Assembly (NCBI GenBank): GCA_913060815.1
Contig: CAJXSZ010000002.1
Location: 1 to 64,000 of the forward strand
Length of the DNA: 64,000 nt
Source: an uncultured Sulfitobacter sp.
Lineage (GTDB): Bacteria > Pseudomonadota > Alphaproteobacteria > Rhodobacterales > Rhodobacteraceae
Direction of reading: 5' to 3'
The number at the start of each line of letters is the position of its first letter. Within the stretch, counting starts at the first letter, position 1. The translations under genes and the position numbers were made by a program. The notes under the pieces are model-generated. The model worked only from the letters and a program-made list of their open reading frames with translations. It did no database searches and was not told the origin of the DNA. Below are positions 1 through 64,000 of the stretch, piece by piece.

Positions 1-46
1 TACACAGAGTAGATCGTCGGCAGCGTCAGATGTGTATAAGAGACAG
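1..46. other. Untrimmed Illumina Nextera i5 adapter (artefact)
   Basis: Positions 14-46 match the Nextera read-1 transposon adapter, ending at 28-46 with the 19-bp Tn5 mosaic end (AGATGTGTATAAGAGACAG). Positions 6-13 (AGAGTAGA) equal the known i5 index N504/S504, and 1-5 (TACAC) are the end of the P5 flow-cell sequence. This is library DNA left on a contig end; genome sequence begins at about 47. Confidence 0.97.
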
Positions 47-114
47 CTGCTGTACAGCGCATCCATCGACGCGCCTGTGCCAAGTCCCCAGCGCAGGTGT
101 GCAAAATAGGGGTC

Positions 115-132
115 AGAGGGAATACGCCCTCT
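115..132 (+). other. Hairpin in the pnp leader
   Basis: A perfect 6-bp inverted repeat (AGAGGG, loop AATACG, CCCTCT) ends 31 bases before the pnp start codon. In enterobacteria the pnp leader carries an RNase III-cleaved hairpin through which PNPase autoregulates. A similar role here is only inferred; the stem is short. The rest of 47-163 holds nothing else recognisable. The usual upstream neighbour rpsO lies beyond the contig end. Confidence 0.3.
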
Positions 133-163
133 ATGCAATGGCCAATGGGCCGACAAGGAAACG

Positions 164-2299
164 ATGATGTTTAACGAAGTTAAGAAATCCATGCAGTGGG
201 GCGAAGAGACGCTCACACTGGAAACAGGGAAAGTTGCGCGCCAAGCCGACGGTTCCGTCATCGCCACATATGGCGAGACATCCGTGATGGCGAACGTGAC
301 ATTCGCGCGCAAGCAAAAGCCGGGTCAGGACTTTTTCCCACTGACCGTTCACTACAACGAGAAATACTACGCCGCGGGTAAAATCCCTGGTGGCTTCTTC
401 AAGCGTGAGGCCCGCCCCACCGAGAAAGAAACACTGACTTCCCGTCTGATCGACCGTCCGATCCGTCCGCTGTTCGTCCCCGGCTTCAAGAACGAAGTGC
501 TGGTGATGTGTACCGTTCTGTCCCACGATCTGGTCAATGATCCCGACATGGTCGCGATGATCGCGGCCTCTGCGGCGCTGACCATTTCCGGCGCGCCGTT
601 CATGGGTCCGATTGCCGCTTGCCGCGTAGGCTATGAGGGCGGCGACTACATCCTGAACCCTGAGATCGACGACATGCAGGACCTCAAGAACAATCCTGAC
701 CAGCGTCTGGACCTTGTTGTTGCAGGTACCAAAGACGCCGTGATGATGGTTGAATCCGAGGCCTATGAGCTGTCCGAGGAAGAAATGCTCGGCGCGGTGA
801 AATTCGCCCATGAGCAGATCCAGCCCGTCATTGATCTCATCATTGATCTGGCAGAGACAGCGGCGAAAGAGCCGTTTGATTTTCAGCCTGTTGATTACTC
901 CGATCTCTCCGCTGCCGTTAAGGCTGCAGGCGAGGAAGAGATGCGCGCAGCCTTCGCTATCGGTGACAAGCAAGAGCGCACCGCCGCTGTTGCCGCCGCG
1001 CGTGACACGATCATGTCCAAGCTTGACGAAGAGCAGTTGGCCGACGCCAACCTCGGCTCCGCGATGAAAGGTCTTGAGGCCTCCATCTTGCGCGGTGACG
1101 TGGTCAAGACGGGCACACGCATCGACGGTCGTAAGACTGACGAAATTCGCGACATCGTCTCCCAGACCGGCATCCTGCCCCGCACACACGGCTCCGCCCT
1201 GTTCACGCGCGGCGAGACGCAAGGCTTGGTTGTCACGACATTGGGTACAGGAGACGACGAGCAGTTCATCGACGCGCTGCACGGCAACTTCAAATCCAAC
1301 TTCCTGCTGCACTATAACTTCCCTCCCTATTCGGTTGGTGAAGTGGGTCGCGTTGGCCCTCCAGGTCGTCGCGAAATCGGTCACGGTAAACTCGCATGGC
1401 GCGCCCTTCAGGCCGTTCTGCCCGCCGCGACAGACTTCCCATACACCATCCGTCTGGTTTCCGAGATCACGGAATCCAACGGCTCGTCCTCCATGGCGTC
1501 CGTTTGTGGTGGCTCCTTGTCGATGATGGACGCGGGCGTTCCGCTCAAATCCGCCGTTGCGGGTGTTGCCATGGGTCTGATCCTCGAAGAGGACGGCTCC
1601 TACGCGATCCTGTCCGACATCCTTGGTGACGAAGACCACCTCGGCGACATGGACTTCAAGGTTGCTGGTACAGAGGCAGGCATCACGTCCTTGCAAATGG
1701 ACATCAAGATCGCAGGCATCACGCCAGAGATCATGGAAAAAGCCTTGGCTCAAGCCAAAGCGGGCCGTTTGCACATCCTTGGCGAGATGAACAAATCCAT
1801 CTCGGGTGCTGGCGAATTCTCCGAGCACGCTCCGCGCATCGAGACGATGCAGGTGCCAACGGATAAAATCCGCGAAGTCATCGGTTCTGGCGGTAAAGTC
1901 ATCCGCGAGATCGTCGAGACATCGGGCGCGAAGGTCGACATCAACGACGAAGGCATCATCAAGATCGCTTCTCCGAATGCGGACAGCATCAAGAAAGCCT
2001 ACGACATGATCTGGTCCATCGTAGCCGAGCCCGAAGAGGGCATGGTCTACACTGGGACAGTCGTGAAGATCGTCGATTTCGGTGCTTTCGTGAACTTCTT
2101 CGGCAAGCGTGACGGCCTTGTGCACGTCTCCCAGATCGAAAACCGCCGCCTGAACCACCCTTCCGACGTTCTGAAGGAAGGTCAGGAAGTGAAAGTGAAG
2201 CTCCTCGGGTTTGACGATCGCGGCAAGGTGCGCCTGTCCATGAAAGTGGTCGATCAGGAAACTGGTGAAGAAATCAAAGAAGAGAAGAAAGAGGACTAA
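164..2299 (+). CDS. pnp: Polyribonucleotide nucleotidyltransferase (PNPase)
   Basis: PNPase degrades RNA 3'-to-5' by phosphorolysis and is a core part of RNA turnover in the cytoplasm. The 711-residue protein has the full family layout: two RNase PH-like domains (the second with the motif [19 protein letters not shown]), a KH domain at about 557-615 ([15 protein letters not shown]) and an S1 domain at about 625-692 ([13 protein letters not shown]). Length is normal. Two ATG codons are adjacent (164 and 167), both served by AAGGAA at 155-160; the second may be the true start. The gene is followed directly by a strong terminator, so it probably ends its transcript. Confidence 0.98.
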
Positions 2300-2325
2300 G
2301 CCTCCTTACTCTCGGACAGCTAGAG

Positions 2326-2354
2326 GGCCCCGATGGAAACATCGGGGCCTTTTT
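2326..2354 (+). terminator. Rho-independent terminator after pnp
   Basis: A perfect 10-bp stem (GGCCCCGATG / CATCGGGGCC) with a GAAA tetraloop is followed by TTTTT, 27 bases after the pnp stop. Confidence 0.93.
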
Positions 2355-2501
2355 AAGTTGTTGCACCGCTTAAAAATGGAACAATTCAAAAGCCTACCAA
2401 GTTGACATGACAAGATGTGAACAAACAAAGCTAACAGATTCGCGGCTTCTCGATTATCTTGAAGGTAGAAAACGAATCACTAAATGAACGGAGCCACTGC
2501 C

Positions 2502-3056
2502 ATGTCCCTCCTTCTCGACAGAAGAACTCTTATGCTGTCTGGCGCCGCTGCTCTGACCGCAGGCCCTGCGCTTTCGGCCTATCAGGTTCCTGCCAACATG
2601 CGTCCGCGCATCGTAAATACGCAGGCGGGTTTCCGTGAGGGCGAAATCCACGTAGATCCTGGTAATTACACCCTGTACTGGACGCTGCCCAACGGCAAAG
2701 CAATCCGCTATTTCGTCGGCATCGGTAAGGCAGGGCGCTACCAATCGGGCACCTTTCGCGTAAAACGCAAGGCTGAATGGCCAAGCTGGACGCCGACCGC
2801 TGCGATGATCCGTCGTGAGCCGCATATCTACAAACAGTTTGCGGGCGGTATGGCTGGCGGCGGGAACAATCCGCTGGGGGCACGCGCGCTCTATCTCTAT
2901 AAAGGTGGCCGCGATACCTATCTGCGGATTCACGGCACGCCGAAGCCGCAAACCGTTGCAGCGCGCGTCTCGAACGGTTGTGTACGTATGATTAATGAAC
3001 ACGTCATCGACCTCTATAACCGCGTGCCAAACGGGACGCGCGTGGTCTTGCACTAG
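2502..3056 (+). CDS. L,D-transpeptidase (YkuD domain), exported
   Basis: The protein (184 residues) carries the YkuD catalytic signature: H144-G-T followed by S-N-G-C160-V-R-M, with Cys160 the expected nucleophile. Such enzymes form 3-3 peptidoglycan crosslinks or attach proteins to peptidoglycan in the periplasm. The N-terminus has DRRTLMLSGAAALTAGPALSA, a Tat-like or Sec signal. ATG 2502 is chosen because GGAG sits 8 bases upstream; an ATG at 2484 without a clear ribosome site would add six residues. The gene stands alone between two terminators. The exact substrate cannot be told from sequence. Confidence 0.92.
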   Translation: MSLLLDRRTLMLSGAAALTAGPALSAYQVPANMRPRIVNTQAGFREGEIHVDPGNYTLYWTLPNGKAIRYFVGIGKAGRYQSGTFRVKRKAEWPSWTPTAAMIRREPHIYKQFAGGMAGGGNNPLGARALYLYKGGRDTYLRIHGTPKPQTVAARVSNGCVRMINEHVIDLYNRVPNGTRVVLH

Positions 3057-3080
3057 GCCTAACGGCAACGACTGATCTTC

Positions 3081-3110
3081 AAAAGCCCCGCCCCGCGCGG
3101 GGCTTTTCGT
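3081..3110 (+). terminator. Rho-independent terminator after the L,D-transpeptidase gene
   Basis: An 11-bp stem (AAAAGCCCCGC / GCGGGGCTTTT) with a 5-base loop, with T-rich sequence running on to 3110. The A-run on the left arm makes it potentially bidirectional. Confidence 0.9.
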
Positions 3111-3165
3111 TTAGAGACTGCGTTCAATGATTTCTGAGCCGTATATCAACTGACTCGTTCTAATT

Positions 3166-3184
3166 GTGCTCACAAAATGAGCAC
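3166..3184 (+). promoter_or_regulatory. Inverted repeat enclosing the ureD start codon
   Basis: GTGCTC (3166-3171) and GAGCAC (3179-3184) form a perfect 6-bp repeat around ACAAAAT, so the ATG at 3177 straddles loop and stem. No purine-rich ribosome site is visible in the 15 bases upstream. It could be an operator or a translational control hairpin; both are inference. Confidence 0.35.
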
Positions 3185-4139
3185 TACCGCACACAATCCG
3201 ATCACAAGCGCTTTAATCTTCCACAGCGATGCGGTCGCTTTGGGAAATTCTGTACCAGTCTGTCACAATCCCCCTGCCCGCGTAGAATGGGCCAAAGAGG
3301 GCCATGTGACACTGCATTTTTCCGATCAACCAAAGCAGGCTTTTCAACGCGCGCGTGGTGCGCTCTCTATCAGCGCGACATCCGACCAAGGTCAGGCCAG
3401 CCGGCTACAGAATTTACGTCAGGAAGGGGCGTACCGCGCCATATTTCCCAGACCCTCTACACCAAAACTTGAAGCGGTCGTGATTAACACCTCGGGCGGT
3501 GTGACGGGTGGGGATATCTTCTCCATCGAGATTACAGCGCAGGAAAACGCGCAAGTAGCACTCACCACCCAAGCCGCAGAGCGCTTTTACAGAGCGCCCG
3601 ACGGGAACGCGGGCCAGATCACGAACCGACTGAATATTGGCAGAAATGCGCAAGTCTACTGGCTGCCGCAGGAAACTATTCTATTTGACGGCTGCAATAT
3701 CCGGCGCAAGCTGGAGGTAGAGGTTGACCCATCGGGTTCTACGCTGATCCTCGAGCCTATGGTCTTCGGACGCGAGGCCTCGGGCGAGACGATCAGATCG
3801 TGCCGATTTCAAGACTGCGTGTCGATCACATCCAATGACGAGATGGTCTATTTCGACCGCATTCAGCTCACTGGTGATCTCACTTCCTCATTGGCACGCG
3901 CTGCTGTTGCAGATGGTGCACGGGCGATGGCCAGCATTATCCTCGTGGATGCAAACGCCGCGCTCATGCTTGCGCCCTGCCGCGCCCTGTTGCCAGCGAC
4001 GGCGGGTGCCAGCCTGCTCTCGAACACCGTCCTTGTGGTGCGCATGCTTGCGCGCGACGGCTTTGCTCTGCGCGAGGCGCTGTTGCCCTTGCTCGAATGT
4101 CTGACCCACAACACTGTTCCCAAGAACTGGAGACTCTGA
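3177..4139 (+). CDS. ureD: Urease accessory protein UreD
   Basis: UreD is the scaffold that joins UreF and UreG on apo-urease for nickel insertion. Family features include the segments VVINTSGGVTGGD and LTTQAAERFYRA, QVYWLPQETILFDG, and FGREASGETI. It is first in a seven-gene urease operon and ends 3 bases before ureA. At 320 residues it is longer than many UreD proteins (about 270-290). The first 50 or so residues lack clear UreD features, so a later non-ATG start is possible, although no good ribosome site was found for one. Confidence 0.93.
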   Translation: MSTTAHNPITSALIFHSDAVALGNSVPVCHNPPARVEWAKEGHVTLHFSDQPKQAFQRARGALSISATSDQGQASRLQNLRQEGAYRAIFPRPSTPKLEAVVINTSGGVTGGDIFSIEITAQENAQVALTTQAAERFYRAPDGNAGQITNRLNIGRNAQVYWLPQETILFDGCNIRRKLEVEVDPSGSTLILEPMVFGREASGETIRSCRFQDCVSITSNDEMVYFDRIQLTGDLTSSLARAAVADGARAMASIILVDANAALMLAPCRALLPATAGASLLSNTVLVVRMLARDGFALREALLPLLECLTHNTVPKNWRL

Positions 4140-4142
4140 TCC

Positions 4143-4445
4143 ATGCAATTGACCCCGCGAGAAAAAGATAAGTTGCTGGTGGCGATGGCTGCGGAAGTCG
4201 CGCGCAAGCGGCTGGCCCGTGGCGTAAAGCTGAACTACCCCGAAGCCATTGCACTGATCACCGACGCCGTCGTCGAAGGCGCCCGCGATGGCCGCTCGGT
4301 CGCTGATATGATGGAAGCGGGGGCGCATGTCGTGACCCGCGCCCAATGCATGGATGGCATCGCCGAGATGATCCACGACGTTCAGGTCGAAGCGACTTTC
4401 CCCGACGGGACCAAACTGGTCACCGTGCACAACCCGATCCGCTAG
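4143..4445 (+). CDS. ureA: Urease subunit gamma
   Basis: The 100-residue protein is a complete urease gamma subunit: N-terminal [13 protein letters not shown], then [21 protein letters not shown] and a C-terminal TVHNPI. It packs with UreB and UreC into the cytoplasmic nickel enzyme that hydrolyses urea to ammonia and carbamate. It is a separate gene, not fused to beta as in Helicobacter. Spacing to ureD is 3 bases and to ureB 9 bases, with GGAGGCG before ureB. Confidence 0.98.
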
Positions 4446-4454
4446 GAGGCGATT

Positions 4455-4772
4455 ATGACATCCAAGATGATACCGGGCGAACTTTTCCCAGCCGCTGGCG
4501 ATCTGGTTCTCAATGCAGACCGTGAGGCGATTACAGTGATGGTCGCGAACACAGGCGACCGCCCCGTCCAAATCGGCAGTCATTATCATTTTGCCGAATG
4601 CAACGAGGCGCTGGAATTTGACCGTGCTGCCGCGCACGGTCGCCGTCTCGATATTGCACCGGGCACTGCGGTGCGGTTCGAGCCGGGCCAGCGCCGCGAA
4701 GTGAACCTGATCGAGATGTCAGGCGCACGGCGTGTGTTCGGCTTCAACAACAAAGTTATGGGGGATCTCTGA
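4455..4772 (+). CDS. ureB: Urease subunit beta
   Basis: The 105-residue beta subunit has the standard N-terminus ([20 protein letters not shown] after a four-residue extension) and the conserved [20 protein letters not shown] and [10 protein letters not shown] segments. It is structural and non-catalytic, and completes the alpha-beta-gamma trimer. Its stop overlaps the ureC start (TGATG at 4770-4774), so translation is probably coupled. Residue M5 could be the start instead, but AGGAGG at 4444-4449 suits the first ATG. Confidence 0.97.
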
Positions 4773-6511
4773 TGGCGACCTCAATCAGCCGCGCAGATTA
4801 TGCTGCTATGTTCGGACCCACGGTGGGCGACAAACTGCGCCTCGCCGACACCGATCTGATCATCGAGGTAGAGCGCGATCTTACCGCGCAGCCAGCCGAG
4901 GGCGGCAACGCGCTTGTTTATGGAGAAGAAGTCAAATTCGGCGGCGGCAAGGTCATCCGCGACGGGATGGGGCAGTCTCAGGCAACGCGTGCGCAGGGCG
5001 CTGTGGACACGGTGATCACCAATGCGCTGATTATTGATCACAGCGGCATCTATAAGGCTGATGTCGGCCTGCGCGGCGGGCGCATCCACAAGATCGGTAA
5101 GGCGGGTAACCCCGACACCCAACCGCGCGTCGACATTATCGTGGGTCCGGGTACCGAAGTCATCGCGGGCGAAGGGCGCATCCTGACCGCTGGCGGGTTC
5201 GATTCACACATCCACTTCATTTGCCCTCAACAAATCGAGGATGCCCTCCACTCGGGCCTGACCACGATGCTGGGCGGCGGTACAGGGCCTGCCCATGGCA
5301 CCTTGGCTACCACCTGCACGCCGGGTCCGTGGCACATCGGGCGCATGCTGCAAGCCGCCGATGCCTTCCCGATGAACCTCGCGTTTGCGGGCAAAGGCAA
5401 CGCGAGCCAGCCCGAAGCTTTGGTCGAGATGGTCAATGGCGGGGCCTGCGCCCTCAAACTGCATGAGGACTGGGGCACCACCCCTGCCGCGATTGATTGC
5501 TGCCTGTCTGTTGCCGATGACATGGATGTGCAGGTCATGATCCACACCGACACCCTCAACGAAAGCGGCTTTGTCGAGACGACAGTCGCCGCCCTTAAAG
5601 GCCGCACAATCCATGCCTTTCATACCGAGGGCGCAGGCGGCGGTCATGCCCCCGACATTATCAAGATATGCGGCGATGAAAACGTCCTGCCCTCCTCCAC
5701 CAACCCCACGCGCCCCTATACCGTAAATACGCTCGAAGAGCATCTGGACATGCTGATGGTCTGCCATCACCTCGACAAATCCATCCCCGAAGATGTCGCC
5801 TTTGCCGAAAGCCGTATCCGCCGCGAGACAATTGCCGCCGAGGATATCCTGCATGACATGGGCGCGTTTTCGATCATTGCCTCTGACAGTCAGGCCATGG
5901 GACGGGTTGGCGAAGTGCTGATCCGCACATGGCAGACCGCTGACAAGATGAAGAAACAGCGCGGGCGCCTGCCCGAAGAGACGGGGGAGAACGACAATTT
6001 CCGCGTCCGCCGCTATATTGCGAAATACACCATCAACCCCGCCATCGCCCATGGAATCAGCCATGAGATCGGCAGCATTTCCGAGGGCAAGCGCGCTGAT
6101 CTGGTGCTCTGGAACCCCGCATTCTTCGGTGTAAAGCCCGAGATGGTCTTGATGGCGGGCACGATTGTATGTGCGCAAATGGGCGATCCCAATGCCTCGA
6201 TCCCCACGCCGCAACCCGTCTATTCGCGGCCGATGTTTGGTGCCTACGGGCGCTCGGTTGAGCAGTCTGCCGTGTGCTTTGTCTCTGCTGCTGCGCAAGC
6301 TGACGGGATCGGTGACAAACTGGGCCTCGCCAAGCAAACGATCGCCGTTGAAAACACCCGCAAGATCGGAAAATCCGACCTCATCCACAATACCGCCACC
6401 CCGAAGATGGAAGTGAACCCCGAAACCTACGAGGTGCGCGCAGACGGGGAGCTTCTCACCTGCGAACCCGCATCCGAACTCCCCATGGCACAAAGGTACT
6501 TTTTGTTCTGA
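4772..6511 (+). CDS. ureC: Urease subunit alpha (catalytic)
   Basis: This is the catalytic subunit that binds two nickel ions. Visible active-site elements are the HIH pair in [12 protein letters not shown], Lys229 in [12 protein letters not shown] (the residue carbamylated to bridge the nickels), the HTDTLNES and [12 protein letters not shown] segments, the flap [20 protein letters not shown] with His332/333, and [11 protein letters not shown]. At 579 residues it is about ten longer than most homologues, but the motifs are intact. It overlaps ureB and ureE by one base each (TGATG), indicating tight translational coupling. Confidence 0.98.
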
Positions 6512-6984
6512 TGACTGATTACACGACACATACCATCCGCAAGGCTGGCGACTGGGCCGGCGCTTTTACTCGCTGTGTACTGACCTACGAAGACAGGTTC
6601 CTGCGGCGCAAAGTGGTGAACACCGCTCAGGGCGAGGCGCTGCTTGTCGATTTGCCACAGACCACATCGCTTGATCATGGCGATGCGTTCGAGTTGACGG
6701 ATGGCCGCTTGATTGAGGTGACAGCCGCACAGGAGCCTCTGCTGGAGATCACGGGCGATCTGGTGCAATTGGCATGGCATATCGGGAACCGCCACACGCC
6801 CTGCCAGATCGAGGCGACCCGCCTGCTTATTCAGGATGATCCGGTGATCGGGCATATGTTGGAACACCTCGGCGCACAGGTCAGCAAGGTCGAAGCACCC
6901 TTCACTCCCGAAGGCGGTGCCTACGGGCACGGTCGCACCCATTCCCATGAACACGTAGCGACCGCACATGAGCACAAACACTGA
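6511..6984 (+). CDS. ureE: Urease accessory protein UreE (nickel metallochaperone)
   Basis: UreE delivers nickel to the UreD-F-G complex. The 157-residue protein shows the family core (LAWHIGNRHTPCQIE, with the metal-binding His) and PVIGHMLEHLGAQVSKVEAPFTPEGGAYGHGR. It ends in a His-rich tail (HSHEHVATAHEHKH) that can bind extra nickel. The tail-coding end overlaps ureF by 17 bases. Start overlaps the ureC stop by one base. Confidence 0.96.
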   Translation: MTDYTTHTIRKAGDWAGAFTRCVLTYEDRFLRRKVVNTAQGEALLVDLPQTTSLDHGDAFELTDGRLIEVTAAQEPLLEITGDLVQLAWHIGNRHTPCQIEATRLLIQDDPVIGHMLEHLGAQVSKVEAPFTPEGGAYGHGRTHSHEHVATAHEHKH

Positions 6985-7603
6985 TATCCTGACGCTGTCC
7001 CAGCTTCTGTCGCCCGCCTTTCCCGTGGGGGCTTTCGCTTATTCCCACGGGCTTGAGACTGCGATCGAGGAAGGGGCCATCGCGGATGCGGCGACGCTAC
7101 AGGCGTGGTTGCTGGACCTATTGGAGTTTGGCGGCGCGCAATCCGATGCCGTTCTGATGAACGCGGCGATCACCGCGGATGCCGGAGCGGTTGATGCCCA
7201 AGCACGCGCTTTCGCTGCCAGCGCCGAACGGCTGATGGAAACCGATCTGCAAGGAGCAGCCTTTTGTGAAACGGTTCAGGCTGTTTGGGGCCTCGACATC
7301 GGGCGGCTTTGCTATCCCATTGCCGTGGGGCAGGTGGCACGCGCCATGAACCTTGATCCCGAACTGGCGACCGCACTTTACCTGCAATCATTCATTGCCA
7401 ATCTGGTCGCTGCCGCGATGCGTCTGGTGCCGTTGGGGCAGGTTGATGGGCAAAAAGTACAAACAGCGCTGCGCCCCGAATGTGAGGCCGTTGCCAAGGC
7501 TTGTGTCGGAGCCACGCTGGAGGATTTGCACAGTTGCGCATGGCTGTCCGACATCGCAGCGATGCGCCATGAGACACAGTATTCCCGCGTTTTTCGATCT
7601 TAA
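6968..7603 (+). CDS. ureF: Urease accessory protein UreF
   Basis: UreF binds UreD and UreG and gates GTP hydrolysis during nickel insertion. The 211-residue sequence has the family N-terminus (LSQLLSPAFPVGAFAYSHGLE) and the C-terminal end in RVFRS. The start lies inside ureE (17-base overlap), so expression is coupled. It is 12 bases from ureG. Confidence 0.95.
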   Translation: MSTNTDILTLSQLLSPAFPVGAFAYSHGLETAIEEGAIADAATLQAWLLDLLEFGGAQSDAVLMNAAITADAGAVDAQARAFAASAERLMETDLQGAAFCETVQAVWGLDIGRLCYPIAVGQVARAMNLDPELATALYLQSFIANLVAAAMRLVPLGQVDGQKVQTALRPECEAVAKACVGATLEDLHSCAWLSDIAAMRHETQYSRVFRS

Positions 7604-7615
7604 TGAGGTAACCCT

Positions 7616-8242
7616 ATGACTTCTCCCAACGGACCTTTGCGCATCGGCATCGGTGGCCCTGTCGGCGCTGGCAAGACCACCTTGACTGCCGCATTGGCGC
7701 GGCTGTTGCATCCGCAAATGTCCATAGGTGTCATCACCAATGACATCTACACCCAAGAGGACGCCGAAGCGCTCATGCGGATGCAAATCCTGCCCCAAGA
7801 CCGCGTGATCGGCGTTGAGACTGGCGGCTGCCCCCATACGGCAATCCGCGAAGATGCCTCGATCAATCTGGCCGCTGTGGCGCAGATGCGTGCGCAACAC
7901 AGCGATGTTGAAATCGTGCTCATCGAGAGCGGCGGGGATAACCTGTCAGCGACTTTCAGCCCTGAACTGGCCGATGTGACGATCTATGTGATCGACGTGG
8001 CCGCAGGCGAAGAAATTCCGCGCAAAGGCGGACCTGCAATCACCAAGTCCGATGTTCTGGTGATCAACAAAACCGACCTCGCACCCCATGTCGGCGCGTC
8101 TCTCGATGTAATGGAGCGGGACGCCAAACGGATGCGTGGTGACAAACCGTTTGTCTTCACCAGCCTGCGCAATGACGAAGGGGCTGGCGCGGTCCTTGAT
8201 CTTCTTGCAAGTGTCGGCGGCTTCAAAAGGCCTGAAACCTGA
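7616..8242 (+). CDS. ureG: Urease accessory GTPase UreG
   Basis: A 208-residue SIMIBI-class GTPase that powers nickel delivery to urease. The P-loop [11 protein letters not shown] is at residues 13-23; further motifs are [11 protein letters not shown], the metal-linked [25 protein letters not shown], and the base-recognition [12 protein letters not shown] ribosome site (GAGGTAA) precedes ATG 7616. It is the last gene of the operon; no nickel or urea transporter follows. Confidence 0.97.
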
Positions 8243-8255
8243 AGCGCGATGCCCA

Positions 8256-8290
8256 CAGCCGGGACAGGAGACCCCCATCCCGGCTGGTTC
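8256..8290 (+). terminator. Possible weak terminator after the urease operon
   Basis: A perfect 9-bp stem (CAGCCGGGA / TCCCGGCTG) with a 13-base loop follows ureG by 13 bases. The tail (GTTCTTGTGT) is poor in T, so termination may be inefficient or rely on Rho. Confidence 0.45.
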
Positions 8291-8343
8291 TTGTGTCATT
8301 GGCGCGGCGCACCTGCGCCGCAGTCTACTTTAATTGCCGCGGA

Positions 8344-8997
8344 TCACTCAGGCAGTTTGGCCATACGCAGATAGGGCAGAACCGTTTTGAATGCGCCAAA
8401 TTTGGCCGTCGCATCCGCGTCGGAGACGGCGGTAGGGATGATAACATCATCACCCACATTCCAGTTGGCAGGCGTTGCAACGCCCTGACCCGCAGAAGTC
8501 TGCAAACCGTCCAAAGCGCGCAGCACCTCGGCGAAATTGCGCCCGACTGTCATAGGATAAGTCATCGACAGCTTCAGCTTTTTGTCAGGCCCGATGATGA
8601 AAACCGACCGCACAGTGGCACTGTCTGCTGGCGTGCGCCCGTCGGGCAAATAGGCCTCAGCTGGCAACATATCAAATGCTTTGGACACCTCGAGATCCGC
8701 GTCCGCAATGATGGGAAAACCCGCCTTTGTGCCCGCAACAGTCTCGATATCGCCCTTCCACTTCTTGTGGTCCTCGACCCCGTCCACGGAGACACCGATC
8801 ACCTTAGTGCCGCGCTTCTCCCACTCATCCGCCAACTGCGCCACAGCGCCGAATTCGGTAGTGCAGACAGGCGTGAAATCCTTGGGGTGCGAGAACATAA
8901 TGGCCCAGGAATCGCCCACAAAATCATGCAGGCTTATCGTGCCATGATCCGTTTCAACCGTCAGATCGGGGATTGTGTCGTTAATGCGCAAACTCAT
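8344..8997 (-). CDS. 1-Cys peroxiredoxin (Prx6 type)
   Basis: The 217-residue protein has the peroxidatic motif HPKDFTPVC45TTE and the Prx6 pattern further on (GVSVDGVEDHKKWKGDIE, GFPIIADADLEVSKAFDMLP, a long C-terminal domain with YPMTVGRNFAEVLR). No resolving cysteine is evident, in line with 1-Cys enzymes that reduce hydrogen and organic peroxides in the cytoplasm. ATG 8997 is chosen because CGGAGGA lies just upstream on this strand and the sequence before it is not conserved-looking. It is divergent from the aldehyde dehydrogenase gene. Confidence 0.93.
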   Translation of the reverse strand: MSLRINDTIPDLTVETDHGTISLHDFVGDSWAIMFSHPKDFTPVCTTEFGAVAQLADEWEKRGTKVIGVSVDGVEDHKKWKGDIETVAGTKAGFPIIADADLEVSKAFDMLPAEAYLPDGRTPADSATVRSVFIIGPDKKLKLSMTYPMTVGRNFAEVLRALDGLQTSAGQGVATPANWNVGDDVIIPTAVSDADATAKFGAFKTVLPYLRMAKLPE

Positions 8998-9127
8998 CGC
9001 TGCGTCCTCCGTTAAATTTCCGTTACGAGATATGTAGGCATTCATGCGCAGGGTTTCATCCCCCATCTTGCAGGGGAGGCGCGGCAGTGACAGACTACGC
9101 TCAAATCTCAAATCAAGGAGCATACCC

Positions 9128-10555
9128 ATGCTGGAGAAACGCGACTTTTACATCAACGGCGCATGGACAGCCCCTGCTGCCGCCAATGACTTTGCGGTCA
9201 TCGACCCCTCTACGGAAGAGCAATGCGCCGTGATCTCGTTGGGCGACAAGGCCGACACGGATGCGGCCGTAGGCGCCGCGCGCGCCGCCTTTGACAGCTG
9301 GTCCCAGACCTCGCGCGAAGAGCGTACGGCGCTAATCCAGAAACTGGCCGAAATCTATGACGCCCGTCAGGAAGAAATGGCCCAGGCCATGTCTATGGAA
9401 ATGGGCGCGCCCATCATGCTCAGCCGCCAGCAGCAGGTCGGTGCAGGCACATGGCACATCGGCGGCTTCCTGAACGCGTTCAAGGACTTCAGCTTCGAGC
9501 GTGACTTCACCGCCACTGAGAAGACCCTGCTCGAGCCCATCGGCGTTTGCGCACTGATCACCCCTTGGAACTGGCCCATGAACCAGATCATCCTCAAAGT
9601 GATCCCCGCATTGGCCACGGGCAACACAGTTGTCCTGAAACCCTCCGAAATCGCGCCCCTGTCGGGTCTGCTCTTCGCCGAATTTGTGCATGAAGCTGGC
9701 TTCCCCGCAGGCGTGTTCAACCTCGTCAATGGTGACGGTGCAGGCGTAGGCAGCCAGCTCAGCGCGCACCCCGAGGTCGACATGGTCAGCTTCACAGGCT
9801 CCACCCGCGCTGGTATCGCCATTTCCAAGGCCGCCGCAGACACGCTCAAGCGCGTAAGCTTGGAACTGGGCGGCAAAGGTGCCAACATTATCTTCGAGGA
9901 CGCCGACCCTAAGGCCGCCAAACAAGGCGCCATCCGCTGCTTCCGCAACTCGGGCCAGTCGTGCAATGCACCTACCCGCATGCTCGTGCACAAATCCCGC
10001 TACGACGAAGCAGTGGCCTCCGCCTCCGAGGTCGCGACCAACACGCATGTCGGCCCTGCCTCCGAGGAAGGCAAACAGATCGGCCCCGTCGTCTCCGAGG
10101 CGCAATACAACAAGATCCAAGGCCTGATCGAGAAAGGCATGGCAGAGGCACGCCTCACCGCTGGTGGCCTTGGCCGCCCCGATGGCCTCAACCGCGGCTA
10201 CTACGTTAAACCCACGGTCTTTGCCGACGTCACCAACGACATGACAATTGCCCAAGAAGAAGTCTTTGGCCCCGTCCTGTCGATCATCCCCTTCGAGACC
10301 GAAGAGGAAGCGATCGCCATCGCCAATGACACGCCCTACGGCCTGACAAACTATATCCAGACTTCTGACGATGAAAAACGCCGCCGCGTGGCACGTCGTT
10401 TGCGCTCTGGGATGGTTGAAACCAACGGTCAGGGCTTTGCCCAAGGCTCCCCCTTCGGCGGATACAAACAGTCCGGGAATGGGCGCGAAGGCGGCGTGTT
10501 TGGCCTCGAAGAATTCCTCGAGATCAAGGCTGTGTCCGGCTGGGCTGCCGAGTAA
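9128..10555 (+). CDS. NAD(P)-dependent aldehyde dehydrogenase
   Basis: A 475-residue ALDH-superfamily enzyme oxidising an aldehyde to the acid. Visible are the cofactor segment PWNWPMNQIILKVIPALATG, catalytic base Glu246 (LELGGKGAN), nucleophile Cys279 (NSGQSC) and EEVFGPVLSIIPF. ATG 9128 is set by AAGGAG seven bases upstream. The substrate is not determined by sequence. Shared divergent promoter region with the peroxiredoxin gene; possible common role in detoxifying oxidation products is inference only. Confidence 0.94.
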   Translation: MLEKRDFYINGAWTAPAAANDFAVIDPSTEEQCAVISLGDKADTDAAVGAARAAFDSWSQTSREERTALIQKLAEIYDARQEEMAQAMSMEMGAPIMLSRQQQVGAGTWHIGGFLNAFKDFSFERDFTATEKTLLEPIGVCALITPWNWPMNQIILKVIPALATGNTVVLKPSEIAPLSGLLFAEFVHEAGFPAGVFNLVNGDGAGVGSQLSAHPEVDMVSFTGSTRAGIAISKAAADTLKRVSLELGGKGANIIFEDADPKAAKQGAIRCFRNSGQSCNAPTRMLVHKSRYDEAVASASEVATNTHVGPASEEGKQIGPVVSEAQYNKIQGLIEKGMAEARLTAGGLGRPDGLNRGYYVKPTVFADVTNDMTIAQEEVFGPVLSIIPFETEEEAIAIANDTPYGLTNYIQTSDDEKRRRVARRLRSGMVETNGQGFAQGSPFGGYKQSGNGREGGVFGLEEFLEIKAVSGWAAE

Positions 10556-10575
10556 CACTACGAAAAATTGCAAGG

Positions 10576-10604
10576 AAGGGGCTGCCTGCGGGTGGCCCTT
10601 TTTC
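10576..10604 (+). terminator. Probable terminator after the aldehyde dehydrogenase gene
   Basis: AAGGGGC and GCCCTTT can pair (one G-T wobble) across a 12-base loop, followed by a run of T (10599-10603) and CTTGTT, 20 bases after the stop. Confidence 0.6.
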
Positions 10605-10635
10605 TTGTTCAATAGCGCCTGCAAAAACTTCAGAT

Positions 10636-10827
10636 TTGAGTTTAAAGGGAAAAATGAAGAAGAAGTGCTCCTGATTTAACCCTAAGTCTATAAACATAAG
10701 GTCTGCTAAGACCGCGCGGATAGCTGGAGAGCGATCCCGCGTGAAAAGTGACGAAGCTCCGTCCTATGGTCAACGTAGGGCGGAGTGTTCACCAAAGCTA
10801 CTTCGTCATTTTTCCCTTTAAACTCAA
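10636..10827. repeat. 192-bp element with 27-bp terminal inverted repeats and three internal hairpins
   Basis: The left arm (10636-10662) and right arm (10801-10827) are inverted copies with 26 of 27 positions matching; the longest exact run is 22 bp and contains TTTAAAGGGAAAAATGA. Between the arms lie three hairpins: 10700-10713 (GGTCT/AGACC, 4-base loop), 10714-10740 (GCG-c-GGAT/ATCCCGC) and 10757-10785 (CTCCGTCCTA/TAGGGCGGAG, one wobble). An extra partial arm copy lies at 10743-10756. It fills most of the 302-base gap between two convergent genes. No gene is visible in it. It could be a MITE-like repeat, a structured RNA or a two-way terminator. No target-site duplication was seen. Confidence 0.75.
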
Positions 10828-10857
10828 TCCTCACATACACCCGCGGGCGGACGTACG

Positions 10858-11505
10858 TTAAAAGGGTGCCTTGCTGCGCACGCGGGTCATCTGACCCCCG
10901 TCGGGATGTTTAAACCTTAGCTCTTCAGAGTGTAGCATCAGCCGCGGGAATTCGGCTGCGGGTCCCTCAGCGTAAATCGGATCACCGAGGATCACATGGC
11001 CGAGGCTTAGCATATGCACGCGCAGCTGGTGGCTGCGGCCTGTGTGCGGTGACAGGCGCATGCGGGCGGTGCAGCCTTCATCACGAACCATTCGCCAGTC
11101 GGTTTGAGCAGGTTTACCCGTCGCATGACAGACCATCTGGCGCGGACGGTTCGGCCAATCGACGATGAGTGGCAAATCGATTGTTCCCGATTTTTCCGTC
11201 GGCACCCCCCAAACACGGGCGATGTATGTCTTCTTGGTCGTGCGCTTCTCGAACTGTTGGCTCAAGTTTCGCTGCGCATGGCGTGTCAGCGCGAAAATCA
11301 TCACGCCCGAGGTATCACGGTCCAGCCTGTGCACCAGCAGCGCATCGGGGAAGGCAACCTGTACGCGGGTCAGCAGGCAATCGGCCAACTCTTCACCCTT
11401 GCCTGGCACCGACAGTAGCCCCGCGGGCTTGTTCAGCACAATCACCTCGTGGTCGAGATGCAGGACCTCAAGCGGGTCCATCGGGGGAGAATACGTTGCG
11501 TCCAT
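10858..11505 (-). CDS. RluA-family pseudouridine synthase
   Basis: The enzyme isomerises uridine to pseudouridine in rRNA and/or tRNA. The 215-residue protein has the catalytic motif HRLDRDTSG (Asp62), VLNKPAGLLSVPG near the N-terminus, KTYIARVWG and HTGRSHQLRVHM. It lacks an S4 domain and resembles the short RluA type, which acts on 23S rRNA and tRNA; the target is not proven. ATG 11505 gives the usual start (MDATYSPPMDPLEVLH); an upstream ATG at 11565 gives an unlikely extension. Confidence 0.9.
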   Translation of the reverse strand: MDATYSPPMDPLEVLHLDHEVIVLNKPAGLLSVPGKGEELADCLLTRVQVAFPDALLVHRLDRDTSGVMIFALTRHAQRNLSQQFEKRTTKKTYIARVWGVPTEKSGTIDLPLIVDWPNRPRQMVCHATGKPAQTDWRMVRDEGCTARMRLSPHTGRSHQLRVHMLSLGHVILGDPIYAEGPAAEFPRLMLHSEELRFKHPDGGQMTRVRSKAPF

Positions 11506-11579
11506 CCCCGCCTCGTCCCATGTGCAGGCTTTGTTTTCAACCCGTGACGTGGCACGCTGAAACAAATAGGGAGACCATC

Positions 11580-11990
11580 ATGCATCCGACTATCCAGAAA
11601 TTCCATGACCTCGTTCTTGCGCATAATCACGACGACGTACCTGCGTTGATGGCCGATGATGTCACGTTCCAGCCGCCGACCTATTGGGCCACATGGAACG
11701 GGCGCGAAGCGGTTGGCGCTGTTCTGGGCCACGTGAACGAGGTCTTCACCGACTTCGAATACCGCCGCGTCATGGGCGACGGCAAGGACTGGGCGCTGGA
11801 GTTCCAGTGCAAGGTTGATGGGCTTGATTGCGTGGGCGTCGACCTTTTCACCCTTAACGAAGAGGGGCTTATTCAGGAGATGGAGGTCGTCATGCGCCCG
11901 CATAAGACCATCGGTGCCCTACGCGCTGCGATGAATGAACGCGTCGCCAAGGACCCCGCATTCCTCAAGCATAAATCAGCCCTGAGCTAA
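11580..11990 (+). CDS. NTF2-like / SnoaL-like family protein
   Basis: A 136-residue protein with the cone-shaped NTF2-like fold signature: N-terminal helix (IQKFHDLVLAHNHDDVPALMADDVTFQPP), a GREAVGAVLGHVNEVFTDFEYRRV segment, and strands with LEFQCKVDGLDCVGVDLFTLNEEGLIQEMEVVMRP. Members are often small-ligand isomerases or cyclases, but catalysis cannot be assigned. ATG 11580 follows GGGAG. Its end overlaps the convergent rarD gene by 15 bases. Confidence 0.85.
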   Translation: MHPTIQKFHDLVLAHNHDDVPALMADDVTFQPPTYWATWNGREAVGAVLGHVNEVFTDFEYRRVMGDGKDWALEFQCKVDGLDCVGVDLFTLNEEGLIQEMEVVMRPHKTIGALRAAMNERVAKDPAFLKHKSALS

Positions 11991-12884
11991 GCGCTTGGCC
12001 CGCATCTGGCGGATCATCGAAACGGTATAGATCACCAGCGCCAGCCAGATCAGCGGCAGCGCAATCGCGCGCGCGCGACCAAACGGCTCGCCAAAGATGA
12101 ACACGGCGTTCAGCATGATCATCGTCGGTGCGATGTATTGCATGATGGCGATTGTGGAGAGGCGCAGCAGTTTTGCCCCATTCGCGTAGCACAACAGGGG
12201 CACCGCGGTGACGACACCGCACCCCAACAGCATCCAAGTGTCCGTACCGCTGGTCAGGAACTGCGCGCCCCCTGTGCTGCCCATATAGACCGCATAGGCC
12301 AGCGCTGGCGGCAGCAGTATCAACACCTCCATCAGGAAGCCCTGGTTCGGGCCGATGGGCAGGCTCTTCTTCGCAAGCGCATAAAATCCCCACGTCAGCA
12401 TCATGCCGAAAGCGAGCCATGGCGTCTCGTCTGCATCAACGATCAGCACCAACACTGCAACCGATACAATACCCACCGCAACCCATTGCGCCCGCGCCAG
12501 CCGTTCGCGCAGGATGATCGCGGCCAGAAACACGCTAAACAGCGGATTCATATAATACCCGATCGCCGCATCCAGCGCGCGCTCCGTCACAATCGCATAG
12601 ACGTAGATGCCCCAGTTCAGCGAGATCAGCACCGCCGTCACCACCCCCATCGCCAGCATCCGGGGCGTACGAAACGCCTCGCGCAGTGTCGCGGTACGGC
12701 CCAGCGCGATCAGCACCACCGCCGCAATCGGCACAGACCAGATAATGCGATGCGCGATGACTTCGGCCACAGGCACGTGGCTCAGCAGCTTCATATAGAG
12801 CGGCAAAAATCCCCACAGCACATAGGCGGAACCCGCAAAGAAGAGGCCTTGGGGCGTGTCTTGATCAGTGTTGGGGGTGCTCAT
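11976..12884 (-). CDS. rarD: RarD-type EamA-family transporter
   Basis: A 302-residue inner-membrane protein with about ten hydrophobic segments in two EamA repeats. RarD hallmarks include GSAYVLWGFLPLYMKLL, HRIIWSVP, NWGIYVYAIVTERALDAAIGY and YMNPLFSVFLAAIILRERL. The subfamily was first linked to chloramphenicol tolerance; its substrate is unknown. The start is preceded by AAGGAG, but that ribosome site sits inside a 9-bp hairpin (12892-12919). It lies downstream of the DMGDH-like gene on the same strand. Confidence 0.92.
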   Translation of the reverse strand: MSTPNTDQDTPQGLFFAGSAYVLWGFLPLYMKLLSHVPVAEVIAHRIIWSVPIAAVVLIALGRTATLREAFRTPRMLAMGVVTAVLISLNWGIYVYAIVTERALDAAIGYYMNPLFSVFLAAIILRERLARAQWVAVGIVSVAVLVLIVDADETPWLAFGMMLTWGFYALAKKSLPIGPNQGFLMEVLILLPPALAYAVYMGSTGGAQFLTSGTDTWMLLGCGVVTAVPLLCYANGAKLLRLSTIAIMQYIAPTMIMLNAVFIFGEPFGRARAIALPLIWLALVIYTVSMIRQMRAKRLAQG

Positions 12885-12891
12885 TTCAGTC

Positions 12892-12919
12892 TCCTTGCCC
12901 CACAGCGTTAGGGCAAGGA
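12892..12919 (-). promoter_or_regulatory. Hairpin sequestering the rarD ribosome-binding site
   Basis: TCCTTGCCC (12892-12900) and GGGCAAGGA (12911-12919) pair perfectly around a 10-base loop. On the minus strand the 3' arm contains the AAGGAG ribosome site of rarD, 6 bases from its ATG. There is no T-run, so it does not look like a terminator. Translational control is inferred. Confidence 0.5.
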
Positions 12920-12950
12920 AGGGGGCGAGGGAAAGCCTTGAATTGTACCG

Positions 12951-15395
12951 CTACACTTTGACCCGCTCGGAAGCGGGATCATACATCGGCTTCAGCGACG
13001 CCTCGGCCCGCACCCGCGTGCCCATCACGTCGATCTCGTAGGTCGATGCCAGTACATCCGCCACGCTCTCGCCCTTGCACGGGACATAGCCAAGGCCCAT
13101 CGCGCCGCCAAGGTGGTGACCGTAAGCGCCTGAGCTGAGGTAGCCGACAATCTCGCCATCGCGCACGATAGGCTCGTTGTGATAAAGGAGCGGCTCGGGG
13201 TCGGTGAGCTTGAATTGCACCATGCGCATGTCCAGCCCCGCCTCCTTCTTCTCCAGCACGGCCTCACGCCCGATAAAATCAGACTTGGCGGTCTTCACGG
13301 CAAAGCCAAGCCCCGCCTCCAGTACGTGATCCTCGGAGGTAATATCATGCCCGAAGTGGCGGAAACCCTTCTCGATACGACAGGTGTCCATCATGTGCAT
13401 GCCGCAGAGCTTGAGGTCGAAGTCCTCGCCCGCTTGCGCCAGTGTCTCGAACACATGCCCCGCCTGATCGGCGCTGACATAGACCTCCCAGCCCAGCTCA
13501 CCGATGTACGTCACACGGTGAACACGGGCCAGCCCCATACCGATCTCGATCTCTTGCGCCGTGCCAAACGGGTTCACGTCGTTGCTAAAGTCATTGGGTG
13601 AGATGGCCTGCAACAGCTCGCGCGAGCGAGGCCCCATTACGGCCAGCACGCCCTCACCCGCTGTAACATCGGTAATCACCACGTTGAACTTACCCACATG
13701 CCGCCGCATCCACGTCTCGTCCGCCAGTCGCGTCGCCGCTGGGGTGACAACCAGATAGGCCGTCTCGGACAGGCGCGTGACGGTCACATCCGCCTCGATC
13801 CCGGCGCGATGGTTGAGAAATTGCGTATAGACGATCTTGCCGACGGGGACCGAATAATCGCCGCCGCCGATGTAATTCAGGAAGGCTTCGGCATCGCGAC
13901 CCTCAACGCGGATCTTCCCGAAAGAAGACATATCGTAGAGGCCCACATTCTCGCGCACAGCGCGGTGCTCAGCGGCGACATTGTCAAAGAAATTCTGCCG
14001 CTGCCATGAATACTGGTACTCCGCATCCTGCCCTTTATTCGCAAACCAGTTGGCCCGCTCCCAACCTGCCAACTCGCCCATGACGGCACCGCGCTCAAGG
14101 AGCTGGCCGTGAAACGGCGTGCGCCGCACTCCGCGCGCCGTGGCTTTTTGGCGGTAGGGGAAGTGATCGGCGTAAAGCAGGCCCAGCGTCTCCTTGCTGC
14201 GCTCAAACAGATAGGTTTTGTTGCCTTGGAAGGGCTGCATGCGGCTGATGTCCACATCGCCCAAATCGAAGGGTTTTGCTCCCTCATCCATCCACTGCGC
14301 CAGCGCCATGCCAGCGCCGCCCGCTGATTGGATGCCGATGGAGTTGAACCCCGCCGCGACCCAGACATTGTCCATCTCGGGTGCTTGCCCAAGGTGGTAA
14401 GCATCGTCGGGCGTAAACGACTCAGGTCCGTTGAAAAACGTGTGTATCCCCGCCTCGGCCAGCATGGGCATCCGCTCAACAGCGGCCTCGAGGATCGGCT
14501 CGAAGTGGTCAAAATCCTCGGGCAATTGGTCAAATTCGAAGTCCGCAGGAATGCCGTCCATGGCCCAAGGCTTGGCGTTGGGCTCGAAAGCGCCAAGCAG
14601 CATCTTGCCTGCGTCCTCTTTGTAGTAGGCGCACTCGTCAGGCACGCGCAGCACGGGCATCTGGGTGAGGCCCGGTATCGCCTCAGAGACAATGTAAAAA
14701 TGCTCACACGCATGCAGCGGCACGTTGGTGTTGAGCATCTTGCCCACCGCATGACCCCACATACCTGCACAGTTCACGACCATATCCGCTTTGATATGTC
14801 CGTTCTCCTCGCCCTGTTGCCAGTCGACGCCTGTGATGCGGCGTCCTTCGCAGGTGACACCGGTGACGGCTGTCCGCTCCAGCACCTTAGCGCCGCGTTG
14901 CCGCGCACCTTTGGCCAGCGCCAGTGCGATGTTGGCGGGATCGCCCTGCCCGTCTTTGTCGAGGTACACACCGCCTGTGACACCTTCGATGTTCAAATGG
15001 GCATAGCGCTCTTTGACCTCCTGCGGAGAGATCTCCTCCACATCCACGCCAAAGGCCCGCGCCATCGCGGCTTGGCGGAAAATTTCCTCCCGCCGCTCGT
15101 CGGTCAGCGCAACGGTGATAGAGCCGCAGCGCTTGAACCCTGTCGCCACGCCCGTCTCGGCCTCCAGATTGCCGTAGAGTTCTTGGCTGTACTTCGCGAG
15201 CTTCGTCATATTCGCGGATGCCCGCAGCTGCGCGATCAGCCCCGCTGCATGCCATGTCGTCCCCGAGGTCAGCTGTTTACGCTCCAGCAGGACCACGTCC
15301 TGCCACCCCAGTTTAGTCAGGTGATACGCAACGGAGCAGCCAATAACGCCGCCCCCGATAATGACAACACGCGCATGCGCAGGAACATCAGCCAT
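12951..15395 (-). CDS. FAD-dependent oxidoreductase with GcvT domain (dimethylglycine/sarcosine dehydrogenase-like) 1
   Basis: An 814-residue two-domain enzyme of the dimethylglycine dehydrogenase family. The N-terminal half has a Rossmann FAD motif (VVIIGGGVIGCSVAYHL) and SGTTWHAAGL, which in relatives lies by the flavin-linking His. The C-terminal half is a GcvT-like folate domain (GWERANWF, VGLYDMSSFGKIRVEG, ELGWEVYV, RIEKGFRHFGHDIT). Relatives demethylate dimethylglycine or sarcosine and pass the one-carbon unit to tetrahydrofolate. It follows bhmt by 12 bases with GAGAGG before its ATG, which supports a role after glycine betaine. Which methylated glycine it uses is uncertain. Confidence 0.88.
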   Translation of the reverse strand: MADVPAHARVVIIGGGVIGCSVAYHLTKLGWQDVVLLERKQLTSGTTWHAAGLIAQLRASANMTKLAKYSQELYGNLEAETGVATGFKRCGSITVALTDERREEIFRQAAMARAFGVDVEEISPQEVKERYAHLNIEGVTGGVYLDKDGQGDPANIALALAKGARQRGAKVLERTAVTGVTCEGRRITGVDWQQGEENGHIKADMVVNCAGMWGHAVGKMLNTNVPLHACEHFYIVSEAIPGLTQMPVLRVPDECAYYKEDAGKMLLGAFEPNAKPWAMDGIPADFEFDQLPEDFDHFEPILEAAVERMPMLAEAGIHTFFNGPESFTPDDAYHLGQAPEMDNVWVAAGFNSIGIQSAGGAGMALAQWMDEGAKPFDLGDVDISRMQPFQGNKTYLFERSKETLGLLYADHFPYRQKATARGVRRTPFHGQLLERGAVMGELAGWERANWFANKGQDAEYQYSWQRQNFFDNVAAEHRAVRENVGLYDMSSFGKIRVEGRDAEAFLNYIGGGDYSVPVGKIVYTQFLNHRAGIEADVTVTRLSETAYLVVTPAATRLADETWMRRHVGKFNVVITDVTAGEGVLAVMGPRSRELLQAISPNDFSNDVNPFGTAQEIEIGMGLARVHRVTYIGELGWEVYVSADQAGHVFETLAQAGEDFDLKLCGMHMMDTCRIEKGFRHFGHDITSEDHVLEAGLGFAVKTAKSDFIGREAVLEKKEAGLDMRMVQFKLTDPEPLLYHNEPIVRDGEIVGYLSSGAYGHHLGGAMGLGYVPCKGESVADVLASTYEIDVMGTRVRAEASLKPMYDPASERVKV

Positions 15396-15407
15396 GGTAG
15401 ACCTCTC

Positions 15408-16310
15408 TTAGACGATGGTGTGGCCCGCATCCTTCAGGCGGCGGGCGATTTCAGCAATATGCGCGGGGCCGACTTCACAGCAGCCCCCTACGATGGTGGC
15501 GCCGGCACCAACCCAGTTCATCACGTGATCGGCATAGCGCTCCGGCGTAAGGTCCGTGCGCGCACTCAGCGCATCAACTGTGGGCGCCTCCTCCTTGAAC
15601 CCGTCGGTAATCATGGTGAAACCGTTGGCATAGGCACCGAACGGCAGCCCGCAATCCGTCAGGATCGGCAAACCTTGGGTGATCACCTCGGGAAGGGAGC
15701 AATTGAGCAGAACAGCGGCAGGTTTGTAATGGCCAAGCATCTGGGTCACGACATCAAGCGGCTCCCCCGAACGCAGCTTGGTTCCATCCTCGTCATCAAC
15801 GCTGAATGCCATCCAAAGGGGCTTGTTAGAGCCTGAATCGGCGTAGCCCTGAAAAATTCCCTCAGCTTCCTGAAGCGAGCAGACCGTCTCGGCCAGCAGG
15901 AAATCCACGCGCTCTCCGATCATCGCGATCTTGGCGGCAAACTGTTCTGCGGCCATGCCGACATCAGGCATCGCATCGGGGCGATAGGATGCCACCACAG
16001 GGCCCAACGCGCCTGCAATGCGCCCGCTGCCGTGGGCTGCAACAGCCGCAACCGCCTGATCCACGGCCTGTTCAATCAGCGCAGCCTGACGGTCCTCGAT
16101 ACCCTCCCGCTCAAGACGGTTGCGGTGGATTGGATAGGTGTTGGTTGTGGCCACCGTGGCCCCCGCCGCGAAGTACTCCGCATGCACATCAGCGAGCAGC
16201 TCGGGCTGCTCCATCATCACATTGGTGGACCACAACTGCGTGGCAGGACTGCTGCCCCGTTTCACCAGTTCCTGCCCGATAGAGCCGTCTAGAAGTGTTA
16301 TCTGCGTCAT
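15408..16310 (-). CDS. Betaine--homocysteine S-methyltransferase
   Basis: A 300-residue zinc-dependent homocysteine S-methyltransferase. Zinc ligands are visible as Cys204 (LLNCSLPE) and Cys277-Cys278 (GGCCEVGP), and the substrate segment LDGSIGQELVKRG opens the barrel. Members of this family move a methyl group from glycine betaine to homocysteine, giving methionine and dimethylglycine. Direct placement before a dimethylglycine dehydrogenase-like gene supports betaine as donor; a thetin or S-methylmethionine donor is not excluded. A GAGA-containing ribosome site precedes the ATG. Confidence 0.88.
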   Translation of the reverse strand: MTQITLLDGSIGQELVKRGSSPATQLWSTNVMMEQPELLADVHAEYFAAGATVATTNTYPIHRNRLEREGIEDRQAALIEQAVDQAVAAVAAHGSGRIAGALGPVVASYRPDAMPDVGMAAEQFAAKIAMIGERVDFLLAETVCSLQEAEGIFQGYADSGSNKPLWMAFSVDDEDGTKLRSGEPLDVVTQMLGHYKPAAVLLNCSLPEVITQGLPILTDCGLPFGAYANGFTMITDGFKEEAPTVDALSARTDLTPERYADHVMNWVGAGATIVGGCCEVGPAHIAEIARRLKDAGHTIV

Positions 16311-16364
16311 TTGATTCTCTTCTTACATATCGCGGTTATGTCTGTTGTCCGCACCAAATGGCCC

Positions 16365-16955
16365 TCATGCACCGTCTTGTACAGGCACAGTTGCCACATA
16401 CCTGTGCAGCGCGCCATTTGCCGTCTGCAAGGCCTTCCAATCGCCCGTCAGCCCTGTCTGCGCAAAGCTACTGTCAAACCATGCGGCAACATCCGCATCG
16501 CGGGTTCTGGCATCATTCGCGATCGTGATTTCATTTAAGGGAAGACGGGTCTCAATCGCGAACTCTGCAGCAAATTCCGCCGCTCCCGTCACCACCAGAT
16601 TGTAATGCGCTCCCTCTACATGCGTCATACGCAAATCCATGGCTGTCACCATCCCGTGTCGCCCGTCATAGAGTGACGCTGGCGGTTGCAGCGGATCGTT
16701 CGCACTGCCGTGGGGCCAAGTCACGTGCACCCCGTCCAGAAACGCGGCACGGTCCAGCTTCAGATCGCCTAGGGCGACGTCCATCCATTGGCTCGAGAAC
16801 ACCAGCGGCGCGTCTTCCGTTTCACCCTCAACCAGAATGTCGAGGCACAGCACGTCCTTCCAAAGCGGCACAGTCGCGTTTAGCGACATGCGACAGACAA
16901 GCTGCCGCGCCGCCAGTTCCACCTCGTCCGACTTGGCTGTGAACAGTGGTGTCAT
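16365..16955 (-). CDS. Unknown protein coupled to a DMGDH-like gene
   Basis: A 196-residue soluble protein that I do not recognise. It starts inside the stop of the 815-residue oxidoreductase (ATGA at 16952-16955), so the two are almost certainly translated together. It has two cysteines (CRMSL; DVLCLDIL), several Trp residues, and a segment AAEFAAEFAIETRLPLNEITIANDAR; no signal peptide or membrane span is apparent. The neighbourhood suggests a role in methylated-amine oxidation, for example as an accessory or small subunit, but this is inference. Confidence 0.8.
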   Translation of the reverse strand: MTPLFTAKSDEVELAARQLVCRMSLNATVPLWKDVLCLDILVEGETEDAPLVFSSQWMDVALGDLKLDRAAFLDGVHVTWPHGSANDPLQPPASLYDGRHGMVTAMDLRMTHVEGAHYNLVVTGAAEFAAEFAIETRLPLNEITIANDARTRDADVAAWFDSSFAQTGLTGDWKALQTANGALHRYVATVPVQDGA

Positions 16956-19399
16956 GCCCGCAGTCGCGCGTTCTCGGGATCCCACAGCGGCTGGTCCGAC
17001 TGCACGACAGCCTTGCACGTGCGTCCAAAGATGTTGATCTCCAGTTCGGTGCCCTCAACCGCCAGATCGGCGCGGATGGTGCCAAGTGCGATGCTGGCTC
17101 CCACACGGTAGCCCCAATCGCCACTCGTCGTCTCACCGACAACTTCACCGTTGTGATAAACCGTCGACATGTAAGGCGCATCCTGATCGCCAGCCTCGAC
17201 AATCATGGTGACAAAGCGCTTCTTGATGCCTTCCTCGGCCTGCTTCACCAGCGCCGCCTTACCCGTGAAGTCTTGTGGCTTGTCGAGCTTCACCCAACGA
17301 TCCAACCCCGCTTCAAGCAGCGTGTAATCCGTGGACAGATCACCCTTCCACGCGCGGTATCCTTTCTCGATCCTCATGGAATTAAGCGCATACATCCCGA
17401 ACGGCGTGGCCCCTGCACCCGTAACAGCCGTATAGAGCGCAGGAATATCCGCCATTGGCGCATGGATTTCCCAGCCCAGCTCCCCCGCGAAGGACACCCG
17501 CGCCAGCATGCATTTCACGCCTGCCACGCTTCCCTGCTGGATCGACAGCCAAGAGGCGCTCAGGTCCGCTTCGGTCCCGATCTTCTCGAACAGTGCGCGC
17601 GACTTTGGTCCGCTCACGATCAGCGTTGATACTTCTGTCGTGTGGTCGCTCAGGCTCAGCCCCTCGGGCAGGCCATCGTTCAACACATCAAAGTCATGCC
17701 ACTGCGCTGTAGCGGCGGTGATGAGGGTGAACGCATCCTCGCCGTGGCGCAGGATCGACATTTCCGTCAAAATCCGCCCGCGGCTGTCGGCGAAATAGGC
17801 AAGGTTCATGCGGCCTACTTTTGGCAGGCCACCTGTGATGCGCCCGCGCAGGTATTCCGCAGCACCCGCCCCCGACAGGGCAAAGCGCGAAAACCCGGGC
17901 AGGTCTAGAACCCCGACGCCATCGCGCACGGCCTCGACCTCTTCGCGGATCCGCACGGCCCATGGGCCTTCGCGGTCCCACGTTTGCGTGCTCTCCTCGG
18001 AGGTGTCATCGCCGTCCTTGGCGAACCAGTTGGCACGCTCCCAACCATTGTAGGCGCCCATCTGGCCACCCTGCGCCAGCAGCGTCTTATGCACTGGCGA
18101 CAGCTTCTTGTCGCGGCCCGCTGGCCATTCGTGGTGCGGGAAGTGCATGGCGTACTCGTGGCCATAGGTCTCCAGCGCCTTGGCAAGACAGTGATCGTGA
18201 TCGGTGTAATCGGTGTAGCGGCGTGGATCGACGGCCCACATATCCAGCTCTGTCTCGCCGTGCATGATCCACTCGGACAGCACCTTACCCGCACCACCGC
18301 CCTGCGCGATACCGAAGGTAAAGGAATGACCTTCATAGGCGTTCTTGACCCCTGGCATCGGGCCAATCATCGGCAGCCCGTCAGGCGCATATGGAATAGG
18401 CCCGTTGATATTGCGCTCCACGCCGCCCTCGCCCAACAGCGGTACGCGCGCCATGGCGTCCTCGATATAGAACTCGAGCCGCTCCAGATCGTCGGGGTAA
18501 AGCTGGAAGGAAAAATCCTCGGGCATCGGATCATCGGGCGTCACCCAATGCGCCTTGCAGTTGCGCTCATAGGGGCCAAGATTCAGGCCCGCTTTGTCCT
18601 GGCGCAGATAGTAGGAGATATCCACATCACGGATCAGCGGCATCTTGTGGCCCTTCTCCTTGGTCCACGCCTCCAACTCAGGCAGCTGCCCTGTCAGGAA
18701 ATACTGGTGGGACATGACGACCATAGGGACCGTGCGCCCGCCGAAGGGCTTGAACATCTCGCCCACACGTTGGGCATAGTAGCCTGCACAGTTGACGACG
18801 ATCTCGGCGCGGATGTCCCCCTTCTCGGTCTTGACGATCCACTCGTCGCCGTCGCGGTCAAGGCCTGTCATGGGGCAGAACCGCTCGATCTGCCCGCCCG
18901 CCTCGCGCGCGCCTTTGGCTAAGGCTTGGGTCAGCTGTGCGGGGTCGATATCACCGTCCAGCGGATCCCACAGCCCGCCCTTGAGGTCGTGCACCTCCAT
19001 AAACGGGTTGTATTCCTTGAGCTCGGCAGGCGTCAGCATCCCCATGTCCAGACCCTGATAAGCGCCCATGCTCATCACGCGCTCGAACTCCATCATGCGT
19101 TCTGTTGAGTGGGCCAGCCGCAAACTGCCCGTAACGTGATAGTTCATCGGATAATCCACATCCGCGCCCAACGTACGGTACATCTCCAGCCCGTAGCGCT
19201 GCATGTTCATCACGGCCCATGAGCTAGAGAAGTTAGGACAGTTGCCCGCCGCGTGCCATGTGGAGCCTGCCGTCAGTTCGTTCTTTTCTAACAGAACACA
19301 ATCTTTCCACCCTGCTTTGGCCAGATGATAGAGTGTCGAGGTCCCGACAACGCCGCCCCCGATGATGACAACACGGGCTGTGGTTGGAAAATCACTCAT
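16952..19399 (-). CDS. FAD-dependent oxidoreductase with GcvT domain (dimethylglycine/sarcosine dehydrogenase-like) 2
   Basis: An 815-residue paralogue of the 12951-15395 enzyme, with the same order: FAD motif VVIIGGGVVGTSTLYHL, AGSTWHAAGN, and a C-terminal GcvT-like half (GWERANWFAKDG, GELGWEIHAP, RIEKGYRAWKGDL, DWGYRVGASIALG). The N-terminal halves differ clearly in the substrate region, so the pair may act on successive substrates (dimethylglycine, then sarcosine). A good AGGAG precedes the ATG. It is 46 bases downstream of the LysE-family gene and coupled to the unknown 196-residue protein. Confidence 0.87.
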   Translation of the reverse strand: MSDFPTTARVVIIGGGVVGTSTLYHLAKAGWKDCVLLEKNELTAGSTWHAAGNCPNFSSSWAVMNMQRYGLEMYRTLGADVDYPMNYHVTGSLRLAHSTERMMEFERVMSMGAYQGLDMGMLTPAELKEYNPFMEVHDLKGGLWDPLDGDIDPAQLTQALAKGAREAGGQIERFCPMTGLDRDGDEWIVKTEKGDIRAEIVVNCAGYYAQRVGEMFKPFGGRTVPMVVMSHQYFLTGQLPELEAWTKEKGHKMPLIRDVDISYYLRQDKAGLNLGPYERNCKAHWVTPDDPMPEDFSFQLYPDDLERLEFYIEDAMARVPLLGEGGVERNINGPIPYAPDGLPMIGPMPGVKNAYEGHSFTFGIAQGGGAGKVLSEWIMHGETELDMWAVDPRRYTDYTDHDHCLAKALETYGHEYAMHFPHHEWPAGRDKKLSPVHKTLLAQGGQMGAYNGWERANWFAKDGDDTSEESTQTWDREGPWAVRIREEVEAVRDGVGVLDLPGFSRFALSGAGAAEYLRGRITGGLPKVGRMNLAYFADSRGRILTEMSILRHGEDAFTLITAATAQWHDFDVLNDGLPEGLSLSDHTTEVSTLIVSGPKSRALFEKIGTEADLSASWLSIQQGSVAGVKCMLARVSFAGELGWEIHAPMADIPALYTAVTGAGATPFGMYALNSMRIEKGYRAWKGDLSTDYTLLEAGLDRWVKLDKPQDFTGKAALVKQAEEGIKKRFVTMIVEAGDQDAPYMSTVYHNGEVVGETTSGDWGYRVGASIALGTIRADLAVEGTELEINIFGRTCKAVVQSDQPLWDPENARLRA

Positions 19400-19445
19400 T
19401 GGTCCTGCTCCTGATCGCTATGGGAATTTCTGGCAACGGGCATCG

Positions 19446-20066
19446 CTAACCCCGCGCAGGTGTGGATGCTGAACCCAGCAGCACACCATAAATGACAAAA
19501 CACGCGCCCATGATGCGGCGCACCCAGACGTTGAACACAGCGCCAAGGGCGGCGCGGCCAAGCCCAACACCAAGCGCGGTAAAGCCTGTGTAGCTCAGCG
19601 CTGTCAGCGTCAGCGCGGTAGGCACGATAACCCACATCTGCGCTCCGATTGGCACATCGGGCTGAACGAACTGACTAAACGCGGCGAGGTAGCCTGCCAC
19701 GCTTTTGGGATTGATCGTGGCGATGGCAAAGGCGCGCAAATAGACCGACGCCGCAGGCCTCTCCTCCGCCTCGACAGGCTTCCTCGCCTGGATAATGCCG
19801 CGCAGACCCAGATAAATCAGAAACGCGGCGCCCAGCCATTTGGCCACCGCAAAAGCCTCGGGCGATGCAGCGATGAGCGCCGTGATGCCCAGCGCTGAGA
19901 GGGTCAGAAACAAGAGCGCTTGGGTCAGGATGCCCAGCACGCCGACCATGGCGCGGCGCATTCCCAAATTCATCCCGTTGTTGATGCAATTGACCGCATT
20001 CGGGCCCGGTGTGGTGACAAAGACCACCCAGAACAGCGCGAATATGGTCCATGCGTCCATGCTCAT
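19446..20066 (-). CDS. LysE-family translocator
   Basis: A 206-residue inner-membrane protein with about six hydrophobic helices. The LysE/RhtB mark TPGPN is at 19-23, then GVLGILTQALLFLTLSALG and FLIYLGLRGI. These proteins export amino acids or related small molecules. It begins one base after the regulator stop, in the same transcript as the DMGDH-like gene, so it may export a product or excess intermediate of methylated glycine catabolism; this is inference. ATG 20060 is an alternative start. Confidence 0.9.
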   Translation of the reverse strand: MSMDAWTIFALFWVVFVTTPGPNAVNCINNGMNLGMRRAMVGVLGILTQALLFLTLSALGITALIAASPEAFAVAKWLGAAFLIYLGLRGIIQARKPVEAEERPAASVYLRAFAIATINPKSVAGYLAAFSQFVQPDVPIGAQMWVIVPTALTLTALSYTGFTALGVGLGRAALGAVFNVWVRRIMGACFVIYGVLLGSASTPARG

Positions 20067-20067
20067 G

Positions 20068-20640
20068 TCAGTACACCGGCGGCGCGATGACCCAAATCGC
20101 CACAGCGGGATCTGGCGTTCGATTGGCCCAGCGAAATGCCTCCCCGCGGATGCGGAAACTGTCGCCAGCGTTCAGAGAGTGCACGGTGCCGTCGATTTCG
20201 ATCTCCAGCGTGCCTGAAATGACATAGCCTACCTCTTGGGTCGGGCGCGTCACTGCGTCCTTGATGCGGCTGTGGGGCAGAAAGGTAGAATGCACCATCT
20301 CGAAATCATCTGTGAGGTCGGGGGAGAGCAGCTCCTCCACCAGCCCTGCAATACTGGAGCCGATGGGCCGCCGCGCACCTGCGCGCACGATGTATCCAGC
20401 CTCGTCCGCAGGTGCCGCCGTGTGGCGGAACAGGATCGACACGGGGACATCGAATTCCTTGGCCATATGGCGCAGATCGGTAATCGACGGCTCGGACAGG
20501 TCCCGCTCTACCTGACTGAGCCAGCCAACCGAGCGGCCCAATGTCTCCGCCAGATGCGCCAGCGTAATGCCCCGCGCACGGCGCAGGGCGCGCAAGTCGG
20601 CCCCCAACGGGGGCGGCGTTTGTGGCAAATCGTGGCGCAT
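20068..20640 (-). CDS. XRE-family transcriptional regulator with cupin sensor domain
   Basis: A 190-residue regulator: helix-turn-helix at about 13-67 (LRALRRARGITLAHLAETLG, VGWLSQVERDLSEPSITDLRHMA) and a C-terminal cupin barrel (EVGYVISGTLEIEIDG, LNAGDSFRIRGEAFRWAN) that probably binds a small effector. It is the first gene of the betaine-linked transcript and is a likely local regulator of it. An inverted repeat immediately upstream (20648-20679) is a candidate operator. Confidence 0.9.
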   Translation of the reverse strand: MRHDLPQTPPPLGADLRALRRARGITLAHLAETLGRSVGWLSQVERDLSEPSITDLRHMAKEFDVPVSILFRHTAAPADEAGYIVRAGARRPIGSSIAGLVEELLSPDLTDDFEMVHSTFLPHSRIKDAVTRPTQEVGYVISGTLEIEIDGTVHSLNAGDSFRIRGEAFRWANRTPDPAVAIWVIAPPVY

Positions 20641-20647
20641 GGAATCC

Positions 20648-20679
20648 CTGACAGGTTGGCTGTGCTCAAAGCCTGTCAG
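20648..20679 (-). promoter_or_regulatory. Inverted repeat upstream of the XRE/cupin gene
   Basis: CTGACAGG (20648-20655) and CCTGTCAG (20672-20679) are perfect inverted copies 16 bases apart, ending 7 bases before the regulator start. It could be an operator for autoregulation or a hairpin covering the ribosome site. Confidence 0.5.
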
Positions 20680-20701
20680 AGGTCCGTGAAAAAATCTAGT
20701 A

Positions 20702-21160
20702 TTATTTCACGACTTCAAATGTCGTTTTCAAGATGTCCGCCAAGCCATCGGCGTCCGCTTGGGTAAATGCATCCGGCTGATCGCTGTCGAGGTCGAATAC
20801 GCCCAGAAGTTGGCCTTGCCCTCCGAACACGGGCAGCACCAGTTCCGAGCGGGTCGAGCTTGCGCAGGCGATGTGGCCCTCGAACGCCTCCACATCCGCG
20901 ACCAGCTGCACCTCCCCCGTGCGCGCTGCAGCACCGCATACACCGCGTGCAAAGGGGATGACGAGACAGCCATGCCCGCCTTGGTATGGTCCGATCTTCA
21001 GGACCTCGGGCGCTGTTACGCGGTAAAATCCTGTCCAGTCAAAGCGGTCGTCGCTGTGATGTACCTCACAGGCAACGGTGGCCATGAGCGCGACAGGATC
21101 GTCTTCCCCTTCGGTGAGCGAAGCAATCGTTTTGGACAGGAGATCGTAGTCGACAGGCAT
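20702..21160 (-). CDS. msrC: Free methionine-R-sulfoxide reductase (GAF domain)
   Basis: A 152-residue GAF protein. The three catalytic cysteines of the fRMsr family are at C65, C75 and C99 with the same spacing (10 and 24) as in the Escherichia coli enzyme (84, 94, 118). Context motifs are DWTGFY, GPYQGGHGCLVIPFARGVCG and EGHIACASSTRSELVLPVF. The enzyme reduces free methionine-R-sulfoxide in the cytoplasm with thioredoxin. It lies alone between the XRE regulator and the thiolase gene on the same strand. Confidence 0.93.
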   Translation of the reverse strand: MPVDYDLLSKTIASLTEGEDDPVALMATVACEVHHSDDRFDWTGFYRVTAPEVLKIGPYQGGHGCLVIPFARGVCGAAARTGEVQLVADVEAFEGHIACASSTRSELVLPVFGGQGQLLGVFDLDSDQPDAFTQADADGLADILKTTFEVVK

Positions 21161-21208
21161 GGTCTGTGACCCTTCTGTGGAATTCAGTTTAAAGGCAAAA
21201 TGAAGAAA

Positions 21209-22381
21209 TTAGAGGCGCTCGATTGCGATGGCCGTGCCTTCGCCGCCGCCGATGCAGATCGCAGCGACCCCGCGTTTCAGGTCGCGCTTTTCGAGAGCGT
21301 TGAGAAGCGTGACCATGATGCGTGCGCCTGATGCGCCGATAGGGTGGCCCAGCGCGCAGGCGCCGCCGTTGACGTTCACTTTTTCATGGTCGATGCCCAT
21401 TTCGTGCATGAAAGCCAGCGGCACAACCGCGAAGGCCTCGTTCACTTCCCACAGATCCACGTCTTCCTTGGTCCAGCCAATTTGTTTGAGCAGCTTTTGC
21501 GCGGCAGGCACGGGGGCAGTGGTAAACAGGCCTGGTGCCTGCGCATGGCTGGCGTGCCCCATGATATGGGCGCGGATTGTGAGGCCTTGTGCCTCGGCTG
21601 CCTCTTGGGACGCAAGAACGAGGGCCGCCGCACCGTCGGAGATGGACGATGAGTTTGCTGCCGTCACCGTGCCGCCCTCGCGGAAGGCGGGTTTGAGCTG
21701 CGGAATTTTATCGGGGCGCGCTGTGGCAGGCTGCTCGTCTGCGGCCACCGATACCGTTCCTTTGCGCGACACCACATCAACGCTGGCGATCTCGTGCTCG
21801 AACGCGCCGCTCTCCTGCGCTTCCAGCGCGCGACTGAGGGAGGCCAGCGCATAATCGTCCTGCACCTGACGCGTGAACTGGAACGTTTCCGCGCAATCCT
21901 CCGCGAAAGTGCCCATCAAACGCCCTTTGTCATAAGCGTCTTCAAGCCCGTCGAGGAACATGTGATCGACCACTGCAGCATGGCCCAGCCGTGCGCCGCC
22001 GCGCATTTTGGGCAGCACATATGGAGCATTGGTCATGCTTTCCATTCCGCCTGTGACCATCACATCAGTATGGCCAAGTGCTATCTGGTCAAAGCCGATC
22101 ATGGCAGCCTTCATGCCTGACCCGCACATCTTGTTTAGCGTGGTCGCGGGCACCTCTTCGCCCAGACCTGCGGCAAACCCTGCCTGACGCGCGGGGGCCT
22201 GACCCTGCCCCGCTGGCAGCACACAGCCCATCAGCACTTCGTCCACGGTGGCGTTCCCCGCACCGTCCAACGCGGCGCGAATCGCTGCCCCGCCTAGCTG
22301 CGCGGCCGTCATATCGGCGAGTGCGCCCTGAAATCCGCCCATCGGGGTGCGCGCGGCACCTGCAATTACAACTTTCCGCAT
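21209..22381 (-). CDS. Acetyl-CoA acetyltransferase (thiolase)
   Basis: A 390-residue type II thiolase. Catalytic residues are Cys86 (NKMCGSGMKA), His346 (GGACALGHPIGASG) and Cys376 (CIGGGEG). It condenses two acetyl-CoA to acetoacetyl-CoA or runs the reverse, as in polyhydroxybutyrate or ketone-body metabolism. No phaB or CoA-transferase gene is adjacent, so the pathway is not settled here. Length and N-terminus (VVIAGAARTPMGGF) are normal. Confidence 0.94.
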   Translation of the reverse strand: MRKVVIAGAARTPMGGFQGALADMTAAQLGGAAIRAALDGAGNATVDEVLMGCVLPAGQGQAPARQAGFAAGLGEEVPATTLNKMCGSGMKAAMIGFDQIALGHTDVMVTGGMESMTNAPYVLPKMRGGARLGHAAVVDHMFLDGLEDAYDKGRLMGTFAEDCAETFQFTRQVQDDYALASLSRALEAQESGAFEHEIASVDVVSRKGTVSVAADEQPATARPDKIPQLKPAFREGGTVTAANSSSISDGAAALVLASQEAAEAQGLTIRAHIMGHASHAQAPGLFTTAPVPAAQKLLKQIGWTKEDVDLWEVNEAFAVVPLAFMHEMGIDHEKVNVNGGACALGHPIGASGARIMVTLLNALEKRDLKRGVAAICIGGGEGTAIAIERL

Positions 22382-22470
22382 TCAAGAGCTCCTAATTCGG
22401 GGGTGCTTACAACTTCTTAGGGGTTTGACCCTAGCACATGGGTCGCACGCAATCTTTGCAGGAATGTATC

Positions 22471-22809
22471 ATGGAACTTACCAGCTCGAAAGAAGACGCT
22501 CTCCAAATCATTGCTATTCAGGAGCAGCGGATCGACGCCGCGGTGGCCCTTGCTTTCAAAGACCGCATGCGTGCTCTGACCGAAGAGGGCGAGGGGACCG
22601 TGCTGCTTGATCTCAACCACGTGACATTTATCGATTCCAGCGGCCTAGGGGCGATTGTGGCTGCTATGAAAAACCTTGCACCAGAGCGCAGACTGGTGCT
22701 GGCAGGGCTTACCCCCCCCGTGGACAAAGTGTTCCGCCTGACGCGTATGGACACTGTCTTCGGCGTCTTTCCGACGGTTGAGGCGGCTTTGGCCGATCTA
22801 CACGGGTGA
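22471..22809 (+). CDS. STAS-domain anti-anti-sigma factor (SpoIIAA/RsbV-like)
   Basis: A 112-residue single STAS domain with the phosphorylation site motif FIDSSGLGAIVAA (Ser56/Ser57) and DKVFRLTRMDTVFGVFPTVEAAL. Such proteins bind and neutralise a kinase/anti-sigma partner when unphosphorylated. ATG 22471 is chosen for AGGA seven bases upstream; an in-frame ATG at 22438 is less likely. The next gene, 12 bases on, encodes the matching HATPase. Confidence 0.92.
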   Translation: MELTSSKEDALQIIAIQEQRIDAAVALAFKDRMRALTEEGEGTVLLDLNHVTFIDSSGLGAIVAAMKNLAPERRLVLAGLTPPVDKVFRLTRMDTVFGVFPTVEAALADLHG

Positions 22810-22821
22810 GGCATCTGCGAC

Positions 22822-23283
22822 ATGGGCTGCGCTATGGGTGACCCCCCCCACCTGCCGCCCTTTGCCATCTGCATTCCGGGAGACGAGCAAGCCGTACGCA
22901 ACGGACTGGCAGAAGTATTACTGTGCCTCAAACCTTTGGCGCTGAGCGCGGAAGACACCAATACTATTGAATTGGTTCTGGCGGAGACGCTGAACAATGT
23001 AATTGAGCATGCTCTTTCGGACAGCTCTGCGCCCACAAGGATCGAGATCCGCGGTGCGTTCTGCGCAGCGGACGGTCTGCGCATGACGGTTATCGACCAC
23101 GGTGCGCCAATGCCAGCAGGCAAAGCTCCCACATCAAAAACACCCGATCTTGATGTTTCAACCGATGACTTGCCAGAGGGCGGATTTGGCTGGTTTATGA
23201 TCCACGCCTTAGCTTCGGAGGTACGCTATGCCCGCGTCGGAGAGTCCAACCATCTCGATTTACAGATTCCTGTCGGGCTATAG
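22822..23283 (+). CDS. HATPase anti-sigma kinase (RsbW/SpoIIAB-like)
   Basis: A 153-residue GHKL-type ATPase domain: N-box ELVLAETLNNVIEHAL, G1-like VIDHGAPMP, and G2-like LPEGGFGWFMIHALASEV. Together with the STAS gene it forms a partner-switching module. No sigma factor and no PP2C phosphatase is encoded nearby, so its target lies elsewhere. ATG 22822 has GAGG upstream; ATG 22834 is a possible alternative. Confidence 0.9.
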   Translation: MGCAMGDPPHLPPFAICIPGDEQAVRNGLAEVLLCLKPLALSAEDTNTIELVLAETLNNVIEHALSDSSAPTRIEIRGAFCAADGLRMTVIDHGAPMPAGKAPTSKTPDLDVSTDDLPEGGFGWFMIHALASEVRYARVGESNHLDLQIPVGL

Positions 23284-23422
23284 CCGATTATACGACGCGT
23301 TTCTTCATTTCTCGATAACCCTGTCATAATTTCACCCCAGTATTCCGCGAACATGCCTTGGACTCATCACATTGTGACCATCTTCCAAGGTCATACGGAT
23401 TTATGTAGCTGCATATAGCTTC

Positions 23423-23469
23423 CTCCGGCGTTGCGCTTAATTGCCCCCACCCAGTGCGCGACGCCGGAG
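23423..23469. other. Strong hairpin upstream of the gamma-glutamyltransferase gene, beside a C9 tract
   Basis: A 14-bp stem with one wobble (left 23423-23436 starting CTCCGGCG; right 23456-23469 ending CGCCGGAG) encloses a 19-base loop and is followed by nine C residues (23474-23482). No T-run follows on either strand. It sits in a 291-base gap (23284-23574) that otherwise shows no gene. Possible roles are Rho-linked end of the HATPase transcript or leader control of the next gene. Confidence 0.55.
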
Positions 23470-23574
23470 CACTCCCCCCCCCAATTTACAATATCCCGCT
23501 TCATTCGCATTGGCACACATGTCGGATCGGACTAGGTTTCCGCTCAACTGAATGTTCAAGCGAGGCTTTTCCAA

Positions 23575-25152
23575 ATGCGCGATTTCCAATTTCCAGGTCG
23601 TTCTCCTGTACTGGCAACAGGCGGCATGTGCGCCACATCCCACCCCATCGGCGCAAAAGCCGCGATTGATGTGCTGGAGCGCGGCGGCAACGCGATGGAT
23701 GCTGCGATTGCTGGCGCCGTGGTGCTGGGCATTTGCGAGCCTCAGATGACTGGAATTGGCGGCGATTGCTTTGTGCTCTGGTCCGAAGGGGGCAGTGACA
23801 AAGTGCATGCGCTCAACGGGTCGGGCCGCGCGCCTGCCGCCCTCGATGCCGCTGAGTTGCGAGATGCAGGCGAGAAGACTGTCGGGCTCAGATCAGCCCA
23901 TGCTGTGACCATCCCCGCTGCGATTGATGCGTTCTGCCACCTTTCGGAGACGGTGGGCAAAATCGGCCTTGATGCGATTCTTGCTCCTGCGATCAAATAT
24001 GCTGACGAGGGCGTGCCCGTTGCCCACCGCGTTGCCTTCGACTGGGGCAACGATGCCGAGACGCTGCAAGGCAGCGCGCGCGATGCCTACCTCATGGGCG
24101 GCAAGCCCCCCAAAGCAGGCGATATTTTCCGCGCGCCGGGTCAGGCCGAGGTACTCCGCCGTGTTGCCAAAGACGGGCGCGATGCCTTCTACACAGGGGA
24201 AGTGGCCGAGGATATGATCGCAGCCCTCAACGCGATGGGCGGCAAGCACACGGCAGAGGATTTTGCGAATGTCGCCTGCACCCGCACCGATCCGATCTCA
24301 GGCGATTACAAGGACCTCGAAGTGGTCGAGCATCCGCCAAACGGTCAAGGCGCCACCGCGCTGCTGATGCTCAACATCCTGTCACAGTTCGACATTGCAG
24401 GGATGGACCCGCTCGGGGCGCAGCGTGTGCACATCGAGGCGGAAGCGGCCAAGCTCGCCTATGACGCGCGCAACCGTTTCCTCGCAGATCAGGATTACGC
24501 CACCCGCGCCGATTACATGCTCGAGATGGACACGGCCAAGAAGCTCGCTGCCCTGATCGACCCTGCCAAGGCAATGGACAGCCCCGCCGCCCTGTCGGAA
24601 GCCGTACACAAGGACACGATCTACATCACAGTGGTCGATGGCGACGGCATGTCCGTTTCTCTCATCTATTCGATCTTCCACGGCTTCGGCTCTGGCATCG
24701 CGTCTGATAAATTCGGCCTGTTGATGCAAAACCGCGGCGCCGGCTTCACGCTTGAGGAAGGCCACCCGAACGAGCTCAAGGGCGGTAAGCGCCCCATGCA
24801 CACCATCATCCCCGGCATGATCCGTCAGGGCGGTCGCGTTGTGATGCCCTTCGGCGTGATGGGCGGCGCATATCAGCCAAACGGCCATGCGCGCTTTGCC
24901 ACCAACCTGTCGGATTTCGGGATGGACCCGCAGGCTGCGATTGATGCGCCGCGCGCTTTCTCGGACAATGGCACGCTCAACGTCGAGCGCGGATATTCAG
25001 ACGCTGTGCGCGCCGAGCTGTCGGAGATGGGCCACACAGTCGCAATCCCCACCACCGCAATCGGCGGCGCTCAGGCGATCAAAATTCACGACAGCGGTGT
25101 GCTGGAAGGCGCGTCTGATCCACGCAAAGACGGCTGCGCGCTGGGGTACTAA
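23575..25152 (+). CDS. Gamma-glutamyltransferase-family protein (cytoplasmic, YwrD-like)
   Basis: A 525-residue Ntn-hydrolase precursor expected to self-cleave before Thr348. Family marks are GGMCATSHPIGAKAAIDVLERGGNAMDAAIA, ALNGSGRAP, HPPNGQG, KRPMHTIIPGM and GVMGG. No signal peptide is present, unlike classical periplasmic GGT. The cleavage segment reads DTIYITVVD where many members have DTTHFSVVD, so the residues after the nucleophile differ; the substrate may not be glutathione. GAGG lies 9 bases before the ATG. Confidence 0.87.
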   Translation: MRDFQFPGRSPVLATGGMCATSHPIGAKAAIDVLERGGNAMDAAIAGAVVLGICEPQMTGIGGDCFVLWSEGGSDKVHALNGSGRAPAALDAAELRDAGEKTVGLRSAHAVTIPAAIDAFCHLSETVGKIGLDAILAPAIKYADEGVPVAHRVAFDWGNDAETLQGSARDAYLMGGKPPKAGDIFRAPGQAEVLRRVAKDGRDAFYTGEVAEDMIAALNAMGGKHTAEDFANVACTRTDPISGDYKDLEVVEHPPNGQGATALLMLNILSQFDIAGMDPLGAQRVHIEAEAAKLAYDARNRFLADQDYATRADYMLEMDTAKKLAALIDPAKAMDSPAALSEAVHKDTIYITVVDGDGMSVSLIYSIFHGFGSGIASDKFGLLMQNRGAGFTLEEGHPNELKGGKRPMHTIIPGMIRQGGRVVMPFGVMGGAYQPNGHARFATNLSDFGMDPQAAIDAPRAFSDNGTLNVERGYSDAVRAELSEMGHTVAIPTTAIGGAQAIKIHDSGVLEGASDPRKDGCALGY

Positions 25153-25207
25153 GACGCCACAGCGGTGTACGGGGGGTGTACAGGTGGTGCACGCATGGAA
25201 CCCCCGC

Positions 25208-25534
25208 TCAGTTCAGTTGGAAATGCAGCGGGTAGGTCCCGTTCTCGAACGGGCCGAAGAGGTCAGGAATGTCAGGATGATCGACAGGCTCACCCGAATA
25301 GTCAGCCACAAGGTTCTGCTCCGAGACATAGGCCACGTAATAGCTTTGGTCGTTCTCGGCGAGCAGATGATAAAACGGCTGACCCTTGATCGGGCGGCTC
25401 TCTTCGGGAATCGACTCGTACCATTCTTCGGTATTTGCGAATTCGGGATCGACATCAAAAATCACCCCGCGAAAGGGATGCTTCTTATGGCGGACCACTT
25501 GGCCCAGATGATATTTTGCGCGCGTTCTTATCAT
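25208..25534 (-). CDS. hspQ: Heat shock protein HspQ / hemimethylated-DNA-binding family
   Basis: A 108-residue protein matching the YccV/HspQ family throughout (KYHLGQVVRHKKHPFRGVIF, DVDPEF, QPFYHLLAEND, YVAYVSEQNLV, FENGTYPLHF). In E. coli HspQ modulates Lon and is heat-induced. ATG 25534 is supported by GGGAG and by the family N-terminus; an upstream ATG at 25588 would add 18 unlike residues. It is convergent with the GGT-like gene. Confidence 0.92.
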   Translation of the reverse strand: MIRTRAKYHLGQVVRHKKHPFRGVIFDVDPEFANTEEWYESIPEESRPIKGQPFYHLLAENDQSYYVAYVSEQNLVADYSGEPVDHPDIPDLFGPFENGTYPLHFQLN

Positions 25535-25618
25535 AGCAATGCGCTCCCTACCCCTGCTGTTTACATGAAACAAGCCCATTTTGTCCAATCATTGCACCGA
25601 GATTAAAGGAAACAGTCT

Positions 25619-26500
25619 GTGAACTTGACACTGACAGTGCTGGAGATCGTGGCACCCGTTTTTTTATTGGCTGCGGTGGGTTTCATGTGGGTCAAACTGG
25701 GCTACGAGTACCGTATTAACTTTGTCACACAGTTGGCGACGACGCTGGCGGTGCCGTGCCTCATCTTTACATCGCTGATGCAGACCCAGATTGATCCTGC
25801 GGCGCTGACGGCCCTCACGCTGGCATCCGTAGTCGCCTATCTGGGGGTGAGCATTGTGGTGGCCCTGCTGGTCTGGCTGGGCAAGCTGAACAGGCGCACC
25901 TATCTGGCCCCGATGATCTTCGGCAACACGGGCAACCTTGGGCTGCCACTGGCGCTTTTTGCTTATGGTTCGGAAGGGCTTAGCTATGCTGTGGTCGTGT
26001 TTGCGGTCATGGCAATCCTGACGTTCACCTTCGGGATTTGGCTCGTTGCAGGTGCGGGAAGCCTCGGCAAAGTGGCCGCTCAACCGCTGGTCTGGGGGAC
26101 CCTTTTGGGTGCGCTTTTCCTTTGGCAGGACTGGCAAACTCCCGCCTTTCTGACCAGCACGCTTAAACTCATCGGCCAGATGGCGATTCCCCTGATGCTG
26201 ATCACATTGGGCGTCGCTGTAGCGCGACTTACACCTGTTGGAATCGGTCAGGCCGTAGTCCTGTCCGTTCTCAAACTGGCGGTCTGCGTTGGCGTTGCAG
26301 CCCTCGCAGGGGTTGCCTTCGAGCTAGAGCATGTGGCCTTTGGCGTATTGGTTTTGCAGGTCGCAACCCCCGTTGCCGTCACCTCCTACATGCTGGCCGA
26401 GAAATATGGCGCGGACGCCCAAGCAGTGGCGGGGCTGGTAGTTGTATCCACACTCATCTCCGTCGGCGCATTGCCGCTCCTTTTGGCGGTTTTGCTGTAG
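25619..26500 (+). CDS. AEC-family transporter (auxin efflux carrier type)
   Basis: A 293-residue inner-membrane protein with about ten hydrophobic segments in two halves and the AEC pattern (NTGNLGLPLALFAYGSEGL; QVATPVAVTSYMLAEKYG). Bacterial members carry organic acids or other anions; the substrate is unknown. Start is GTG at 25619 with AAAGGAAA upstream. It is divergent from hspQ. Confidence 0.9.
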   Translation: MNLTLTVLEIVAPVFLLAAVGFMWVKLGYEYRINFVTQLATTLAVPCLIFTSLMQTQIDPAALTALTLASVVAYLGVSIVVALLVWLGKLNRRTYLAPMIFGNTGNLGLPLALFAYGSEGLSYAVVVFAVMAILTFTFGIWLVAGAGSLGKVAAQPLVWGTLLGALFLWQDWQTPAFLTSTLKLIGQMAIPLMLITLGVAVARLTPVGIGQAVVLSVLKLAVCVGVAALAGVAFELEHVAFGVLVLQVATPVAVTSYMLAEKYGADAQAVAGLVVVSTLISVGALPLLLAVLL

Positions 26501-26574
26501 ATTTAAGCTGTAAAATCTCTGTCTATTAGGGTATACTCGTTCAAAATATAAAAAATTATTATTGAGCAGATCAG

Positions 26575-27159
26575 ATGAAATTACCCCTACGCGCCATGCT
26601 TGTCGCGCTGCTGCTGGCCAATTGCGGCGGCTCTTCCACTTCCCCGCCACGGGATTTGGACAATGCCTGTAAGATACTGAAAGAACGTCCAGATTATTAC
26701 AAGGCGTTCAAACGCGCCGAGCGAAAATGGGGCGTACCCATTCACGTACAGATGGCCACAATCCATCAGGAAAGCAAATTCGTCGGCGATGCCCGCACGC
26801 CCTTCCGCTATGTCGCGGGGGTGATCCCGATGGGCCGTCAATCCAGTGCTTTCGGCTATGGTCAGGCGCTGGACGCAACATGGGACGAATACCTCGTGGC
26901 CGAGCGCAAGCGCGGCGCGCGGCGTGACGACATCCATGACGCGACCGACTTTATGGGCTGGTACAAGAACATCAGCCGCGAGCGGAACGGCATCGCGCTG
27001 GATGATGCACGTAACCAGTATCTTGCCTACCATGAAGGGCACACAGGCTTCCGCCGTGGTTCGTATAATTCCAAGCCATGGCTTGTCGGTGTGGCGGGCA
27101 AAGTGGCTGCACGCTCGCAGATGTACGAGGGACAGATCGCAGGCTGCAGGCTGCGTTGA
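26575..27159 (+). CDS. Lysozyme-like lytic transglycosylase lipoprotein
   Basis: A 194-residue lipoprotein: signal with lipobox LLAN-C17, then a transglycosylase SLT-type domain with catalytic Glu66 in MATIHQESKF and the downstream FGYGQALDATWDEY and AYHEGHTGFRRGSYNSKPWL segments. It should cleave peptidoglycan glycan strands from the inner face of the outer membrane. The upstream gap (26501-26574) is AT-rich and is a likely promoter. It converges on lolA. Confidence 0.9.
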   Translation: MKLPLRAMLVALLLANCGGSSTSPPRDLDNACKILKERPDYYKAFKRAERKWGVPIHVQMATIHQESKFVGDARTPFRYVAGVIPMGRQSSAFGYGQALDATWDEYLVAERKRGARRDDIHDATDFMGWYKNISRERNGIALDDARNQYLAYHEGHTGFRRGSYNSKPWLVGVAGKVAARSQMYEGQIAGCRLR

Positions 27160-27202
27160 GGGACCTTTCGAGGCGCCGCATCAGGCGCCCCGCTAACACA
27201 TC

Positions 27203-27802
27203 CTAGCGGTTGTTCGAACCAGGGCTGCCCACATCGAACAGCCTGTTGGGCAGGTTCCCACCCTTTTGCAGATCACCCAACACCACGGTGGTCTGGCCAC
27301 CATTACCGTCATTGATGATCCACTGGCGCAGCTCTGGCTGGGGGCCAGTGAACTTCATCTGGATGTTGCCGTATTGCGGGTTCTCGGGGTCTTGGGCCGT
27401 CACCGTGGTCGCCGTCCCGTCAAAGGTATGACCCGTCACCATGCGGGCTTGGCCAAGGTTTACATCCTTCGCCAGAATGATCGACAGCGGTGTGCGCGCC
27501 AGCGGATATGTCTCGGGCGGCTGGTTGGATTTGGTGTCATAGATCACCACCGTATTGGACCCTGCAACTACCAACCCTGTGTCAGGTGCGTTATACTCGA
27601 ACCGCACGCGACCGGGGCGTTTGATATAGATTGTTCCCGTCGAAATCGTGCCATCTCCATTGATCTGCGTGAACTCCCCCTTGGCCGTGGTCAGCCCGTT
27701 GAGGTAGCTGCTGATATTGCCCAAAGGCAGCTTGTCAGCTATTGCCGCACTCGCCGCGACGGCAAGGGCCGCGCTCATCGTGATCGTTTTCAGAAATCGC
27801 AT
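27203..27802 (-). CDS. lolA: Outer-membrane lipoprotein carrier protein LolA
   Basis: A 199-residue periplasmic chaperone that ferries lipoproteins to the outer membrane. The mature part shows the LolA pattern (KGEFTQINGDGTISTGTIYI, RPGRVRFEYNAP, YDTKSNQPPETYPLARTPLS). Signal peptide residues 1-22 (MRFLKTITMSAALAVAASAAIA). ATG 27802 gives the signal peptide; a longer reading from 27874 would spoil it. It lies downstream of ftsK, behind a terminator. Confidence 0.94.
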   Translation of the reverse strand: MRFLKTITMSAALAVAASAAIADKLPLGNISSYLNGLTTAKGEFTQINGDGTISTGTIYIKRPGRVRFEYNAPDTGLVVAGSNTVVIYDTKSNQPPETYPLARTPLSIILAKDVNLGQARMVTGHTFDGTATTVTAQDPENPQYGNIQMKFTGPQPELRQWIINDGNGGQTTVVLGDLQKGGNLPNRLFDVGSPGSNNR

Positions 27803-27955
27803 GGGATCATCCTGTATACTTATTCTCTTCATTATCTCCAACATAGGCTCACCCGCGTTGATATGCGATATCAACCGTGCAGTTTGGAGCGCACCCTAGC
27901 GAATTTCCCCTTAAACGAGCGGACAAACGCCACCGCTGTGATGGGACTGTCCCAT

Positions 27956-27988
27956 GAAAAATGGCTCCCGCTTTGTGCCGAGAGCCAT
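27956..27988 (-). terminator. Rho-independent terminator after ftsK
   Basis: On the minus strand, ATGGCTCTCG and CGGGAGCCAT pair (one mismatch) across an 8-base loop and are followed by TTTTT, about 29 bases after the ftsK stop. Confidence 0.88.
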
Positions 27989-28016
27989 CTTCAGATTGTG
28001 CCAACAGGGAGGGAGA

Positions 28017-31000
28017 TTAGCCCTGCTCTGGCACCAGTATTTCGCGTTTGCCGACGTGGTTGGCGGGCGAGACGAGACCTTCGTCCTCCATCTGCTCAAC
28101 CAGTCGCGCGGCTTTGTTATAGCCGATAGCAAGCTTGCGCTGGATGTAGGAAGTCGAGCACTTGCGGTCTTTGGTCACAATCGCCACGGCGGTGTCATAG
28201 AGCGCATCCTCGCTGTCGGTGTTACCGCCCGTGTTGAGGCCCAGCACCGTGTCGATGTCGCTTTCCTTGTCTTCGGGCGGCCCTTCGACCACGCCGCTAA
28301 CATAGTCGGGCTCACCGAATTGCTTGAGGTGGTTGACGATCTCTTCGACTTCCTCATCGCTCACGAACGGACCATGGCAACGCACGATTTTCGAGCCACC
28401 TGCCATGTAGAGCATGTCGCCCATACCCAAGAGCTGCTCCGCGCCCATCTCACCCAAGATCGTACGGCTGTCGATCTTTGACGTCACCTGAAATGAAATC
28501 CGCGTGGGGAAGTTTGCTTTGATCGTGCCAGTGATCACGTCCACGGAGGGACGCTGGGTCGCCATGATCAGGTGAATGCCAGAGGCCCGCGCCATCTGTG
28601 CCAGACGCTGGATACAGGCCTCGATCTCCTTGCCCGCGACCATCATCAGGTCGGCCATCTCGTCTACGATGACGACGATATAGGGCAACTTTTCGGGTGT
28701 GTTCTCTTCCGTCTCGAAGATCGGCTCGCCCGTGTTATCATCAAAACCCGTTTGCACGGTACGGCTGAACATCTCGCCTTTCTCAAGCGCCTCTTTCACA
28801 CGGCCGTTGTAGCCTTCGATGTTGCGCACGCCCATTTTGGACATCTTGCGATAGCGGTCTTCCATTTCGCCCACAGTCCACTTGAGGGCAACTAGTGCCT
28901 TTTTAGGGTCTGTTACAACGGGGGACAGCAGATGCGGGATGCCGTCATAGACGCTGAGTTCCAGCATCTTGGGGTCGATCATGATCATGCGGCATTCTTC
29001 TGGCGTGAGCTTGTACAAAAGGCTCAGAATCATCGTGTTGATCGCCACGGATTTACCCGATCCTGTCGTACCCGCAATCAGGAGGTGAGGCATCTTGGCG
29101 AGGTTTGCGACCACAGGCTCCCCACCGATGTCCTTACCCAGCGCAAGCGGCAGGTTCTGGTTGCCATCGCCGAAATCGCGGGAGCTGAGGATCTCGCGCA
29201 GGACCACCTTCTCGCGGTTTTCGTTGGGCAGTTCGATGCCGATGACGCTACGGCCCGGCACGGTAGAGACACGCGCAGACAATGCCGCCATGGAGCGGGC
29301 GATATCGTCGGCCAAGCCGATCACGCGGCTGGCCTTGAGGCCCGGCGCAGGTTCAAGCTCGTACATGGTGACAACAGGACCGGGGCGCACGGCGACAATC
29401 TCGCCCTTAACGCCATAGTCATCCAGCACGCTTTCCAACATGCGGGCGTTCTCTTCCAATGCCTCGTCGCTCAGATGCAGGCGCTGTACGTTCTCCGCGC
29501 TCTCCAGCAAGCTCAGCGGCGGCAATTCAAAGCCAGGGTGGTTGTCGTCAAATGACAAGACGGGCTGCGCCTCTGCCTTGGCCTGTTTGCTCTGGGGTAC
29601 GGGCTTGCGTGTCATGGGCATAACCACGCGCTTAGGCTCTGGCACAGGGATTTTCGGCGCTGCAGGTGCAGCTACTGGCATCGCGTCTGCGACTACTTCA
29701 GGCTCTGCAAAGATGTTTACCTCATCCTCCTGATAAGGTGTTTCAAACGCCTCATAGCTCTCCATCGGAGCGGCATCGGCATATACTGGTGCCTCAGGCG
29801 CGGTGGGGATCGCTTGCGGCTGCGCAGACATCGGCGCAGGCGGGTTCACTGTCAAATGAGCACGTGGTGCTACGGGCGCTGCGGCAGGTGCTGTTGTCAG
29901 AGGAGGCTCTGCCCGCGCCGTATTGAGCAGCAACGGATCGGGGCCGCGCCCACGGCCACGCGTCAGGGGTGCCGTAGCAGGCACATGCACCGCATTCGTT
30001 GTGCGTACGCGGTTGCGGATCACATCCGAAATTTTGCTTTTGATGCGGTCTTCGCTTGGGACATCTTCCAGAACGGCCTCTGAATGTGCCTCAACCAACT
30101 CTGGCTCGGGCATCGCGTCGGGGCGTTTGATCAGGTTCGGCATCCGCGCCAACAAACCTGTTTTCGGCTCTGGTGCGGGGGCAGGTTCCTCGATGAACTC
30201 TGGCTCGGGCGCATATGACATCTGCGGCTCCGCCATAGGAGCGGGGCGGCTGGCGATAATTTTCGGTGTACGCGCAGGCGCTGCAGCGACCTGGGCTTCA
30301 GCTTGGGCATAGGCATCTGCCTCCGCCTGCTCTTCACGGCGCAACGCACGGCGTTCATTCTGTTTTGCCTGCAAGTCTTGGGCGGCGGCCACAGCAGTGC
30401 TCGCACTGCGGCCCAGAATGTTCATGATTCCGGCGTAGACCATGATTGTGCCGACCAGCAGAAAACGCCCGAAACGCTGAAGCTCGCTGCGGGTAAAGCC
30501 CAGAACGAACGCGCCCAGTACCAGAATACCGACACCCATCAGGAGTGACATCAGCTTGACGGCAAAGGTGGAACCGATCGGCAGAACTGTCAGTAAGAAG
30601 CCCATGACCGCATCGCCGAACAGCCCCCCCAAGCCAAAGCTATGGGTTTGAAGCCACTCAGCCCCTGGTGTGAGGGTCGCGGCATAGATCGCACCAAGTG
30701 CAACAGCGATCGGGGCAAAGATCAGACGGCCCATGGCGCGTTCCTGTCCACGGTGCAGCGCGAAACGCACGCCCCAAGCCAACAGGACAATGGCAAGGCC
30801 CCATGCGCCCCAACCGACAATCATAAAGAGGGGTGCTGCAAGTGACGCACCAATACGGCCCATCCAGTTGTGCGCAGGCTCGTCCGTGGCCAGCATCCAA
30901 TTTGGATCATCCGGCGTGTAGCTGCCAATCATCATGGCCGCCATCACACCCAGCGCCAGCAACACAAGACCCAGCAATTCCTTGCCGCGTTTCTCGATCG

Positions 31001-31055
31001 CTTCTGCTGTTGTGCTGTCTAGCAGCGGCTCGCGCTGTCGCGTTTGATATGCCAT
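28017..31055 (-). CDS. ftsK: DNA translocase FtsK
   Basis: A 1012-residue septal DNA pump that helps clear and resolve chromosomes at division. N-terminal transmembrane segments (about residues 25-220) are followed by a long Pro/Ala/Glu-rich linker (about 230-510), then the motor with Walker [10 protein letters not shown] at about 660 and Walker [13 protein letters not shown]. The C-terminal gamma winged helix ([24 protein letters not shown]) reads KOPS sites. It starts 13 bases after the aminotransferase gene, hence a shared transcript. Confidence 0.97.
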
Positions 31056-31068
31056 GAACTCGTCCCTC

Positions 31069-32259
31069 TTAAACCGCGTACAGACAGTCGCGAATGGCCT
31101 GCAGGCCCCGCTCCGTCTCTTCTTTTGGCGCCACTAGGGCTGCTCTTATATATTTTTTGCCCGGGTTCTGCTTGCCCGCGACGTCCTGTGCGAGATAGCC
31201 ACCGGGAAGAACCTTCACCCCAGTCTCGCGCCACAGTTTGACTGCCGCTTCCTCGTCATCTTCGACGGGGAGCCACAGGAAGAACCCCGCTTCGGGGCTG
31301 ACATATCCCGCGACATTGCCAAAGATGCGGTCCGCGATCTCAAATTTTTCGGCGTACATCGCACGGCTTTCAGCTACGTGATCCTCATCATCCCAGACCG
31401 CCGCAGAAGCCGCCTGCAAGGGCAGCGGCAAAGGCGCGCCTGCGTAGTTACGCAATTGCTTGATCTCGCGCATGGACTCTGGACCGGATGCGCAAAAACC
31501 CGAGCGCAGACCAGGAAGGTTGGAGCGTTTGCTCAGGGAGTGGAAAATCACCACGCGGTTGAGGTCTGCGCCCATCTCATGGGCCACTTGCAGCGCGCCC
31601 ACGGGTGGTGTCTCGCGGTAAACCTCGGAATAACATTCATCGGCGAAGATAAGAAAATCATGCTTCTCGGCCAGACGGATCAGGTCTTCCCAATACTGGC
31701 GGCTGGCGACAGCACCCTGCGGATTGGCAGGCGAGCAGATGTAAACGGCAACCGTACGGTCGAGCGTCCCGGGCTCCACCGCATGGAAATCGGGCAAATG
31801 CCCCGTTTCGGAGGTCGCATTGACCATCACAGGATCACACGCGCCAGAGATCGCGCCGATCATGTAGACCTGATAAAACGGGTTCGGCATCAGGATCGCA
31901 GGCTTCTGGCCATTCTTTGTCTCGGGGCACAGTGCGATCACAGCGTTATACAGCCCCTCGCGCGTGCCGTTCAGGGCCATCACTTGCGTGTCGGCATCCA
32001 CGGGTACGCCGTAGCGGCGATTGACCCATGCGGCGATCGAGGCGCGCAACGCAGGCGAGCCATCGTTGGGCGGGTAGCTGTTAAAGCCCGCCGCATTTTG
32101 CACAATCACATCGGTGACCCACGCCGGAAACGCATGTTTCGGCTCGCCAATTGTCATCTGGATCAAGGGACCGCCACCCTCATGCACGTCAAGAAGTGCA
32201 CGCAGACGGGGCCACGCATGAGCAGGAAGGTTCGAAAACCGCTCAGGAAAATTCATCAA
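31069..32259 (-). CDS. PLP-dependent aminotransferase (DapC-like)
   Basis: A 396-residue fold-type I aminotransferase with the PLP lysine K244 in [17 protein letters not shown], a segment typical of succinyldiaminopimelate aminotransferase DapC, plus [18 protein letters not shown] and [11 protein letters not shown] role in lysine/diaminopimelate synthesis is likely but not proven from sequence. It lies immediately upstream of ftsK; the link to cell-wall precursor supply is suggestive. Confidence 0.85.
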
Positions 32260-32373
32260 AACTGCCTCGGATCGGGATCGTTATCGCCCCGTTTCTTCCA
32301 AAGTAGCTTAAACCGACGGGTGGCGTCTAGGAAAATCCCCCATGCAGCGGGTGACTTGTGGCTTTTTGGGCAC

Positions 32374-33702
32374 CTATGCCAGCGCCGCCTCTGCCGCCGC
32401 CCCCATGCGCAGCAATGCAGAGTCCAGATGAGGCGCGCCGAGCATCATCAAACCGCAGCTTGGCGTGTCTGTAGGCAGCGTGAGCGCGCACAGACCCATC
32501 AGATTTCCGATGCGGGTATTGCGCAGCGCCATGAGGTTTTCAGTGACATAATAATCCGCGTCGGTCTTGAGCCGCTCAAGATCGGGCGGCAAGATGGGTG
32601 CCGTGGGCGCAAGCACCGCGTCATAACCTGCCGTCGCCTCGTCATAGGCCGCGCGCGCGGCCTCCAGTTTGGACCATGCCGAAACATAATCCGCGCCAGA
32701 AAAGCCGCCCCCCAAACGGAAGCGGTTCAAAATCTCATCATACATCTTCTCGGGTGCGGCTTCGATGATGTCACGCCACAGGCCGTATGCCTCCGTAACG
32801 AAGAGAGGCGCCGAGAGATCGAGCGCATCCCGCACAGCAGGCACGTCGATACGCTCGATATGTGCGCCTGCGGCCTCAAGCTTGGCAAGGGCCGCTTCGA
32901 ACGCCGCGCGGGGTGCGTCGCGAACGCCCTCCATAGCGACAGTTTCAAGGACCGCGAACCGCCGCCCCGCAAGGGACGCACCGCGCAGATCAGGCGATTT
33001 ACTGCCCTCAAGTGCTGCGGTCAGCAGGGCTGCATCCTCAACCGAGCGGCACAGAGGGCCAACGGTATCAAACTTCATTGCAAGCGGCACAACACCTTCA
33101 AGGCTGAGGCGGTCATGGGTCGGTTTGAACCCTGTCAGGTCGTTCCACGCGGACGGGATACGCACCGAACCGCCTGTGTCAGAGCCGATGCTTGCCGCCG
33201 CCAGACCAAACGCCACAGACGCTGCCGAGCCCGAGGAGGACCCCCCCGGCACAGCACCAGCATCATTCACGCAAGGGGGCGTGTTCGTAGAAGGGTTGTA
33301 GCCCAATCCCGAAAAAGCAAGCTCGCTCATATGGACTTTGCCCAAACACACAAGGCCCGCACCAGTGGCGTTTTGCAGCACCAGCGCGTCACGATCAGGC
33401 ACACGGCCCGCCAACAGATTGCTGCCCGCCTCGGTCACGATACCCGCTGTGTCAAACAGGTCTTTCCAACTGATCGGCACACCATCAAGGAGTGACAGGC
33501 GTTGCCCTGTTGCGGCACGCTGGCCCGCGGCCTTGGCCTCAGCCCGCGCGCGATCATGGGTGACGCGGGCATAGATACGGTCCCGCAACGGGTGCGCGTC
33601 TATCGCGGTCAGATACGTCTCGCAGAGCGCTACAGGATCAATGGTTCCCGCGCCAATACCACGCCCCAGATCGGCGGCTGTCATCGTAAGCCAGTCTTGC
33701 AT
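32374..33702 (-). CDS. Amidase-signature family amidase
   Basis: A 442-residue enzyme with the Ser-cisSer-Lys triad: Lys80 (GVPISWKDLFDT), cis-Ser155 (PGGSSSGSAASVA) and nucleophile Ser179 (SIGSDTGGSVRIP). The spacing of 75 and 24 matches known amidase-signature enzymes. It hydrolyses an amide in the cytoplasm; the substrate is unknown, and partner GatB/GatC genes are absent, so it is not the tRNA amidotransferase. ATG 33702 is set by AAGGAGCG upstream. It is divergent from ubiH. Confidence 0.92.
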   Translation of the reverse strand: MQDWLTMTAADLGRGIGAGTIDPVALCETYLTAIDAHPLRDRIYARVTHDRARAEAKAAGQRAATGQRLSLLDGVPISWKDLFDTAGIVTEAGSNLLAGRVPDRDALVLQNATGAGLVCLGKVHMSELAFSGLGYNPSTNTPPCVNDAGAVPGGSSSGSAASVAFGLAAASIGSDTGGSVRIPSAWNDLTGFKPTHDRLSLEGVVPLAMKFDTVGPLCRSVEDAALLTAALEGSKSPDLRGASLAGRRFAVLETVAMEGVRDAPRAAFEAALAKLEAAGAHIERIDVPAVRDALDLSAPLFVTEAYGLWRDIIEAAPEKMYDEILNRFRLGGGFSGADYVSAWSKLEAARAAYDEATAGYDAVLAPTAPILPPDLERLKTDADYYVTENLMALRNTRIGNLMGLCALTLPTDTPSCGLMMLGAPHLDSALLRMGAAAEAALA

Positions 33703-33786
33703 AGCGCGCTCCTTTTGCGAATTTCCATAACGGTAGCGGCGCATGGGCGCATGGACAATCCCCCGTCGCCCGACATAGTTAGGGTT

Positions 33787-35013
33787 ATGGATTTTGACAC
33801 TGATATTGCCATCGTTGGCGGCGGGCTGAACGGCTCTGCTCTTGCCCTGTCGTTGAGCCAGCAGGGATTGCGTGTGACTGTGATCGACGCCCTTCCCGCG
33901 CAGCCTCGCAAGGACGAAGGATTTGACGGGCGCTCCTATGCGATTGCGTTGACGTCGGTGCGCGTGCTCGAAGGGATCGGCCTGTGGGATGCCATTGCCG
34001 ATGCGGCGCAGCCGATGTTCGAGATAAAGGTTACCGATGGGCGCGCGGGCGAAGGCCCCTCCCCCTTCTTCATGCACTTCGATCACGCCGAGATCGAGGA
34101 AGGCCCGATGGGCCATATGGTGCAGGACCGCCATCTGCGCCGCGCGCTGATGGACGCGGTGGACGCCGCAGAGATGGTCGAAGTGATCAATAGCGAGACC
34201 GTTGTGGCGCAAGATGCCGATACCACAGGGATCACACTTACGCTGGCCTCTGGCAAAACGCTGCGTGCGCGGCTGTGCGTCGGCGCAGACGGGCGTGCCT
34301 CGGGCACGGCTAAGCGCGCAGGGATCAAGCGGACGGGGTGGGCCTACGGGCAGACGGCATTGGTCTGCGCTGTTGAGCATCAATTGCCGCATAATGGCAT
34401 CGCGCATCAGTTCTTCATGCCACCCGGACCGCTTGCGATCCTGCCGCTCACAGGGAACCGCAGTTCAATTGTGTGGTCAGAGACAGCGGCAAACGCTGCG
34501 CGTATCCATGCCCTGCCCGATGCAGAGTATCTGGACATTCTGCGCCCCCGCTTTGGTGATTTTTTGGGCGAGATTTCATTGGCGGGTGCGCGCTATACCT
34601 ATCCGCTAAGCCTGTCGTTGGCCCATGAAATGATCGCACCACGGCTGGCACTTGTTGGCGATAGCGCGCATGGCGTTCATCCGATTGCGGGTCAGGGATT
34701 GAACGCAGGGTTTCGCGACATTGCTGCACTCTGCGAAGTGATCGTGGATGCGCAGCGCCGGGGCGAGGATTTCGGCGCCGCAGTCGCATTGGCGCGGTAT
34801 CAGGAATGGCGGAGATTTGACAACGCAACACTTGCTCTGGCCACAGATAGCTTCAACAGGTTGTTCTCGAATGATAACGGCCTAATTCGGATGGCGCGGG
34901 ACATCGGTATGGGTGTCGTGAGCGCCCTGCCCGGTCTACGGCGCAGATTTATCCGCGAAGCGGCTGGCCTCAACGGCGATCTGCCGCGACTAATGCGCGG
35001 TCTGCCGCTTTAA
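33787..35013 (+). CDS. ubiH: UbiH/UbiF-family FAD-dependent ubiquinone-biosynthesis hydroxylase
   Basis: A 408-residue flavoprotein monooxygenase: N-terminal FAD motif [20 protein letters not shown], the mid-region [17 protein letters not shown], and the second FAD motif [25 protein letters not shown] characteristic of ubiquinone hydroxylases. It hydroxylates a ring carbon of a ubiquinone precursor; which position (UbiH, UbiF or UbiI activity) is not clear. ATG 33787 fits the family start, though its ribosome site (AGGG) is close. It shares its stop with the convergent Trm112 gene. Confidence 0.9.
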
Positions 35014-35195
35014 TCAAGCGGCCGCGCCTCGTCCACAAGCATGACGGGTATGCCGTTGCGGATGGGATAGGCGAGACCTGCCGATTTGGAAATCAGCTCC
35101 TGCCGCTCTGCATCATAGGAGAGGGTCTGCTGGCTGCGTGGGCAAATCAACGCTTCGAGCATTCTACGGTCGAACTCCACGGTCGTATCGCTCAT
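35010..35195 (-). CDS. Trm112-family small protein
   Basis: A 61-residue Trm112-like protein ([30 protein letters not shown]). In other organisms Trm112 activates methyltransferases; bacterial members have no fixed role. Only one cysteine of the usual zinc site is kept, so it probably does not bind zinc. The start overlaps the upstream gene stop (ATGA), and its stop overlaps that of ubiH by 4 bases (TTAA). Confidence 0.88.
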
Positions 35196-35863
35196 TGCAT
35201 CACTTCTCCGTCGCTGCCCCCGCGAAGAGCGTATTCGATCAACGTGACCAATGTTTCGCGGCGCGTGCTGAGCGATGGCGCCTCAAGCAGCGCCTGCTTA
35301 TCCTCGGCATCGAAATCAAGCATCATTGAGAGCGAGTTGATCAGTAACTCATCATCAGCATCCTTGAGCGTTTCCCAATCTGCCGACAATCCACGCACAT
35401 CGAAATAGCGGCCAAGCGCATCCAGAAACGGCTGCCGCTTGAAACCTGCGTCAGTTTCCTCCGCCTCGAAATCGAGGTCAAACCCCTCCCAAGACACTTC
35501 GCAGCGACGGTAAGGGCTGAAGCCCTCTACCTCTTTAACAACGCGGTAGCGAGACATGCCCGCAAGCGTGACCATATATCGACCATCCTCCGTTTCGGAA
35601 AACTGGCTAATCCGGCCTGCGCAGCCGATGGTGTGAAGGCCGGGCCCTTCGCGGCCAGGCACTACATTCGGCTGCACCATCCCGATCAGGCGGGTGGAGG
35701 TTTTCAGCGCATCCTCGATCATCTGCAAATACCGTGGCTCAAAAATGTGCAACGGCAATCGCGACCGCGGAAGGAGCAATGCGCCCCCCAGCGGGAAAAT
35801 CGGGATCGTGTCGGGCAGGTCTGCTTTTTTTATCATGTTGCTGAAGTAGCCCGTTGTGGGCAT
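35192..35863 (-). CDS. LON peptidase N-terminal (substrate-binding) domain protein
   Basis: A 223-residue stand-alone Lon-N domain without ATPase or protease parts ([66 protein letters not shown]). Its function is unknown; a substrate adaptor role is speculative. Start at 35863 is coupled to the thioredoxin stop (TGATG); ATG 35836 (MIKKADLP) is an alternative. Part of a three-gene overlapping operon. Confidence 0.9.
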
Positions 35864-36777
35864 CAGGCAAATATCATCGAGCTCAATTTTCGGCGACCGT
35901 TCAACACCACGGGATCGTTCGGCTTTAAGGCGTCAAATATCGTGAAAAGCTGTGTTTTTGCAGCATCTTCATTCCATTCACGGTCCCGTTTGAACAGCTC
36001 GAGAAGGTGATCAACGGCCCCTTCTGCATCGCCATTTGCATAAAGCGCTTGGGCCAGATCGAACCGCGCTTGCGAATTGCTTTCGTCTGCCTCTACGGCG
36101 GCGGTCAGATCGGCCACAGGGCCTGCGTCCGCTGCCTGTCGGGCCAGCTCAAGCTGTGCATGGGCGGCCTCAAGCTCGGGCGATTTCGAAATCTCTATGG
36201 GTGCGCCATTGAGCAAGCCTTCGGCCTGATCCAGATCACCAAGCGCGATATGCGCCCGCACCACCCCGCCATAAGCTGCGGCATGCAGTGGGTCCTCGCC
36301 AAGGATCGCGGCAAAGGTCTGGGCCGCATCGGACGCCTCGCCCATCCCCAACATTTCCTCGGCTGCCTCCACCGCATCATTGAGCGTGTCTGATGGTGCC
36401 TCGCCCCCCGATGCCTTGATAACGCGATCGATGAAATCGGTGATCTCGGAGGGCGGGATCGCTCCTTGAAATCCATCGACAGGCTGGCCCTTCCAGAAGG
36501 CATAGACCGTGGGAAGGGATTGAATTTGCAACTGCCCTGCGATGCTTTGAGCCTCGTCCACGTTGAGCTTAACCATCTTCACCGCGCCTTTGGCAGCAGT
36601 GACCGCCGCCTCAAGCTGGGGGCCGAGTGTCTTGCACGGGCCGCACCACGGCGCCCAGAAATCCACAATGATGGGCGTGGTCTGCGACGCTTCGATCACG
36701 TCAGCCATGAAGGTTGCCTCGGTGGTGTCCATAACCAAATCGGTCGGGGCGGCGGCGGAAAGATTGAGATCCATCAT
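35863..36777 (-). CDS. Thioredoxin-fold/TPR co-chaperone (CnoX/YbbN-like)
   Basis: A 304-residue protein with an N-terminal thioredoxin domain (FWAPWC45GPC48KTLGPQ) and a C-terminal tetratricopeptide-like part (about 140-300). E. coli CnoX lacks the CxxC redox pair but has this layout and works with GroEL and DnaK; here the CGPC motif is intact, so oxidoreductase activity is likely as well. It heads the operon with the Lon-N and Trm112 genes. An imperfect palindrome (GGTCTC/GAGACC, 36811-36827) lies upstream. Confidence 0.9.
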   Translation of the reverse strand: MMDLNLSAAAPTDLVMDTTEATFMADVIEASQTTPIIVDFWAPWCGPCKTLGPQLEAAVTAAKGAVKMVKLNVDEAQSIAGQLQIQSLPTVYAFWKGQPVDGFQGAIPPSEITDFIDRVIKASGGEAPSDTLNDAVEAAEEMLGMGEASDAAQTFAAILGEDPLHAAAYGGVVRAHIALGDLDQAEGLLNGAPIEISKSPELEAAHAQLELARQAADAGPVADLTAAVEADESNSQARFDLAQALYANGDAEGAVDHLLELFKRDREWNEDAAKTQLFTIFDALKPNDPVVLNGRRKLSSMIFA

Positions 36778-36856
36778 ATCATCGGTCCTAAAATTCTGTG
36801 TCTTGCGGTTGGTCTCTATATGAGACCGCGACGTCTGGTTTCAAAGAGGCTTAGCG

Positions 36857-37645
36857 TCAAAGATCGAAAGTTGCAAAAACAGGCGCATGATCCGAAGGCT
36901 TTTCCCATCCGCGCGCATCACGCAGAACGCGGCTGCTGTGGGCGGCACTGGAGATATCGGGCGTCGCCCAGACATGATCCAGTCTGCGCCCCTTATCGGC
37001 CGCGTCCCAGTCCTTGGCGCGGTAGCTCCACCAGCTATAGAGCAGCCCGTCGGGGATGTCCTGACGGGTAATATCGACCCATTTGCCGGCATCTTGGGTC
37101 TGGGCCAGCGCTTCGACTTCGACGGGCGTGTGGCTCACAACCTTAAGCAGTTTTTTGTGGTCCCATACGTCATCTTCGCGGGGCGCAATATTCAAGTCTC
37201 CTACAAGGATGGACTTGGACGGTACATCAGCGTGGAAAAAGTCGCGCATCTCGGAGAGGTAGTCCATCTTCTGGCCGAACTTCTCGTTCACCTCGCGGTC
37301 GGCCACGTCGCCCCCCGCAGGGACATAGAAGTTATGGACGGTCACCCCGTTGGGCAGCTTGGCCGCCACGTGCCGCGCATGGCCTAATTGTGCAAAGTCC
37401 TGGGCGCCCGCAGGTTCCAACGGTAGTTTGGAGAGGATTGCAACGCCGTTATACCCCTTCTGACCCTCTGCCACCATGTGAGTGTAGCCAAGGGCGGCAA
37501 ACTGCTCCATCGGGATTTTATCCACGGGGCTTTTGCACTCTTGCAGGCACAAAACGTCTGGTCCCTGTTCGCCGAGTAATTTGCACACAATAGGCTCGCG
37601 CAGACGAACCGAGTTGATATTCCATGTAGCGAGGGTAAATGACAT
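36857..37645 (-). CDS. xthA: Exodeoxyribonuclease III
   Basis: A 262-residue AP endonuclease/3'-5' exonuclease of the base-excision pathway. Motifs include LATWNINSVRLR, DVLCLQECK (metal-binding Glu), YNGVAILSK, VGDLNIAPREDDVWD, RRLDHVWATPDI and the catalytic SDHAPVFATF. ATG 37645 is chosen for CAGGAG upstream; longer readings are not family-like. Confidence 0.96.
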   Translation of the reverse strand: MSFTLATWNINSVRLREPIVCKLLGEQGPDVLCLQECKSPVDKIPMEQFAALGYTHMVAEGQKGYNGVAILSKLPLEPAGAQDFAQLGHARHVAAKLPNGVTVHNFYVPAGGDVADREVNEKFGQKMDYLSEMRDFFHADVPSKSILVGDLNIAPREDDVWDHKKLLKVVSHTPVEVEALAQTQDAGKWVDITRQDIPDGLLYSWWSYRAKDWDAADKGRRLDHVWATPDISSAAHSSRVLRDARGWEKPSDHAPVFATFDL

Positions 37646-37714
37646 GTCGCGTGCTCCTGTTGGCTGTTGGCGCACCGTAACGCGCACAGAGGACGGCAAC
37701 CACCACAAAGGGGC

Positions 37715-37743
37715 AAAAAAAGACCGGGCACAAAGGCCCGGCC
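37715..37743 (-). terminator. Rho-independent terminator after the response-regulator gene
   Basis: On the minus strand CCGGGC and GCCCGG pair across CTTTGT (extended by flanking G-C pairs) and are followed by seven T. It lies 130 bases beyond the regulator stop and just upstream of xthA, separating the two transcripts. Confidence 0.85.
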
Positions 37744-37872
37744 AAGTCCAACAGGGAGGTAGAGTGGCAATCGTCCCAGCCAATCATCGCTTGGGTCATC
37801 AGACGGAAAAACTCATGAAAAATATCTGTCTGTCGTATCGTTAACCCGCCGGTGCGGGAAAAGTTTCATCTC

Positions 37873-38559
37873 TTATATCATTAAACGATAACCGCCTGAT
37901 TCCGTGACCAAAAGGCGGGCGTTGGAAGGGTCAGGCTCAATCTTCTGACGCAAGCGGTAGATATGCGTCTCGAGCGTGTGGGTGGTTACACCTGCGTTGT
38001 AGCCCCAGACCTCGTGCAAGAGTACTTCGCGCGCCACGACACCGTCAGAGGAGCGGTGCAGGAATTTCAGGATGTTTGTCTCTTTCTCGGTCAGGCGCAC
38101 TTTCTTGTCGTCTTCTGTGATCAGCATCTTCATGGACGGCTTGAACGTATAGGGCCCAAGTTGGAAAATCGCGTCCTCTGATTGCTGGTGCGTGCGCAAC
38201 TGGCTGCGGATGCGGGCAAGAAGTACCGGGAACTTGAACGGCTTGGCCACATAATCATTCGCACCCGCATCGAGGCCCAGAATAGTATCGGCATCGCCGT
38301 CGTGTCCGGTCAGCATCATGATAGGGCTTTTGATCCCCTGTTTGCGCAGCAAACGGCACAGCTCGCGACCATCGGTATCGGGGAGGCCCACGTCGAGGAT
38401 GAGCAAGTCATAGATCATCTCGTTGGCACGGCTCAGCGCCTCGGCACCATTGGCTGCCTCGAAAACGTCGAAGTCTTCGGTCATGAGCAACTGCTCACTC
38501 AGCGCTTCGCGCAGGTCATCATCGTCATCGACAAGTAGAATTTTTTTAAGCTGTGCCAT
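37873..38559 (-). CDS. OmpR/PhoB-family response regulator
   Basis: A 228-residue regulator: receiver domain with acidic pocket DDDDD (11-15), phospho-acceptor Asp56 (LLILDVGLPDTDG), Thr84 and Lys106 (DYVAKPF), then a winged-helix DNA-binding domain (VRLTEKETNILKFLHRSSDG, TLETHIYRLRQKIE). No sensor kinase gene is adjacent, so it is an orphan in this window. A TTAAGT/ACTTAA dyad sits just upstream. Confidence 0.93.
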   Translation of the reverse strand: MAQLKKILLVDDDDDLREALSEQLLMTEDFDVFEAANGAEALSRANEMIYDLLILDVGLPDTDGRELCRLLRKQGIKSPIMMLTGHDGDADTILGLDAGANDYVAKPFKFPVLLARIRSQLRTHQQSEDAIFQLGPYTFKPSMKMLITEDDKKVRLTEKETNILKFLHRSSDGVVAREVLLHEVWGYNAGVTTHTLETHIYRLRQKIEPDPSNARLLVTESGGYRLMI

Positions 38560-38571
38560 ATGGGGCCTCCC

Positions 38572-38585
38572 TTAAGTTGACTTAA
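38572..38585 (-). promoter_or_regulatory. Dyad upstream of the OmpR-type regulator
   Basis: TTAAGT and ACTTAA are perfect inverted half-sites separated by TG, ending 13 bases before the regulator start and just upstream of its GGGAGG ribosome site. It reads TTAA-N6-TTAA, one base short of the CtrA consensus TTAA-N7-TTAA. An operator for autoregulation is plausible. Confidence 0.4.
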
Positions 38586-38724
38586 AGGTATGCTACTGCG
38601 GCAAATCAACAAGGGTTTCGCACCTTGCCTCACAGCGGCGTGTCGCATGTCGGTCAATTGTTTCAATTCAGACCATCATGTCCTAGATATCACGTAACAG
38701 ATCCTAAAGGTTGTAACAAAACCG

Positions 38725-39804
38725 ATGCCCTTTGCCCCCGATGTCACAGAAACTTTGGCCCGTGCGCGGGCAGATTTGCGCATGGGTGTGCCCGTGGTTT
38801 TGGGTAACTTGCTGGTGCTAGCGGCTGAGACCCTGACCAAAGCACGGTTCAATCGGGTTATGTCAATGGATGCGCAGCCTGTTCTGGCCATTACCGCACG
38901 GCGTGCGCAGACGCTCAAAGCGCGCGCATATGACGGGGAGTTGGCGCGTATCAAGCTTGCCCCCGATGCCGCGCTGCGGTGGGTGCAGAGCATTGCAGAC
39001 CCCGCCGACGATCTAAGCGCGCCAATGAAAGGCCCATTGCCCACGCTGCGAGAAGGCAATGCCGCGCATTATATGACCGCACTGAACCTGACCAAGTCTG
39101 CGCGCTTGTTGCCTGCGGCGGTCATCGCAGTACTGGAAAACCCCGCGGCCTTTGCTCTGACCCATTCGCTAACTCTTGTAGATAGTGCAGCGGCAGCGTT
39201 GTTGTTGCAGGCCAATAGCCCTTTGCATTCCGTCGTGCACGCCCGCCTGCCAATGGAGAGTTCCGAAAACGGCCGCTTGCACGTGTTCCGCCCCGAGAAC
39301 GGCGGTGAGGAGCATTACGCTATTGAAGTCGGGCGGCCAGATCGTAGTGCACCTGTTCTGTGCCGTTTGCACTCGGCCTGTTTCACGGGCGATGTTTTGG
39401 GAAGCCTGAAATGCGATTGCGGTCCGCAATTGCACGCAGCAATGGCCCAGATTGGTCAGCATGGTCACGGGGTGCTGCTCTACCTCAATCAGGAAGGGCG
39501 CGGGATCGGGCTTGCCAATAAAATGCGTGCCTATTCCCTTCAGGATCAGGGTTTTGACACGGTGGAAGCGAATCATCGTCTCGGATTTGAGGATGACGAG
39601 CGTGATTTCAGGCTTGGGGCTGATATACTGACATCCATGGGGTTTTCTGCCGCACGGCTGATGACCAACAATCCCCGCAAGGTCGACATGATGCAGGCTA
39701 GCGGTGTGCAGGTGACCGAGCGGGTGCCGCTGATGGTGGGCGAAAACCGTCATAACACTGCTTATCTGGCAACAAAGGCCGCGAAGTCGGGACACCTGCT
39801 GTGA
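38725..39804 (+). CDS. ribA: GTP cyclohydrolase II with long N-terminal extension
   Basis: The C-terminal part (about 165-359) is a complete GTP cyclohydrolase II, the first step of riboflavin synthesis: zinc cysteines in CFTGDVLGSLKCDCG (spacing as in E. coli RibA), YLNQEGRGIGLANKMRAYSLQDQG and DTVEANHRLGF. The first 165 residues are not a RibB (DHBP synthase) domain, as its motifs are missing; their role is unknown. Canonical RibA is about 196 residues. The stop overlaps the next gene by 4 bases (GTGA). Confidence 0.92.
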   Translation: MPFAPDVTETLARARADLRMGVPVVLGNLLVLAAETLTKARFNRVMSMDAQPVLAITARRAQTLKARAYDGELARIKLAPDAALRWVQSIADPADDLSAPMKGPLPTLREGNAAHYMTALNLTKSARLLPAAVIAVLENPAAFALTHSLTLVDSAAAALLLQANSPLHSVVHARLPMESSENGRLHVFRPENGGEEHYAIEVGRPDRSAPVLCRLHSACFTGDVLGSLKCDCGPQLHAAMAQIGQHGHGVLLYLNQEGRGIGLANKMRAYSLQDQGFDTVEANHRLGFEDDERDFRLGADILTSMGFSAARLMTNNPRKVDMMQASGVQVTERVPLMVGENRHNTAYLATKAAKSGHLL

Positions 39805-40295
39805 CACCTGATGATATGGTTCTCACGCCGCTGGGCGTGCGGTTTCAGGGCCGGTTGTGGCCTTGCACAATCGGCAAAGGCGGCATCTCGGGGAGCAAAC
39901 GTGAGGGGGATGGTGCGACGCCGCGGGGAGTCCATGCCATTGTGGGGATGCTCTATCGTCCAGACCGCATTGCAAAGCCTGTAGACTGGGCCAAGCCCAT
40001 CGGGCCGAATGATCTATGGTCTGATGATACAGGCGACGCCGACTATAACATAATGGTCCGCGCCCCTTATCCACATAGCCATGAGAAGCTGCGCAGGGCC
40101 GATCCGCTCTACGACTTAGTGATTCTCACGGACTGGAATTGGCCCTATGCGGTCAAAGGTCGAGGATCGGCAATATTTATCCATCAATACCGGCGCCCGG
40201 GATATCCCACAGAAGGATGTATTGCCTTTTCGCGCAGCCATTTGCACCAGATTGCACGGCGCATCCGCTACCGTACCCGACTGATCGTGGCTTAG
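39801..40295 (+). CDS. L,D-transpeptidase family protein (YkuD-like)
   Basis: A 164-residue protein with a shortened YkuD signature: H128 (IFIHQYRRPG) and Cys140 in PTEGC140IAFSR, the expected nucleophile. It lacks a signal peptide, which is unusual for a periplasmic crosslinker. Start GTG 39801 overlaps the ribA stop; ATG 39816 is an alternative. It shares TTAG with the convergent yggS stop. Confidence 0.87.
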   Translation: MTPDDMVLTPLGVRFQGRLWPCTIGKGGISGSKREGDGATPRGVHAIVGMLYRPDRIAKPVDWAKPIGPNDLWSDDTGDADYNIMVRAPYPHSHEKLRRADPLYDLVILTDWNWPYAVKGRGSAIFIHQYRRPGYPTEGCIAFSRSHLHQIARRIRYRTRLIVA

Positions 40296-40945
40296 GCAGG
40301 CGTGCGTTCGCCGAAGATAGCGGACCCTACGCGAACATGCGTGGCCCCGAGCGCGATGGCTTTCTCGAAATCGCTGCTCATACCCATCGAAAGGCCGTCG
40401 AGCCCGTTGCGCGCGGCAATCTTGGCCAGAAGTGCGAAATGCAGCGAGGCTTCTTCATCCACAGGCGGGATGCACATTAGTCCGCGTACGGGCAAATCAA
40501 GCGCGGCACATTCGGCGATAAAGCTATCGGCTTCGGCGGGCATTACCCCTGCCTTCTGCGCCTCTTCACCCGTGTTGACCTGAATAAACAGATCTGGGCA
40601 GCGCCCGATCTCCTGCGCCAAACGCGCGAGGGTATTGGCGAGTTTGGGGCGGTCCAATGTGTGAATCGAATCGGCCAACTCCATCGCCTGACGCGCCTTA
40701 TTCGTTTGTAGAGGGCCGATCAGGTGAAGCTCGATATTGTCGTATTGCACACGGAAATCGGGCCATTTTCCAGCGGCCTCTTGCACCTTGTTCTCACCAA
40801 AGATGCGGTGACCTTCCTCAAGGACGGCCTGAACGCGGGCATTTGGCTGCACCTTACTTACCGCGATGAGTGAGACAGACCCCGCAGGTCTGTTCGCCGC
40901 AGTTTCGGCTTTGGCAATTTTTTCAGTGATGCTTTGCAATGTCAT
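40292..40945 (-). CDS. YggS-family PLP homeostasis protein
   Basis: A 217-residue single-domain PLP-binding barrel protein; the PLP lysine is K31 in LIAVSKVQPNARV. Further family motifs are FGENKVQEAAGKW, LHLIGPLQTNKA, IHTLDRPKLA, QVNTGEEAQKAGV, GLMCIPP and LSMGMSSDFEKAIALGAT. It balances vitamin B6 pools and has no known catalytic activity. ATG 40945 has AGGAGG upstream. Confidence 0.95.
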   Translation of the reverse strand: MTLQSITEKIAKAETAANRPAGSVSLIAVSKVQPNARVQAVLEEGHRIFGENKVQEAAGKWPDFRVQYDNIELHLIGPLQTNKARQAMELADSIHTLDRPKLANTLARLAQEIGRCPDLFIQVNTGEEAQKAGVMPAEADSFIAECAALDLPVRGLMCIPPVDEEASLHFALLAKIAARNGLDGLSMGMSSDFEKAIALGATHVRVGSAIFGERTPA

Positions 40946-40986
40946 AGTGGGCCTCCTGTCAGCGCTAGAGATAACAGCATAGCGCA

Positions 40987-41016
40987 AAAGAAAAGGGGCA
41001 GACCGAAGTCTGCCCC
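40987..41016 (-). terminator. Rho-independent terminator after the porin gene
   Basis: A perfect 9-bp stem (GGGGCAGAC / GTCTGCCCC) with a 4-base loop is followed on the minus strand by TTTTCTT, 26 bases after the porin stop. Confidence 0.92.
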
Positions 41017-41041
41017 AAATCTTGTAGAGATATCGTTCAAC

Positions 41042-41962
41042 TTAGAAGTTGAAGCGAACACCCATGTCAACTGCCAGACCGGAGTCTGTAGCTGTGCTCA
41101 AGGAACCGCCGGAGGAGATACCACCGCGAAGTGACGTGCCGCCACCCATGTCGTGGTTGAAGTCGATACCTACGGATACGTCTTCCCAGTAGTCAGCGTC
41201 TGCGATGTACGCTTCAACGTTTGTTGCTGCGCCTACGTCAAAACGACCGGCCAGAACGATGTGATCGCCACGGCCCGCGCCGTCATCTTCGTCACCGTTA
41301 CGTGCATACGCAAGAGTTACGTCTGCGATACCGAAGGAACCGCCTGCGGACAGAGCGAACTCTGTGTCAGCATCGTTGTCGGAGTCCTGTGCACCAACAG
41401 CGAATGTCCAGCCGTTGTAGGAGTACGCGGCGTGTGCTGCGATACGGTCGGATACGTCGGAAGCAGATACGTGTACGGAGAAGTCGCCCATGGAGTACAG
41501 AACTTCAACACCGTTGTCGCCGTCGGCGCCAAGGCCACCGGAGGAGTACGCGTCGCCGCGGAAGTTGAATGCTGTGTAGTCGTAGTTGTGACCGGTCAGA
41601 CCAAGGTCGATTGGGTACATTCCAGGCATGAACTCAAGCGCGCCGAAGATGTTACCAACACCAACTTCAAAACCACCGGAACGTGCGAAGTAACGTACGC
41701 CGTTGAATGCTGCGCGTGTGCCTACTGCTGCGTCGCGCTCTTCACCTTCGAGGCGAACGCGTGCACCAAATGTTACACCAGCGTCGGATTCTGCTGTTGC
41801 ATCGATCTGCAGGCGGAAGCGTGAAGTGATGTTTGTGTCATCAACACCAGCTACGTCTGTGTAGAGAACACCGAAACGACCGTAGCCGCCGAATGTTACG
41901 TCTGCTGCTGCTACGGAAGCTGTCGCAACGAGAGCTGTTGTAGCGAAGAGAACTTTTTTCAT
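41042..41962 (-). CDS. Outer-membrane porin (Rhodobacter type)
   Basis: A 306-residue beta-barrel porin. Residues 1-20 (MKKVLFATTALVATASVAAA) form a signal peptide. The mature protein opens with DVTFGGYGRFGVLY, has alternating strands rich in Gly, Asp and aromatic residues, few prolines, and ends in Phe (VRFNF) as BamA clients do. The gene uses a narrow codon set (for example many GTT, TCT/TCC and GCT), in line with high expression. GAGGGA precedes the ATG and a strong terminator follows. The 284-base gap upstream (41963-42246) must hold its promoter; I see no clear element in it. Confidence 0.94.
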   Translation of the reverse strand: MKKVLFATTALVATASVAAADVTFGGYGRFGVLYTDVAGVDDTNITSRFRLQIDATAESDAGVTFGARVRLEGEERDAAVGTRAAFNGVRYFARSGGFEVGVGNIFGALEFMPGMYPIDLGLTGHNYDYTAFNFRGDAYSSGGLGADGDNGVEVLYSMGDFSVHVSASDVSDRIAAHAAYSYNGWTFAVGAQDSDNDADTEFALSAGGSFGIADVTLAYARNGDEDDGAGRGDHIVLAGRFDVGAATNVEAYIADADYWEDVSVGIDFNHDMGGGTSLRGGISSGGSLSTATDSGLAVDMGVRFNF

Positions 41963-42246
41963 GAGTTTTCCCTCGGGTAAGAAATCAAAAGGACCTGACC
42001 GGTGAATTCCGATCTAGGTATGACGCTGTTCTGCGCTTCACCCACCCTTTTAGCAAGCGTGCCGAAACGCAGAAATGCAATGTGAGCCGCAATGGTGCAG
42101 CTTTGCCACACTCGGTTTTCAGCTGCCGCTAGGGAAGTCGGGGCCTTTAATCTCCCAATGCGCCCCAAGCCATAATTACATATGCCTTGCCCACATGGGC
42201 CTGCTTGGGTATTGCATAAGCAAATAGGTCAATAAGGGTGGCGGCT

Positions 42247-42732
42247 ATGGGGCGCAGTACAGTTCGGAACACGGTGGCGCTTGTGGCGGCTCTTGGCATT
42301 TTGGGTGCTTGTGGAATCGGTTCACCTTCCACTGATCGTCCTGACACCTATACCAATGCCAACAACCCCAATAATATCGAGACCGATCCGCGCAATACCA
42401 TTTGGTCGATTTTCAATACCAGCAGCAACGAGAGTGTAGTGCAGGTAAACAAGTACCTTTGGAGTGCATCCCTTGAAGTACTGAATTTCCTGCCGGTGCA
42501 GTCGGTCGATCCGTTTACTGGCGTTATTGTAACAGGCTATGGCACTCCGCCCAACGGTGGCCGCGCTTACCGCGCGACTGTTTTGATCGACGATCCGGCA
42601 TTGGACGCGCGCTCGCTTAATGTGGCGCTGCAGTCGCGGGGCGGCCCCGTCAGCAAAGCAACGAGCCGCGCTGTTGAAGATGCCATCCTGACCCGCGCGC
42701 GCGAGCTACGCATCGCGGACAACAAGCTCTGA
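42247..42732 (+). CDS. DUF3576 lipoprotein
   Basis: A 161-residue lipoprotein with lipobox ILGAC22 and an Asn/Thr-rich stretch (TYTNANNPNNIETD), then a domain typical of alphaproteobacterial DUF3576 (NTIWSIFNTSSNES, VNKYLWSASLEVLNFLPVQSVDPFTGVIVTGYG). Function is unknown; an envelope role is likely. ATG 42247 has AAGGGTGG upstream; an in-frame GTG at 42238 is also possible. Confidence 0.9.
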   Translation: MGRSTVRNTVALVAALGILGACGIGSPSTDRPDTYTNANNPNNIETDPRNTIWSIFNTSSNESVVQVNKYLWSASLEVLNFLPVQSVDPFTGVIVTGYGTPPNGGRAYRATVLIDDPALDARSLNVALQSRGGPVSKATSRAVEDAILTRARELRIADNKL

Positions 42733-42762
42733 TTGCCCACACATTTGTTATTGCTAAAGTTT

Positions 42763-42798
42763 AACGCCGGGCCTTGTGATGACCACATGCCCGGCGTT
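42763..42798 (+). other. Hairpin between the DUF3576 gene and leuS
   Basis: AACGCCGGGC (42763-42772) and GCCCGGCGTT (42789-42798) pair perfectly; the 16-base interior can pair further (TGTG/CACA). There is no T-run. It ends 22 bases before the leuS start and just before its ribosome site, so it is either a poor terminator or a leuS leader element. Confidence 0.55.
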
Positions 42799-42820
42799 CC
42801 GACGTAAAAAGGTACCCCCC

Positions 42821-45418
42821 ATGACTGCCCCAACACGCTACACCCCCTCCGAGATCGAAGCCCGCTGGCAAGCGGCATGGGAAAAGGACGACATCTTCAA
42901 AGCCGTGCGCAAGGCCGACATGCCCAAGTATTACGTGCTCGAGATGTTCCCCTATCCTTCGGGGCGCATCCATATGGGCCACGTGCGCAACTACACATTG
43001 GGTGATGTGATCGCGCGCTACAAAATGGCGAAGGGTTTCAACGTACTGCACCCGATGGGTTGGGATTCGTTTGGTCTTGCTGCCGAAAATGCAGCGATGC
43101 AGAAGGGCATCCATCCGGGGGAATGGACCTACCAGAACATCGAAGACATGAAGAACCAGATGAAGCCGCTTGGCTTCTCGCTGGATTGGTCGCGTGAAAT
43201 TGCGACGTGCCACCCCGATTATTACCAGCACCAGCAGGCCATGTTTATCGACATGATCGAGGCGGGTCTGATCTACCGCAAGAACGCCATCGTGAACTGG
43301 GACCCTGTGGACATGACCGTGCTCGCAAACGAGCAGGTCGAGCAAGGGCGCGGTTGGCGCTCTGGTGCATTGGTAGAGCGGCGCGAGTTGACGCAGTGGT
43401 TCTTCAAGATCTCCGACTATTCCGACGAATTGTTGGGTGCATTGGACAATCTGGAGAACTGGCCCGCCAAAGTGCGCCTGATGCAGGAGAACTGGATCGG
43501 GAAGTCGCGCGGGTTGCAGTTTGCCTTCTCGACCATCTTTGACCCAGAGGGCGACGCCACAATCAGCCCTCCTGACGGTCACGACCGCATCGAGGTCTAT
43601 ACGACCCGCCCTGACACACTGCTGGGGGCCTCCTTCGTGGGCATCTCGCCTGATCATCCGATTGCCAAGCTGCTGGAGCGGGACAATGCGGAAGTAGCAA
43701 AGTTCGTTGCCGAATGTCGCAAGGGCGGCACCACAGAGGAAGCCATCGAGACGGGTGAAAAGCTCGGCTTGGATACAGGCATCCGTGTTCGCCATCCCTT
43801 TGATACAGGCGCGGAACTACCAGTCTATATCGCAAACTTTATCTTGATGGACTATGGCACAGGCGCAATTTTCGGTTGCCCAGCCCATGACCAGCGCGAC
43901 TTTGAGTTTGCCACCAAATACGACCTGCCGATCATCTCGACCTATCTGCCCTCAGAGGATGCGGCAGAGGAGTTGACCGAAGCTTATGTTCCGCAAAAGA
44001 CGGAGAAGGTCTTCTATAACCGTGGTTTCGCGGGCGAACAGTGGCAAACGGGGCTCGAGGCCATCGACGCGGCTATCACCTTCTGCGAATCGCAAGGTGT
44101 GGGTCAGGGCGTCACCAAGTTCCGTCTGCGCGACTGGGGCCTGAGCCGTCAGCGCTATTGGGGCTGCCCGATCCCCGTTGTGCATTGTGATGACTGTGGC
44201 GTGGTCCCAGAGAAGAAAGAGAACCTGCCCGTCAAACTGCCCGAGGATGTGACCTTCGACATTCCCGGTAACCCGCTCGATCGTCATATGGAGTGGCGCA
44301 CGACGCCCTGCCCGACCTGTGGCAAGGACGCGCTGCGCGAGACGGACACAATGGACACGTTTGTTGATTCGTCATGGTATTATGCCCGATTTACTGCGCC
44401 GCACGCTGATACGCCTACGGTCATGGAAGATGCCGAATACTGGATGAACGTAGACCAGTACATCGGCGGGGTGGAGCATGCGATCCTGCACCTCCTTTAT
44501 GCTCGCTTCTTTGCCCGCGCGATGCAGATCACGGGGCATCTGCCCGAATCTGCCGTTGAGCCCTTTGATGCGCTCTTTACCCAAGGGATGGTGACCCACG
44601 CGATCTATAAATCCGTCGGTGCGGACGACCGCCCAATCTTCCACTACCCCGAAGAGGTCGAATTGAAGGGTGATCAGGCCTTCCTCAAGGAGGGCGGCGC
44701 CGAGGTCGAGGTGATCCCGTCCGCCAAAATGTCCAAATCCAAAAACAACGTCGTCGACCCGTTGAGCATTATCTCGGACTTTGGCGCGGACACTGCCCGC
44801 TGGTTCGTGCTGAGCGATTCGCCCCCCGAGCGGGATGTAGAATGGACCGCTTCAGGGGCCGAGGCCGCCTATAAGCACCTGTCCCGCGTGTGGAATCTGT
44901 GCAACCGCATCGCCACCATCGATACTGCGCGTGAGGGTAAGGGCAATGACGACCTCCTCAAGCAGATGCACAAGACGATCCATGATGTGACCATGGCTAT
45001 TGAGAGCTTCGGCTTCAACGCAGCCATCGCCAAGCTTTACGGCTTTACCGCCGCGATCCAGAAATCAGATGCCTCTCAGGCGGTGCAGCGTGAGGCGATC
45101 CTGACGCTGGCACAGCTGATGGCCCCCATGACGCCGCATCTGGCCGAGGATATCTGGGAAAAACTGGGCGGTGAGGGAATGATCACGACCACGCCTTGGC
45201 CCGTGGCCGATGAGGCGATGCTCGTCGATGACACCGTAACCCTGCCGATCCAGGTTAACGGTAAGCGGCGCGGTGAAATTGATGTGCCTGCCGACATGCC
45301 CAAAGACGAGGTAGAGAAGCTGGCCCTTGCTCATCCAAATGTGATCCGTATCCTCGACGGTGGATCGCCCAAGAAGGTGATCGTCGTCCCGGGACGGATT
45401 GTGAATGTCGTTGTATAA
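42821..45418 (+). CDS. leuS: Leucyl-tRNA synthetase
   Basis: An 865-residue class I synthetase that charges tRNA-Leu. The HIGH-type motif is HMGH at 51-54 ([14 protein letters not shown]) and KMSKS is at 636-640 ([10 protein letters not shown]). The editing domain is present ([24 protein letters not shown]). ATG 42821 fits the family N-terminus ([16 protein letters not shown]) and has AAAAGG upstream. The last 14 bases overlap lptE. Confidence 0.98.
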
Positions 45419-45890
45419 CCGCCGCAGCTTGCTCGCTTTGCCCCTCGCCCTTGCGGCGTGCGGCTTTTCTCCTGTTTACGGAACGGGCGGCACGGGGTCT
45501 CAACTGCGCGGGCAAGTTCTGGTGCAAGAACCGTCTACCCAAGCGGGCTACCTGCTGACGCGACATCTCGAGACACGGTTGGGGCGTAGTGCAAGCGGTC
45601 AACGCTATGCTCTGGACCTAAGCATCACGACCGAAGAAGACGGGCTTGCTGTGAATACTTCGGGCGATATTACACGGTTCAATCTGGTGGGCCGCGTCGA
45701 ATATGCGCTGCGCGACACTTCCGCTGGCACCATTGTCACCTCGGGCAAGGTCGAGAATTTCACCGCCTATTCCGCGACAGGTACCACCGTTGCCTCCCTT
45801 GCCGCAGAGCGAAACGCGGTAGAGCGGCTGATGGTCATACTTGGTGACCAGATCACAGCACGCTTGTTCGCCGCGGATTTGCCCACATGA
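45405..45890 (+). CDS. lptE: LPS-assembly lipoprotein LptE
   Basis: A 161-residue lipoprotein (lipobox LALAAC19GF, followed by SPVYG as in LptE proteins). It plugs the LptD barrel during lipopolysaccharide insertion into the outer membrane. The position between leuS and holA is the conserved proteobacterial arrangement (leuS-lptE-holA), which strengthens the call. It overlaps leuS by 14 bases and holA by 4. Confidence 0.93.
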
Positions 45891-46885
45891 AACTGAACAA
45901 ACGCGACGGCAATGGCATCGTCGCCAAGCCGCCTGCGGACAAGCTTGGCCTGCTGCTTTATGGCAGTGACGCCATGCGCGTGGCGCTCAAGCGGCAGGAA
46001 TACCTCAAAGCGTTACTGGGACCGCAAGCGGAAGAGGAAATGCGCCTGACTCGCATCCCTGCGGGGGATTTGCGAAAAGAGCCTGCGCTTTTGATGGACG
46101 CGATCAAAGCCATCGGCTTTTTCCCCGGTCCCCGCGCCGCTTTTGTCGAGGGCGCGAACGAATTGGTCGCTGCGATCATCATTGACACACTCAAGGATTG
46201 GCAGGCAGGCGATGCGCAGATTGTCGTTACCGCCGGCGATCTCAAGAAGACTTCCAAACTGCTCAAAGCATTCGAGGGCCACCGCGACGCATACGCGTGG
46301 GGTATATTTGACGATCCGCCAGACCGCGCAGAAATCGAACGGATGCTGGGTGAAGCCAAACTGCGGACGGACGGGCCTGCCATGGGCGCGCTTGAGGATC
46401 TGGCGCGCAGCCTTGACCCTGGTGATTTCCGCCAGACACTTGAAAAGCTTGCGCTCTACAAGCTGAGTGAGCCTGACACTCCCGTGAGCCTTGAAGATAT
46501 TGGCGCTTGCGCCCCCGCTTCTATGGAAGCAGCGGTGGATGATATCCTCAACATCGTGGCAGAGAAAAAGGCAGCGCTGATTGGCCCGCTGATGCGGCGG
46601 CTGCAAAGTCAGGGGGTGAATGCGGTGACACTCAGCATCATGGCGATGCGCCATTTCCGCACGCTGCACCGCACAGCCTGCAACCCCGGCGCGCCGATCT
46701 GGGGCGTGCGCGACCGTGACCGCGTGATGCGCCAGTCGCGCGACTGGGGCACGGCCAAGCTGGAAACAGCACTGGGGATTTTGACCGATACGGATTTACA
46801 GCTGCGATCCGCAGGACAGACAGCGCCCGCCATGGCAATCATCGAGCGCGCATTCATCAGGTTGGCCATGTTCGGCGCCAGCTAA
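45887..46885 (+). CDS. holA: DNA polymerase III subunit delta
   Basis: A 332-residue clamp-loader subunit that opens the sliding clamp. It has the delta-family features (LGLLLYGSDAMRVALKRQEYLKALL, FVEGANE, three-domain length, C-terminal collar with RRLQSQGVNAVTLSIMAMRHFRTLH). It overlaps lptE by 4 bases, in the conserved leuS-lptE-holA order. Confidence 0.93.
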   Translation: MKLNKRDGNGIVAKPPADKLGLLLYGSDAMRVALKRQEYLKALLGPQAEEEMRLTRIPAGDLRKEPALLMDAIKAIGFFPGPRAAFVEGANELVAAIIIDTLKDWQAGDAQIVVTAGDLKKTSKLLKAFEGHRDAYAWGIFDDPPDRAEIERMLGEAKLRTDGPAMGALEDLARSLDPGDFRQTLEKLALYKLSEPDTPVSLEDIGACAPASMEAAVDDILNIVAEKKAALIGPLMRRLQSQGVNAVTLSIMAMRHFRTLHRTACNPGAPIWGVRDRDRVMRQSRDWGTAKLETALGILTDTDLQLRSAGQTAPAMAIIERAFIRLAMFGAS

Positions 46886-46905
46886 ACGATCTCAGGGAGA
46901 AGAAA

Positions 46906-47499
46906 ATGTATAAAGTTATCGGTGGCGTCAAAACCCGCGCTTTCCGCGTGATCTGGATGCTGGAGGAGCTGGGCCAGCCATTTGAGTTGATCCCTGCAGG
47001 GCCGCGCACGGATGAAGCAAAGGCCTATAATCCGACGGGAAAGGTGCCTGCGATGCTCGACGGAGAGGAGCTACTCACCGATTCGGTGGCGATCATGCAG
47101 TATCTGGCGGATAAACATGGCGCGCTGACGGCTCCTGCCGGGACGATCCAGCGCGCACGTCAGGATGCAATGACCTGCTGGTTGATTGACGAATTCGACG
47201 CGATCCTCTGGGCCACGGCCAAACACAGCTTTGTCTGGCCCAAAGAGATGCGCGTGCCCGAGATCAAGCCCAGCCTGAAGGCTGAATTCGCGCGCGCTGC
47301 ATCGGTGTTGGCGGATCGTCTGGAAGGGCCGTTCCTGATGGGCGACGAGATCACAGTGCCTGACCTGCTTGCTGTGCACTGCCTCAACTGGTCCATCGGC
47401 GCGGGGTTCGATCCCGTCGATGATCGTCTGGCGGAATGGGCGAGCGGCCTGCGCAAGCGTGATGCGTTCAAAGCGACCCGCGCGCGCGATACGGCCTAG
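46906..47499 (+). CDS. Glutathione S-transferase family protein
   Basis: A 197-residue GST: N-terminal thioredoxin-like domain (RAFRVIWMLEELGQPFELIP, NPTGKVPAMLDGEELLTDSVAIMQYLAD with the glutathione-binding Asp-Ser) and a C-terminal helical domain (GPFLMGDEITVPDLLAVHCLNW). Class and substrate are not determined. GGGAGAAG precedes its ATG. Its stop shares CTAG with the convergent flavoprotein gene. Confidence 0.92.
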   Translation: MYKVIGGVKTRAFRVIWMLEELGQPFELIPAGPRTDEAKAYNPTGKVPAMLDGEELLTDSVAIMQYLADKHGALTAPAGTIQRARQDAMTCWLIDEFDAILWATAKHSFVWPKEMRVPEIKPSLKAEFARAASVLADRLEGPFLMGDEITVPDLLAVHCLNWSIGAGFDPVDDRLAEWASGLRKRDAFKATRARDTA

Positions 47500-48674
47500 G
47501 CCAGCAGTCGGGCCGCAGCATGCTGGCCCGCCCATGCCCCGGTGGCGAGGCAGGCGGTAATGAGATAGCCGCCAGTGGGTGCCTCCCAATCAAGCATTTC
47601 GCCAACGGTGTATGTATCGGGCAGCGCCTTGAGCATCAGCGCATCATCAACCGCTTCGTGCGTCACACCGCCAGCCGTCGAGATTGCCTCATCCATCGGC
47701 CGCAATCCGTCGTGGCGGATGGGCAATGCTTTTATCAGCGCCCCCAAAGCCGCGGGGTCTTGCGGCAAGGGCATCGCCATTTCTTGCAGCAAGGCAATTT
47801 TGGCCGCGTCGAGTTTTAGCGCTTTGCGGATGTGGTTCGTCAGGGTCGCCTTACCGCGTGGCTTGGAGAGCTTTTGGACCACTACGTCCAGCGCCAGATC
47901 GGGCGTCAGATCCATTAACAGCGGTGCCTCTTCGCGCACTCCGCGCGAGACAGAATAGACGCCGCCGCCCTCCAAACCTCGCTGCGACAGAATCGCTTCG
48001 CCGCGTGATGTATGAGCCCCTGCGCGCAAACCGATGTTTTTGATCGCAGCTCCGAGGTGTTTGGCCATATAGGGCGACCATGTGATGGAAAGCGCAGCAT
48101 TCGCTGGCGCAAAGGGGCTGAGCGGTACACTTTTTTCATGCAACATCTGCGCCCATGCGCCGTCCGAGCCAAGCCGCTGCCAGCTGGCGCCGCCCAGCGC
48201 TAGAATGGTGGCATCGTTGGTGAGGGTTTGAGGTCCCGTCGGGGTCTCAAATTTTAAAGCACTTTCCTCCCATCCCGTCCAACGCCAGCGGGTGTAAATC
48301 TGCACCCCAAGGCTGTCCAGCCGCGCCAGCCATGCGCGCAACAGCGGTGAGGCTTTCATCGCTTTGGGAAAAACACGGCCTGTGGACCCTGTAAAAATCT
48401 CTTGGCCCAGCCCTTGCGCCCATGCTTGCGCAGCTTCGGGCCCGAAAGCGTCGAGCATCGGAGCCAGCCATGTTTCCGTCTCGGCATAAGCGGCGTTGAA
48501 GGCGGTGGCGGCCTCGGCTTTGGTGATGTTCAGGCCCGATTTGCCTGCCATCAGGAACTTGCGCCCGACAGAGGGTTTCGCCTCGCAGACTGTGACCTTG
48601 ATCCCCGCCTCGGCCATGATCTGCGCTGCCATCAAACCCGCAGGGCCGCTGCCAATGACGACTGCGTGTTTCAT
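47496..48674 (-). CDS. HI0933/BaiN-like flavoprotein (TIGR03862 type)
   Basis: A 392-residue NAD(P)/FAD-binding protein with an N-terminal dinucleotide motif (AVVIGSGPAGLMAAQIMAEAG), KFLMAGKSGLNITKAE typical of the family, and ILALGGASWQRLGSDGAW. It is a predicted flavin oxidoreductase of unknown substrate. The start overlaps the upstream mechanosensitive-channel stop (ATGA), suggesting coupled expression. Confidence 0.9.
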   Translation of the reverse strand: MKHAVVIGSGPAGLMAAQIMAEAGIKVTVCEAKPSVGRKFLMAGKSGLNITKAEAATAFNAAYAETETWLAPMLDAFGPEAAQAWAQGLGQEIFTGSTGRVFPKAMKASPLLRAWLARLDSLGVQIYTRWRWTGWEESALKFETPTGPQTLTNDATILALGGASWQRLGSDGAWAQMLHEKSVPLSPFAPANAALSITWSPYMAKHLGAAIKNIGLRAGAHTSRGEAILSQRGLEGGGVYSVSRGVREEAPLLMDLTPDLALDVVVQKLSKPRGKATLTNHIRKALKLDAAKIALLQEMAMPLPQDPAALGALIKALPIRHDGLRPMDEAISTAGGVTHEAVDDALMLKALPDTYTVGEMLDWEAPTGGYLITACLATGAWAGQHAAARLLA

Positions 48675-50005
48675 TCGGAGGTTGCTGCGGGCAGGCCGCC
48701 TTTGATCTCGACCACGCGCTGTGGATAAGGGATTTCGATGCCATTGTCCTTGAGCGCATTCCAGATCAGGAATAGCACATCAGAGGTAAATTTGTTTGGC
48801 CCGTCATCAAGACCATTCACCCAGAACTCGACCGCAAAATCGATGCCATTGTCACCGAAACCCCGCAGCTCGCAATCAGGCGGATAGGGTAAATCGAGAA
48901 CCTCCGCATGCTTTGCAACTGCTGCCTCGATGATTGGCGGAACAAGGTTAATATCGGTATCATAGCTCACCGAGAAAGGCGCCTCATACCGGTTGGCGGA
49001 GCCTGAATCGGAGTAGTTGACCACTCGCGTCGTGATAAAGTCCTCATTGGGCACCACGATCCAACGGCCATCGAATGTCTCGAGGATGGCAGCGCGGGCC
49101 GTCATCTTTACGATCTTGCCGCTCTCGCCGCCGTCAAGCTCGACAAAGTCGCCAACGGTAGCCTGACCCTCCACCAGCAGGATCACGCCCGAAATGAAGT
49201 TCGACGCGATCTTTTGCAGGCCGAAACCAAGACCCACACCAATGGCACCGCCCAATACGGCCAGCGCGCCTAAATTGATCCCCATCACGTTCATCAAGAC
49301 GAGAAACGCTACACCAAAGATCATGAATTCGACTGTCTTGATCAGCAGCTGGCGGATGGACGGCCGCATTTCCTGTTGTTTTTCGATAAGCGCCGATGTC
49401 TGTCCATTGGACCACTGGCCGAGCCAAAACAGCAGCGAACCTGCGATCAAGCCGCGCACAATCGACATAAGCGAGAACTTGATATTGCCAACGCCGATAA
49501 CCGTCTCGGTGAGTTGCACACTCACCACATCGAGCAAGCCAAGAGTGTAGAGCGCGGCGATCGGGATCAGAATAAAGCGACCCAACAGCCGCAGGAATTG
49601 ATCCTTGAGAATATCGCGGACAAAAGCACGCACCGCGAGGAAGAGAAACACCCGTTTGCCGAAAGCAATGACCGCGCCGCTGTCAAAGATCGAGCGGATG
49701 ACCTGTTCTCCAATGCCCGTCAGCGCATAGGCCAGAAGCGGCAGGAGCAAAGGCAGGAACTGCAAAACAAACAGCCGCGGAGCGGTGAACATGTTTTGCA
49801 CGTCCGCCGGGTCGATCAACTGCGACAATGCAGGTCGCAGCTGGCGCGAGATCAGAACCGCCAGCAGATAGGCGACCACAAGAACCGCGAACTGCGACCA
49901 CGCCGCAGGGCTGAGCAGCCAGCCAAGCGCCAACTCATAGCCTTGAACACCATAGCCTGCGATTTGCTGTACGATGGGGGGGTATTGTGTGAGATCGAAA
50001 TTCAT
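48671..50005 (-). CDS. Mechanosensitive ion channel (MscS family)
   Basis: A 444-residue membrane protein. Several N-terminal transmembrane helices precede the MscS core (NVMGINLGALAVLGGAIGVG, LGFGLQKIASNFISGVILLVEG) and the cytoplasmic vestibule (VGDFVELDGGESGKIVKMTARAAILETFDGRWIVVPNEDF). It opens on membrane tension to release solutes after osmotic downshock, a sensible partner to an organism that handles glycine betaine. ATG 50005 is preferred; a longer start (50056) adds 17 residues. Confidence 0.93.
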   Translation of the reverse strand: MNFDLTQYPPIVQQIAGYGVQGYELALGWLLSPAAWSQFAVLVVAYLLAVLISRQLRPALSQLIDPADVQNMFTAPRLFVLQFLPLLLPLLAYALTGIGEQVIRSIFDSGAVIAFGKRVFLFLAVRAFVRDILKDQFLRLLGRFILIPIAALYTLGLLDVVSVQLTETVIGVGNIKFSLMSIVRGLIAGSLLFWLGQWSNGQTSALIEKQQEMRPSIRQLLIKTVEFMIFGVAFLVLMNVMGINLGALAVLGGAIGVGLGFGLQKIASNFISGVILLVEGQATVGDFVELDGGESGKIVKMTARAAILETFDGRWIVVPNEDFITTRVVNYSDSGSANRYEAPFSVSYDTDINLVPPIIEAAVAKHAEVLDLPYPPDCELRGFGDNGIDFAVEFWVNGLDDGPNKFTSDVLFLIWNALKDNGIEIPYPQRVVEIKGGLPAATSE

Positions 50006-50167
50006 ACCGGCGCCCTTAACTGTGCGGTCTACTACCCCACCCTCATGGCCCAGCAAGGCAACAGGTTCAAGCGCCCCTATCCCAAAGGGGTATGCCTGTG
50101 ATGCATGTCTGTGTTAGAGAACCGAAAAAAACGCCCGAACGGGCACAGCAGTCACAGGATCTTACCC

Positions 50168-50242
50168 ATGCGCCTCACGCTTCTTCTGACGTCTCTTATG
50201 CTTTTGACCGCCTGCGGTGTCCCTTTTGTACCCCTGATCTAA
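50168..50242 (+). CDS. 24-residue lipoprotein
   Basis: A very short gene with an AGGA ribosome site 8 bases before its ATG. It encodes a lipoprotein signal (MRLTLLLTSLMLLTAC, lipobox LTAC with Cys16) and only eight further residues (GVPFVPLI). After processing, a lipidated nonapeptide would remain. Function is unknown. Its stop overlaps that of the convergent crotonase gene by 4 bases (CTAA). From memory, similar tiny lipoproteins occur in related bacteria, but this needs checking. Confidence 0.75.
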   Translation: MRLTLLLTSLMLLTACGVPFVPLI

Positions 50243-50862
50243 GGCGCGCACATCGTTTTTATTCGATGCGCGACGTCAATCGGCGCTGCAACACTGTCGG
50301 CACAAATATCCCGCGCAGCCTCATTCAACGCCTCAGGCTCCACAATTCGGTCGATCAGGCCAAAGGCCAAGGCTTCGTCCGCCATGATCTTCTGTCCGCC
50401 CATCAGGATCAGCTTGGTCCGTGAGGGGCCGATAAGGGCCACCATGCGCGCGGGGTCACTTGGCTGTGGTAGAAAAGCGTTTTTCATCACTGGATAAAAG
50501 AATTTAGCCCCCCGCACCGCGATCCGCATATCGCAGGCAAGTGCCATCCCCATGGCCCCGCCCGCAAGTGTACCATTGAGCGCGGCTATGGTCAGCCCGG
50601 GCAGGCGCACGATTGCACCTGACAAGCGCTCCCATAAATCCGACACTGCAAGCCCTGCGCGCGCGGCATCAAGGTCTGCACCTGCGCTGAATATCTTCCC
50701 CTGTCCGGTAAGAATCAGCGCACGCGCCTCGCCTGCGCCTTCCATGATCTCGCACAAATCATGCAGCATATCCTCGGTCAGCGCATTTGCTTTATCTGGA
50801 CGGTTCAGCGTGACCGTCCAGATGCCACCATCTTGGTTCAGATCAATCAATCCCGACCTCAT
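50239..50862 (-). CDS. Enoyl-CoA hydratase/isomerase family protein
   Basis: A 207-residue crotonase-fold protein (LNRPDKANALTEDML; LILTGQGKIFSAGADLD; ALNGTLAGGAMGMALACDMRIAV). It is shorter than typical hydratases (about 260), missing much of the C-terminal helical part. The two catalytic Glu positions of enoyl-CoA hydratase are not obvious, so the reaction is uncertain. The start overlaps the SDR gene stop by 4 bases. Confidence 0.87.
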   Translation of the reverse strand: MRSGLIDLNQDGGIWTVTLNRPDKANALTEDMLHDLCEIMEGAGEARALILTGQGKIFSAGADLDAARAGLAVSDLWERLSGAIVRLPGLTIAALNGTLAGGAMGMALACDMRIAVRGAKFFYPVMKNAFLPQPSDPARMVALIGPSRTKLILMGGQKIMADEALAFGLIDRIVEPEALNEAARDICADSVAAPIDVAHRIKTMCAP

Positions 50863-51608
50863 ATCAGGCCCACCGCGCGGCGAATGGCGTCCTCACGCAG
50901 GGAGATTTCCTCACCGCAGTATTCATCTGCTTGTTCACTGCACATCCACAGAAGGCACCGCGCGGGCCAGTCGGCAGGGATGTGCACGTCCCAATCGAGC
51001 TGGCTCACAGGATTGATGCCAGATGCCTTGATCACGCGCTGCATTTCTGTTGCTACCGTGCCAGGTGACAGCCCGATGGCGCGGATACCGTTTGCCGCCT
51101 CCTCAAGATGAAGCGAGCGATTCATCATGTTGACCGCCGCTTTGGAGGCGCAATAGGCGCTCCATGCTTCGATCGCGTTATGCGCCGCACCCGAGCTGAT
51201 GGTGAGGACAGAGCCGCCACCGCCCGCTTTCAGTGCGGGCAAGGCCGCATGAATGCCGTTGAACACACCCTTGATGTTGATGTCGATCAGCTGGCCCCAA
51301 GCCTCGGGATCGGCAGCGCCCAAGTGGCTGATGGGGTCCACGACGCCTGCATTGTTGATCAGCACGTCCAAACCGCCGAACACTTGCACCGTGGTCGCAA
51401 CCGCTGCCGACATCTCGCCGTATCGCGCCACGTTGCATGGAATTGCGATGGCACGTTCGCCGATTTCACCTGCGAGCGCTGCAATATCATCCTGAGAGCG
51501 CGCCAGCAGCGCCACATTGGCCCCAGCATTGGCAAAAACCCGCGCAGCTTCGGCACCAATGCCGCGGCTGGCCCCCGTGATGATCACCGTTTTCGAGGTC
51601 ATATCCAT
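50859..51608 (-). CDS. Short-chain dehydrogenase/reductase (SDR)
   Basis: A 249-residue classical SDR: cofactor motif TGASRGIGAE (11-20), NNAG (85-88), catalytic Ser139, Tyr152 and Lys156 (YCASKAA), and SPGTVATEM. It reduces or oxidises a carbonyl/alcohol with NAD(P)H; coupling with a crotonase-like gene hints at acyl-CoA or ketone metabolism. ATG 51608 is favoured because AAAGGA is 9 bases upstream, whereas ATG 51617 abuts that site. Confidence 0.92.
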   Translation of the reverse strand: MDMTSKTVIITGASRGIGAEAARVFANAGANVALLARSQDDIAALAGEIGERAIAIPCNVARYGEMSAAVATTVQVFGGLDVLINNAGVVDPISHLGAADPEAWGQLIDINIKGVFNGIHAALPALKAGGGGSVLTISSGAAHNAIEAWSAYCASKAAVNMMNRSLHLEEAANGIRAIGLSPGTVATEMQRVIKASGINPVSQLDWDVHIPADWPARCLLWMCSEQADEYCGEEISLREDAIRRAVGLI

Positions 51609-51779
51609 CTGCAACATTCCTTTATATATTTGTGCTTCGCCTCAAGCCTGCCTGAAGCTAGCGCGGCGCACCCATAGATGCAAAGCATGGCGTGGCTTGG
51701 CACACAATATAGCCACCTTGACCCGCAGGGCCGTTTGCAACACCCTGACAGAAGACCCCGCTTTTGAGGAAATAGCGCC

Positions 51780-53315
51780 ATGGCTTTGAACCACACATAT
51801 TTGTCTTCGGCCACTGTTGGCCTGTCCCTTTTGGCGAGCACAGCCAGCGCTGATCTGACCGCAATAGATGTCTGGAGCGACTGGCGCGGGTATCTGGAGG
51901 GATTGGGCTATGCCGTAACCGCGACGCAGAGCACTGACGGCAGTACACTTTCGGTGAGTGATATCGAAATCCAGTCAAGCGACGGACCAAACATCCGACC
52001 CATGGTCATGCGTATGGGTGGTTTGGACTTCGTCGAGACCGCCGATGGCAGCGTGGATGTTATGATGGCGGAACGGATGCCAATAGCGATTGTCCTCGCC
52101 CCTGATGGCGATGCGCCCTCCGTCGAGATGAACGTGGAATACTCTCAAAGCGGTCACCAGATGACCGTGCGCGGGGACGCCAGCGCGATGACCTACGATT
52201 ACAGCGCTGAAACCTTCGGGCTGATGCTGGCGTCGCTGGTTCTTGACGGGAAGGCCATGGACGAGACAACGGCACGGTTCGGAATGGAGGGCGGCCCGCT
52301 TACCTCCACAACAGCCGTAACCGTTGGTGAGACGCGCGATTATGATCAGTCCGTGCAGATCGGTAACCTGTCCTATGACACGCTCTTCAATGCGCCCGAT
52401 GATGTCGAGGCAATGGTCGTGAATTCCAACGTTGGAGCCATGTCATTCAAAGGCACCAGCACCATACCTGTGGATCAAGTGACACCGACGTCCGATTTGA
52501 TGCCGTTGATTGCGGCTGGCTTTGCCTTTGACGGCACTTTTGACACTCAGGGAACCGAGACGGAGGTCGAGCTTACTTCGGAAGACGGCACAACGCGGAT
52601 CAAAACAGGATCTGCCAGCTCTAAGCTGGGCGTGGCGATGGGCGCAGATGGCATCCGCTATGAGGCCGATGCACAGCAGGTGCAGATTGGCGCGGAGCTT
52701 GCGGGACTGCCCTTCCCGTTATTTGCAGAAGTCGCAAACACGGGCTTCAGCCTTCAATCTCCTGTTGTCCAATCGGAGACACCACAAGATTTCAAGATGG
52801 CGTTCAATCTGAGCGACTTCACGATGTCGGACATCATCTGGGCGCTGTTCGACCCCTCGCAGCAATTGCCCCGCGATCCGGCTACTATTGCATTAGGCAT
52901 AAGCGGCAAGGCCAAGGTCCTGCTTAATCCGTTTGATCCGGATGCAATCCAGCAATCCGCAGAAGCAGGTACCTACCCCGGCGAATTGGACAGCCTGCGC
53001 ATTGACACACTGGTCGTCGATGCCGTCGGTGCAAAAATCGAGGCACAGGGCGATGTGACTTTCGACAACACGGACACCACCACGCTGCCCGGATTTCCCA
53101 AGCCTGTCGGGGATGTCACGATTGGTGTTGCTGGTGCGAACGGACTGATGGACAAGCTGGTCGCGATGGGGTTGCTACCTGAGGAGCAGGTGATGGGTGC
53201 ACGTATGATGCTCGGTCTGTTTGCTGTGCCGGGTGATGCGCCTGACACGTTGAAATCTAAGATCGAGTTCAACGAGGCGGGTCAGATCCTCGCCAACGGG
53301 CAGCGGATCAAATAG
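51780..53315 (+). CDS. DUF2125 protein, exported
   Basis: A 511-residue protein with an N-terminal signal sequence (SSATVGLSLLASTASA) and an extended beta-rich body with many Asp/Thr/Ser residues and repeated short strands, matching the alphaproteobacterial DUF2125 family. Segments include AIDVWSDWRGYLEGLGYAV, SDIIWALFDPSQQLPRDPAT and GVAGANGLMDKLVAMGLLP. A periplasmic or envelope role is likely; function is unknown. It is divergent from the SDR gene and is followed by a terminator. Confidence 0.9.
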   Translation: MALNHTYLSSATVGLSLLASTASADLTAIDVWSDWRGYLEGLGYAVTATQSTDGSTLSVSDIEIQSSDGPNIRPMVMRMGGLDFVETADGSVDVMMAERMPIAIVLAPDGDAPSVEMNVEYSQSGHQMTVRGDASAMTYDYSAETFGLMLASLVLDGKAMDETTARFGMEGGPLTSTTAVTVGETRDYDQSVQIGNLSYDTLFNAPDDVEAMVVNSNVGAMSFKGTSTIPVDQVTPTSDLMPLIAAGFAFDGTFDTQGTETEVELTSEDGTTRIKTGSASSKLGVAMGADGIRYEADAQQVQIGAELAGLPFPLFAEVANTGFSLQSPVVQSETPQDFKMAFNLSDFTMSDIIWALFDPSQQLPRDPATIALGISGKAKVLLNPFDPDAIQQSAEAGTYPGELDSLRIDTLVVDAVGAKIEAQGDVTFDNTDTTTLPGFPKPVGDVTIGVAGANGLMDKLVAMGLLPEEQVMGARMMLGLFAVPGDAPDTLKSKIEFNEAGQILANGQRIK

Positions 53316-53340
53316 GCCCGCGCGCATCGCGGAACTCCAG

Positions 53341-53370
53341 AAGCGGCCCCGCACGGGCCGCTTTTTCTTT
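53341..53370 (+). terminator. Rho-independent terminator after the DUF2125 gene
   Basis: A 9-bp stem (AAGCGGCCC / GGGCCGCTT) with a 5-base loop is followed by TTTCTTTTT, 25 bases after the stop. Confidence 0.92.
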
Positions 53371-53435
53371 TTGGAGCCTGCCCTTGCGGGAACCTGCCTG
53401 CGCCGCTACCTCTATCACCTGATCAGGAGAGACCC

Positions 53436-54782
53436 ATGACCCAAGCCCTCGATGCGCTCACCGCGCAACTGCTCGATGCAGCCAAAGCCGCTGGCGCAGA
53501 TAGTGCCGATGCGATGGCCACGCGGGGAACATCCCTGTCGGTCGACGTTCGGGCAGGCGCGCTTGAAGAGGCGCAGCGCGAAGAAGGCGCAGACATTGGA
53601 CTGCGCGTCTTTGTGGGCCAACGCACGGCAATTGTATCTGCTTCTGACCTCTCCTCCCGCACCATTTCCGAGATGGCCGAGCGCGCTGTTGCCATGGCCC
53701 GTGAAGCACCCGAAAACCCCTATGCTGGGTTGGCCGATGCGGGTGAGCTTGCAACCGATTGGGACGCAGACGCCCTTGAGCTTTTTGATCCAGCGCCAGA
53801 GCCTGCACCAGAAGCCCTGCAACAAGACGCCGCCGAGGCCGAGGCCGCAGCACGCGCAGTGGAGGGCATCAGCCAGATTGACGCGTCGAGCGCAGGATAC
53901 AGCGCCTATGATATCCATATGGCTGGAAGCAACGGCTTCTCGGGTGGGTATCGTCGGAGCAGCCGTGGGCTGAGTTGCGTCGCCATTGCAGGAAGCGGCA
54001 CGCAGATGGAGCGTGACTATGATAGCGACAGCCGCGTTTTCCAGAACGATCTGCGCTCGGCCACGGACATTGGCCGCACAGCAGCAGAGCGAACACTGTT
54101 GCGTCGTGATCCGCGCAAGCCCCCGACAGGCACCTATCCCGTTCTGTTTGACGAACGTATTGCCGCCTCCTTGATCGGGCATCTACTGGGGGCTGTGAAC
54201 GGCAGCGCCATTACCCGCGGCGCATCGTTTCTGCGCGACAGCATGGATCAACAGATCCTGCCAGAAGGCCTGTCGCTGATCGAGGACCCCCACCGCCCAC
54301 GACTGGGCAGCAGCCGCCCCTTTGACGCCGAGTTTTTGCCCACTGCAAAGCGCACAATTGTTGAGAACGGTTACTTGCGCAGCTGGACGCTCGACCTTGG
54401 AACAGGTCGCCAGCTTGGTCTTGCCTCCACCGCCAACGCAGGGCGTGGCGTAAGCTCTGGCCCCTCACCAAGTTCGGCGGGCATTTCTCTGACCCAAGGC
54501 GCGCAAAGCCGCGATGATTTGATCCGCGAGATGGGCACCGGGCTGCTCGTGAACTCCATGATCGGCTCAACCATCAACCCCAACACAGGCGACTATTCAC
54601 GCGGAGCCGCCGGTCTGTGGGTTGAAAACGGCGAGATCACCTATGCCGTGAATGAATGTACAATTGCGGGCAATCTGCGCGACATGCTGCTTGCGATTAT
54701 TCCTGCCAATGACGCCCGCACACATCTGAGCCGTGTGGTGCCCTCCCTGCTCGTGCCGGCGATGACCATTGCCGGCAGCTGA
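53436..54782 (+). CDS. pmbA: PmbA/TldE-like metalloprotease-family protein
   Basis: A 448-residue TldD/PmbA-family protein (LSVDVRAGALEEAQREEGADIGLRVFVGQRTAIVSASDL; YPVLFDERIAASLIGHLLGAVNGSAI; GLLVNSMIGSTINPNTGDYSRGAAGLWVENGEI). With TldD it forms a protease that degrades unfolded peptides and matures some RiPPs; this PmbA-type subunit lacks the HExxxH site found in TldD. tldD is not in the window. The last 14 bases overlap the next gene. Confidence 0.93.
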   Translation: MTQALDALTAQLLDAAKAAGADSADAMATRGTSLSVDVRAGALEEAQREEGADIGLRVFVGQRTAIVSASDLSSRTISEMAERAVAMAREAPENPYAGLADAGELATDWDADALELFDPAPEPAPEALQQDAAEAEAAARAVEGISQIDASSAGYSAYDIHMAGSNGFSGGYRRSSRGLSCVAIAGSGTQMERDYDSDSRVFQNDLRSATDIGRTAAERTLLRRDPRKPPTGTYPVLFDERIAASLIGHLLGAVNGSAITRGASFLRDSMDQQILPEGLSLIEDPHRPRLGSSRPFDAEFLPTAKRTIVENGYLRSWTLDLGTGRQLGLASTANAGRGVSSGPSPSSAGISLTQGAQSRDDLIREMGTGLLVNSMIGSTINPNTGDYSRGAAGLWVENGEITYAVNECTIAGNLRDMLLAIIPANDARTHLSRVVPSLLVPAMTIAGS

Positions 54783-55545
54783 TCTTCCCCTCCTGATTGA
54801 CGCGGTGCGCATGGCGGGCCGTGTTGCCACCAGCTTTGTCGGGAAAACGGCACAGCGCTGGGACAAGCCGGGCGGCGCGGGTCCCGTGACCGAGGCTGAT
54901 CTGGCCGTCAACGATATGCTGAAGAGTATTCTGACATTGGCGCGGCCTGACTATGGCTGGCTCTCGGAGGAAACAGAAGACGGGGCAAAGCGGCTGGACC
55001 ATGACCGCGTGTTCATCGTTGATCCCATCGATGGCACGCGAAGCTTTACCGAAGGCGCGAACACATGGGCGCATGCAATCGCCGTGGCCGAGCAAGGCAG
55101 GATTACCGCTGCAGTCGTCTACCTTCCCTTGCGCGATCTGCTGTATACAGCGGCCCTTGGCAGGGGTGCCTACCTCAATGACGCGCCTATTCGCGCCTCG
55201 GCTGTCACCTCTTTTGAAGAGGCGTGCATCCTTGCGGCAAAACCTGCGCTGGCAGGGCAAATTTGGGTTGGCGGCACGTGTCCTGCGTTTAAACCTGCTT
55301 ACCGCCCCTCGCTGGCTTACCGCCTTGGCCTTGTGGGGCAGGCGAGGTTTGACGCTATGCTGACCCTGCGCCCAAGTTGGGAATGGGACATTGCCGCAGG
55401 CGCGCTGATCATCACCGAAGCAGGCGGCACCATTACCAACCAGCGCGGCGCGCCGTTGCGGTTCAACAATCCCGATCCGCGCCTCGATGGTGTAGTTGCG
55501 GGGGGTCAGGATATCCACGCTGCCTTGATGAACGCACTGGCCTGA
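54769..55545 (+). CDS. Inositol monophosphatase-family phosphatase (CysQ-like)
   Basis: A 258-residue Mg-dependent phosphatase: WLSEETED, VDPIDGTRSFTEG and WEWDIAAGALIITEAGG are the three metal/substrate motifs. The family covers inositol monophosphatases and 3'(2'),5'-bisphosphate nucleotidase CysQ; which applies here is unresolved. The start is TTG at 54769, inside pmbA, which gives the family N-terminus (DLPLLIDAVRMAG); ATG 54811 would cut it short. Confidence 0.9.
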   Translation: MPAADLPLLIDAVRMAGRVATSFVGKTAQRWDKPGGAGPVTEADLAVNDMLKSILTLARPDYGWLSEETEDGAKRLDHDRVFIVDPIDGTRSFTEGANTWAHAIAVAEQGRITAAVVYLPLRDLLYTAALGRGAYLNDAPIRASAVTSFEEACILAAKPALAGQIWVGGTCPAFKPAYRPSLAYRLGLVGQARFDAMLTLRPSWEWDIAAGALIITEAGGTITNQRGAPLRFNNPDPRLDGVVAGGQDIHAALMNALA

Positions 55546-55618
55546 CGCGCAGATCCCTTGACTGCACAGCCCCGCGCCGTACACACACAATCAACGATAG
55601 CTGCAAAGGATGCGCACC

Positions 55619-55861
55619 ATGACACAACGCCTTCACCTTGTTTTTGGTGGCGAGCTGGTCACCCCCAGCGAGAACACCTTCAAGAATGTCGATGACCTGC
55701 ACGTGGTAGGTATCTTTCCGAACTATGACGCGGCATATGATGCTTGGAAGAACGAAGCACAGCGCACCGTTGATAACGCGCACATGCGGTACTTTATTGC
55801 CCACCTGCATCGCCTGCGGGACGAGGCAACACCCGCATCTTCAACCGAAGAGCTTGGCTAA
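55619..55861 (+). CDS. DUF4170 protein
   Basis: An 80-residue protein (QRLHLVFGGELVTPSE; LHVVGIFPNYDAAYDAWKNEAQRTVDNAHMRYFIAHLHRL) of the alphaproteobacterial DUF4170 family, function unknown. ATG 55619 is used since AAAGGA is correctly spaced from it; an ATG at 55610 abuts that site. It is 6 bases before the WaaA-like gene, suggesting a link to lipopolysaccharide synthesis or simply shared transcription. Confidence 0.9.
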   Translation: MTQRLHLVFGGELVTPSENTFKNVDDLHVVGIFPNYDAAYDAWKNEAQRTVDNAHMRYFIAHLHRLRDEATPASSTEELG

Positions 55862-55867
55862 ACTGCG

Positions 55868-57091
55868 GTGGCGGGATCGTTCAGTCTTGCGGCCTACCGC
55901 GCCCTGACGCGGCGCAAGGATGCGCGACCGCCATCATATGAAGGATCGCGGCAGGCAGGAGAGTTGCTGTGGATTCACTGCGCCGAAGAGGATGCCTATC
56001 TGGCTGTACTTGATCTTGCACAGCGCCAGATCGCCAGCAGGCCCGGTTTGCATATCCTCATCACGACCGTCGGCCCGCTGCGCAATCAGGATCATGAGCT
56101 GCCTGGCGCTGTTACGCAGTGCGAGATTTGCGATGATCATCCCGCCAGTGTAGCCGCGTTCTTGGATCACTGGGCACCTGATTGCTGCGTTTGGACGTGG
56201 GGGGGGTTGCGCCCCAACCTGATTCTCGCGACAGCCCAGCGAGGGTGCGCCCTCTTTCTTGTCAACGCAGACACAGCAGGATTTGACGGACGACGGGACC
56301 GCTGGCTGCCCGATGTAGCGCGCAACCTTTTACCGCTGTTTGCCGCCGTGATGGTCCGCACCCCTGCGGCCGCGCGCCGCCTGATGCAGCTTGGCTTGGC
56401 CAAGGACGACATCGCTGTGACTTCTGCGCTTCAGGCGGGGGGGCAGGCGCTGGAATGTAACGAAAGCGATCTATCGGACCTTGCGTCGGCATGCGTAGGG
56501 CGCGCCATATGGTTTGCGAATGGTGTCCAGAAAGAGGAGCTGCAAACCGTATTGGCAGCACACCGTCAGGCGCTGCGGCTATCGCACAGGCTACTTCTTG
56601 TCTTGCGGCCTGCGGGGAACCTGTCACCCCAAGATGCCATGGACGAGATCAGCAAACAGGGTTTTAGACTGTTGAATTGGGATGATGGCAACTTTCCTGA
56701 TGAGACGACACAGATCCTTTTGAGTGAGGAGACGCGCGACATCGGGTTGTTCTACCGCGTGGCCCCCGTCTCGTTCCTCGGTGGATCGCTTGTCGCGGGG
56801 CGTGAGGGGGTTGATCCACTGGAAGCCGCTGCGCTGGGGTCGGCCGTGCTTTATGGCCCCCGCGTGGGGCGGCATTTGCAAAGCTATTCGAGACTGGCCT
56901 CTGCGGGTGCTGCGCGCATCATCAACGACAGCGCCGCGCTTGGCATGGCTGTATCGCGTCTGGTTGCACCGGATCAGGCCGCTATCATGGCGCATGCAGG
57001 GTGGGACGTTATAAGCGAAGGCGCGGCACTCACCGACCGCATCACCGATCTGGTGCAAGACACGCTTGATACACAGTTGGGATTTCGCTGA
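55868..57091 (+). CDS. WaaA/KdtA-like glycosyltransferase (divergent)
   Basis: A 407-residue GT30-type protein with recognisable WaaA architecture: [33 protein letters not shown], and the donor-site region [33 protein letters not shown]. It lacks an N-terminal membrane anchor. Two acidic motifs of canonical Kdo transferase are altered: the usual HAxSxGE segment reads HCAEEDAY and ETELWPN reads WGGLRPN. It may be a non-canonical Kdo-type transferase or a regulator. Start GTG; its stop overlaps the lpxK start (TGATG), supporting a lipid A/core role. Confidence 0.82.
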
Positions 57092-58074
57092 TGCGCGCAC
57101 CTGATTTTTGGCACCGCCCAAACAAAAGCCCGAGCGCGCGCCTGCTGCAACCGCTTGGGGCGCTCTATGCCCGCGCAACAGCGCGCAGGCTGACGACAGG
57201 GCCGCGCAAAAAGATGGATGTGCCCGTGATCTGCGTGGGCAACATCAACGCAGGCGGCACTGGTAAGACCCCTACCGTTATCGCTGTGACCGAAAAACTG
57301 CGCGATCTATATATGGAGCCGCATGTCGTCTCACGCGGCTATGGTGGCACGCTGGACGGCCCCGTACGCGTGGACCCTGCCCGCCACACCGCCGCGCAGG
57401 TTGGCGACGAGCCGCTGTTGCTTGCCGCCTTTGCCGAGGTCTGGGTTGCCAAAGACCGCGCCGCGGGCGCGCAAGCGGCTCAAGATGCAGGTGCGAAGGT
57501 TATTGTGCTGGATGACGGATTTCAGAATCCCGCACTCTCCTATGATCTGAGTGTCGTTGTGGTAGATGCCGCCAAAGGGTTCGGTAATGGCCTTTGCATC
57601 CCCGCAGGACCATTGCGTGAGCCTGCGGCTGTAGGGTTGAAGCGTGCTGACCTGATACTGTCGATCGGCGACGAAACCGCACAAACTGCTTTTGATACGA
57701 GCATCCTGCCCGACGATCTGCCGCACGTCCAAGCCGCGCTTGAGCCTTTGCAAACAGGTATGGATTGGACCGATACGCCGCTGCTCGCCTTTGCAGGGAT
57801 TGGACATCCCGAGAAATTTTTTGCCACGCTGCGCGGGCTTGGGGCAACGTTGGTGCATGCAGAACCACTTGAGGATCATCAGCCTCTCACTGCCGCACTT
57901 CTGGGCCGGTTGGAGGCAGATGCCCGTGCAAAGGGTGCACAACTAGTGACGACAGAGAAGGATGCCGTACGCCTGCCGCCTGCGTTCCGCTCAAAGGTGA
58001 TTACACTGCCTGTCAGGCTAAAGATGGATGCGGAAAATGCACTGTGGGAAGCGATTAAAAAGCTCGCGTCCTAG
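57091..58074 (+). CDS. lpxK: Tetraacyldisaccharide 4'-kinase
   Basis: A 327-residue membrane-associated kinase that adds the 4'-phosphate in lipid A synthesis. The P-loop [11 protein letters not shown] is at 50-60, followed by [29 protein letters not shown] and a C-terminal [10 protein letters not shown]. It overlaps the WaaA-like gene by one base and shares CTAG with the convergent CoA-transferase gene. Confidence 0.96.
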
Positions 58075-59183
58075 CCATCCTCGCCCAGCTTGGGCGCGGG
58101 CCGGTGCAGTGCCAGATCGGCACCCGAGAATTTGAACGGTGAGTTGATACCCGGCACACCGTCGAGTTCAATCTGCATCCCACGCGCTTTGACCTGAGGA
58201 TCGTTAAACGTATCCTCCAGCGTATTGATCGGCCCTGCGGGGACATTGTTTTCCTCGCACAGCGCCAGCAGCTCATCGCGGGTATGTTGCCGTGTGGCCC
58301 TCTCAAGCGCTGCGTTCATCGCGGGGCGGTTTGCGACACGGTCGGCATTGCTCGCAAAATCAGGATTGCTGGCCATCGCATCGAGGCCCAGTAAAATGCA
58401 AAGCCGCTGAAATTGTGCATCATTGCCCGTCGCAACAATCGCGTGACCATCCGACGTCTCGAACACTTCGTAGGGGGTGAGATTGGGATGCGCATTGCCC
58501 AGACGCGTGGGTGCCTTGCCCGTGGTCAGGTAATTCATCGCCTGATTGCCTGTGATCGCGACCGCACAATCGAGCAGTGCCATATCAATGTGCTGACCAA
58601 CGCCCGTGCTGTTGCGCTGGTGCACAGCAGCCAGAATAGCCGTGGTGGAATAGATACCTGTGAAGATATCCGTGATCGCCATCCCGTGTTTTTGCGGCTG
58701 GCGGTCCGGCTCTCCTGTGATCGACATCAGGCCAGACATCCCTTGGATGATGAAGTCATATCCCGGACGGTGGGCATAAGGGCCTGTCTGCCCAAAGCCC
58801 GTGATCGAGCAATAGATCAAGCGCGGATAGAGCGCCGACAAGGTGGCATAGTCCATGCCGTATTTGGCAAGGCCGCCCGTTTTGAAATTCTCGATCAGAA
58901 TATCGGCGTCGGCGAGTAGCGCGTGAAGCTTTGCCTTGCCTTCTTCAGTGCGCATATCGACCACAACGGATGCTTTGCCCCGATTGGCCGAATGGAAATA
59001 GGAGGCTGATTTGTCTTCGTCCCGCTCGACAAAGGGCGGGCCCCACTGGCGCGTATCATCCCCTGCAGGGCTTTCGACCTTGATGACTTCGGCCCCCAGA
59101 TCCGCAAGCGTCTGGCCCGCCCAAGGGCCAGCCAGAACACGCGCCAATTCGATGACTTTGAGGCCACTGAGCGGAGCAGTCAT
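58071..59183 (-). CDS. CaiB/BaiF family III CoA transferase
   Basis: A 370-residue CoA transferase: N-terminal [66 protein letters not shown] and [10 protein letters not shown] with the likely catalytic Asp172. It moves CoA between carboxylic acids; the substrate is unknown. Its start is coupled to the dsbA-like stop (TGATG at 59185-59181). Metabolic relation to the redox protein upstream is not evident. Confidence 0.92.
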
Positions 59184-59866
59184 CAGCTTTCCAGTGCTTC
59201 GTCGATGATTGCTTTCATATCAGGGTAGCTCATGTTGGAGTGCTTTTTCCCGTTTATGACAAAGCTTGGCGTGCTATCGATGCCGTCGGCTTCGGCGTTC
59301 TGCTGGTACCATGCGACCATTGCCTGTGCCTGCTCCCCGTCCTGCAAACAGGCTTCGAGGGTGTCGTTATCCAATCCTGCCAGACGGCCAATCTTGCGCA
59401 GTTCCTCAACGATCGCGGCAGGATCTCCTGCGCGAGTCCACTCGGGCTGGCCAGCGTAAATCAGATCGGCAATGCCGAAATAACGCTCAGCCCCGCCACA
59501 GCGCGCGACAAGGGAAGCCCACAAACCGAACCGGTCGAAAAAGACCTCACGGTAGACGAAACGGACTTTTCCCGTGTCGATGTACTCCTCTTTCAGCTGC
59601 TTGAACGCGCCTTGGTGGAAGGTCGCACAATGCGGGCAGGTGAAAGACGCGTATTCGATAATCTCGACTGTGGCATCGGGATTGCCAGTCACCATATCCT
59701 GAATGCCCGAAATATCGACATCACCATTCGAGGTTTGCGCATTCGCAGCACCAGGAAGTGGCGCATCGGGGAAGGCTACTGTGGACGTTGCGCGGTTGCT
59801 GGTCATGTACCAGCCGCCCAGTGCGAGAGTAGCAACCCCACCAAGGAGAATATTTCTGCGATTCAT
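59183..59866 (-). CDS. DsbA-family thiol:disulfide oxidoreductase
   Basis: A 227-residue periplasmic protein with a Tat-like or Sec signal (NRRNILLGGVATLALGG), the redox motif C77PHC80 (YASFTCPHC) and a cis-Pro segment STPSFVINGKK. It should introduce or shuffle disulfides in exported proteins. From memory, in many Rhodobacteraceae the order mutY / DUF721 / dsbA is followed by smc; here a CoA transferase follows instead. Confidence 0.92.
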   Translation of the reverse strand: MNRRNILLGGVATLALGGWYMTSNRATSTVAFPDAPLPGAANAQTSNGDVDISGIQDMVTGNPDATVEIIEYASFTCPHCATFHQGAFKQLKEEYIDTGKVRFVYREVFFDRFGLWASLVARCGGAERYFGIADLIYAGQPEWTRAGDPAAIVEELRKIGRLAGLDNDTLEACLQDGEQAQAMVAWYQQNAEADGIDSTPSFVINGKKHSNMSYPDMKAIIDEALES

Positions 59867-59915
59867 ATCAAGTGTCCTCTATTCAATGTCAGTCAGGCGC
59901 GGCTTCGGTCCACGC

Positions 59916-60422
59916 TCAGCGGTTGTTCTTGTTCAATACGTTCTCGCCCAGCCGTGCAAGGGCATCACGCAGGCTTTCATCCGCGATGGGTGCGGCTGTC
60001 TGGGTTGCTTTGGCTTTGAGCGCTGGATCAGGTGCTGCAATCGCCTTTTTGGGTGCGCCCTCGAACGCGACGCGCCCCTCGGAGAATCCTGTGGCTGCGG
60101 TTTGCGTGACTCGGATGCGCGCAATGGCGTTATAGCCATAGATCGCGTTGACCTTTGCCCTCAGTTGCTCCTTTTGCATCTCGAGCACAGGCGCGTTGGC
60201 CCCTGTTGTGAGCAGCGTCAGAGTCGCACCCATCCCGCCACGTCCGTAGGAGACCTCCACAGGGCGCGAGATTGCCGCTGCCTCTTCCCCCGCGACCTCG
60301 GCCCAATTGGTCAGCAGACGCGATTGCGCAAAACCACGGCTCTCGGAAGCCTTGCGAATCTTACCCGTGAGCAATGTCGCAGTGCGGGCGAATCCTTTGG
60401 TTGTGGTGCGGCGGGGCGGCAT
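59916..60422 (-). CDS. DUF721 (DciA-like) protein
   Basis: A 168-residue DUF721 protein (GFAQSRLLTNWAEVAGEEAAAISRPVEVSYGRGGMGATLTLL; VLEMQKEQLRAKVNAIYGYNAIARIRV). DciA proteins load the replicative helicase in bacteria without DnaC. ATG 60422 fits the family start (PPRRTTTKGFARTATLL); its ribosome site is weak and a longer reading from 60518 has an unlike N-terminus. Divergent from mutY. Confidence 0.87.
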   Translation of the reverse strand: MPPRRTTTKGFARTATLLTGKIRKASESRGFAQSRLLTNWAEVAGEEAAAISRPVEVSYGRGGMGATLTLLTTGANAPVLEMQKEQLRAKVNAIYGYNAIARIRVTQTAATGFSEGRVAFEGAPKKAIAAPDPALKAKATQTAAPIADESLRDALARLGENVLNKNNR

Positions 60423-60547
60423 GGGCTGCGGTGCTTTCTGGCTATTGCGGTGGTCCCGATCGAGACGTCGCGCTATGTCTGTCGGATATAGCATAGCGCA
60501 AGGCGCTGGCCCTGCCACTAGGACAAATCAGGATTGGTTCATAAACA

Positions 60548-61645
60548 GTGCGTGAGAATGATAACATCTCTGTAAGCTTGTTGGCGTGGTATGACGTTCA
60601 CGCCCGCGAAATGCTCTGGCGCGTGCCACCACAGGCGCGCAAAGCAGGTGTGCGCCCCGACCCTTACGCCATCTGGATGAGCGAGATCATGTTGCAACAG
60701 ACCACTGTTGCAACCGTCAAAGACTATTTCCGCAGATTCATCGCGCGTTGGCCCACGGTCCGTGATCTGGCCGCGGCAGAGGATGCCGATGTGATGGCCG
60801 AATGGGCAGGGCTTGGCTATTATGCGCGCGCACGCAATTTGCTTAAATGCGCACGTGCCGTGGTCGCGGATCATGGCGGTACTTTCCCTGCCGATCATGC
60901 GGCATTGCTCAAGCTTCCGGGCATCGGGCCTTACACGGCCGCTGCCGTTTCCTCGATTGCGTTTGATCTTCCACATGCCGTGCTTGATGGCAATGTAGAG
61001 CGGGTGATGGCGCGGCTTTATGATCAGCATACGCCGCTGCCAGAGGCCAAGCCGCAATTGATGGCCTATGCCGAGCGGCACACCCCAACCTTGCGAGCAG
61101 GAGATTATGCCCAAGCTGTGATGGACCTAGGTGCCACGATATGTACGCCCAAATCACCCGCCTGCGGGATTTGCCCGTGGCGGGACCCCTGTGCGGCCCG
61201 CGCTGCGGGGACCATGGCCGAGCTTCCCAAGAAGACTCCGAAAAAGGCGAAACCCGTTCGCCATGGCACGGTCTATCTGGGTCAGCGCGTAGATGGCGCA
61301 TGGCTGCTTGAGACGCGCCCCGAGAAGGGGCTGCTGGGTGGTATGCTGGGCTGGCCCGGATCGGATTGGGTGGATACCGGCCTGCCCCATCCTGATAGCA
61401 CCCCTCCTGCCACGGGCGATTGGAAGCAGGTGGCGGGTGAGGTGCGCCATACGTTCACGCATTTCCACTTGGTCCTGCGGGTGATGACTGCACATCTGTC
61501 ACAAGACAGCCAACCTGACGTTGGCGACTTCAAGCCGCAGCACGCTTTTAGCCCTTCCGATCTACCGACTGTGATGCGAAAGGCATTCGACCTGACACGC
61601 ACAGACGTTACGCCACATATGACAGAGGGCGATTCTCTGTTATAG
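60548..61645 (+). CDS. mutY: A/G-specific adenine glycosylase MutY
   Basis: A 365-residue DNA repair enzyme removing adenine opposite 8-oxoguanine. Motifs: SEIMLQQTTVATV, helix-hairpin-helix LKLPGIGPYTAAAV, catalytic Asp in VLDGNVERV, and the [4Fe-4S] cysteines C199-X6-C206-X2-C209-X5-C215. The C-terminal part is NUDIX-like (GLLGGMLGWPGSDW, HTFTHFHLVL). Start is GTG at 60548 without a strong ribosome site. Confidence 0.96.
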   Translation: MRENDNISVSLLAWYDVHAREMLWRVPPQARKAGVRPDPYAIWMSEIMLQQTTVATVKDYFRRFIARWPTVRDLAAAEDADVMAEWAGLGYYARARNLLKCARAVVADHGGTFPADHAALLKLPGIGPYTAAAVSSIAFDLPHAVLDGNVERVMARLYDQHTPLPEAKPQLMAYAERHTPTLRAGDYAQAVMDLGATICTPKSPACGICPWRDPCAARAAGTMAELPKKTPKKAKPVRHGTVYLGQRVDGAWLLETRPEKGLLGGMLGWPGSDWVDTGLPHPDSTPPATGDWKQVAGEVRHTFTHFHLVLRVMTAHLSQDSQPDVGDFKPQHAFSPSDLPTVMRKAFDLTRTDVTPHMTEGDSLL

Positions 61646-61669
61646 TGAATCAACCCTGAGGCGAGCGTT

Positions 61670-62821
61670 ATGACTGATACCCCGATCACGATCCCCCCTT
61701 CCGAGCTCTCCAAGCTATCGCGGGCGCTGCCTTTCTGGCTGTCGCTCGGGCTACTCCCGCTGGTCTGGGTCAGCGCTCTCTATGGTGGCTGGACGCTGGT
61801 CATGGTGCCTGTGGCAACGTGGTATCTGTTTACGGCGCTTGATGCCGCGTTGGGGTTGAACACGGACAACGCTGACTTGGCCGCTCAAGAAAGCGACATG
61901 TTCTGGTACAGGATGATCACAATCATCTGGGCGCCTGCGCAATTTCTGATGCTTGCGTGTCTGCTGTGGTATGTGCCGCAGGCCGAACACCTCAGCACGT
62001 TAGAACGGATCGGCGTCTTTTTCGGTGTAGGCGTTATCACTGGTACAGTTGGCATCAACTATTCCCATGAATTGATGCACCAGAAGAACAAGCTGGAGCG
62101 ATGGATGGCCGATCTTCTTCTCGGCATGGTACTCTATTCTCACTTCCGCTCTGAGCATCTGCTGGTCCATCACCGATATGTTGGCACGCCGCGTGATCCT
62201 GTCACGGCGCGGTATAATGAGGGGTTCCACCGCTATTATCCCCGCGTTTTGATTGAATGTCTGGTCAGTGGGTTTGGTGCGGAAAAAGCGATGCTGGCGC
62301 GCAAGAACCTGCCATGGACAGACCGCAGCAACCCGTTCTGGCGCTACTGGGGGCTGCAGATCGGCTTCCTTATCCTCGCATTGGTCTTGGGCGGCTGGTC
62401 TGGCGTGGGGTTGTTTCTGGTGCAGGCGGGTGTCGCGGTCTGGCAGCTGGAACTGGTCAACTACATTGAGCATTACGGGCTAACGCGCAAACATCTGGGC
62501 GATGGAACATATGAACATGTCCAGCCACGCCATAGCTGGAACGCAGCGCAAAAGGCCTCCAATTGGCTATTGATCAACCTGCAGCGCCATTCGGACCATC
62601 ACTACAAGCCCGACCGCCGCTTTGCCGTGTTGCAGAACTATGGACCAGAGGAAGCACCGCAACTTCCTTACGGCTATCCCGTGATGACTATGCTGGCGAT
62701 GGTGCCGCCGCTGTGGCGCCGCGTGATGAACCCTCGGGTGCGGCAATGGCGCGCCATGTATTACCCCGAGGTCACGCAATGGCATGAGTATAACAAAGCG
62801 ACGACGCCCCTGCCGCGCTAA
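61670..62821 (+). CDS. alkB: Alkane 1-monooxygenase (AlkB type)
   Basis: A 383-residue membrane di-iron hydroxylase with the expected histidine boxes: HELMH (133-137), EHLLVHH (162-168) and LQRHSDHH (H307, H310, H311), plus NYIEHYG. About six transmembrane helices. It oxidises medium-chain alkanes to alcohols using rubredoxin; no rubredoxin gene is adjacent. GAGGCGAG precedes the ATG. Related fatty-acid-desaturase-like substrates cannot be fully excluded. Confidence 0.92.
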   Translation: MTDTPITIPPSELSKLSRALPFWLSLGLLPLVWVSALYGGWTLVMVPVATWYLFTALDAALGLNTDNADLAAQESDMFWYRMITIIWAPAQFLMLACLLWYVPQAEHLSTLERIGVFFGVGVITGTVGINYSHELMHQKNKLERWMADLLLGMVLYSHFRSEHLLVHHRYVGTPRDPVTARYNEGFHRYYPRVLIECLVSGFGAEKAMLARKNLPWTDRSNPFWRYWGLQIGFLILALVLGGWSGVGLFLVQAGVAVWQLELVNYIEHYGLTRKHLGDGTYEHVQPRHSWNAAQKASNWLLINLQRHSDHHYKPDRRFAVLQNYGPEEAPQLPYGYPVMTMLAMVPPLWRRVMNPRVRQWRAMYYPEVTQWHEYNKATTPLPR

Positions 62822-62879
62822 GCGCATTTTAATCCCTTTGCCGCATGTTTACCCCATAGCTTTGCAAATGGGGATTTTT

Positions 62880-63302
62880 ATGCAGCAGAACGCGCACGGA
62901 CATCACAGCTCGGGGTCGACTTGCTTGATCGTGGAAGACAGTGCTTTTGATCAACAGATGATGGCCCGCGTTGTAGGACGGGCTGGCCCGAAGATGAACG
63001 TCAAAGTAGCCGCTACGTTACAATCAGCACGTAGCGCTCTTGCGGCAGGTAAAATCTCGCTCATTCTTCTGGACAACAATTTGCCCGACGGGATCGGTGC
63101 GGAGTTCGCGATTGAGCTGGCCGCTGATCCCGAGCTTGGCAACATTCCTGTCATCATGGTGAGTGACTGGCCAACCCCATTCATGTGGGAGAAAGCGGCC
63201 TCTGCTGGTGTCCTCTATGTAGTGAACAAGGCCGAATTTGGCGTGCGCTATGTCGATCAGGCGCTGCGCGGCCGACTGCGCAAGAAAGCGCGCCTGAACT
63301 AG
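62880..63302 (+). CDS. Single-domain response regulator
   Basis: A 140-residue receiver domain with acidic residues Glu19-Asp20 (CLIVEDSAFDQQMM), phospho-acceptor Asp65 (LILLDNNLPDG), Ser95 (IMVSDW) and Lys117 (VVNKAEF); no output domain. It may act by protein contact in a phosphorelay. ATG 62880 is chosen for GGGGA five bases upstream; a start at 62868 is possible. Orphan: no kinase adjacent. Confidence 0.92.
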   Translation: MQQNAHGHHSSGSTCLIVEDSAFDQQMMARVVGRAGPKMNVKVAATLQSARSALAAGKISLILLDNNLPDGIGAEFAIELAADPELGNIPVIMVSDWPTPFMWEKAASAGVLYVVNKAEFGVRYVDQALRGRLRKKARLN

Positions 63303-63306
63303 GCGC

Positions 63307-63334
63307 AAAAAAAGCCCCGCCATAAAGGCGGGGC
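63307..63334 (-). terminator. Rho-independent terminator after the ccrM-like gene
   Basis: A perfect 8-bp stem (GGCCCCGCC-type arms, GCCCCGCC / GGCGGGGC) with a 5-base loop is followed on the minus strand by seven T. Confidence 0.88.
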
Positions 63335-63407
63335 CAAGGTGAGTGTCATCAGCGCAGTACTCATATGGAGGGTGCGGTGACACTGGCGGTGTTCGAATTT
63401 CGGGAAA

Positions 63408-64000
63408 TCAGGCTTGCATTTCTGCTCTGATTTGCTGGCGCAACACGTCAATCGAGACGGTTTTTCCTTCTTTTTTATAGCACCAGTAAGTCCATCCGTT
63501 ACAGCTGGGTGCGCCCTCGAGGGCAGCCCCGACTTGGTGGATAGAGCCTTTGATGTCAGGGCCAATCAGCGTGCCGTCGGCGCGCACTTTGGCTTTGTGA
63601 CGGTTGTTCATTGAATACAGGTTCTCGCCGGGGCGCAGCATACCGCGCTCGACCAACTGGCCAAAGGGTACACGTGGCTCGGCACGTTTCGACGTGGTCG
63701 TTTGCAACGCTTCATTGTCGAATTTGCGCACGGAAGCGATGCGCTTCTTGGCCACTTTGCGGTATTCTTCTTCCCGCTCGATGCCAATGTAGTCACGCCC
63801 CAGCATCTTTGCGACAGCACCTGTGGTGCCTGTGCCAAAGAACGGATCAAGGACCACATCGCCTGGGTTGGTGGAGCCGACCAGCACACGGTGCAGCAGG
63901 CTTTCTGGTTTTTGCGTCGGATGCGCTTTGTCGCCGTCGTCGTTTTTCAAACGTTCATGGCCGTTGCAGATTGGCAAAACCCAATCGCTGCGCATCTGGA
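63408..64000 (-). CDS. ccrM: CcrM-type adenine DNA methyltransferase (partial, 5' end beyond window)
   Basis: The C-terminal 195 or so residues of a site-specific adenine methyltransferase. Visible are KAHPTQKPESLLHRVL, the AdoMet motif DVVLDPFFGTGTTGAVAKMLGRDYIGIER, and a C-terminal RAMA-like domain (GMLRPGENLYS, KAKVRADGTL) as in Caulobacter CcrM, which methylates GANTC in the cell cycle. The reading frame is open to the window edge; the Met at 63995 is most likely internal. The catalytic DPPY motif lies outside. Confidence 0.9.
   Translation of the reverse strand, partial: QMRSDWVLPICNGHERLKNDDGDKAHPTQKPESLLHRVLVGSTNPGDVVLDPFFGTGTTGAVAKMLGRDYIGIEREEEYRKVAKKRIASVRKFDNEALQTTTSKRAEPRVPFGQLVERGMLRPGENLYSMNNRHKAKVRADGTLIGPDIKGSIHQVGAALEGAPSCNGWTYWCYKKEGKTVSIDVLRQQIRAEMQA

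Follow-up and report, generated by a model that had tools for sequence, protein, structure and literature searches.

The window analysed here, the whole stretch of 64,000 nucleotides from an uncultured Sulfitobacter, contains a 192-bp element between two convergent genes, which the original prediction had read as coding for an aldehyde dehydrogenase (ALDH) and an RluA-type pseudouridine synthase; both assignments are borne out by Pfam (PF00171 and PF00849), the gene limits being those of a codon-usage script (table 1). The terminal inverted repeat that had been claimed for the element is real, since 26 of 27 end positions match between its arms, which are 93% complementary over 30 nt. Folding energy lies far under that of shuffled sequences on both strands and more so on the + strand (-88.6 kcal/mol, z -10.9) than on the - strand (-77.1 kcal/mol, z -7.8), with 0/200 shuffles as good in either orientation. 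Rfam 15 has no family within the element even at E<=10, its one weak match lying before the element at 10574-10610; elsewhere in the window it recognizes a 5_ureB_sRNA (RF02514; 4954-5243, - strand, 114 bits) and the singlet-oxygen resistance sRNA SorX (RF02784; 37716-37792, - strand, 56.8 bits).

Table 1. The element of the Sulfitobacter window and its two flanking genes
Feature	Position	Strand	Description
ALDH gene	9128..10555	+	Aldehyde dehydrogenase; flanking neighbour outside the element
Left arm A	10636..10665	+	Dispersed bipartite site, core GAGTTTAAAGGGAAAAATGAAG at 10638-10659
CtrA-like box	10676..10690	+	Degenerate TTNA-N7-TTNA: TTAA 10676-10679, TCTA 10687-10690
Originally predicted hairpin	10700..10713	+	Absent from the consensus structure; within the promoter-like stretch
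Predicted ncRNA body	10713..10826	+	H1-B-H2-A'; match to covariance model R1, 88.0 bits (this element is one of the 20 used to build R1)
Hairpin H1	10714..10742	+	GCGCGGATAGCTGGAGAGCGATCCCGCGT
Segment B	10743..10756	+	GAAAAGTGACGAAG; third word copy, differing by one A-to-G; pairing with A' possible
Hairpin H2	10757..10785	+	Enclosed by B:A'
Right arm A'	10798..10827	-	Dispersed site in inverted orientation; also the 3' portion of the predicted RNA
RluA-type gene	10858..11505	-	Pseudouridine synthase; flanking neighbour outside the element

Homologues of the element were found well beyond the source genome. BLAST across 60 genomes matched its interior in seven other Sulfitobacter species, all with the same architecture and adjoining ALDH and/or RluA, while core patterns located elements outside the genus in Mesobacterium (two), Thalassococcus, Roseibacterium and Rhodobacteraceae HLUCCO18. 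Among the carriers within the genus is S. mediterraneus DSM 12244. The 20 elements that were aligned, obtained by BLAST, core patterns, a motif pair (genome G359) and, for Thalassococcus and Roseibacterium, a pattern naming part of B, share one layout: arm A, a TTAA-N7-TTAA-like stretch, hairpin H1 with the core GCTGGAGAGC (one letter of which deviates in 1/20), segment B, hairpin H2 and arm A'. RNAalifold recovers A:A', H1 and H2 from these elements, with 21 of 39 pairs doubly changed. On their MAFFT alignment, B:A' has 98.6% of cells paired and 8/11 pairs doubly changed, the corresponding values for A:A' being 98.0% and 7/10, and pairing falls to 34-57% when the partner is shifted by 1-3 columns as a control. 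An alignment of 62 elements fitted to the covariance model has 96.0% of cells paired and double changes in 23 of 27 pairs (shuffles 0/500); helix B:A' reaches 99.1% there, a value to be read with the fact that R1 itself contains B:A', so that the homologues found with it lean towards this pair. Model R1, which spans H1-B-H2-A', matches at E<=5e-9 in 30/62 genomes of the genus, nearly always as one strong copy (second matches, at 1.5e-7 to 4.2e-7, occur in G012, G369 and G359), and at E<=1e-4 in 83/295 genomes of the family, a sample of about one per genus. Applied to 793 kb of fetched DNA, it returned the three known elements and otherwise doublets (E 0.005 or worse) and the reverse strand of an element. 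Compensatory changes are present in all four helices, H1, H2, B:A' and A:A', and the predicted structure H1-B-H2-A' is conserved with such changes across Rhodobacteraceae, usually in one copy per genome.

These comparisons bear on the interior hairpins that had been drawn for the element: two of the three, H1 and H2, are kept with covariation, while the third lies outside the conserved structure, in a stretch that is promoter-like in relatives. Among 57 non-redundant elements, T(T)AA is conserved at positions -37 and -26 relative to where the model begins, and TTNA-N7-TTNA occurs in 31 of them as against 1.25 expected from letter shuffles; in the source element the second half of the box is off consensus and no -10-like letters such as relatives have can be made out. 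According to an excerpt of PMC6180460, the full CtrA site of Caulobacter is TTAA(N7)TTAA, with activating sites near -35. The covariation in 62 homologues, together with the conserved promoter-like box upstream, argues for the structured RNA that had been one of the readings proposed for the element. If its transcription starts at the CtrA-like box, A would be outside the transcript and B:A' would form the RNA's own stem; by their predicted complementarity, B and A are both able to pair with A'.

Beyond what had been noticed earlier, the arms are copies of a dispersed word and a third copy of this word, segment B, lies inside the element. Segment B reproduces the second half of the arm word except for differences of one main kind. 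In the 20 aligned elements, at positions where A is the complement of A', all 22 differences of B are A-to-G; across the 82 elements that the model placed, 96 of the 102 differences of B from the A' complement are of the same kind, A-to-G and C-to-T having been scored more leniently when B was placed on A'. At least one A-to-G change is present in 80/82 elements, the exceptions being G375, which has no internal difference, and one element of G098, which has C-to-G; in G378 and G206 the arm has G at the usual position and the change in B is placed elsewhere. An A-to-G change in B leaves a G-U pair in the RNA while B differs from the site as DNA. Different words can occur within one genome: the two elements of Mesobacterium pallidum (loci L117 and L125) carry GCACAATGAAG and GCAAGATGAAG, each B agreeing with the word of its own element, and in G098 (L378 and L379) the two words also differ, one left arm matching the word of the other element.

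The dispersed word is bipartite, GAGTTTA-N3/4-GAAAAATGAAG in the source genome, its constant half being GAGTTTA or GAGTATT. Searching this genome by BLAST, we found one whole copy of the element and many matches to the arms alone; the 20-mer GAGTTTAAAGGGAAAAATGA has 18 matches there at <=3 mismatches, both arms counted, and its reversed-pattern control none. These copies are mostly single and mostly intergenic, often just past a stop codon or a terminator, and inspection of the sites led us to set aside the idea that the solo motif acts as a start codon. One degenerate solo motif (contig C8, about position 70395, L037) precedes an apparent 3' half of a tRNA, a setting like the border of an integrated island; ARAGORN finds no complete tRNA at this locus. 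The search of the arms and the whole element in this genome and in other Rhodobacteraceae thus yielded both further arm copies and conserved pairing, the two things whose joint absence would have reduced the original prediction to a chance palindrome or a private terminator. The observation is confirmed, and there is more to it than was described: the element is a predicted single-copy structured RNA gene, H1-B-H2-A', framed by inverted copies of the word, A and A'.

A degenerate pattern allowing 24 forms of the second half has matches in 33 of the 62 genomes of the genus, at least four in 27 and a maximum of 56, its reversed control giving a single match in a few genomes; seven genomes with the element have <=2 matches with this pattern. 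Among the matches listed, one form prevails in each genome: GCAAAATGAAG in 48/48 for G359 and in 15/15 for G360, whose own arms end in AAA, GCCAAATGAAG in 33/34 for G362 and in most for G028, and GCAAGATGAAG in 16/17 for G008. As a prediction test, the word was read off the element and sites were then sought with a broader degenerate pattern, arms included. The sites agreed with the predicted word in 43/44 cases for G010 (GAAAGATGAAG), 51/55 for G001 (GCAAAATGGAG), 13/13 for G375 (GAAGGGTGAAG), 6/7 for G370 (GAAAATTGAAG) and 11/15 for the source genome (GAAAAATGAAG). With the same broader pattern, the element-free genomes G014, G030, G002, G024 and G376 have 0 sites each, G006 and G025 have the element and no matching site, and G016, in which there is no strong element, has two unlike sites; in G374 all five sites read GCAAAATGAAG and both arms GCAAAATAAAG. 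Taking the genus as a whole, 28/30 genomes with the element have sites that match or else four or more sites, and 4/32 others have four or more (Fisher p 3.6e-11), counts that include the element arms and in which some element genomes are known by the number of their sites, not by the exact word. Genomes with 5-19 sites and no strong element are G028, G008, G017 and G016, and one or two sites are present in another three genomes that lack the element.

The pattern extends to other genera, where at least three matches occur in 10/80 genomes among the matches listed. Of the seven that have at least three listed sites and an extracted element, six agree (G100, G108, G118, G098, G123 and G128), G123 except in the last letters and G098 with B, not with its left arm; the three listed sites of the seventh, G090, do not match its own B. 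The remaining three genomes with at least three listed sites, G065, G096 and G136, have no hit of R1. Very different second halves are found within Rhodobacteraceae, for instance GACCAAAGAAG, ACCCAAAGAAG, AATAGATGAAG and GAAAATTGAAG, among which solo sites were counted for GAAAATTGAAG alone (the 6/7 of G370), and phage carriage of the core is not seen, an exact-pattern search in viral_contigs giving 0 matches. The second half of the word varies between genomes and, as far as sequence matching can tell, one genome mostly uses a single word for its solo sites, its arms and, with the A-to-G change, its B.

This situation creates a puzzle: the inner word of a structured RNA predicts tens of scattered sites per genome, and no described bacterial system was matched to it. 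A segment of the predicted RNA is complementary, but for one G-U, to DNA sites that lie beside a constant flank, and the explanation we would tentatively place first, at somewhat less than even chances, is that a small structured RNA gene acts as the address for dozens of short chromosomal DNA sites. A counterpoint has to be kept in mind, namely that part of the same data would follow from B:A' being a plain stem and the site word drifting on its own.

Among the alternatives, the one that survives best equates the sites with intergenic repeats of the REP/REPIN kind, the copies of which would be kept alike by rare copying or gene conversion, with the long element as master copy and its structure serving its own spread; the likeness of words would then reflect descent, not recognition. 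We consider this account rather unlikely, even if several aspects of the distribution of sites and elements lend it weight. Doublets of 60-104 bp do occur, and the element has evidently changed place: its 5' neighbour is GST-like in 51/82 elements and its 3' neighbour is an acyl-CoA dehydrogenase in 27/82 or a conserved 70-aa protein in 25/82 (GST and acyl-CoA dehydrogenase being identified by Pfam on the copies of the source genome), it adjoins ALDH in 13/82 and RluA in 13/82, and a solo or doublet remains at the GST junction in the source genome, G001 and G008. It also inverts. Between G362 and G022 the inversion is exactly between the arms, with collinear flanks (L163 9323-9504 vs L164 9915-10096), and in the ALDH/RluA group G011, G362, G374 and G378 are inverted with respect to the source element. 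Turnover of sites is indicated by the source genome and G010, which have no place in common. The enrichment of sites between convergent genes and their depletion between divergent ones, detailed below, would resemble selection against promoter damage.

Against such an origin by copying stands the comparison of G362 with G022, at 88% identity across 290 kb: G022 has each of the six places where the G362 contig carries the motif, with halves kept but for one letter and spacers that can drift, and within the range aligned it adds a single weak match with one mismatch. No recent mobility of solo sites is seen in this comparison. Moreover, the word differs at shared junctions. The source genome and G001 have both flanking genes in common for 10 of the 22 source places, nine solos and the element; the nine best solo pairs have equal orientation in intergenic surroundings that are apparently unrelated, and one source place has an additional G001 partner, weaker and reversed. 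The second letter of the nine shared source solos is A in seven, as in the source element, and the C of the G001 type in two. Other shared junctions number four for G010/G001, five for G001/G362 (with the element) and two for G010/G362, while the source genome and G362, for the part of the latter that was compared, share the element place only. Sites thus appear to change word in place, yet also to be gained and lost. Finally, the A-to-G rule in B is not explained by descent alone, and no Y1 transposase of the RAYT type tracks the element: PF01797 is present in 18/62 genomes of the genus and absent from the source genome, G012, G013, G371, G019, G022 and G362, which also led us to reject it as a partner of the RNA.

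The genomic context of the sites has been examined at 142 places in six genomes, gathered by motif patterns, which inflates the information inside blocks. Fifty-one of these places are convergent vs 53/515 motif-free intergenic controls (Fisher p 7e-12), and 7/142 are divergent vs 157/515 controls (p 6e-12), a distribution compatible with a role at gene ends, such as the two-way transcription barrier that had been among the original readings. This location invites a second alternative, that of a trans-acting antisense RNA pairing with motif-bearing transcripts, in the 3' UTRs of convergent or co-directional genes, with B restraining A' until a perfect target displaces it. Many sites do lie 10-100 nt past a stop codon, 82 of the 120 single sites have the A orientation when seen from the gene upstream and, judging from pair types, B:A' with its conserved G-U is expected to be weaker than A:A'. 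We nonetheless regard this possibility as improbable. Single motifs in co-directional contexts show no strand bias (44 vs 32, p 0.21), which argues for DNA, not transcripts, as the recognized target and against the solo motif as a transcript-sense signal; the spacer between the halves is variable; and predicted terminators already precede some such sites, terminator-like hairpins being found before 19/82 A-sense and 6/70 A'-sense gene ends, compared with 114/930 other gene ends (within 90 nt). A third alternative, a conventional DNA-binding protein of drifting specificity, with an RNA gene that merely lies between two sites and a B that follows A' to keep the stem, would suit the bipartite sites with one constant and one variable half, and, if A' is a DNA site, B would be obliged to follow it, but it is the least probable of all, for sites go with the RNA element (the 28/30 vs 4/32 given above) and turnover to very different halves would, in our judgement, be unusual with tens of sites.

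In the address reading that we prefer, the RNA would start near H1 from the CtrA-like promoter, leaving A untranscribed, and B:A' would form its own stem. A putative protein partner would carry the RNA and read the constant half of the site (GAGTTTA or GAGTATT), with B, or its partner strand A', reading the variable half by base pairing. DNA would in this way be bound at gene ends, perhaps as a barrier to transcription or a mark on the chromosome. The A-to-G change, which keeps a G-U pair, would set the RNA gene apart from a site and could spare it, and tolerance of G-U would allow sites to change stepwise after a change of the guide.

Candidates for the protein partner were sought without success so far. 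TnpB, Cas12f or TldR can be discarded as a general partner, PF07282 being present in 1/62 genomes of the genus and the source genome being without it. The nearest genes in the fetched flanks (mostly about 0.6-1.5 kb per side), which bear on a linked effector and on the reverse transcriptase expected beside a retron or DGR RNA, are ALDH, RluA, GST, acyl-CoA dehydrogenase, the 70-aa protein and some singletons without assignment, and no recognized linked effector is among them. The 70-aa protein (MPKRFRLTRRFPVAMTEDGYRRLK..., L343 992-1204 and homologues), which adjoins 25/82 elements, is strongly conserved and has no match in Pfam or NCBIfam; to our eyes it has a ribbon-helix-helix look. We rejected it too, for its gene belongs to a cluster that also holds acyl-CoA dehydrogenase, GST and thiolase genes, and in the source genome it is still found in this cluster, the element lying elsewhere.

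In broader terms, and with a little more reserve than for the address reading itself, the data may point to an undescribed system of RNA-guided DNA recognition in Rhodobacteraceae, outside CRISPR and TnpB/IscB: a programmable segment of five to six letters, dozens of bipartite sites at gene ends, a gene of its own marked as non-target by A-to-G (G-U), and a word that was reprogrammed repeatedly, the sites having followed suit and at least some of them having done so in place. If true, it would be a novel way of marking chromosomes by RNA address, one that is reprogrammed in nature; if the RNA does not direct recognition, the concerted and partly in-place change of sites would be a model for concerted evolution. 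Among the open-access matches listed in our literature search there was no description of the element or of the word.

How the element compares with known systems can be considered in conclusion. MITEs such as Correia elements are 100-200 bp long, with inverted terminal repeats and no gene, and the element resembles them in all these respects; it differs in having one strong copy per genome as a rule, the same junction in many species and covarying inner hairpins. The suggestion that it is MITE-like therefore holds in part: its arms consist of a repeated word, and the RNA element moved between the GST and the ALDH/RluA junctions, but solo sites are fixed between two close relatives, neither of the protein families searched (Y1 and TnpB-type) tracks the sites, and instead of multiple whole copies BLAST finds a single one in the source genome. 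REP/REPIN sequences are short intergenic singlets and inverted doublets that favour convergent gene ends, with one family per genome. The sites described here share the dispersed intergenic singlets and inverted doublets of REP/REPIN systems with RAYT (TnpA_REP), and depart from them in having no tracking Y1 transposase, a single-copy conserved RNA element and a word that varies together with B. TnpB-derived TldR transcription factors and CRISPR/OMEGA systems use a structured RNA in which a short variable segment matches DNA beside a constant half. The predicted RNA of the element likewise has a short variable segment that matches sites in sequence, although this segment sits between two hairpins and its putative targets are tens of chromosomal sites. 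Rhodobacterales also have order-restricted RNAs known from comparative genomics, such as HRC-8-4 and uORFC-8-2 (PMC8632094) and SAM/SAH (PMC2864571); as far as the excerpts of these two papers go, their contexts are cco operons, cysS and metK, unlike those in which the element resides.
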